From the NCBI GenBank assembly GCA_014773175.1, contig VXCM01000450.1, positions 62,001 through 126,000 of the forward strand: 64,000 bases of DNA, written 5' to 3'. A program made the translations under genes and the position numbers. The DNA comes from Lucifuga dentata. Taxonomy: Eukaryota > Chordata > Actinopteri > Ophidiiformes > Bythitidae. The notes under the pieces were generated by a model. It was not told the origin of the DNA. It worked only from the letters and a program-made list of their open reading frames with translations, and searched no databases. Positions 1 through 64,000 of this stretch are shown here, one piece after another (the stretch's first letter is position 1; every line of letters starts with the position of its first letter).

Positions 1-3000
1 GTGATGGCAATAGAATGGCCATCACAGCTGTGTGGGGCAAAAGGAGGAATGTGAAGGAGTGTTTGACAGAAGAGGCCATGTGCAGAAATAAACTGACAGG
101 TGGTTGGCCTGATCCAGAGCCAGGCTGCCAAAATGAGTTTGCCTTTGGGAGCTCCAGAGAAACATGACAGTAGTAATGAAATGGCATGGTCTAAATATGT
201 AACGTTCCTAAAAAGAACATCACAAGGGCAGGAATAATAAACAGTCTTATGGTACCCAATATAGAGTTTCATGAATGGTAGGTAGTTTTTCCAGTTGACC
301 AGTTTTGATTTAACATCCCAGCATATGCAGACCACAAGCTTTTCTCATTTAGTCAGCAAAAGGTAGGAAAATAATGTATTAAGACATCTGTTCAACTATT
401 TTGCAACCATCCTGTGGGATGATTTAAACTTCACTGGACATTTTAATACCTGGATGAATCTACACCTACAATTTCCACAGTTTGTCTTCATCTTGTACAT
501 TATTCAAAATCTCTAACTCTTGTCCTCTAAAATTCGGAATATTTTTGTCTGCAATTATATTGTGACTGCGATTATAATGTCAAACAATAATTAGGGAAAG
601 CAGTGACACTGATCCTGTAAATGATACAAAATACTACTTTCAAATATGTGTGGAATCAAATGGAATCAAAAAAATTTGCATATTGAATCCTTAATGTACC
701 TTTTTATGGTGTAACATGTTATATAACACATCACCAAAATAGGACATCACTTTTAAAATTTATGAGTTGGAAATTGCTCCCCTTGGGTTTGCATCCGTGT
801 ACTTGTCTCACAGTTTTGTTTTGTTTTTTTTTAATTTTGTCAACACTTTATCTCCTTCGTCTTCCTTGGCTCTAAATATGTTCAGATGCTGAGATTTTAG
901 ACTGGCTTTCATGTTTATACATGAACTGAATCTGTCTTTCCCTGGAAAGGCTGATCTCCTGTAGATCAGCAGCGGAGCTCTCATAGTTTTGCTACAGCTT
1001 CAACAACTTGACGTATCTCTTGATGTTTTTGGTTCACTGTAGGAAGTGCTCTGAATTCTTCTTTGCTTCTCGGAAGTACAAGCAGACACCCACAGGTGCA
1101 ACAACATAAGACTGTCATGAATGCACGAATGGAAAGGACTTTATTTATTTTTTTTTTTTTAAGGAAAGCTTTTTCTAGCTGTCCGCAAGCATACAACCAT
1201 TTGTCACAACATTTTATTGTATAAAACCTCTTCATGCATACAGTGTATGGAAACATACTGACATCCAACAAAAATATATCCAACCACATATTCTCTGCTC
1301 GTCAAAACTTCTCTTTCTATAGCTGGCTATTGTGGCCAGACTGAATTCATGATTTTTTTCATACTATAATGTAGCAGTTATGATCCTTCCTTCACAGACC
1401 ACATGATCCTTGAATGAAGATATCAGCCACCTGCAACAACTTGCAAAAAAAAAAAAAAAAAAANAAAAAAAAAAAAAAAAAGTCATTTTTCTCTCAATCA
1501 TTCCTCATTCAGTGTCCATATCATAGATGCATTAAAAGGACTGCATCCCATTCAATCCTGTGAAAGTTGCTCACCCAGTACAAAAACAAAAGTGGGGTTT
1601 TCAGGCTTCCACTTCTTCTTTTTGGACCAAACAGCAGCTGTCCACAGCCACCAATTGGGCATATAGAAAATATCAATAAGACTCTTAGTGGTTTTTATAT
1701 TGCATATTTATATTAACATAGAATTAGATGGCTCTGTGTGGGAAAGCATCTCTCAAAGTGAAAAACCTACAGAGAAATATCACTAATTTTTGCAGCTCTG
1801 CAGAGCTTTAAGTCCTTTTTAGCTCCTTGTTTTGGTTTATGACTTGTATGGCTGCATCTCAACAGTTCTCACCAACCCCTGATATAAAAACCAAAGGGAG
1901 CAAGATCTCACCAGCCGACTGTACGATACCTGTCTAGCATGAAATGATTGCAAGACAGCTGATGAAGAAAGGGAAGCATTTAACAAGATAAAAGTAAAGA
2001 TTTTTTCTCAGAAGTTGTGGAGGCCAAAACAGAATACTACTTTTCCATCAGGTAGTTAGAAAAACAAATTCCACTGGAATCCTAAATGGTGCTCTGTGTC
2101 TGATGGATGTGTGAGTAGACAATAGTTGGCTAACACAGTAATACAAATCACTTAAACTGATGATAAATCAGGACTCTGTGTGTGTGTGCGTCATCTTATG
2201 AATTTTCTGCCTCCTAGTTGAAATAATACTTGGACTTGGGCCCATTTTACACTTCCCATTAATTTAAAATGCAAATTTGTAGTTTGATACAATGTCTGGA
2301 TAATGACATCCGATGTTGGGACTTGCATTTACACCAAGGAATAAAAAGCTTTCTTGATGTCTGGATTCTGCCTGCCATGTGATCAGATAAGGTTATTACC
2401 TAATAAAAGCCCATGTTTCCATCTTGCCCCATGTACTGTACTAGCATCATCAGTTTAAGAAAAAAAAATTCTGCAAAGGCTGTCACTGTCCATGTTCCAG
2501 GTGCAGATACCTATTTACACCAACCAATTCAAAAGTCACAACTTTCACAACTTCCAATTCAAAATAACTTTATTACGAAGATCAAGCCGAGCATGGAGGA
2601 CAAGAAGACCAGAAGTGCCACACAAACCCAGTGCTGTTCTCAGAGGGCTTCATCTGTACTGAACTACAAATTTGCAAACCAAATCTACAGACACCTGCAA
2701 GATACATCAGTAATTCTATTTCAAAGAAAGATATGCACATACACAGAAACCACACAAAAAAGGGAAAAAAATAGCACAAACTTAAAATAAAAATGTTTTG
2801 GTGTCAATTCAAAGCTGATGATGACTCCCTGTAATGTGTGTGTGATAGGCAAACTATAGAAAAGGCTAAAACTGTTAAACTAAGCCTAATGTGCGCATTC
2901 TCACGCTCTGTAACGATTATATTGCATCCCTACCAGCATTATTCTTCCACATTGTTTGCAGAAGTCCTCATTGTAAGCTGAGTTTTCATAGCTGCCACGG

Positions 3001-6000
3001 TGCTGTGTGAGAAACCATGCATGCTGAGGCCTGTTTGTTAAGCTTTCCATTCTGACACACACAAAGGTGCTGCTCATCCAGGTTTTGTGTCAAGGATTAA
3101 GAGAGTAGATATGCTGTAGCCACAGAGAGACACACTCAAATTATGACTTCCTTCTTCTCACATACTTGCACATTTTCAAGCATTGATTAAATGCTTGGTA
3201 AATTCCTGAGATTATGTGAAGGCATTCACACTCACACTTGGTCAGCAAAAACCGATGATGTCAGTGTCTCAAAAGTGAAACCAAACAACATGGAATTAGC
3301 AAATCACCATGATCCATAATCCAGAGTCTTATTAGCCAAACAAAGAATCCTGTCTGAAAATAACTGTCGATGTCATGAACAAGGCTAACAAGTTAAGGAT
3401 ATTATCACTGAGCTCACACCACAGCACAGCAGACGTCAAGTTGTTTCTCACTGTTTTCTAACCAAAGAACAGCACGAGCCATCAAGTCCAATCAGAGCTA
3501 AACACTTATGTCACAACGCAGAGGTCCAGAGCCCTGGACTAAAAGCAGCTGGAACGGATTAATGGCTTTCCCTATGGAGCAGCTTACACATTAGGATGGT
3601 TTGAAACATAGTAGAGAAAAGGCTCAAACTGTTAAACTGAACCTACATGATTCTTTTGAGTCTCCATCATTCTTTAACGAGGCATTTACTTGTTAATGTG
3701 TTTGTTAAAGAGTTTGGAGCTTTTACAGATTTATGGATGATGCATAATGCTGTGTCATGATCTTGTGTCTGATCTCTGATGTGTACATGCAAGAAAAGAA
3801 CAAAAGTAAATGTACTAAATAGAGTTTAATCGTGGCTCTAAACCACTGATTAAGCAAGATTAAGACAGTTGCTGTCACTGCCTGCACGGCTGTCAACATA
3901 ATGACTGATTTTTAATGTTGATGCCAAAAAAAAACGTTCTATCCAATGTATTTGCTTTTCCTTGATGGATGTCAGCAGTGCTGTAGATTGGTAAGAGGCC
4001 TTTTCATAAACCATCCATGCTTTCATTATCTGTCTACATCTTCCCTGCCTGGTTTTATTTGCCTGCCTCATGCCAACTGGATGCCTTAAAAGAATGCTTT
4101 CTTCCTCTATTGGTAAAAACTATAGTGGCTGACAGTTGCATGTGTGAAAGCAAGGATTCAGTTCTGTCAGGCTGCTTCATTGTGTCAAAGTATGTGCAGG
4201 TGCAAAGAGAAGGAATTGGTAAATGAATAGACATACATAAAGGGAAAGGTATTCTAATGCATGCACATGCATGACAAACATTCTGAGACTCGGAGAGATA
4301 AAGCAGAATGATGTACAACACCAAGCAACCATATTCCTTACAGACAGCAGATTATTTAGATTGAACACTACAAGCAATATATAATCATTCATGATATGTG
4401 TTGGCAAGAAACCATATTTTGCTCATTGGTGACAGTTTTCAGAAATGCATAAAGTTCTCTTTCAAACAGTCATCTCGCTTATTCATGTTATCAGAGAACA
4501 GGGGTTACAGCATAAGTAACCACAAGTTTTTCATGTTTTCATGCACAGAATAGATACTGATGTCTTCATTCTTAAGCAGCTCTCTCACAGATTCACTACT
4601 ACTGTTTTAAATCTACCTGAACAAACAGTCGACACCCTCAATCAATACTGATAAAAATGCAGCAGAAGACAAGTATGGGCAGATTCTCCAGGATTTGCAA
4701 GGCAGAATTTTGGCTGTAAAAGAAATGGAGTTTGTTATCTAAAATGGCAGGGCGATTTCACATTTCCTGTGCTGCACTGGCAGTGACAGTTGCAGATTTA
4801 TTTCCACTGTTCCAGTGTGTAGGAAATATAACAGAAATAAAGCAGCCATGCACACACCTATGTGCATATTCAGACACAATGGAAGGGAAAAATGAATCTT
4901 GGAAAACGTTAAACTGGCTTTACATTTTCTCTCGTGTTGCAGATGTTCAGTCATTATTCATCCATATATCTAGCTGGTCTGCACTCTTTTCATTCTCTTG
5001 TGTGAGAGGTGTGGCAGTATTTTGCCAAATGGGTCTGGGTCTGGGTCTTAGACGAGAGACATTGAGTGTTTGCTGCTGATAGCCTGGAATTTGCAGCAAA
5101 GATACAGCTGGGATCACTAGTGCAGATCAGCTTACTGTGAAAATGACACAGATAGCAGCAGGAGAGAAAGTGAACATGTGTCAGCCATCTGGAAAAGTCA
5201 CCCAAAACACTATGCATCCCTGGTGCTGACACAAAAGAGTCATTTTATTTTATGAAAAGGCTTGTTCCTTTTTTCCACTGAAGACTGAAGGCAGACTGAA
5301 ACTGTAATTCACTTTTAGTCAACTGCAACACAACTGCATTCAGTGCAATGAATTTATGTATTAGGGAGGCTACAGCAAACTTTATGTACTTACAGTCAAC
5401 TTATGACCTGTTCTTGCATCTTGATTTTTCTGCAGTTCGAAACTTGTTCCACCAGTTACCACTAAGTGAGTTGCACCTGTTAAGGTCATGTGGCTAACTA
5501 GACAGTCACCTCATGAGACCAGCACTAGTCAAGTTTCAGGAGCTAGCTACAAAATCTGTAATGTATGCTTGTCCTGGCTTCAAACTCTTTCCTGCACCAA
5601 CTGCCACAAACATCCCTCAGAGACATTGCTAAGCCTGAGCATTATTTATATATGTATTCAGCTCTTCATACTGACTGTGCTTCTTAACACAGGCAACCTT
5701 TTGTTTCAGCAAGAGACCGCTGAAGACAGATAAAAAAACATTTTGCCCAATCTGTGTGAGGTCCTGAACACCGGCATATCACTATGGTACATGCCAATGC
5801 TGCTTTGTGAGGATGTGTTTGTTAAAAAAGTTGAAATACAAGTGCTTCAATGTAGTTTATACTCTTTTCAATTTTAGGAAAGCTAAAATTAGTACAACTT
5901 ACATTTTAATTGTCATGTATACTTGAACATATTCATTTGGTACAAGGCTTTACCATATTAAATTCTTTGGTGTGTTCTTTGCAGGAGTGCTCTGCAATGA

Positions 6001-9000
6001 GAAGCTCCACTGTGGAGCTGGAGGAGTGGAATGAGGAAGGAGGCCTCTTATTGCCATCGTGTTACTGTCAGTGAGAAAGGGCCCTAAGGCTGCGGAGACC
6101 AGTTACTTGGATTGAAGTGAAGTTCATCAGGTGAATTTTGATATCTGGAGGAAACAGAAAGGTCACTGGTATTTTCCTCCTGCACAGGAATGTGGTTTGT
6201 CTCTCATTATATTTTCATGCATGTCAAAACTTCGATTCTGCTTAAGGAAATAAGTTGATTATTTCTCAAACATCGTGCACACACCATAATAAAATTGAAA
6301 TCTGCAAAAAAAAAAAAGCCATTGGTGTACTCCGGTAACACCTAAATTATGCATAAGTTGCCTCAAGCACGTGGTTTACAATTGGTGTAAGCATTCTGCA
6401 AATTTGCTCAATTGCCATACTTACTCTCCAAAGCCAATTCAGCAGTGTGTCATGTATGTTCAGTGAACACAGAATCCTATTAATTGCATTACAGGCAAAA
6501 TCAGACCTGTTCTATAAAGCCAATAAAATCCTTCCAAGTCTTGCTACTGATTTTTATGAATCATAAATGAGAAGGACCTGTTTTGATGTTCTTATGAAGC
6601 TTCCGCACAGTATCTACCTCAGGTTTTCCTTCACATGTGCACAAGCAGCAACACATGCAACAAGTGCCCCAGTTCAGATTCTCAATGGCTCATCACATTG
6701 TCAGTGACGGTGAAGTGTCAGCTTTGCTGCTAGCAGAGAGCTAAACAAAACAACCACGTGCTCAATGGATGTCTCGGCTCTTCATGCTGACTAACAAGAC
6801 GCAACAGCACAGCTGATACATGCCGAGCCTTGAGCTCTCCCACTGGCAAAGATCTGTCGACTGTGGTTTGAGGTTAAATTTTCTTTCTTTGACTGGGTCT
6901 TTGGAATGTGTATGCTTGATCTTTAAACAACAGTTTCATTGAAAAGGGTTTTGTGCTTGTGACTAGCACAATTTAAGGTAATTGTGATGCATTATATGGG
7001 AAATCAAAGGTTTCTGTTTTAGATGTTGTAAAGTACGTTCGCACAATTCTGGCCTAAAACATCCTTTTTTTCTAACAGCAAAGCTAATTTGGCAGCAGAT
7101 ATCTGGCACAGCAGCACTGCCACCAGTCAGGAACAGTACATGCTGTTTAAGAACCTCTTTAATCCATCGATGTGGCATCTTTTTTTAGCTATTGAATTTC
7201 TTGGACATTGAGATTATTCTGCTTTAGGTCCTTTTTACCATTAAATGTGCTTGACAATAGTGCAAATGCCTGTTAGCACATATGGCTACATGTTTCCTTC
7301 TTACCTAATGTGTGATTTGTGATATCGTATATCATTTTATAAGCCAAAGTTATGTTTCCTCCTCAGTTTGCTTTGATTGGCACAAATGAGAGGAAATGTA
7401 GACAATACATGGACAAGTAGAGACACACAGGCTGAACCAGACGTTTGCTATATTAGTCATGAAAACTATATTCTTTGTCTAAACATTCTCTTTATTTTTC
7501 CCCATATGAAATGCAACTTAAATGTCACATCACAGTAATGAGTTCCTTTTCCATTTTTGTATATGGTCATTAAGACATGCTGTGATGGGGCTAAATGTGT
7601 GGTGATTCCTACACTCATTTTAATTAAAGTTCCTGGTGAGAGGACCAGCCTGCATGTTGAGACAGAGGAGATAAAGTCAACGTGGCCTAAAGGCAACTAT
7701 GACTCACTGATGTTATTTTGGCTCTGCCATTGCGATTTTTTAGAAGCTTGAGTCTCCTCCTGTTTCACAACTTTTCAGGAGAGCCGCACTGTGTGAGGTT
7801 CTGTCACGGCAACACAAAACAACAAAGAGCCATCAGTAAAACATCAACAGCCTCCATCATCAACTATCCAGCACCTGACCAAACACCAGACACCATCTCT
7901 GCTCGCTCAGAGGACGCTGGCAGGTCCGGACTGCATGACAGCGACCTCCACACCCATTCAGGTTACTTTAATTAACCCCATTGCATATTAAATATGATCC
8001 TGAAGCAAAAAACATCTACATAACAAATCATTTTTATAGCTTGTTCAGCACCAGTGTTTTCTTTTTTCATATTTTAGCATCTGATTCAATTAATTAGGTT
8101 TCATTGCAATAGCCAAGACAGAGAAATTACAGTATCATTTTACCTTTAGCAATCAATAACAGCATCATTTCACCGGAGGGGAAAGGTGTATTGTCTCGGA
8201 GGGTTGGGAATATCTGTAAGTCATTTTCCTGTAATTAGACGTCTGTGGGCTCCTCAATTAATCTGAACCCAAAGCGTTGACATTTCCACAGCTCATTAAT
8301 GAACCACAGAGACGGAGTGGACTACACAACTGCAGAGGAATATGATCGTGTATCACAAACAGCGACGTGGCTCTGCTGTCTTCACTAACAATACAAGAAA
8401 CATTTCCAAATGTTTTGGAGCATCAAATAGGAAAAAGCTCCTCTCTGGCCTGCTGAAGAGATAGCATACATCTTAATGCGTTTCAGATGAATCTGTTCTT
8501 TCAGCCACCACTGCTTCCATACTTCAACAGTTTTAAGCAGACTATAAATATTTCAGCAGAGAAATGATCTTTTTTCTGGGTACTAGAATTGCAAATTAAT
8601 TTCTTTCTGTTGGCTGAATATAAAATGATGCTGTTGGATTGATTGCCCTTAACTTTTATGAAGGAGTTGACCCGTGGTATTGGTTTAAAGCTAAGAGATT
8701 ACCTCAGATCTGTGCATCATATTAAATCTACAACACAGAGATGTATTTTTAAGAATAGCTCCATATTTTATTCAATACTTGCCATATCTGCCAGAAATAA
8801 TGAAAATCTGAAAGGAAATAAAATGCAAAATAAAATGCATTGTGGGACTTTTAGAAACAGCTGTCCTGACTGGGGAAAGGTAAAGGCATTGTGTGTGGTC
8901 AAACTAATAAAGTTCTGCTTGAGAGAACTAACAGCAACTGAGGGTCAGGGTGATCTATGAAAAACTAGCAAGCTAACAGTCATAATGACAAACATTTACA

Positions 9001-9021
9001 AGTTGTTCCAAACAGATTTTA
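1..9021. other. Intergenic DNA upstream of RGMA, no gene seen
   Basis: I see no open reading frame here with protein-like composition, exon-type splice borders or family resemblance; the longest frames are short and AT-biased. The stretch is AT-rich single-copy DNA with a poly-A tract interrupted by a single N (1,464) and short CA runs. In the human locus the side of RGMA away from CHD2 is a long gene-poor interval, and this fits that picture. It may hold enhancers of RGMA. Confidence 0.6.
8050..8340. promoter_or_regulatory. Candidate conserved non-coding element
   Basis: The block is non-repetitive, with several TAATTA/ATTAAT homeodomain-type cores close together (AATTAATTAG near 8,088, CAATTAATC near 8,256, CATTAATG near 8,294) and little low-complexity sequence. 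That composition is typical of vertebrate developmental enhancers. No alignment could be run, so conservation is inferred only. It lies about 7 kb upstream of the RGMA start codon. Confidence 0.25.
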
Positions 9022-9781
9022 CATTGCCCTCCACTAATGTTGGCACCCTTGGCAACCATTCCAAACAACTTATGGTTATGTAGGTGGTGTCTAATCATAG
9101 TTTTGGAGACTTTCTAACCCTAAGACCCAACTAACATCTGCAGTTCTCCAGCTGTGATCCTTGGAGATTCGAATCATCCTCCTCACTATGTGTGGGGTCA
9201 ATATATGTCATCTTCCAGGCCAATTCTTAACATCTCCAGTTGCTTTAAACCTATTAATTATTGCCCTGATAGCGGAAATGGGCATTTTCAAACATTTAGC
9301 TATTTTTTTACTGACATTTCCTGATTTGTGCAGCTCGACAATCTTTTGCTGTACATCATTACTGTGTTCGTGGGTCTTTCCCGGTGATGGATGACTAAGG
9401 GAATTTGGCCAGTGTGTCACGTCATGTTTTACCCCACTGAAACATTAGTTTTTACTTTTTTTACTTTTTTACTTTTTAGTCTTCTTTAATAAAACATTCA
9501 AAATCCCCAGTGAAACAGGAAGTCAAGGCTGATCACTTAAGTTCTCCTAATCACTTGGGAGAACTTAAAAACGTAAAATATGAATGGGAATTTGCTTACT
9601 CATGAGTTTCCATGGATGTCAATAAATGTGGCACACGTATTTGAGAAAAATATTTGTTTCATGATAAGAATTTCTTTTTCCTTTCAAGTATTTAACTTCA
9701 ATTAAAGGTTATATTTTGAATGAATTGAATTTGAATTTAAATGAATTTACCAAGGGTGCCAATATTCGTGGAGGGCGTTGG
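9022..9781 (-). mobile_element. Tc1/mariner element, internally deleted
   Basis: The two ends are inverted repeats: CCCTCCACTAATGTTGGCAC at the left matches the reverse complement of the right end with two mismatches over about 26 bases. Both ends abut a TA dinucleotide (9,020-9,021 and 9,782-9,783), the Tc1 target site. At 760 bp it is shorter than a full Tc1 (about 1.3-1.6 kb). Inside, on the - strand, is the start of a Tc1-type transposase followed by nothing of its catalytic domain, so it is a non-autonomous deletion derivative. Confidence 0.85.
9208..9420 (-). pseudogene. Truncated Tc1-like transposase, N-terminal HTH only
   Basis: The reading frame gives 70 residues with the paired-like helix-turn-helix of Tc1 transposases (GKTHEHSNDVQQKIVELHKS, then a second helix AIRAIINRFKATG). 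A working transposase is about 340 aa with a DDE catalytic domain, which is absent. The frame lies inside the element bounded by the 9,022 and 9,781 inverted repeats. It is a dead fragment. Confidence 0.8.
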
Positions 9782-9783
9782 TA

Positions 9784-12700
9784 TCTTATTTGAATTTAAT
9801 TCTGTGACACAAAGGCGACTTCATACGAAAGTAAAACTGTTTGCTTCCAGGTGATGACAACAAACTTAAGGAAAACCTTGTAATTTCCATTGCCATAATG
9901 CATAAAATTCTCTGAGCTGTTGGAGGAATCAGCCTGATTACACCAGAAAACCTTGATTTGATCCGATTCAAAGAGATTTTGGCCTGATAATTTGCTTGCT
10001 TGCAGCTGCAACAACTTGAGCTTTCTGCTGCAGCTATTGTGACAAGATGGGACAAAAGGAAAGCAGGACGCAGCCCTGCAGCTGTGCATACAGGACTACA
10101 AGACAGGACGCTAGTAAAGTTCAACAACCAAGCCGAAGAAGCAAAGACATAAAAGGCTCCAAGAAGTCAGTTGCTTATTTTTGCAATGCCAAAGGACCAG
10201 AAACCAGTAGCAATGCACCTTTAAATGCACATTCTACAAATATTTAGGCTGAGGCTGTGTAATAATCTCCCTCAATTCCTATCTTTGTGATAATTAATTT
10301 TTACAAAGATTTTACATTGCTGACTTATTAACATTGTCTCTCTTATCGGTTTCTATTGTTTATGTAAATTACAACAATCAAAAAATGACAATATTTCAAC
10401 AACAGACAAAAACAGACACAATGTCAATATTTTTCATTATTTCTGATTAATATTTAAGAGATTAATTGTAAATTACTAGAAATGAAGTTGCTGAAAAGGC
10501 ATTTCGTGCAAAAGGATGACGTATGTATTTTTACATTCATACATTGAATTCTGATAACTCTTCCACTTTTTGTGAGGAATTTCAGAGGCAGGAAATTAAA
10601 AAGGCAGCTGTTTTATTGAGATAAGCCTCGGTTTTCCAGCATGCGTTTACAGGATCTCGCATGCTAATGGGATCATGGCTACACACCAACCTGTTCTCTC
10701 TAACGCCTGTCAGGAGCAAAATTCTGATGATCATTCACAGTGTAAAACAATTAATTTATTCACTAATGTTCCTCTGTGAAATTTGGCTTGATATGTGGTG
10801 TCGTTCATTGAGATCATTCCTGTCTGGCACACAGCTAATTACTCTTGCAGTCTGTACACACGCTGTCTAGTACAGTCCACGTCTGGAATTAAACAGCGCA
10901 CATAATTCTCCCTGGAATGCAGTCTGAAAAAAAGAATCACCTTCCCTGCTTAAAAAAGTCGATTCTGTAATGAGGTTTTACACATTCAAGGCCATTCCTG
11001 TGTTTGGCAGGATGGGCCAATTTATTAGCTTCCTGCATTCACATGGTTACTGACTGTGGGAGTCGTTCCACAGAGTGTCTGAGCCCCACATATCACCTCT
11101 TAATAGATTTGTTTAATTCATACTCACATCTTATTACGGATGACAGTCGTGCTGAATGCACCCTCTCCTCCTTTTCAATGATAATCATGTACATGTCGCA
11201 TACATCTTGGCCTATTGTGAATACAGAGGGAGCTGAAATGGTCAGCTATTTGATGTTTTAATTTAATGCCCTTGTGAAAAGAGAAAGCCATTATAGAAGG
11301 TCACTTTTAACACAACGCTCTTCCCTGCAGCGACAGTCAGAGCCAGATTATTTCATCGAACCGCACAATGGCTTTACACATACAGTACATTGACCCTTAC
11401 CTGAATAGAGAGGACTCCTTAAGTCAGGATTTATAGTATATGGAGGAACATCTGATGTGAATAAAAGAAGGTCTGATTTCAGCTCACCCTGCAAGAACAG
11501 AAAGACATTATTAGCATATGTTAAAAACAATTCTGTGGAACAGCCAAGTCATTTTTATTTTAATCTTGATCACTATGCAGAACTGCTAACATCAGAAATT
11601 CCAAAATAAAATGAGTTTTTGATGCATAAAAGGAGCAACACACAAACCACACAGGCTTCTTAAAAACCTGAAATGACCCTTTAAAGAGATGAATAAATGA
11701 TATTGTATGAGGAAAATGATTTTTGATTCCAGCTCCTGTAATTGTAATCAGCTTTTGTTGTTGTGGATTAACTTTATGAATTTTTCATCAAGTTCACGGG
11801 AGAAGGGGTCATGCTTTTAAAACGCTGTAAGATTAGGAGACAAATTAACATATTTATTTCAGCCTCCACAATGATCACAGGAGGAGGTGTACATATCTCA
11901 CACAACCTTGTTAAATCTCTCTGAGGCGTGCATACAAAATGCTGTGAGACAGCTCCAACAAGACACAGGACACGCTGTGACGAGGGAATTGTTATGCTGC
12001 AGGATTTCAAAAAAGCAGAGGGAAGGTCAGTAAGAACATATGACGTTTGCTAATACAAGTCTGACCTGAGACATACCACTATCTCTGACTTCCTCCCACA
12101 TGTTCTTCATCACATCATCCACTCCCAAACGTGTGGCTGCTTTTCTTATTGATATATATTCCAGAAATCCACTTTATGTTTTAGAGAAAAACAATTTTCC
12201 TCACTCAAAAACCTGAAGTGGCCTTGACAGAATCTGAGAATACAAACAAGAGAGTGTGTTATCACCAAGCTGGGTTATAAGAAGAAGATGATCAGTAATT
12301 AAATCACAATTGTCTCCTTTAACGACAACACATCAGTGAACTTTTGATTTGGGGAAGTATAGCATGTGATGATCTAATGCAATCTAATGCAACAAACTAC
12401 GATCTGTGATCTGCGAAGAATTTACAGTAAGTGAGTATGATTAATCATATTTTATAGCAATTTCTGTCTGTAAAACTTCTTTCGATCATTGTAACCTGCA
12501 TGGCTTGTGATCATTTTACATCATCCTCCTGAGGATTAAGAAGTACATTTTCTCAGGTACGGTAATTTAGTGCAGCTTAAAGGAAATGAGACTTTGTTTT
12601 TTTTCCTTCTGCTACATTTGAGAAGAAAGCATACATTTACTTTTTAATTCTGACAGATTTGGCTAGTACATAAATTCATTCAACATAAGATGGTTGCTGT

Positions 12701-14300
12701 CAGGTACAAATCTGGATAACACAACAATGAGTTTAAGACATTATTTAAAGAGCAGAAGAACATGTGATGCTTCAATTTCTATGAAAGCAAGAAAATCCAC
12801 AAAATTTGCTTTATTTCCAAATCAGTACATTTTTATAACACTCCAACAGGCATTCTTTAATCAGTTAATACTTAGGTGCCTTCTACAGCTAAAACGTGTT
12901 TATTTTTACTTAAATACATCATCAGTATTTTCACTTGTTCTGGAGTTTGTTTTTTTTTTTTTTNTTTTTTTTTTTTTGTTTTTTTTTTTGTTTGTTTGTT
13001 TTTGTTTTTTACTTAAATTAAGGATTTGAGTTCATATTCCACCACTTTTGTGCTCAGAGAAGTATTCTGCTGTCTGCCAGCTTCTCATTTCTTTGTCTGG
13101 CTTCTGTTTTATTTTCTGAGGCTGTTTAACAGCTTGACATTTCATTTTTTTTTTCTACAATGGACCAAATCAGAGGGTATTCTGAAATCACAGAGCTCCC
13201 CAGTGGTGAACATTTCCAATTTATTCTTTCATTTGGGGAAATAGCTAAATGTCACTGTTTGTTCTGTTGAATAAAACATAAACTGAACTGAAACTCATCA
13301 AATAAATATCTTTTTATCATTCCACTGATATGTAAAGCAGGTCTGATTAAATGCTGCAACCTGACGTGTTAACTTAGCATAATACCTCAGCGAGGCAGCG
13401 TGTACGCCAGCTGTGTTTGAGGTGGGGCCACCTCTAAAACCATTCTTTTCACACTGGGGTGTCACTCTTTCATGTGCTTCTGTTACATTGATGTAAAATA
13501 TGCTGCCTCTCAATGGCCATCTGGAAAGGGCAGGTTTAGGCTGTGATGGTAAACAAGTGTATTACAGGGGTCAGTTTCATGCTGGATTCACAAAGGATGA
13601 TGAAATGTGACATATCTGTCCAGTGGCTGCATGCAGATGATATCTAAGCGTTTCCATGTTGTGTCTGCACTTATCAGGCTCTTGCAAACAGTTTTAGCCG
13701 TCTTGTCCCTGCTTTTCTGCTGGATTGTGTGCGGCTGTGAAGTCATTTAAAAGCTGTAAGTGGGCATTCTGCTGCCTCAGTGAGAATCTGTAAGTCTGTA
13801 CGTTCCCTCGTGTGATGGATTTTCCTGATCAGAGGGAAACTGGAGTAGAAAGTGGAAGCTGTCCATGGACTAAAGGGGGGGGGGNTGTTTTCCTACAGCC
13901 TGATCCTAAAATACAGGTGCAGCCTGTATGCAGCCCTCTGCCTTTGAGTACCCAACCCCCTTCCTCTGCAAAGTGTTTGTCCATCTGATCCTCCATTAAA
14001 TCATAATTATTAGGGATTTGTCTCTTTCCAGCCCATGATTTGCAGAGACAAGGGACTAGTGGAGGTTGTCTGGTGCTGGTACAGATCTGACAACAGGGCT
14101 GTTCGTCAGAAATCAACTACAAAATCATAAAGTAATGTGGATATGGATGAATATTAAACTGAACTGGTATTTCAAGTCATTAATGGGCCTCAAATTCAGT
14201 TTGCTGAGATAACTCCAATCTGAAAAATTGTGCATGCCAGGATCTGGAAATAATGCAGAATATAAGGTCTTGTCTAGAAAATAACACCTGATTTAAGTGT
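9784..14300. other. Intergenic DNA upstream of RGMA
   Basis: No coding exon is recognisable. The interval holds poly-T and poly-G tracts broken by single Ns (12,964 and 13,885), otherwise unique AT-rich sequence, and one long unique block (10,600-11,330) listed separately as a possible regulatory element. Confidence 0.55.
10600..11330. promoter_or_regulatory. Candidate conserved non-coding block
   Basis: About 700 bases of complex, non-repetitive sequence with balanced composition, octamer-like (GCATGCTAAT near 10,655) and homeodomain-like (AATTAATTTATT, AGCTAATTAC) cores, in contrast to the simple AT-rich flanks. No coding frame fits. Such islands 4-5 kb upstream of a neural guidance gene are commonly enhancers. 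Conservation is not tested here. Confidence 0.25.
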
Positions 14301-14303
14301 TTT

Positions 14304-14330
14304 TTGTTGTTGTTGTTGTTGTTGTTGTTG
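14304..14330 (+). repeat. (GTT)n microsatellite
   Basis: Nine tandem GTT units follow a short T run. Simple sequence repeat. Confidence 0.9.
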
Positions 14331-14539
14331 CTTGAATTTAAGAAATAACACTATTCATGTGACTCTTAAAGGGTTATTTCAGTTTAGTCTGGGTTTCCAT
14401 TGTGGTTGTGGCAGTCAGAGCAGCTTTCTCTTCTCAAATCTGGATGAAACGAGGTTGAAAATCCTGAAAAGCTGCAGATTTGGGGTCCCGGAGGCGTCAT
14501 GCAGGGCTGATCATTGTCTCTCTCACACTTTCTAACGAG

Positions 14540-15069
14540 CCATTTCACAACATGCGCGCAGGATGAAGCCGGACGCAGCAGCAGCTTCGCCCTCAGGGCT
14601 TTTGCTCCATGCCTCGACTATAACCAACAATTTGGATTAAACGCGCGGATGAGAGCAATTACTGGACTTCATCTGTCACATTATCTTTATTGTCTGTCCG
14701 GTCGAACCGATAGTCAGATGAGTTGAGCAATGGCTGAAGAGATCTGAGCGTTAGACAGGCGCTTTAAATGAATCCAAACTAAAGAAAACCATTTTCATTT
14801 CAGTGCGCATCAGACTCCAAGAGCCTTCAGGTGGACATCATGTATAGATCGGCAGATTTGACACTCATAAAAACCCCGAGTGGGTTTTATTTCGGATTTC
14901 TGTGACCCACGGGACGCGTNGATTTGACACTCATAAAAACCCCGAGTGGGTTTTATTTCGGATTTCTGTGACCCACGGGACGCGTTTTTGGGGAAATTTC
15001 GGAGTGTGTTCCCTCGCTCCTGTTCGCTTTGCTCCGGTTCCTGCAGGACTCCAGAGTCGCGGAGAGCCC
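14540..15069 (+). promoter_or_regulatory. RGMA: Probable RGMA promoter and 5' UTR region
   Basis: Just upstream of the start codon the sequence turns CpG-containing (CATGCGCGCAGG near 14,551, AAACGCGCGGATG near 14,639, ACGCGT near 14,984), unlike the AT-rich upstream DNA. The start codon context is GAGCCCATGC. No TATA box decides a start site. An assembly join with a 65-base duplication falls inside (14,855-14,985), so the true 5' UTR is shorter than shown. Confidence 0.45.
14855..14985. repeat. 65-base direct duplication around a single N (assembly join)
   Basis: Bases 14,855-14,919 are repeated exactly at 14,921-14,985 with one N between (14,920). This is what results when two overlapping contig ends are placed side by side instead of merged. 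It lies in the RGMA 5' leader. Confidence 0.9.
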
Positions 15070-15083
15070 ATGCAGCCACAAAG
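15070..15083 (+). CDS. RGMA: RGMA coding exon 1 (start exon)
   Basis: Only 14 coding bases: ATG plus codons for QPQ and two bases of an arginine codon, followed by the donor GTTAGT at 15,084. It is too short to show as an open frame, but it pairs with exon 2 to give MQPQRER, matching the known RGMA N-terminus MQPPRER. Confidence 0.85.
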
Positions 15084-18023
15084 GTTAGTTTGCTTTTATC
15101 GATTCCTATTCTCATTTTTAACCAACATTACGCGCAGTTCTGGGGAAGTGTTTTAACGGAGGGCGAGTGTCAGTTTTCGCGTTGCTTATTGGGTTTTCAA
15201 ACTGTGTCTCTGCTCCCAGTTTTGTCACGGTTTTGCCATCATGCGGTCTGGGAGATTTCTATATGATCTGTGTGGATCGGTTCTCTGCTACATGTATAAG
15301 AAACTAATAGAGAACTGATTCTGCAAAGAAGATGCATAATTTTGACTTGTACGATTTGACCAAAACATTGACAAGATATTAAGGGTAAAATATTGACCAA
15401 GATAAACTCATCATCAGCTTGATTTATCACATTGTCATAATTTATTACAGCTACTGGATACAAACTAGATCATCATTTCTAATAAAAAAAAAAAAAGNGA
15501 AAAAAAAAAAAAAAAAGCTAAATGCATTGTTGGCTGCAGATTTTAAGCCTTTCAATCCAAACTGCATGACAGCAGCAGTTTGAGCAATAACAGAGCTGTC
15601 CATAAAGCATAAATTTAATGACAGGTTCAGTTGTCCTAATGCCATGTGCGTTTGTGTCATGGTTTCATATCAGAGCTCACAAACAAGCGCCATCTGTTGG
15701 AGAAGAAGATAAATCCGCTATGATTGTCAAGACATGCACAGCAAATGTTCTGGACACAGTCTGACACTGGACAAAAGAAATGTAAAGAATCAGCCACATT
15801 AAATACGGACATTATTCTAAAAACGGCCTGTTATCATCTCCGCTTTAAATAACAGGCTGATGATGTAATTGACATCATAAAACGTGATTGAGAGCACATT
15901 ATGCCTGCTGGATTTATGAAGACATTATTGTTATATGTCACCTTTATGTGTGGAGCGCCTGTCTGTTATCTCTCTCCCTTTGTTGAAAGCCATTTCGTTT
16001 TCTTTGTTAAAATCTACTGGTCAGAGATAGTTTGTGATGTCATTTCATGGTGATGCAAATAGCTGGGGGTCTGTAAAACACCATACATAAAAAAAAATGT
16101 CTGTTCCTTAAAAAATAAAAATATTTTGATCAATCAGTAAATCATATCATACTATCACCCACAGCTGATATCTGGTAGCAAACACTTGATTTAGAAAACA
16201 CTACTGGTGAGAACATGTCCAAAACTGGTCACTGGATATAATAATGAATAATTTGCCATTCCTAGTTCAGAATAAGGAAGTATCTTTAAAAAAATAACGA
16301 CATGGCTATTCTGATTAAAGAAATTCTCAGTCAGAAGATCTGTCGGTATATTCAGTTACTTGATCTAATGAAAATCTGTGAAATTGTTGGTTTGTCCTTT
16401 TGCAGAGCTCTTAAAATCTAGTGCTCATTAAAGACCGAAGTATTAATGCCAAAGCTTTCCTAACTTAAAACTATTGATAAGTTGCTAATTTTGCATAAAA
16501 AACACCAAATGACTAAAAACATTAAACATTTCTTATTTAACCAAAATCTTAGCCAATATTTCAAATGCATTAATAATACGCATGATAATTCACAAACACA
16601 AGCCTTTGTCTTCAGTTTATGGTGCAACAGGTGAAGACTTCCTGGAAATTTTGATAATTTTATAGCAAACAACCTGGTATGAATCAACTGACAATTAGTC
16701 ACACCTGACCATATCTGCATCAAAGTCCTTGTTAATAACACATCTTCATTTCTGAGTTTACTTCTACATGGACATTAGTTACTAAAAATCCCCAAATTTC
16801 CACAATTCACCAAACCCCAATTCATCACCAAGCAGCTTCCACCTTTCAGCTACAGTCATTCATTTCAGATGTTGAATGCTACTGTATTAGAAGTAGAAAA
16901 GTCTTCGCAGGGCCACCCACCCCTGTAGCAAACATGTGGAGACTCAGACCTCATTGTACATGAAGGTATCCATCATCCATGAGAGGGACAGCGATCACAA
17001 AGACATTCAGTGCACTATGGAAAAATACAACCACAGGATAGGCAGCCATACATCTCGTTACGGTTTGTTTCAAAGGACAACATAACGTGTCATTTGTCGA
17101 AATGAAATATAATGAAAGTAGGTGGGCTTATAAAAAAATACTCAAATCCTTTATGTGAAAGTAGCACAGTGGAAAATTCCTCCATTACTCTATCTGAAAT
17201 TTTACTTAAGCACAAATAAACATGCATTAGCAGTAACATGTACTTAAATACAAATGAAACTTCTTATTGCTTGTTTTTACATTATTATATTATTGATGTA
17301 TATTAACAGTGAGCAGTACTTGAACTGGTCTGTGGAACACTGGCTGTTGGATGGGTGTTTGGTTTTATTTTAACACATACTTAAGGAGAAAAATCATCCA
17401 CACAGCAGCTAAATGGAGCAATCAGATAAATGTAGTGGAGAAAAAAGTGCAGTGTTCTCCTTTGAAACATAAATGAAAGTATGTCCGTAAGTACAATTCT
17501 TCAGTAAATGTACTTAGTTCCAACCTGATACTTTTTGTAACTCTATTTGCATTTGAAATTCTTTTTTGTTGTAATAGTGTTCATGGTAGTAGTGATATCC
17601 ATAATGTGTTAAATCATATGCTCACGTTTTTTGTTTTTTTTAAACACAAACCAAAGCATTTTGATGTTTTTCTGCACATAAAAGTGTTTATATTGGTGGT
17701 TGTTTTCCTTAGTTTTGTTCTTTTGTATTACACATTCCTTTATGGAGGGAGGAGAGTCTTTTTCCTTTTCAGGTGTCCCCCAAAGTGAAATGATTATTAT
17801 GATCTTCTAGCAAATCAAGCATTTCTTACACGGTGTTGCGGAGAAGCACTTTGTGGGTCCAAAAGACTTGGTCGTTGTGGAACAAGTCTGCACATTGAGA
17901 TGTAATTTGAAACTGGCAAAGGGGGGTTTAAGTGCACAACAGGCATCCCTGATTGGTTCAGTGTGTTAGCAGAGGCTGCACCTCCTCGACACTCCCTAAA
18001 AGGAGACACACACACACACACAC

Positions 18024-18060
<37 letters not shown>

Positions 18061-21000
18061 TCACACACACACACATATGTACACGGGTTCTTTTCTGCCC
18101 AGAGAAGGCAAAAACGAGTGTGACTTCTTACCCAGCTGCGATGATAGTTCAGGACAGAGCTCAGACCTCTTTGTGGACTCTCTTTGGGTTTTCTGTACCT
18201 GGACTCAGTGCTCTTAACTCTCCTCTGCATTTCTCACTCCGCTTTGAGCAGGGAGAGGAGTAAAGTGCGACCCCGAGCTGGATGGATGGTTATGGGGAAA
18301 AGAGGAAGAGCCTCGGCGCTTGAAGTGTGCAGAGTCCTCGCAGTGTTTCTCTCACTCTTCCCCTCTGGTAAGATTATGCACATTTTTATTCTTTATACTC
18401 TGCTGGACATGTTTGTTAAAGTCTACTCCAAGGTGATCTTTGTAAATCCTCTGTGTTAAGCATATAAACTCAGTCTTTCCTGAAGTATCTGTTTCTTATC
18501 CTTGGACAGCAAAGTTGCAAATTCTGTGCAGTTGAAATCCCACTACACTTAAGAAAAAAGATACCATTAACAGTCTACATATTAGAGTTTTAAGGGAAAG
18601 TGCTGACATGCAAAGCCTTGGAAAATGTTTGGAAAATATTAGAACAAGTCTGAATATGAGACGTTTTGGATATTAACTGTAACTTTAGTCAGTAAATGTC
18701 CTTGAAGGAGGATGACAAACCAAACACGGAGGTCTTACAGGAGCTGCTGCAGCCCTCAAACCTTGTTTTGTTTGGGGGGATGGGGATGCCTCTGTATTTC
18801 ACATTAACTCCGCAAATTTTTTCAACGTTAAGTTTCAAGTAAGTGGTAATTTTGCATTTTGAGATGATGAAAAAAAAAAGCATGTTATTTATTTATTCAT
18901 TTATTTATTTAGTTTGATTTACCATTGTTCTCAATGTATATCAAAGATCAAAGTGGCAGTTTTAAAGACCACCTATAAGTTTTTGACTATTATAAAGTAT
19001 TATTATAAACAAAACTCCTCAAAAATCACCATAATACTTCCATAGACAATCAGGTTAATAGATGGTGAGTTCAGTGTTAATCTCTGTTACTATAAGCAAG
19101 GCCGTACACAGGATTTTTCAAATACTGGGGTCCCAAGCCCATGACCCCTACCCCACCCTCAACAAAATTAGGACCACACAACAAGAAACAGTCTAAGGCT
19201 GGAAGTAACAATATTTTTTTTAATTAATGTGTTGATTATTTGTTCTAATAAATTAATCATTTTGTCTACAAAATGTCAAAAATACTGACAAATGCCCATC
19301 AACCCAAATTACACTGATATGAAACAAAGACAAATCCTCAGATTGAAGAACCAAATGAGGTTTGGCATTTTTATTTCATAAATGACAGAAAATGTTTAAA
19401 AGATGCTGAAACAGTCTGTAATGTTTTTTTAAAATCAAACTCGATTTTTAAAAATTAACTGTCTTGTATTTTCTTTAAATTTTCGTTCTTTATCTATTGG
19501 TCTAAATTCTCCTTCACAGTCAGTACATCAATTATTTATACTCCGTTTAAGGCAATAATGAGAATAAGATGTATATGGATGGAATTAGTTAGAAATATGT
19601 GGTTTGCCAAATACACATGACGCATCGCATAATTGGAATATTTAGAGTCTGCCAGGTGAGGAAATGCATACAAGATACACATACGGTGGCTTACTCCGAT
19701 TAGGATGTTTTCATGACCAAATAAATCGATTTACAATCATATAATCTACAGGTAGGTCTATTACTCAGTTAGCTTACTCCGATTATACCAATTTCAGTCT
19801 AACTAAGGTGTGTACATGACTCTGATTTGTTGCTTTTATCCGAGTATAATCAAAGTTTTAACATGCATGTAAACTGAATGCCAGGAATGCCATTCTGTTG
19901 GGGAAATACTGAATATTTGTCTGTGTTTGTCAAACTGAAAGTAGTCAAATTTTAAACATATTGCATCTATAAAAAATTTTTTTTAAAAACTGGAATCAGC
20001 CTTTAAAAACTTACATACATTAGGAATTATAGAAAGTAAACCCACCCTAAGGTTACTGAAACATCAAAAAAATAAAGATGGGATCTTGGTAACGTCAGTA
20101 GCTTTGGTCCTAGAGGAATTCATATCATCCTCCTAAAATGTAGTGAGATCTTTTTGCAGTGGGAACACCTCACCCTTTGCACATTTGCAAAACCCTTATC
20201 ACTTTCCCTCTTAAGTCACCTACCATCAAACAACAACATGATAATGTGCTGATAGTTGAGATGAAGATTAGTTTATTGCCATCTATCAAATGAGCGGTAA
20301 ATGGAGAGGCATGGGGGATGGGGAGAGCTGCGGTGAAGCTATCAGGAAGGATTTTGTTTAAAGTGTGACTTCAAAGTGTTGATATGGTTTCCCCTTTGAG
20401 ACACTGGTGAAACTTCTCACAGCGCTTACTGGTGAAGGCTTTATTAGTGAAGGTAATCCTACTCAAACATGGTGTCGCAACAGAGCACTGAGAAATGTTT
20501 GAACAACATTTGTGAAAGAGTTGGCCGGTTGTGGAATTAAAACTAGAGACAACAGTCAGCCAGCATTTATTATCACTAAAGGTGTAGATTAAAGTCCCAA
20601 ATGGCATTTAGTGCACAAAAGCCGAGGTCTCTGTCTGTAAAATGGAAGTACACCTTGTTTTATTATTTGTACTTTTCATAGGGCTGGAATGATTTCTCCT
20701 TCCTTTTAAATAGTAGTTTTGGAAACACATATGGATTTAAAATACATTCATTGGCAAATTTATGTTTTATTATTATAATATGTGTCATTTTCACGTTTGA
20801 ACCTAAGAGAAACAACATTAGCTGGGTGGGTATTAGGCATTAACTCCGCTGATTCATTGTCAAGTTCTTGATGATCATGTTTTAGCACGAGTAATAAGTA
20901 AATATGCTATAATAAAACCTCATCAATAAGTCAAAGTGTATTTGCAGCCCTTACTAACTTGTTGTTACTAACTTGTACTAAGCCTCTGCTTTCATGCTTT

Positions 21001-24000
21001 TATTCAAACTCTGTCCTTTGTTCCTCCCTGACAGCGAGTCTACAGTGCAAAATCCTCAAGTGTAACTCAGAATTTTGGGCGTCCACCTCAAACTCTGGAC
21101 CGGAGGAGGAGTTCTGTACAGCTCTGCGTGCGTACAACAGCTGTGTACGCCGGACCGCCCGTACCTGCAGGGGTGACCTGGCGTACCACTCAGCCCAACA
21201 TGGCATAGAGGATCTAATGAGCCAACACAACTGCTCCAAAGAGGGGCCTACATCCCAACCACGTGCCCGCACCCCACTTCCTCCTCCACCCCCGCAGCTC
21301 CTGCCTGACAGCCAGGAACGCTCCGATGGTCCAGAGATGTGCCACTATGAGCGTAGCCTTCCACGCAACACAGCCCTACCTAATTACACCCACTGTGGCT
21401 TCTTTGGAGACCCACACCTCCGAACATTTGGTGACGACTTCCAGACGTGTAAGGTGGAAGGAGCCTGGCCACTCATCCATAACAAATACCTGTCTGTGCA
21501 GGTGACCAACACTCCTGTAGTGCCTGGCTCTATGGCTACTGCCACCAGCAAGGTGGGCCACTTTCCTGTTCATCCTGTGTGCATGTTTTTATGTTGTATC
21601 ATGACCATAATTCTATTCAAAAAAGAGCAAATGAGTTGTTGGCAGCTTTAGTTTTGGGTCTTTAAATGTATTTATAGGTTTTATGCATTTATATTTGTGC
21701 ACGAGTGTGTTCTTTCATGTGGTCAGATTGTGAGAGCTGCTGTGGGCTGTTTCTCTGTCACACTGCGGAGTCTGCTTAAAGTTTGGATGGGCGCCATAAC
21801 AGATAAAAGCACCAAACCCACTACAATGCTGAGATCTTGATAAGCTCCATCAATGATCTGTTGGTATTATAACAGCAGTGTCAGATCAGATGTTACCATG
21901 AGGCTGTGGACCTCAAAGCTTTTTACTTTCACAAAGCTTTCCACGGTGGATGATGTTTGACCTACTTAGTGTGCAGTTCACACTGAACATATTTTGCACA
22001 AAACTGTAGCCATTTTCTCCACATTGTTAGCCATTTTCATTCATTTTATCAGGAGCACATATCTCATTATCATTGTTTTTCTTAATAGTACATTGAATGG
22101 CTGTCTCTGAAACAACTATAAGAGTATTTGTAGCAGACACTTTCACTTAGTTTCTCCAGACTTTGGCAGCCATAATAATGTACCTCAATCATTTGTAGAG
22201 TATTATGACTGGAGTACTTAAACTAAGGTATAATAGGACTAGTTTAATCACATCTGTAGAAAGTATAATTGTCTATAATCAAGGTTTCTTAATGATTCTT
22301 TATTAAGCGTTCATGCATTTTTTTAAGCACTTTAAGTAATGATATTTTTATGTTGCTGTTCTTGGAAGCAAATGAGAGGGCTTTTAAAAGATCTCGATTC
22401 TGGACAAAGGGAAAACAAGGCAGCAGCCAATGCCACCTGTGCAAACAAGGCCCTCCTAGCAAAAGATCTGGATTGCCAGAGCTCTTTGTGTCAGTACATT
22501 GCTCTTGCTACAGCAAATAAAACTATCAATTGCCATTTTAATTCTAATAACATCATAATAGACCTATTTTGCTTTGTCTTCATTATAAGCTGATGAAATA
22601 ACAAGGAGAAAAGCAGGAGGTTGGTGACAATGTTACTGTAGGGGTAATGTCAGTCTAGTTTTAATAGAATATTCTGTAGTCTGCCTGTTGTCTGTCCACA
22701 TCAGTAGCTATTTTTGTCCTGATGCCACTGCTTTGACAATAGCTCATTGGCGTCCCGGTGAAACCAAGCTTGCAGAGGACTGACCAGTCTCACTTAATTA
22801 GCTACAGAGTGTATCCCTGTGTAACTGGCCCATCGCCACTCCCTGGAGCATAGTTCTGGGGTTCACAGGCAGGTTTTTCAGCGCTATGAATGGATCGTCT
22901 TTGTGTCTGCAAACTGAGGCCTGATTTTACATGGCCGGGACTCATGTTTTTTGAGGGCGTTTACCTTGGCCTCCCCTATATAGAGCCAGAGCTGAAATGT
23001 GACTCTTACGTGGGGTTGTGGGGTAGATGGCACATATTGCACAAACTTGTTCCTAATGAAAAGTTTAAGTACTTCCCTTTCTCATTAAAGTAATGAAAAC
23101 ACCAAAGACTACTAATACAAAAGCTGTTTTTCATCTGTAAGTACAATTTTGAGGTATTTGTACTTAGTTTTTATATTGTGCAGTGCCTTCTACTTTTATT
23201 CAACCATAATGCACAGGGAAATACTTGTACTCCACTACATTTAATTTACGTCTGTGGTTATTTTTCAGATAAAATCTAAATTCAGCATGAGATACACTCA
23301 TAAAATATTACCGTTGTTGGGTCAAACTTTGTATGTCAGCCTTGTTTCAGCTAGATTGCGCACTGTGTTGCAGACAATACCTCAAGAGATGGTGCATGTA
23401 ATCCTTCAACACACCTAAAGGCATAAAAATACACAAAACTGGAGGTACAAGGTTATTTATACTGTTGGATGAAAAGCCTTGTATTCCCAGTTTTGGTTAT
23501 TTAATTACTGATGTATCAACATGTATCAGACAACTATTAATGCATTATTAATTTAACATTAACAGGAACATTCTTCACAATGATTCTTTACTTTTGAAAC
23601 ATAACAGTATGTTGAAATGCTTGTACTTCTATTTAAGTGGAATACCTAATGACTGAAGTACTTCCTTGACTATTAATGACTGCATAGTTTAATCTCTAAG
23701 AAAAGCTGCCAAAAGCTGACAAGTTTTCCCTTTTTGTCTCTCTTCTTGCAGCTGACAATCATCTTCAAGAATTTCCAGGAGTGTGTGGATGAGAAGGTGT
23801 ACCATGCAGAGACAGATGAGCTGCCAGCTGCATTTGCAGATGGCTCCAAGAACGGAGGGGATCGGCACGGAGCTAACACACTGCGTGTGGTGGAGAAGGT
23901 TCCGGGACAGCATGTGGAGATTCAGGCCAGGTACATCGGAACAACCATAGTGGTTCGGCAAGTGGGCCGCTACTTGACCTTTGCCGTGCGGATGCCGGAG

Positions 24001-24453
24001 GAAGTCGTGAACTCTGTAGAAGAAGGTGATAATCAGGACTTGTATTTGTGTCTTCACGGCTGTCCTGCCAACCAGCGCATTGACTTCAGGAACTTCAGGG
24101 CTCGGGCAGTGGAGGCTCATGGTGCAGGCAGGACCAGGAGTGGCACCACGGCACATGGCTTCACCTACCAGTCTGCCAAGGTCAAGTGCAAAGAGCGCCT
24201 TCCAGTGGAGGACCTCTATTTTCAGTCCTGCGTGTTTGACCTTCTCTCCTCTGGAGACATAAACTTCACCATGGCAGCCTATTATGCTTTTGAGGATGTA
24301 AAAATGCTCCATTCAAACAGCAACAGATACCACATCTTTGAAAAGGATGCGTTCATGAGTAATGCAGCACAGAGGGGCACAGATTTACTTTCACTCTTTC
24401 TCCTCAACTGTGTTGCTGTTTTAGTTTGGATTGAGTGGTGCACAGGTCTATAG
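15070..24453 (+). CDS. RGMA: Repulsive guidance molecule A (4 coding exons)
   Basis: RGM proteins are GPI-anchored surface ligands for neogenin and co-receptors for BMPs; RGMA guides axons and acts in neural tube closure. Joining 15,070-15,083, 18,252-18,367, 21,035-21,552 and 23,752-24,453 gives 1,350 bases, 449 aa, against 450 in human RGMA. Each junction is GT/AG and keeps frame. The protein has an N-terminal signal segment ([10 protein letters not shown]), an RGD motif at residues 89-91, the autocatalytic cleavage site FGD-PH between D169 and P170, a von Willebrand type D-like region with conserved cysteines, and a hydrophobic C-terminus (about 428-449) for GPI attachment. The MQP start followed by RER and AGWM..G matches RGMA rather than RGMB. 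It is tail-to-tail with CHD2, as in human 15q26. Confidence 0.95.
15687..15700 (-). promoter_or_regulatory. CTCF-like motif in RGMA intron 1
   Basis: Reverse complement reads CCAACAGATGGCGC, close to the CTCF core CCASYAGRKGGCRS. Seen in sequence; binding is not shown. Confidence 0.35.
17120..17530. repeat. Teleost interspersed repeat (AAGTACTT-rich)
   Basis: The stretch carries the repeated pattern ACTTAAGTACA/AGTAC.TTCAG.AAATGTACTTAG that recurs at 23,120 and 27,020 in this window and is common in fish genomes as degenerate non-autonomous DNA transposons. Ends are not clear. Confidence 0.4.
18006..18076 (+). repeat. (CA)n-(TC)n-(CA)n compound microsatellite
   Basis: CA run, then a TC run, then CA again, about 175 bases upstream of RGMA coding exon 2. 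Confidence 0.9.
18252..18367 (+). CDS. RGMA: RGMA coding exon 2 (signal peptide)
   Basis: The acceptor TTTGAGCAG ends at 18,251 and the donor GTAAGA begins at 18,368. It encodes the basic leader ([11 protein letters not shown]) and the hydrophobic signal core (VLAVFLSLF). The exon enters with phase 2 and leaves with one base of an alanine codon. Confidence 0.9.
19085..19200. repeat. Probable transposon fragment
   Basis: A short motif set (AAGGCCGTACACAGG, GGGGTCCCAAGC) resembling the ends of degraded fish hAT-type elements, in RGMA intron 2. Resemblance is from memory and the ends are not defined. Confidence 0.25.
19560..19880. repeat. Probable non-autonomous DNA transposon in RGMA intron 2
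   Basis: Repeats of TTACTCCGATTA (19,692 and 19,783) and a terminal AACATGCATGTAAACTGAATGCC resemble a fish DNA-transposon family with GCATGTAAAC ends. Not resolved to a family. Confidence 0.3.
21035..21552 (+). CDS. RGMA: RGMA coding exon 3 (N-terminal RGM domain)
   Basis: Acceptor CCTGACAG, donor AAG|GTGGGC. It encodes residues 44-216: the cysteine-rich neogenin/BMP-binding helical domain ([37 protein letters not shown]), a proline-rich linker ([13 protein letters not shown]) that is longer in prolines than in human, and the self-cleavage site FGDPHLRTF. Confidence 0.95.
22340..22590. promoter_or_regulatory. Candidate conserved non-coding element in RGMA intron 3
   Basis: Complex, non-repetitive sequence (GATCTCGATTCTGGACAAAG, TTCTAATAACATCATAATAG) between AT-rich repeats. 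No exon borders fit, so an intronic enhancer is the best guess. Confidence 0.25.
22730..22960. promoter_or_regulatory. Candidate conserved non-coding element in RGMA intron 3
   Basis: A second complex island with a homeodomain core (ACTTAATTAGC) and higher GC than its flanks. Conservation not tested. Confidence 0.25.
23120..23660. repeat. Teleost interspersed repeat (AAGTACTT-rich)
   Basis: Same family pattern as 17,120-17,530: TAAGTACAATTTTGAGGTA and TACTTGTACTCCACTACATT, typical of degenerate fish non-autonomous elements. It ends close to the exon 4 acceptor. Confidence 0.4.
23752..24453 (+). CDS. RGMA: RGMA coding exon 4 (C-terminal RGM domain and GPI signal)
   Basis: Acceptor TTCTTGCAG; stop TAG at 24,451-24,453. 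It encodes residues 217-449, including [13 protein letters not shown], the strongly conserved [20 protein letters not shown], and the C-terminal hydrophobic GPI-attachment signal. The middle region after FRNF is divergent from human, as expected for that variable loop. Confidence 0.95.
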
Positions 24454-26765
24454 TCCCTTTACAACAGTGTTATCATTGGTCAGTGAGTGTTAAAGAGAAC
24501 CACTGTTGTGTCTCACATCAGCTCCAATCCACTGCTCTGATTCTGAGTCATTGCAGCCCTAAGTCTCATTTTTGTTGTACTGTCATGTCTAGATTTCAGT
24601 CTAATGCCAAGCTGAGTTTACCGTGCCCTCACCTATCATCACGTGTATTTAGCAGGTTCATAGAACTGATCTTTGATGAGAGCAGCGGTGAGAGACCCGG
24701 CTACCTCAGAGCTCAGGATATCCAGCTGGGATTAAATCCCACATTCTCACTGGGGCTGCATGTCTGTGGGAAGCCGGACAAGATGATCTTTTGCAGAAAG
24801 AGGAGTTTGCTGATCCTCCTCCCCTGATCCCCTCATTGGTGCCTAGCCAGTGAAGCTCTCTGTGGCTCATGTGGCAAGGCGAGAGGACCTGACAGGGGCT
24901 TTTGTTAACCTAAGGCCAGAAGCAGCTCCATGTTTGATTAGTTTCCAGCTTTGGAAAAGCCTGAGGAAGCATGCAGCCAAAGGGATGTCAGAGCAGCGTC
25001 TCCAGTTGTCTGCCATGGAGATTAATGGGCCATGTTGTTAGGCTGTGTGTGTGTTTGTGTGTGTGTGTGCATTAGAACATATTTGTGTGCAGAATTCTGT
25101 GTCTGTGGTTTATTTTGTGTGTTTCAGGGTCCAAGAGATAAGAAATTAGATAACGGACCTCCTGTGGGAGAAACATTTCCCATGTCTTTACATTGCACCC
25201 AGAATTCTAACATAGAAAATGTGTCCATGGTCAGTGAAAATGGACTGTCATGTAGTAAATTCCTTAGGAAACTGCTAATAACTTCTTTTCATCTGTATGT
25301 CTTTTTCAGTGTCATGCACTGCACATGCATTTCACTCCATTATTTGAGCAGACATGCAGATCAGTGTTCAGTAAGAGATCATTTTAATGTGAATGTAACT
25401 AACAAACAGCAAAGAACAAAGTCAGCTAAGGATAGAATGCAGAAATGTTTACATAATGTATATCAAACTCATCAGACAGACTATGATTCATCATTGAGCA
25501 TTTTCTGAGTTTGAATCTCTCCATTTCAACTCTCAGTTGTTGTGATCAAACGTGTCGATCCTGTCTGCTCCTTTAGTGCAGGTTGTAAAGATGTTACCTC
25601 CAGTCAGTGTAGCATCTTACACTGTACAACAGTGTGCTGACCTGACTGTGGTTTAGTGAACACGTCTATAGATGTAAATTCATGGCTTAGGTCATTGCCA
25701 AAGAACAAGTCCTTGTGCCAACAATTTGCTAACATCTGAATTTTCATCTTTCACTCTAGTTAGAGGACTTACATGACTCACATTTTGGAGACTGTTTATT
25801 GTATATTACTTGTGTTTGTGGGTGAATTCGCTGTATGCAGAATGGCCAAAAAAGCTCTTGAAAAATAACAGTAACACACATACACTGTAAAAGCTGCGTT
25901 TGTTTCTTGTGTTCTACGATCTGTAGATTGTGTTCTACGAGTACGTTCCATACCTTCCATTGATTACAGTATCTGGCAGTATGTAAGTCATCTTTTAAAG
26001 TACTGTTACTTCTTATGCTCATTTATACTTACACTGAAGTATTTGGCAGGAATTACTACTGCTATTGGAATATATATTGGTGCAGTTTGGCAAAACAAAA
26101 AAAAAAAAAAAANAAAAAAAAAAAAAAAACAAATAAATGATTGTAATGTTGAATCTTGTGTTAATAGATGTAATTTGTATTGTGAGTTTTGCAGTAAATG
26201 GTTCTACATGGGTAATGTGAGATTGTACATATGTTTTGTGAGTTGTTGAGATTTATTTGTATATTACCAGTTGTGTTTGAATTTATCACTCCAGTTTATG
26301 TACATCAGATATTTTGGTGAATGTGAACCTTTTTTTTTTTATTTTAAAAGGGATTTTGTGGAAACATGAACACCACAAAACAACATATTCATTAATATGC
26401 TGACAGACTTTGTGCTTTTCTGCGGGTGGGAGTGATGAAGACCTGGTTGTCATCACTCTTCACTTAACTGATTGTCGACCAACTCACACAGCTTGAATAC
26501 ATCCACTTTATCTAGAAAGGGAATGTAGGAACGTGTTCTGTGGCGTTCATGTTTTTGAGTTTAAGCACTTTATGTTTTCTTTTCATTTAGCTCTTATTTT
26601 GTTTGGAATTCTGTCAGACTTGTAAAGGTTAAAAAAAGAATAAAAAAATATCTCAATGGGAAATGCCAGAAAGATCAAACTGTGTATGTAAAGCAAATGT
26701 GGTGCCACACGCCAGCTGTTTATAATGTAAATTATTTATTGAATAAAAGAAAATGTCTTGTTAAT
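24454..26765 (+). other. RGMA: RGMA 3' untranslated region
   Basis: From the stop codon to just past the AATAAA at 26,742-26,747; an earlier AATAAA is at 26,639-26,644. No further coding frame is convincing. It contains a short GT run (about 25,043-25,068) and a poly-A assembly join with an N at 26,113. The exact cleavage site is inferred. Confidence 0.55.
26742..26747 (+). terminator. RGMA: Polyadenylation signal of RGMA
   Basis: Canonical AATAAA on the + strand (TTGAATAAAAGAAAATG), about 2.3 kb after the RGMA stop and before repeat-rich spacer DNA. Confidence 0.55.
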
Positions 26766-26830
26766 GAGCTGCTGTTGCATTTTTTGAAAATCTTCATTTC
26801 TGTTGTCTTACTGCAATTTGCAATACTTGA

Positions 26831-26843
26831 CTGCCCCCTGCTG
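26831..26843 (-). promoter_or_regulatory. CTCF-like motif downstream of RGMA
   Basis: Reverse complement reads CAGCAGGGGGCAG, a good match to the CTCF core CCAGCAGGGGGC. It sits between the convergent 3' ends of RGMA and CHD2. Confidence 0.4.
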
Positions 26844-27019
26844 TAAAGTCATGATATGACCAGATCTGCAGTGATGGTACTTGGAATTAGAATAGTATTT
26901 TTATAGTGATATCAAATAAATAAAAAAATAAATATAATATAAAATAAATAAAATACACATCAAATGCCGAGGTTAGGTGTGTTTTAATCAATATAGCAAT
27001 ATATCAATATATCAGTGTG

Positions 27020-27190
27020 TAAAGTGGTGAAGTAAAAATGCATTGTTATAGTACTTAGTATTTTAGTCAGTATCTGACTTTGGGTATTTTTATTTTCATA
27101 AACATTTTACTTTACTTCACTACATTTCCAAAATGAAGTATTTTAACTCCATTTCTTTTTCAGTACAAATTCATTACTACCTACAAAATA
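27020..27190. repeat. Teleost interspersed repeat (AAGTACTT-rich)
   Basis: Third stretch with the TAGTACTTAGTATTTT and TTTACTTTACTTCACTAC pattern of the repeats at 17,120 and 23,120. Confidence 0.35.
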
Positions 27191-27254
27191 AATTCTTAAA
27201 AAGATAACAGTGGTGAATTCACCATATCCAGAGAGAGCAGATGAGCAGATGAGT

Positions 27255-28900
27255 GCAAGCATAGGCAAATTTTTGTTTGTGGGGGCCCCAGGAAAAACAA
27301 AATGCTTGGAGCCATTTGAACTATTTTTTCCCAGATGACATTCATAACATTACCTTACCTGAAGTTAGTGGTGTGACGAGCGTTTTCTGTTGTGGTGTGT
27401 AGTCTTCTTCATCATCATGTGAAGGTGATGGTGTTTGTGAATGCTGAGCTGTTGGTGGTGGATGTTAATGGCACTGCTTAAACACAGAACAAAAAAACAT
27501 ATATAAACACAGATAGAGAGAATATAAAAGTGTGTTGTATCGCTATTAATGCCATTAAGATGAAGTGAACTGCATTATCAGTGTCAGTGGGCCGAGTAAA
27601 AGAAAGGAGTGATCAAGTTGAAAAACTGCAACAATGTTCCTGGGGTGAGAAAAGAAGGGAAGACATATGAGAGTAACTTCTATCAGTAACAATATTTTTG
27701 ACAGATATTCGTGTTAACAAAAATAAATCATAAAACTTTCAGTGCTCATCTTTTCTGGCTTCTGCAAATGCAGTGAGGATATTCTCTAGCTTTTAGGACA
27801 TTGCACTCTATTAAAATCAGAATATTGTTATTGTACATTCCAATACAACAAAATTCACTGTGCAACTCCTAGTATGGTCAATGCAACAATCACCCATAAA
27901 CTTCAACAAAATATATATATATATTTTTTTTTTTTTTTTAAACGTGGAATTGTAAACCAGACAGAAAACAAAATATTGCACTATAGAAGTGTTACATTCC
28001 TTTCAAAATAGCTCTAAAATAGTTCTAAAATCAGTTCTCAAAGCCTCTCCTCACACATGGCGGACCTCAAGCATTAATTAGCTTTAATGCTGAGAGGCTT
28101 ATCTGATCAGGAAATGTGTGGACAGCATCCTGACCTGCATAACCAAATCATCTGCAATGACATCATGTAGTTTTCTACAGGTTCTGTCAACTTCATCATG
28201 GGCAGGTGATGGCATCTGTATTTCAAAAGAGCTGGAGGAGCTGGATGGCTAGAAGATATGGAAACAGAGAAAGAGAGAAAGAATGTCACATCAAAGTAAT
28301 TAAATAACTCTGAGGATATATTGGCACATAAAGATAATACCAGCTCAAACAACCGCTGCCCTTAGTTAGCTTACTAAAATAAATATCCAGAAATCAGCAA
28401 ATTCAAATACCTAGTAAAATGAGTCCTCTGTAATGACATTCTCACTGATAGGCTGTCAGATGGCTAGCCTAGCTAGCTACCTCACTAACGAATTCAGTTA
28501 ACAGCGCCAACTAAGTTAGCTAATGTCAGAAATGTTACTTCCAAACCATTTGACAAACAATTCATCTTGCTGTGTGCTAAAAAAAACAAAAAACATAAAG
28601 CTTAATGAGCTAGCTAGCTACAGTGGACTGGACTACAGTCTTCATTTGTTTTTGTCACTGTTGTCAGTTGGTCACGACCGCCTTTCATTTAAACTCTCGC
28701 GCTTCAGTTAATTCAATAAAGTTTTGAAAAAAAATCTCGCTGCAACGCTTTGGGCTCGTGCGTCTGCTGCTTCGCCTGCTATGGTGTATTGTTACTGACT
28801 GCGCTAATTGCGTACGCTAATGGCGTAAATAGCGTGTATTGACAGACGCGGATCAACACTTTTCCTCTCAGCGCCGCAGAGGACTGTGGATCAATGAGAC
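27255..28900 (-). mobile_element. Possible transposon-derived block with exon-like segments
   Basis: The left part has TTTGTGGGGGCCCCAGG, reminiscent of fish hAT-type ends. On the - strand there are exon-like pieces with good splice borders: 28,137-28,249 (acceptor TCTTCTAG, donor CAG|GTCAGG) and 27,359-27,481 (acceptor GTGTTTAAG, donor CAG|GTAAGG). The first can read SSSSFEIQMPSPAHDEVDRT and the second SPSHDDEEDYTPQQK. A CpG-containing patch at 28,680-28,890 could be their promoter. I do not recognise a family and found no full transposase; it could instead be a fragment of a young or degraded gene. Confidence 0.3.
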
Positions 28901-28974
28901 AATAAATTCATTCATACATTTTTTTCATTCTGGAACTTGATGTCGAGACGATGCAAGTTATGTGCTTCACATTT

Positions 28975-29110
28975 AACATTTAATCTGTTAAATATCGGCG
29001 GTTATGGTGGGTGTATTCCGTTTGGTAGGAAACGGGATTTTGCAAAATAATACAAAAAACTGAAATATCGTTTTATGTTTTGAAAATGGTTGGCAGGAAC
29101 TCATTACCTT
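28975..29110 (-). repeat. Fragment of the CHD2-intron MITE family
   Basis: Bases matching the inner part of the element at 32,805-33,759 (GGGATTTTGCAAAA, then AAACTGAAATAT.GTTTTAT) in the same orientation as that copy. No terminal repeats remain. Confidence 0.5.
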
Positions 29111-29122
29111 AACTTTTTTTTT

Positions 29123-29247
29123 CTTCCTAGAGCGTTTTTTAACTTGTAAAGAAGTAGTTTAAAAAAAAAAAAGATCTCTTTTTANCTTCCTAGAGCGTTT
29201 TTTAACTTGTAAAGAAGTAGTTTAAAAAAAAAAAAGATCTCTTTTTA
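29123..29247. repeat. 62-base direct duplication around a single N (assembly join)
   Basis: Bases 29,123-29,184 recur at 29,186-29,247 with N at 29,185. Both copies contain an A12 run, a likely cause of the unmerged overlap. Confidence 0.9.
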
Positions 29248-29301
29248 CTCAAGTATAGCTGTCAGGTACTTTGTCTATCACTGATAGCCATTAGGAAAAA
29301 A

Positions 29302-29318
29302 GAGCGAGCGAGCGAGCG

Positions 29319-29376
<58 letters not shown>
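29302..29376 (+). repeat. (GAGC)n and (GA)n microsatellite
   Basis: GAGC units (29,302-29,319), then ACACA, then about 26 GA units, placed just beyond the inferred CHD2 polyadenylation site. Confidence 0.9.
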
Positions 29377-29378
<2 letters not shown>

Positions 29379-29379
29379 T

Positions 29380-31006
29380 CATTGTGTAACAAAGTTTATT
29401 ACATATGTCCAAACATATGTACATCACGTTTGAAGAGTGGTTTTTGTCACAAATATTAATTATTTAGACTTCCTTAAAGAACATATGATGCAGGACCTGT
29501 ATCCTGCTTACTGTGGAAAGAAAGATGTGCTGACTGTAACAGTTGGCTAAATGTCCTGGACATAACACAACATGATTTCTTATATTAAGATTTATATTTT
29601 CCCCTCAAATTACCAACTCTTTTGGAAATCACAGAACCATATAATTACCAAAGTGGTCCCTTCACCAGTTTTCACTGAATGATATAATTTTGAACAATCT
29701 CAAAATATTACTGTTTAACACTACATCCTGCCTGTATTAAGCCCCAGTACTGCCAAGAAACCAATATACAGAATGAGAATAGACACATAAATAAGGCACA
29801 AATAGAGAAGCAAAACAATCAATCAAAAAAAAAAAAAAAAAAANAAAAAAAAAAAAAAAAAACGGGGCCCAGAGCAGGACCAGTGTCAGATTTGGCACAG
29901 GAAGAGAATGTCCAAAGGGAATAAACATAAACAAATGTTAACAGCAATAGCACAACTGTTCTCTCAGTGAAAAATATTGCTAAATTATAGCTTTAGAAAG
30001 AAAGTGTTTTCATCCCATAGTACACTCAGACATAATTGTGTACTTAGCAAAAAAAAAATGGCTGAAGAAACAAAACTACACTGATTCTTTACCATACCAC
30101 CATTAATACTGAAAGGAAAAAATAAAGGACTGTTTCTTAGTGTTTTAAACTTCTGCACAAGTTTTTCTAATAAATACTGCTTACAAAGCTTGTTTCATTG
30201 GGCCTATGAAGAGGAAAGTGGTTGTGATGATTTGCAATGATTTATACAGATGCACAACTACAGAAATGAGGATTTTCTGTACAATAAGAGAAATATGTTC
30301 ACTAAAATCTCTTCCTGATTAAGAGTATGTAGAGGAAACTTTACTGGCTTGTTTGAAATATTCATATTTGAGATTTACGCCATCCATTACACCACCATTT
30401 TAACCTAAATGGTAATAACTCCATGGTTCAGTTCAGCTACATGGTCAAGATAAACATTTGAAGGTGCAGATGATCATACTTTACACATTCGTTTGTATTT
30501 AATTCTTCTAATGACATCATTTGCAAGACTTAAAGCTAAACACAAAAAAATAACAATGTCCATGTCATGGTTCCTTTGGGAATAATCCCATACATTTACC
30601 ATTCAAAAAGGCCAAAACCTTCAGGCACTTTTAGGATTTAGATCAGTCATCAGTTCGTGGATCCTAAATTTTCCTTACATAATAGTCCATAGGACTAATT
30701 ATCCGTAAGCATGTCACACAGTCTTAGCATGGACTGATCAAGTCAATTTACCTCAGTTTTTTTTTTAATCATCAGGGAGATGATCAGAGAAAACCCACTT
30801 CTTGCTTCAGGGCACAAATGACTCAGCCACAGCCGCTGGGAGAAAAGAGCAAAATAGTTTGGTTTTGCTGGTAAAGAGGTACGGTACCTGTTGATTCCCT
30901 TTACAGCTGTGAGCTTATGATTGGCTTCCACACGTGTCCACCACAGCATGTGGCTTTGACCCTGGACAAAACAACCAGATTAGTTTGTCGCTCACACCAA
31001 TGGACC
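29380..31006 (-). other. CHD2: CHD2 3' untranslated region
   Basis: AT-rich DNA from the TAA at 31,007-31,009 to the AATAAA near 29,395, with no coding frame. It holds a poly-A assembly join (N at 29,844). Its end is inferred. Confidence 0.5.
29395..29400 (-). terminator. CHD2: Candidate CHD2 polyadenylation signal
   Basis: AATAAA on the - strand (TTTATT on +), 1.6 kb after the CHD2 stop. Cleavage would fall in or near the GA microsatellite. Other AATAAA sites exist in the interval, so the main site is uncertain. Confidence 0.4.
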
Positions 31007-50037
<19,031 letters not shown>

Positions 50038-50576
50038 CGTTATATCCTAAAAATCTTGAATAGGATGAGTTTTTATCCTGGTATTTTGTCAAAAAAAAAA
50101 AAAGTTGGAGGAAGCATGAACTATCATACAAGTCCCACAAGATAGCCTTTGCTCAGGAGGCAGAATAAAGACAGACGGTGCGACACGACTTAAGAAAAAT
50201 ACATTAAATGGAAAAAATTAACGGTCATTATTTACATCGCTAATTTAAAAGGGCTATGATAATGACAGGTGCTGTTCCAATTAGTTAAATATCCAGCCTT
50301 CAGCTTTCAATATTGTCCAAGGATCAAGCCGCATGCAATTAATTGTAACTGCGTCATCAGTTGAGGGATTAGAAAAATAAGATTTAGAGATGAGAAAATA
50401 AGTAATTTATGCACTACACAATGTAAACATACCAATTCAAAGTGAAGCAACGCGACAATCTATAAATGAAGTTAGATTCACGTTCGCTGTATCACAGGGT
50501 TTAAATACGTATCCGATTCGAATAAAAATAAAGAGTAACAAAAAATAATAAATTAATGTTAAATTACAAAGGAAAC

Positions 50577-50940
50577 CTTGATTGAAAAAGGTGATAGGCC
50601 TTTACAGTCTTCATCTGCTGTCAGACTTTGGGCGACAGAGGCGAGCAGCAGCACACTAAAAATGGAGGCGCGCCATGGCTGCCAGAGCCCTGTATAGAAA
50701 ACAACGACGAGCGCTCGCCCAGCATAGACGGCTCCAACAGCTCGAAAAAACAGTCCTAAATCCACGAAAAAATGCCCAAATTTCCCTTAATCTCTAATTA
50801 TTCGATCACAAACGTTAAGTTATAACAAGAAAGAAGCGGTCTCGGTAGAAAAATATGAGAAACGGTCTAAGGAAAGCCCAGAGCAGCCGTCCCGAGGCTG
50901 AGCCGCCATGAAGTGCTCCTTCCTGGCTCTGAAAGCTTTG
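50577..50940 (-). promoter_or_regulatory. CHD2: CHD2 promoter and non-coding first exon
   Basis: This GC-richer patch holds CpGs and, on the - strand, ATGGCGGC (YY1-type core) near 50,908. The leader could end at AATCAAG|GTTTCC (50,577), joining the start-exon acceptor at 50,047. Several ATGs in it start short upstream frames, one of about 68 codons from 50,765 that runs past the proposed donor. The transcription start is not determined. Confidence 0.5.
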
Positions 50941-51120
50941 CCTTTGATTGACGTTATTTCCATTTACACCACACTCAGGTGATGTGCAAGTCCCACCCCT
51001 TTTATTAACTTTAAAACACATTTTTATATTTACTTACATATTTTTTCAGTCTCACACCCTAGCCTAAAAGTGAAATCTTTCTTCCCATCTTTAATACTTA
51101 AGAATACTGACGTTGAAAAA

Positions 51121-51150
51121 ACTATATATATATATATATATTTTTTTTTT
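51121..51150 (+). repeat. (TA)n then poly-T
   Basis: About ten TA units followed by ten T, in the CHD2 upstream spacer. Confidence 0.85.
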
Positions 51151-51857
51151 TGCACACTATGCATCACTTCCTGTATAGACAGGAAGCAGAACGACCAGGA
51201 GCCATTTTGGAGTCTTTGGAAACCATTTCAGTTCAGATCACATTCCAATAAACTTTGCAATTTGTCCCACAACAAATGTGTATTTTTCAGCTGGTTTTAT
51301 TGTTTAGGTAATGATTTAAAAATGGGACTGATTAAGGCAGAGTGGTGCATATTAATCAGCCATTCTCCTCAAATCCTGTCAATTTGTTGAGGAATTAATT
51401 GATAAAGAAGTTCAAATGTGAGAGTGATGGCAGCCAGATGCTCCATGCCACGATACCCAGTATTAAACAAATGCACCGCTGCAGTCTTTCATTTATATGG
51501 GAACAGTTTTACTAACTTTGAACAAAGTCAGTTCAAACCAAAGTAATTTATCACGTGATTAACTATTAAAAACCAATTGAGTTATTAGACTTGCACTTTT
51601 TAAAAATTTTACGCCAAATATCGTCTTGTATTTACAGGTTAAGAGGAGCTATTTTAAATGTTAACCGTCCTTAGCTAGCGTAGGGAATAGCTAATGAATC
51701 AAAGCCAGGGAAAAAATGCGAGGACATAGACTTTATTTAAAAACAACATTTGAATATCAAATGTACAAAAGCTGATTTTTTTTTCCCCCCAAAAAATAAC
51801 AGTTTAATTTTTCAACGAGTCCACTATACAGCCAGGGTTCCAGTGTCCATGTTGTCA

Positions 51858-51883
51858 AAAAAAAAAAAAAAAAAAAAAAAAAA
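51858..51883 (+). repeat. Poly-A run
   Basis: About 25 A on the + strand within the proposed last exon of the upstream lncRNA. Confidence 0.85.
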
Positions 51884-53382
51884 TTCCAATTGCTGAAAAT
51901 CCCATCAGAAAAGGTTTCATCTTGTTAAAATCTGGCTAACTGCCAAATGACTTGCCATCTTCACGTTAAACAACGCTGTCTTCACTTCAGTAATATCCAG
52001 TTGAATGGAGTCTTGATAGGATAAAAAAGAAGGAAAAGTTGTAAGCCCACAGTGCAACTGAAACTGAACAACGATTCACTATAAGTAAAAAAAAAAAAAG
52101 AGGCATGCTAGACTAAAAAATAAACAGCGCTGAAGTAACATACGTGGCTAGCTTTAACTTATGTAAGCTAGCATTGTGCAAGTATCCTACTAAAACATCA
52201 TAGTATTAAGACACTACTACTACTACTGTGAAAAAGTATAAAAAGCCTAAACAAAGTGGTCAGTTCTAGAAATTGTAGCTAGAAGACAATGTGCCAACAA
52301 AATAAATAAAATGCAACATGAATGAGACCGAGGAGCATTACAACACTACATTTCAACTTGAAACTGGCTATCACACAGCCAAATATTGATTAAGATTAAT
52401 TAATAAAGTCCAATCAGATGTGATGCAACTTTATTATGGAATAGCTAATAACTAATAATGCTGCATTATGGACACTTTTCAACATTAGTTTAAAAATACA
52501 GTGCAGTGCTATGTTATAATGATAAATTCTGTAGGATTTTTGTTGGATCTTTTATTGTGAAATGCTTTAATGAATCCAAAACAAGTAGGACAATTTAAGT
52601 TTGAACTTCATAAAAATTCCAAGAAGCTGCAGAAAATTCATCAGCTGTCCACCAGGGTTTTACTGTGAGCTTTATCTAGAGTTACCTAAACTATCTCACG
52701 TATTATGCTAAGAGTTGAAACTGACACAAATTGAACTGAACCAAAAAAATGAACAAATATGCAACAGTTGATTCAATTAAAACAAAATCATACCCTGGCC
52801 TGTGAACAAACAATTCAAGATGCAAATTCAGACCCACTCCTACAACAACTTCGAATTGCAAAAATGACACCACAGTCACCAAAGCAGAAACAGGAATGAC
52901 CACCAGACGGACAACAACCTCCAATTACTATTTGTGCAACCCATAGAAAACCCGGCTGATTTCATACATCTGCTGTTCAGAATCAAAAACAAAAAATGTT
53001 CTCATAGGGAGGGTAAAAATACAAATGCTATTTGTAAAATAATCTTTAACCCCTCTGGAATCTGTTATTTTTGCTGATTTTTGGAGATTTTCTTTTTAAT
53101 TTGTAGAATCCTCAAAAGAAAATTTGACAACTTTCTATAATTTAAGCCTTTTTATAAGCATCTTTTAGATTGGATTTTTCTTTACTAGAATGAAGAATTT
53201 TCTTCAAAAATTGATTTGAGACTACAGAGGGTTAAGTGGTACTTGCCATGTTCTATCATGTTTTCAGCTTTAAGGTCAAAAAACAAACATTACATTTTTT
53301 TACCCCTCAAAAACCTAAGCGTGGAGCAACAGCTTATATGCATATGTTTCTAGTAAATACCAAGAAGAGGCAACATTTACTA

Positions 53383-53554
53383 TCTACATTAGTGAGAAAG
53401 CCACAGTGCAAAAAGAACTCATTTCATTAAAAAAAAAAAATAGCCAAATGAGAAAGTTGTTACACAANTCTACATTAGTGAGAAAGCCACAGTGCAAAAA
53501 GAACTCATTTCATTAAAAAAAAAAAAATAGCCAAATGAGAAAGTTGTTACACAA
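53383..53554. repeat. 85/86-base direct duplication around a single N (assembly join)
   Basis: Bases 53,383-53,467 recur at 53,469-53,554 with N at 53,468. The copies appear to differ only in the length of an internal A run, which points to homopolymer miscounting at a contig join. Confidence 0.85.
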
Positions 53555-56500
53555 GTGCTAACATTAAACAGTTTGCCATCTTACACTTTGAACTGTCCAT
53601 TTTGTTATACATTGTGCCAACTATCGTCAAGACCCTTAGAACCAGTCTATCACTTGCTACTATAGTGGTAAATATTACCAGTGAATGTGGAGTAATGTGT
53701 ACTGCAAATACTGGTAAATTATTGCCAACATGTATGGAAATGTGTATGAATTATTGGGATCATATCATATAATCTCTTCGTAGTCAAATATCAATTTTCC
53801 CAACATTTGCAGGTTTAGTAAGTGTATAGATGAAGCACTCTGGTCAAAATATGAAAAACTTACAGAGCTGTCTTCTTTTTTGAAGCTTGAAACCCTTCAT
53901 ATGGCTCCATGTTTCAACTGTGTAACAGATAAAGAAAAATGAATTAAATCCAGAGTAACAAACCCCTGACCAGTGCATGAAAAAGATAATTTTGAGTAGG
54001 ATAAGAAAGACTTTTTCTCTTCCAAACAAAACAATCAGAAGACCAAAAAAAAAAAAAAAAAAANAAAAAAAAAAAAAAAAAAAAGGGGGGGATGTGACAG
54101 ATGTATCTTTTGCAAAGTGTGTTGTGTTCTGTTAAATTTATTGTCCATTTGTTTCAAGCCTTTGGGTCTTTTCTTTAAAATATTGGCTGCAGATGACAAA
54201 CATGGCCAAAATAATCATGTATCTCAAGAGGCGATCATTTGCATCTGAGGAATGCACAAATTCTATCACAAAAAAAGTTCTAACACCCACAGTAAAAACA
54301 GATATTGATCAACAGCTGATGTTCTGCACCTGCAACTAGATATGTAGCTATTTATTATAGGCCATGTCAACGTAATGATTAACTGTTTTAAATAAATATT
54401 TTGTTGCGAAAAACACATTTCCAAAGTAATGCCGAGTTATTTTGGGAAACTCACTTCTCCCAGAAACCTAACAGTAGCTCTGAACCCAACCTAAAATGAA
54501 AACAATTTTTTTCCTTATGTTATCAAAATTACCATATATTTTTCAATCTAAACAGAATGTGAAATAACCTAATTTGATGGAGGTTAAGTAGTGTTGGCTA
54601 GAATTTGAGATTTCAAACATACAAACTTGAGTATTACTTCTTGCTACAAAGCTAAATATCTTTGAATGCAGAGTTATTTATTACAGAGTTATTACACATC
54701 ATGAAATAAGTGTCACTACTTTAAGCTTCCTAGATGTCTCAGTTACTAAATGCACTTACTGACAGCACAGCTACGATTAAGAAACATTACATCACTCAAA
54801 ATATTCTCAAACCATTTTACAATATATGGGAGGTCAATATATTATCCACTAATACATGGAAGTAAATTGTTATAATTACAATTGGAAAAATGGAATTTAA
54901 TGAGATGGGTGACTAATATAGGTAGCATCTTTTTTTTCTAGACAGAAAGAACAATATTCATGATGCATAATTGGGGGAACGTGCTGCACTTTTCACAAAG
55001 CCACATACATGTCTGTACATGGCACTTGTATTTTAACTATGAATTGAGTGCTGCGTTCCTTGGCATCCTTTATAATGATGCTGAAGGACCATACTGCTTT
55101 GTTTTGTTGTAGCTCTGATGTGAACAGTTTACTGATGTGTGTTTCACAACTTTCACAACTCTGCAGCAGCTGTACTCTCAGTCCTGTATGTTTGTCTGTG
55201 TAGGGCTGCCTGACACTTGTTGGGTTTGGGGGTGTGTGTGTGGTAAATTCATGTTCTCCTGGGAAAATCTAAATCTTGATAGTTCACTGTCAACAAGAGC
55301 AACTTACCACCTACTGAAAATCATGTTTTTTGCTGACCTCCACTGGTTTAAGTTCTCACCTTGCTGCAATGATTTAAAAGTGTACTGAGAATGTGTTGAG
55401 TACACACTGACAACAGTGTTGTATGTGTTACAAGTGAAACGAAGGTCACGTCTGACCAAAACCAACAGCGATGCTCCTTATGGTCGGAGAAGCAACACAG
55501 TTGAAACTTAAAACCAGAAGAGTTCAGTGAAACAGGGTTTTTCTGCTTGGTGTAAGTTACCCTTTCAAAGAAAAAATAAAATTAAGAAAAAAAATTAAAG
55601 CACGCCTATTTCTTTTATGTTCTTGTTTTGTGTTAAATGTGACTAAGCATGTCAGTGGAATTTGGCTGCGTGGTATCCATCTGTACAAAGTTTTACCTTC
55701 TAGCATTTATTACACATCAACAAAAGTGTAAATTTGAAAATGCAAAATAGTTAAATTTTCATGGTTCACATTGGCCACAGGTAATTATCAGTTATTGTTA
55801 TCATTCCAGTAATTCCAAATCGCAATGGGAGGACCCCATAGCATAAAACTATAAATATGCTTGAGCAGTTCTGCAAAACGCTCTATTCTTAATCATCTAC
55901 TAAGAGGCAAAGGCACATGCAAGCCCCTCAAAATAAGAAGTTAACTGGAGACAAATGGCCAAAGGGACAATCTAAAAAAATGCAACCAGTCACACAATTT
56001 TTGACCAAGAGTATGGAAATGTGGGAGGACATGGGGGGTGGGGGGTAAATGAAACTGTATAAGAATTCTGATAGGTACACTTGGCCAATCTGTCTTCACA
56101 AACACAGTAGGGTTCAGGGCATCTTTTTGACCATAAAAACCAGCTTTTAGTATGTGTGACCCATAACCAATTTGTCCAAAGTAAGCCATCAGCTTGAGTG
56201 TTGATTTAACATGGCTGTAGCTTAAGGCATTATTACATGAGCCAACAAGTAAATTTGCCCAGGTGGGTGCCTCAACAGTCTTGTACAATTAGTGTGAGGT
56301 AAAAACAAATGCTATTCACCTGTAAGCTAAGGTATTTCTAGCAGTGTCTATTGAAAGCTAACACATCATCTCGAAGCCCTCCTCTTGTGGAGCAAAGTAG
56401 GCTAGCGCCGACTAACAAAGCCAATTGGTGCTAGCATTCAATGGCTACGATGTTCGCTTGCTCTGGCTGACTTTTAAGCTAGGCACTAGGTTAGCACTGA

Positions 56501-57118
56501 CTTAGCCCCTCGTAGCGGGAAGATGGGCAGCTCTGCCTTGACACAATCTTCACGAATGTCAGCCAATATTTCTGGGGATGACGCTGTGAGAGAGTTCTCG
56601 ATTGTGAAATACCAACCAAAAAATGTTTGAAAAAGAACTTAAGTTTTGCTGAATATTTATGTGAAGAAGTATTTCACTTATTGTTTAACTAGATACTATT
56701 ATTGTTAATTTCAAACAAGAATTTTGATTGAGCAAGACACAGAAGACGACATCAAATCCATTGTTAGATTTTGTCGCATTTGAGCACAACTGTATTGTAA
56801 AAATAAATTGTATTAACACATGTTAAATGTGTTAAGTACCACTAAAAAGCTACCATAATATAAAAATTTAAGAATTTACATGCTATTTTTAAACACAAGG
56901 TATGATTAATCCCAAACTGTTGATATTTCATAATTATATACAGATGTGTTGTACATCTGTACATAATGTGTCACAGACTAGGGGGCAGGATAGATTGTGG
57001 GTTTTTTAACAATTGACATTTTGCTAAGTTAAAACAATCCATGAAAAGAATTTAATACATTGATGAAATACAAGCTAGTTCTAAAGATATTTATTCTATC
57101 TTAAAAATGTATACTTAC

Positions 57119-57181
57119 AGGATTCTCGTAGGGTCATCCCAATCCTTCAATTCATGCTTTCTTGGTTGCTAAATGTCAACC
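57119..57181 (-). ncRNA. CHASERR: CHASERR-like internal exon
   Basis: 63 bases between acceptor CTATTTTAAAG and the near-consensus donor CCT|GTAAGTAT. It contains GCATGAATTGAAGG. Confidence 0.45.
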
Positions 57182-57327
57182 CTTTAAAATAGGAAAATAC
57201 AAGGTTCAGAGGAAAAGCTGACAACAGCACACCCTACTGGCTGCACATATATATTTAGTAGAATATCAACAACTTGCGGAATTGCTAAAACATTGAAATC
57301 ACACCCGTAACTGCTTGATAAACTTAC

Positions 57328-57393
57328 CATTTTGCTTGGGTCAGATGATCCACTTTCTTCGTTGACCCATTTGTTAAACATGAAAGGAAATCC
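57328..57393 (-). ncRNA. CHASERR: CHASERR-like internal exon
   Basis: 66 bases between acceptor TTTTATAG and donor ATG|GTAAGTT. It ends CAAGCAAAATG, so the AAAATGG motif spans the donor. Could also be coding in one frame, but has no family match. Confidence 0.45.
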
Positions 57394-58850
57394 CTATAAA
57401 ATATCAAATGAGATTATGATTACTTTTGTTGGTATATGCAAAAAAATCTTAACTCTCATATGCATAAGCAACAAGCTTAAGTAAGGACTTTTGAATAGCT
57501 TTCCTAAATAAGATTTTGAATATATGTTCTAATCTTATTAATATATAAGAAAAGTCATTAATATGTGGTTGCATATGTTGGAAGGGAATTGTTTCATATT
57601 TGCATGATTTGGTGGTTTAAAATGTGACTAAATTTGGCCTCAAATGTAAAATTATGTTTTAGTAAAAAAAAAAAAAAAAAAANAAAAAAAAAAAAAAAAA
57701 ACAACCTATCTTGAAGAGTGTAGAAGACATTTTGTACTGTGCAGGGTGGTACACTACTAATCCCTTGGATTCAACATTACAGATTAAAATAGAAGTATCT
57801 TTAATAAAAGGTTGTACATTAGCTGTTTTATTTGCCTGTATGTAGTAGGTGTCTTCACATTTAGATAAATCAACAACTTTAGGAAAGAGTCCATGACATA
57901 AAGAGGATTTCATTTCTGTATTTAATTTTATTACATTTTTTATTCCCTAAAATTTAACATACTTCACATGTAGTGATGCTTTCTAACATAAAATGTTTCC
58001 TAACATGTCTTGCTGATATAATGTAACATGGAAAAGTAAAATTAATCTAAATATTTAATTTACTTCTGCATTCTGTACCTCAAAGGGTTAAAAGCCAACA
58101 CCCTATTTTATTTTTCGAAGTATACTTAGGCTTTTTAGATATTTGGAACCATTATCAGACAAACAAATTCACTAAAGTTTTATGTATAATGTATACAAAA
58201 AGGTAAATATTGCCAATTGACATATTTTGAGCATTTTTACAACTTCTCTCAATTTATTCAAACTGTTTTAAAATAATAGATATTACACATCCAACACTCA
58301 ATGAAATCTTGGAGACAACATTTGTACACTCTGAGGTATATTTATGTAAAAACTGATAAAATGTTAATTTTATGTCATTTCAATTCGATAAAATCCCCCA
58401 AAAAACAAATATCGAGAAAATAAACAAAATTACAGTCAATAACATTGTATTGATGTCATTCATCTACATACAACATTTCAAAAGAACACATTAGATTGTT
58501 TTTGGTATTTTCATCGAACAAATTCAGACAAGGGCATTTGCCCTTTCAAGGACAAAGCAAATTTAAAATGCGTAGGCTGAAATATCTTCAAATAGATCGA
58601 AAACAAATGTGTCTATCCAAATCTAAACAAAGTTAACTCGAAACATAAGTCATAATCATGTTATCTTGCTATACTGGGACACAATTTAATGCAATTTACG
58701 CTCTAAAACCCGTTTTCTTTATTCTTGGCTGACAACACCATGGCCATTTTTACAACACTGCGTCTAACTGTCGTTCTATCCACCATATTGCCCTACAAGC
58801 TTCACTCGGTTTTTACAGCTATTATCGCATGATTACTCTTAATTTCTTAC

Positions 58851-59110
58851 CCATTTCCACGGCCGTGACTATCCAACTTCATCTGCCGGGGCCAGCGTCG
58901 TGTTTTTTGGTGGTTTTCGCCGTTTTGGTGGGTGTTTGGGCCGCATCGTTCCGCCCGTCCTGCTCCTGGCTCCTGTCTGCTCTCTCTGCTGCGCGTGCTG
59001 TCCTGCTCCGTGCCTCCGCCTGAGCTCTTCTCCTTCATCGGCTCTGCCCACTTTGCTTCAACGTAACACAAGCTCCACTTCCTCTTCTACACATTATACA
59101 AGTATGAAAC
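58851..59110 (-). ncRNA. CHASERR: CHASERR-like exon 1 and promoter
   Basis: A CpG-containing GC-rich island in otherwise AT-rich DNA, ending on the - strand at the donor GTAAGA. An open frame of 74 codons exists but is dominated by Arg/Glu/Gly and reads equally well on the other strand, as expected for GC-rich DNA. The 5' end is a guess. Confidence 0.4.
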
Positions 59111-59999
59111 CCGCCATACTGGTCTCACCAAAATCAGATCGCCAGGAACAAAAGTAACAACAATTATGTTTACAGGGAGCGAAACTATAACGATCATTCG
59201 CATTAATCAGTCATCGTTTAGGTAATTTCCATTTTATTTAGCACAAAAATTCCAAATATATTCCATTTACAAACATACGAAAATCAGTAAATCCTCCCAT
59301 TTAAGAAGCTGGAACCAGCAAAGATAAATGGCTTAAACTGATCAACCAGTCATTAATATTGTTGATTAATTTTCTGATGCTTTTGTTGATTTTATAACCA
59401 GTTAATTTGTGTAATTAACCAGCATTAAAGCAGATATTTTTCATGTCTTTTTTTTTTTTTTTACATTTATGTAAAATTATAGTGGATGTGTCTTACCAAA
59501 TACTAGGTTAATACTATTTATCATCCACCACAGGCTCTTTCTTGCTTTAGTGTCGCTTCTGCATATATCTCACATGCAGGGCTATTAATAAAGAAGTTTT
59601 ACTTTGTACTATATATGATGTGCAGTACGTGAGACGTTTTTGTTGTAGTTTTAATGTTTAATTGGACTAGAAGTTACTATTTACAGAATACAGGACATTT
59701 TTCATGTCAATGAAAAGTTGAATAACTCACTGAATTAAACAATTAACACTCTTAATTTACTTGAAAAATGGACACCAGTCAATCTCAATGCAATGTCAGT
59801 ATCATTCATTCTTATAAATTAGTCACTTAAAAGCCTGTGCTGTCTGAGACAATATGATACAGTCAGTGACATTTTCAATTAATGGGTATTTCAACAAAAA
59901 TAAACGAATAGAATCAGAAGTCTGATTTTAAGTAACAAACTAAGCATCTTTATTTAGGTGTTCAGTGCAGCTTTTGTTGGACAACCAATGGTATGTACT

Positions 60000-60125
60000 C
60001 CACCCCCATCACTCACCAATGAGATGATAGATACAACCACGCATGCGCTGTGTAGTGGAAGATTTCTTTAAAAAGATCCTGAGCCTAGCAACAGGAATTT
60101 CCTGTTGAGGCCTCGGTAGGTACGT
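60000..60125. promoter_or_regulatory. Promoter-like block between CHASERR and FAM174B
   Basis: Holds an NRF1-type site ACGCATGCGCTG (near 60,039), an X-box-like half CCTAGCAAC (near 60,085) and ACTCACCAATGAG, in an AT-rich region. No exon is visible beside it. Confidence 0.3.
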
Positions 60126-60534
60126 GTTGAGGTGATGATGAACCTCTTAATCACTGGATGTGTGAAAACACATGAAACTACATATGTACTAAATGTGCCA
60201 CAAAATACTTCCTTTGCGCATCAGATTGTATCAGAATGTTTACAGACGGAGTGTTACAATGTTTTTGTACCACCATTGTTGCAAATTTGAATACATTTCA
60301 ACAGCACCAATGCATTTCTTGTTTTCCATTTTGTGTGTCCTGTTGTCTGTAGTGATGCTATTTGAAATGATAAAGATCATATTTTAAGTTTTACTCTGAC
60401 ATTTAACTATGACTCATCTTTTCCACATTTTATTTGACAGACTCTTCTCATATGTAAGTGGCTTGTGGTTCAGTTAAACATGATGCAATATGTTTCTGGA
60501 TCTATCTATGTCGGTCTATCTGTCTGTCTGTCCG

Positions 60535-60535
<1 letters not shown>

Positions 60536-60589
<54 letters not shown>

Positions 60590-60602
60590 GTCTATCTGAA
60601 TN

Positions 60603-60657
<55 letters not shown>

Positions 60658-60669
60658 GTCTATCTGAAT
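60536..60669 (+). repeat. (TATC)n microsatellite with an assembly join
   Basis: Long TATC array with N at 60,602; both sides of the N end CTGTCTATCTGAAT, so the array is probably counted twice. Confidence 0.9.
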
Positions 60670-61750
60670 GTCTGTGTCTGTCTATAAGTAATCAACACCA
60701 TGTCATCTACACATTAGTGGCTGATTATTGTATTAGAAATTGACAAAAACATATTGAAAAATACCTTAGCTCACAATTTTAAGACATCTTTAAAAATTCA
60801 AAAGTCATAATTTTTCAGTAATCATGCTAACAAACAAGCCAACCAACAAACACAGGTTGTTTTGGCTTTAGCAGAGGTTTAGGCAGTCTTATTAGTGGCA
60901 TTCCCATGTAGTTTAATGCCTATACTCCCACTAACCTGTAGCAAATGTAATTTATTATTAAACATTTGTCATTTATTTATTTGTCAGAAACTACAGCTTT
61001 ACAGATGTGTGAATTACACATTGTGAAAACTGCACAATCTTTCATGAATACTGAATGTCAAATAAAAATATGCACTAAGTCATGACTCACTACAAATGAC
61101 CTTTATTGGTTTACACAAGAACAGGTATGTTATGTTTGCTGTTCACTTAGTCATCCCTCAAAACTTTTGTCAGAAGCCGTCATGGCCCCATTCATGATGC
61201 TGGCTTCTCCATGCACTGCTGTAGTGACACATTTTCATGGTCTTTGAAAGTAGTAATATGAAACTTTTATTAACAGTAAAACATGTCTACAGGCCCACAT
61301 GCTTTGTAGGGACAACAGCAGCAAACTAGTTAACACAAAGATATTTTGTAATTCCTTTAGTATAAACCTGATTTTTAAAATAATTATTGGTTTGCTAACC
61401 TTAATTGGAAGCATAACATCATTAAATTGTTCTGTATGAAAATCAATGTGACTTTACCCCCTTCAGCCAAAATTTCTTATGTTCTTTTCTAACAATCTAA
61501 TCAAGCTGTTCTGTTATTGTGTTATTCTGTTGTAGGCATGTTGTTGCGCAGTGGTATTGTGTGCTGTAATGTTTACATGGCTATGCTCCTCAATGGAAAT
61601 ACCATCTAAAATTATATTATGAAGGGCTGTATTCGGGGAAAAAAAGGTGGGTATAATATCAAGTTTTATTACTAGATCCTATACACATAATCCAACCACT
61701 CAGTTGAATTTCCTACCAAGTATTTAGGGAAAATGTTGTTGTTACTTTAT

Positions 61751-61766
61751 ACTGCCACCTAGTGGG
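61751..61766 (-). promoter_or_regulatory. CTCF-like motif
   Basis: Reverse complement CCCACTAGGTGGCAGT matches the CTCF core CCASYAGRKGGCAS closely. It lies between the CHD2 side and FAM174B. Confidence 0.45.
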
Positions 61767-61844
61767 CTTTGAGAAAAATCAACTACCTCTCCAAGGACTC
61801 ACATCAGTGCAGAAACACATTAGTGTACAACCAGACCAGACACA

Positions 61845-61846
<2 letters not shown>

Positions 61847-61903
<57 letters not shown>
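61847..61903 (+). repeat. (CA)n microsatellite
   Basis: About 28 CA units directly beside the MITE at 61,905. Confidence 0.9.
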
Positions 61904-61904
<1 letters not shown>

Positions 61905-61906
<2 letters not shown>

Positions 61907-62281
61907 GTGGGGTCCAAAAGTCTGAGACCACATCGAAAATCTGTGATATTTTCCATGTAAATCTGTATATAATCAGAAAGTATGATATCACAAGAAGCTC
62001 TTTGGAACATTGTCAAATCATGCTGGGATAACTTGGGTCATCTGGTTTTGCACAAACTTGTGGAGTCCATGCCAGCTCTAGTGCCTGCTGTCATTAAAGC
62101 AAAAGGAGGGCATACCAAATACTAAGATATTCTGAAATTCATGTACATTTTTCAAAGATTCAACTTTTCACTCAAATTGTTAACATAATATTATTATTTG
62201 TAATGAAAAATGTTGTATTAAATTCAAAAAGAATGCAAAATAGAAGCATTTTCACAGTGATCTCAGATTTGGATCCCACTG
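61905..62281. mobile_element. Tc1-type MITE (377 bp)
   Basis: Begins CAGTGGGGTCCAAAAGTCTG and ends with the inverted counterpart CAGATTTGGATCCCACTG, followed by TA. CAGT tips and the TA border are typical of Tc1/mariner. No transposase frame. A (TATAC)n run follows at 62,283-62,300. Confidence 0.7.
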
Positions 62282-62959
62282 TACTATACTATACTATACT
62301 ATATATATATGTGTGTATAGTCACACAGAAAGGTTGTAAAATAACTGAAAATAACTGGTGACAAATTACAAGCTGTGTTTGTGTATGTCCAGAGAGACAG
62401 AGGGAGACAGATAGAACGTCTGATTATATGTCATGTCTGCTTTATGTGAACAGATTTGCTGAATGATTATCGAAAGCAGCGTCACTGATCAATTGACTGC
62501 TTATCTCTATGCTGCCTGGTTAAGATTTCCCTGGAATCCGTGGTTGTGACCTGCTGCCTTTGCAAAATTGTCTGCGATGGATAAACAGAGAAATGCTGCC
62601 TTCAGATGATGTCGGAAATTTGTGTAGTCATCTCCATATGTGCAGTGGAGTGGTAAATGTGGTTAAAGGGAACTAAGGACTTCTTTGATACCGGGGCGTT
62701 TAAGGTGTGACTTTTAGGGGAATGTATCAGAGTATGATGTCAACATAATATAGAATTGTATGCTGTTATATATTAGTTCGTCATGGTAGCGCATTATAAA
62801 GAAAGAGGGCATACACCAAAATAGTTGTAGCCCATTATAAAACTATGAGCCTGTGTATCTAGGCCTGTGTCTAATTGTTTAAAATTAGCTGCGTAACATA
62901 AAGAACATTACAGGGTTATGTTTAAAATGTTTAGGTATGTCTTCTGCTTGATTTTCAGA

Positions 62960-63232
62960 CTAAACCAAAGCACTCAAAGAGTTTTTTGAATTTTTATATG
63001 AAGGAGCAGCAGTGTCAGCAATTATGCGTGCGAGAAGGACAATGTACGAAGAGGCCCTGAATGCAGCAGGAGTCCAATACCGCTCCTCTTCAGCAGGAGG
63101 ATCAGCGGACAGACTGCAGAGCTCTTCCGGAGCTGGATAATCCTCATCCTCATCTAAACCAGGTCCTAATGCATCCAGGAAGGATCTAATACAACTCACC
63201 TCAAGGACAACTCTTTTTGGAAGCAAAAGCAA
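62960..63232 (-). other. Unassigned 90-codon open frame
   Basis: The - strand frame contains LGPGLDEDEDYPAPEELC and AAFRASSYIVLLARIIADTA, with balanced amino-acid use unlike the AT-rich shadow frames nearby; but a perfect donor GAG|GTGAGT lies inside it near 63,199, and the + strand frame (MYEEALNAAGVQYRSSSAGG) is also protein-like. I do not recognise a family. It may be an exon of an unplaced gene, a transposon piece, or chance in a GC-richer patch. Confidence 0.25.
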
Positions 63233-63431
63233 GTTACCACCTAGAAGTCTGTTAGGAAAAGCTTAAACGTGTACAAAAGATGGATGTTTGTCTTTCCATT
63301 ATTCTTTACTGTATAAATAACCTAATCTAACAGCGATAGCGGATTCTCTATAATGTGACAGCTGTTGTCGCATTTCTTTAATTTCTAGAAACTACTGCAA
63401 GAATATCCTGCCCAAATTGTACCCCAGCACC

Positions 63432-63703
63432 ATGATGACATATAATCTGGCTTTAAATTTTATTATTGCGTCAATTTGGCGGGTCAGTGGCGAGCTACAA
63501 ACTCTTTCTTCACCTGCGACGCACTTAAATTCAACATCAATCATCACCCACGAAGATGAACTGAGAAATAACTCGACAGATGCAGCCATGGGATCCAGAA
63601 TTTCATCTCTAATGACGCATCTGCCAACTCTGAAGAACATTGTTATTTTCATCTGCGTGTTAACAGCTGCTCTCATCACATGCCTAGTCATCAAAATGAT
63701 CAG
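63432..63703 (+). CDS. FAM174B: FAM174 family membrane protein, first coding exon (partial)
   Basis: FAM174 proteins are small single-pass type I membrane proteins; FAM174B has been linked to Golgi maintenance. Here the exon gives 90 complete codons from ATG 63,432 (a second ATG follows at once) to donor CAG|GTAAGC at 63,704. It has a short hydrophobic leader (MMTYNLALNFIIASIW), two N-glycosylation sequons (NST, at residues 33-35 and near 46-49), and a transmembrane segment (IVIFICVLTAALITCLVIKM, about 70-89) at the exon end, as in the family, where the cytoplasmic tail is encoded by the next exons outside this window. The B paralogue is chosen because its neighbours are CHD2 and RGMA; the luminal part itself is too variable to decide. 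Confidence 0.65.
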
Positions 63704-64000
63704 GTAAGCGGAATATACTCTTAAAAGGCCCTTACAAAACCTGAGTTGTTCAAGATTAAAGCCTCCTCAGTTGGATCACAGTGTAAATGTTACTCTCTCT
63801 AGTTTTCTGATAAATAAATTGATTAGGAGGATGTGGTCGTGTTAGACTACATGTGACAGCATATAGCCTGAGGAAAGATATAACAGCCTATAGGCATAAT
63901 GTTCCTGTAGGAAATTCTTCAGTGAAAAGTAACATAACCTGACAGTATCATATGTAAGCTTTTTCCATTCTTCTGTGATAGCCTAAATCTATGTTCCAGT

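What the first reader, a model, noticed from the sequence alone, without database searches (positions are those of the whole stretch)
51715..59110. Candidate fish CHASERR: tandem lncRNA upstream of CHD2
The - strand upstream of CHD2 has its own GC-rich start, strong splice sites at 58,851, 57,393/57,328 and 57,181/57,119, a poly-A signal near 51,730 and no convincing protein. The position and strand equal those of mammalian CHASERR, a cis repressor of CHD2 dosage. If real, it extends the regulatory pair to this fish and gives a defined exon map.
Basis: partly seen in the sequence, partly recalled or inferred. Interest (0 to 1): 0.75.

Follow-up and report, generated by a model that had tools for sequence, protein, structure and literature searches.

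The report
Cave-fish CHASERR lncRNA beside chd2
This is most likely the cave-fish copy of CHASERR, a non-coding RNA gene already known across vertebrates that sits just upstream of the dosage-sensitive gene chd2 and, in mice, turns it down; the public annotation of this fish seems to list it as a small protein.

Summary
The - strand block at 59.1-51.7 kb is very probably the CHASERR orthologue of a percomorph fish, almost certainly the Cuban cave brotula Lucifuga dentata. A separately made annotation therefore uses junctions 58,851/57,393 and 57,328/57,181. That protein is the only hit in a 5.77-billion-sequence search, so the frame looks non-conserved. It resembles the non-conserved ORF thought to trigger NMD of mouse Chaserr.

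Published CHASERR features are present: tandem position, CpG-rich first exon, two AAGAUG-purine motifs 224 and 186 nt before AAUAAA, and a YY1 core at the presumed start (also at the chd2 promoter).

The downstream exons are not settled; I add candidates for exon 4 and the last exon. The family is already described in zebrafish and every vertebrate its authors examined, so fish CHASERR is not new. No transcript data could be consulted. Cis repression of chd2 in this fish is inferred from mouse.

The parts
59111..59117 (-). YY1 core motif ATGGCGG (motif recalled) at the presumed CHASERR start
   Evidence: Three ATGGCGG in the 64 kb on both strands: 59,117 (-), 50,909 (-) and 28,057 (+). Mean 0.03 per shuffle of this promoter stretch. 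A predicted YY1 site lies at -4 from the human LINC01578 start and YY1 binds that promoter by ChIP (PMC7718957, passages).
58851..59110 (-). Exon 1 (5' end is a guess), CpG-rich, holds the start of the 88-codon ORF
   Evidence: GC 0.56, CpG o/e 0.87; donor U1 rank 2 of 500 but matrix rank 77; deposited protein joins it to exon 2.
57328..57393 (-). Exon 2, 66 nt
   Evidence: Both borders used by the deposited protein; internal-exon score rank 5 of 4250.
57119..57181 (-). Exon 3, 63 nt; holds the ORF stop
   Evidence: 5' border used by the deposited protein though the acceptor is weak (rank 177 of 466). The 3' border 57,119 rests on the donor alone (U1 rank 10 of 500; matrix rank 49). Internal-exon score rank 633 of 4250.
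53864..53917 (-). Candidate exon 4, choice A (54 nt; alternative 5' border 53,965); low confidence
   Evidence: Seen by eye; acceptor rank 29 of 466, donor rank 170 of 500 by matrix, U1 rank 36 of 500. Internal-exon rank 242 of 4250 (128 with 53,965); not better than chance.
55360..55451 (-). Candidate exon 4, choice B (92 nt; alternative 3' border 55,308); low confidence
   Evidence: Best internal-exon score of the region, rank 1 of 4250, but the best score is no better than shuffles.
51715..52011 (-). Candidate last exon; 5' border uncertain (52,078, 52,057 or 52,011)
   Evidence: Acceptor 52,078 rank 2, 52,057 rank 10, 52,011 rank 119 of 466. All three choices keep both AAGATG motifs and the poly-A signal.
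51956..51961 (-). AAGATG motif 1a (followed by G)
   Evidence: [quoted passage not shown]
51918..51923 (-). AAGATG motif 1b (followed by A)
   Evidence: two AAGATGR in the last exon, reached by 0.08% (start 52,011) or 0.12% (start 52,078) of 5000 shuffles.
51732..51737 (-). AATAAA poly-A signal
   Evidence: one of 17 on this strand in 51,000-59,300.
50600..51000 (-). chd2 promoter / first non-coding exon region (inferred), CpG-rich, with YY1 core at 50,909
   Evidence: GC 0.49, CpG o/e 0.85; first coding chd2 exon starts 50,037.
31010..50037 (-). chd2 coding exons
   Evidence: tblastn with a recalled human CHD2 covers most of the protein in order, residues 1 to 1828; an ATPase piece matches CHD1 best in the PDB (no chain named CHD2 among the 60 shown of 75).

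Best explanation
The block is the CHASERR gene of this fish: a spliced, polyadenylated non-coding RNA made from its own CpG-rich, YY1-marked promoter about 8 kb upstream of the chd2 promoter and on the same strand, ending roughly 0.7-0.8 kb before it. Its likely action is that of mouse Chaserr: transcription and/or the nascent RNA lowers chd2 output on the same chromosome, with the AAGAUG-purine elements near its 3' end as the protein-binding part (DHX36 in mouse cells). A non-conserved ORF opens in exon 1 and stops in exon 3, which would send any exported copy to nonsense-mediated decay and so keep the RNA nuclear and short-lived. Shown here: sequence anatomy, absence of a detectable protein relative, and a separately made deposited model of exons 1-3. 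Inferred: transcription, exon 4 and the last exon, NMD, and repression of chd2.
For: Position: same strand, directly upstream of chd2, with rgma on the other side (RGM_C, E 1.1e-71) and a FAM174-like frame further upstream (E 1.4e-4, below the curated cut-off). Exons 1-2-3 joined give an 88-residue frame identical to LDENG_00104420 of Lucifuga dentata. No other relative of that frame at E<=10 in the 5.77e9-protein search, which saw 1 candidate, while rgma of the same window finds 345 at E<=0.001; no Pfam family. CpG-rich exon 1. Two AAGATGR in the last exon: 0.08-0.12% of 5000 shuffles reach this; only 14 of 2548 overlapping 300-nt windows on both strands have two, the windows over this very pair included. 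ARATGR 6 in the 740-nt model, mean 1.8 in shuffles, P 0.0065, against 14 in 6656 nt of introns. YY1 cores at this and the chd2 promoter. Predicted length 740-807 nt, inside the published 579-1313 nt.
Against: Splice signals in the block are no stronger than chance, and exon 4 has at least two competing candidates. The published motif 2 (AAAUGGA) is not in the modelled exons; its four copies in 51,000-59,300 lie outside them. AAGATG alone over the whole model is only marginal (2 against 0.43, P 0.067). The poly-A signal is one of 17. The last-exon model was drawn with the motif in view. No transcript, no second fish locus and no chromatin data could be consulted. The deposited annotation calls it a protein, and how it was made is not known to me.
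Confidence: 0.82

Rival explanations
1. A small protein-coding gene (LDENG_00104420, 88 residues) spanning exons 1-3.
For: It is deposited as such. The frame is longer than most frames in shuffles (88 against a mean of 53; 7.1% of 1000 shuffles reach it).
Against: No relative in any other species at E<=10 in a search that needs shared 5-residue words, no domain, poor start context with C at -3 and, if the RNA starts at 59,110, an overlapping upstream ATG; composition follows the CpG-rich exon. P 0.071 is within chance.
Confidence: 0.06
2. Not a separate gene: exons 1-3 are alternative 5' exons of chd2, spliced into its coding exon from a far promoter.
For: Same strand, no proven 3' end in between, chd2 first coding exon only at 50,037.
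Against: AATAAA with two CHASERR motifs upstream of it before chd2; separate CpG-rich chd2 promoter with its own YY1 core; mouse Chaserr is independent of Chd2 by TSS and 3' end data (PMC6841665, passages).
Confidence: 0.07
3. No stable gene: promoter-upstream or enhancer noise, with splice-like sites met by chance.
For: Splice scores of the block do not exceed shuffles or the + strand.
Against: A separate annotation found the same exon 1-3 chain, weak acceptor included; motif pair and YY1 core at the expected places; the gene was reported for every vertebrate its authors examined.
Confidence: 0.05

Closest known systems
CHASERR / Chaserr (LINC01578, 1810026B05Rik), including its zebrafish homologue
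   Same: Tandem, same strand, short gap to the chd2 promoter, CpG/GC-rich first exon, AAUAAA and AAGAUG-purine motifs near the 3' end, non-conserved ORF with its stop upstream of later junctions, similar predicted length, YY1 site at the promoter.
   Different: About 8 kb between the two presumed starts here, about 17 kb in mouse. The ORF is 88 codons ending in exon 3 (mouse: 117 codons ending in exon 2). AAAUGGA (motif 2) not found in the modelled exons. Exons 4 and 5 not settled.
SRG1-SER3 of budding yeast (tandem non-coding transcription repressing the next promoter; named in PMC6841665)
   Same: Works-like comparison only: upstream same-strand non-coding gene lowering the downstream gene.
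   Different: No kinship; SRG1's 3' end overlaps the SER3 promoter, whereas here the predicted 3' end lies about 0.7-0.8 kb before the chd2 promoter.

Membership tests
CHASERR lncRNA | Directly upstream of CHD2, same strand, within about 2 kb of its start | tested here: met
   chd2 on the - strand from 50,037 down; CpG-rich promoter 51,000-50,600; poly-A signal at 51,737. The exact chd2 start is not known.
CHASERR lncRNA | Five exons | tested here: inconclusive
   Exons 1-3 backed by a deposited model; exon 4 and last exon only candidates with rivals.
[quoted passage not shown]
   Exon 1: GC 0.56 (0.61 for 59,050-58,851), CpG o/e 0.87 against 0.38 and 0.36 for the window. The 200 nt upstream are not GC-rich (0.34) though CpG-dense (o/e 1.28).
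[quoted passage not shown]
   Two, at 51,961 and 51,923, followed by G and A, given the modelled last exon.
CHASERR lncRNA | AAUAAA at the 3' end | tested here: met
   51,737-51,732; weak by itself, 17 on the strand.
CHASERR lncRNA | AAAUGGA (in 11 of 16 published sequences) | tested here: not met
   Four copies in 51,000-59,300, none inside the modelled exons; not universal in the family, so not a defining feature.
CHASERR lncRNA | No conserved protein | tested here: met
   88-residue frame: only its own species in the 5.77e9-protein search, limited to relatives sharing 5-residue words; 55-residue frame over exon 3, exon 4 choice A and the last exon: no candidate; no Pfam domain in the 88-residue frame.
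CHASERR lncRNA | Sequence similarity to other fish CHASERRs | not testable with these tools
CHASERR lncRNA | Represses CHD2 in cis | not testable with these tools
   Needs an allele-specific knock-out.

The most novel reading that the evidence does not exclude
CHASERR keeps a decay-inducing ORF by position rather than by sequence: in mouse and in this fish a long, unrelated, non-conserved frame ends in exon 2 or 3, ahead of later junctions. That would make translation-coupled decay part of how the RNA is confined to the nucleus, held since the mouse-fish split through a CpG-rich, stop-poor first exon. Twin YY1 cores at the tandem promoters would further mean that one factor sets both the repressor and its target. 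Part of the lncRNA's 5' half may therefore be listed as hypothetical proteins in other fishes too.
Probability: 0.2. Interest if true: 0.5.

Novelty: new member of a known kind. Interest (0 to 1): 0.32.

Why it matters
CHD2 dosage is tied to epilepsy and neurodevelopmental disease, and CHASERR is a proposed target for raising it (PMC6841665, passages). A fish gene with the same layout and motifs but different sequence helps to separate what the RNA needs (position, AAGAUG elements, perhaps a decay-prone 5' part) from what drifts. In practice it corrects an annotation: LDENG_00104420 is better read as CHASERR than as a protein.

Tried and rejected
Splice-site strength as evidence: tested three ways (matrix from 25 chd2 junctions; U1 pairing; best internal exon against shuffles and the + strand). 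Internal exons with a GTAAGT/GTAAGA donor were 8 on this strand and 1 on the other (shuffle mean 4.2, P 0.053) at a lax acceptor threshold, and 4 and 0 (mean 1.9, P 0.127) at a stricter one. Of 29 chd2 junctions found, I dropped 4 (protein positions 22/17, 184/192, 388/400, 855/860) as ambiguous and took the second-best choice for 2 (603/605, 1564/1563) before training.

Exon 4: I first saw choice A (53,917-53,864) by eye, because of its GTAAGT. One search shows choice B (55,451-55,360) scores higher and that neither exceeds chance, so I do not claim a five-exon map.

Transcript evidence by way of proteins: a 55-residue frame across exon 3, exon 4 choice A and the last exon found no candidate, which does not help either way. 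An early reading of mine that the exon-1 frame stops in exon 2 after about 68 codons (first notebook entry) was a joining slip; it has 88 codons and stops in exon 3.

Structured RNA: no Rfam match in the window at gathering scores or up to E 1 in 50,500-60,200. Repeats in 50,500-60,200: mostly A/T runs, the duplicated scar at 53.4-53.5 kb and two short two-copy pairs at 79% and 83%; 25 of 38 inverted pairs were shown, all of them A/T runs or A/T-rich.

Literature searches on whether fish CHASERR is known: CHASERR with CHD2 (56 papers, 30 listed), zebrafish (20), medaka (1), teleost (3), LINC01578 (20), exon/haploinsufficiency/deletion (11). No listed title or abstract start was about this gene in Lucifuga; the search for Lucifuga dentata with genome gave 6 papers, of which I looked into one. 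Passages of PMC7764144, PMC11549340, PMC8524963 and PMC12644095 added nothing on fish CHASERR.

Full report
What is there. On the - strand, chd2 runs from about 51 kb down to 31 kb: a recalled human CHD2 matches most of it in order, and an ATPase piece matches CHD1 best among solved structures (60 of 75 matches shown, none of them named CHD2). rgma lies beyond it on the + strand (RGM_C, E 1.1e-71). A FAM174-like frame lies on the + strand at 63.35 kb (E 1.4e-4, below the curated cut-off). The order rgma - chd2 - finding - fam174b agrees with the human order as I recall it.

Species. The best named rgma relatives are percomorph fishes at up to 91% identity. No Lucifuga name stands among the 120 rows shown of 345; rows are 90% clusters with clipped names. 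The spliced 88-residue frame of the finding is identical over its whole length to 'hypothetical protein LDENG_00104420 [Lucifuga dentata]', on a 391,386-base contig. So the window is almost certainly from the Cuban cave brotula (taxonomy). Its draft genome VXCM01 and transcriptome GIAU01 are described in PMC7826195 (passages).

The observation. All named borders exist. I tested their strength in three ways. Against U1 pairing, donors 58,851 and 57,328 rank 2 and 3 of 500 and 57,119 ranks 10. As exon pairs, the block holds nothing that shuffled sequence or the + strand does not (best score reached in 68% of 60 shuffles; exon 2 rank 5, exon 3 rank 633 of 4250). So splice signals alone do not make the case. 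The deposited protein does for exons 1-3, since it reads through 58,851/57,393 and 57,328/57,181 and stops 50 nt before 57,119. The second of these acceptors is weak. I take that as a hint that the annotation leaned on transcripts, but I could not check how it was made.

Coding or not. The 88-residue frame has no relative at E<=10 except its own record in a search of 5.77 billion proteins, which found 1 candidate and needs shared 5-residue words; the rgma search on the same database gave 345 at E<=0.001. It has no Pfam domain, a poor start context, and a length that 7.1% of 1000 shuffles reach. [quoted passage not shown] Here the stop lies in exon 3, with one junction 50 nt on and, if exon 4 is real, another further down. 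By the usual 50-55 nt rule (recalled) this would be an NMD target only if a further junction follows.

CHASERR marks. [quoted passage not shown] Here: GC 0.56 and CpG o/e 0.87 in exon 1; AAGATGG at 51,961 and AAGATGA at 51,923, before AATAAA at 51,737. Two AAGATGR in the modelled last exon are reached by 0.08% (start 52,011) or 0.12% (start 52,078) of 5000 shuffles. Independent of my exon borders, 14 of 2548 overlapping windows of 300 nt on both strands hold two, those over this pair included. ARATGR is enriched in the modelled RNA (6 against 1.8, P 0.0065), with 14 in 6656 nt of introns. Against this, AAGATG over the whole model is marginal (P 0.067) and AAAUGGA is absent from the modelled exons.

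Promoters. ATGGCGG, the YY1 core (recalled), occurs three times on both strands of 64 kb; two are on the - strand at 59,117 and 50,909, in the presumed CHASERR and chd2 promoters, where shuffles give 0.03 and 0.02 on average. For human LINC01578 a YY1 site was predicted at -4 and YY1 binding shown by ChIP (PMC7718957, passages). The twin site at both tandem promoters was noticed after looking, so its weight is modest.

What is unsettled. Exon 4 may be 53,917-53,864 (or from 53,965) or 55,451-55,360 (or to 55,308); the last exon may begin at 52,078, 52,057 or 52,011. The poly-A signal is one of 17.

How it works. The mouse gene represses Chd2 only in cis; promoter or gene-body deletion, ASOs and GapmeRs all raise Chd2 (PMC6841665, passages). 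Of three antisense oligonucleotides against the conserved elements, two (alone or mixed) raised Chd2, and a pull-down that depends on these elements, with an RNA immunoprecipitation of Chaserr, points to DHX36 (PMC7798263, passages). The authors state that the exact mechanism is unknown. I carry this over to the fish as inference, at about 0.7.

Known or new. The authors found homologues in every vertebrate examined, with zebrafish RNA-seq in their figure (legend seen, figure not), and used a zebrafish sequence. So this is a new member of a known kind. What I add: the likely species, the deposited mis-annotation, the non-conserved ORF with its stop in exon 3, the motif pair, the twin YY1 cores, and a correction to the exon map.

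Noticed in passing
14855-14985, 29116-29247, 34549-34677, 38256-38379, 53382-53554: Near-identical 62-86 bp tandem pairs (97-100% matches). The one I read (53,382-53,554) has a single N between its copies, and frames over 14.9 and 38.3 kb carry an X: probably unmerged overlapping contig ends, an assembly scar. An earlier count said this of all five, which I did not check. The 53.4 kb one lies in the presumed last intron of the lncRNA.
   Followed up: partly
57664-57701, 54045-54084, 60515-60665: Single N in the middle of poly-A/T and GATA runs: repeat lengths there are unreliable.
   Followed up: no
51857-51883: A run of 27 T in the presumed last exon of the lncRNA (A on the + strand); could affect oligo-dT or stability assays.
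   Followed up: no
62960-63262: A 100-residue stop-free - strand frame near the FAM174-like exon, no Pfam match.
   Followed up: partly
56330-56620: A GC-richer stretch with GCTAGC-like pieces inside the presumed intron 3, seen by eye; origin unknown, possibly a mobile element.
   Followed up: no
32655-33357: Overlapping frames with the '[21 protein letters not shown]' type of sequence that I recall from fish repeats, in a chd2 intron.
   Followed up: no
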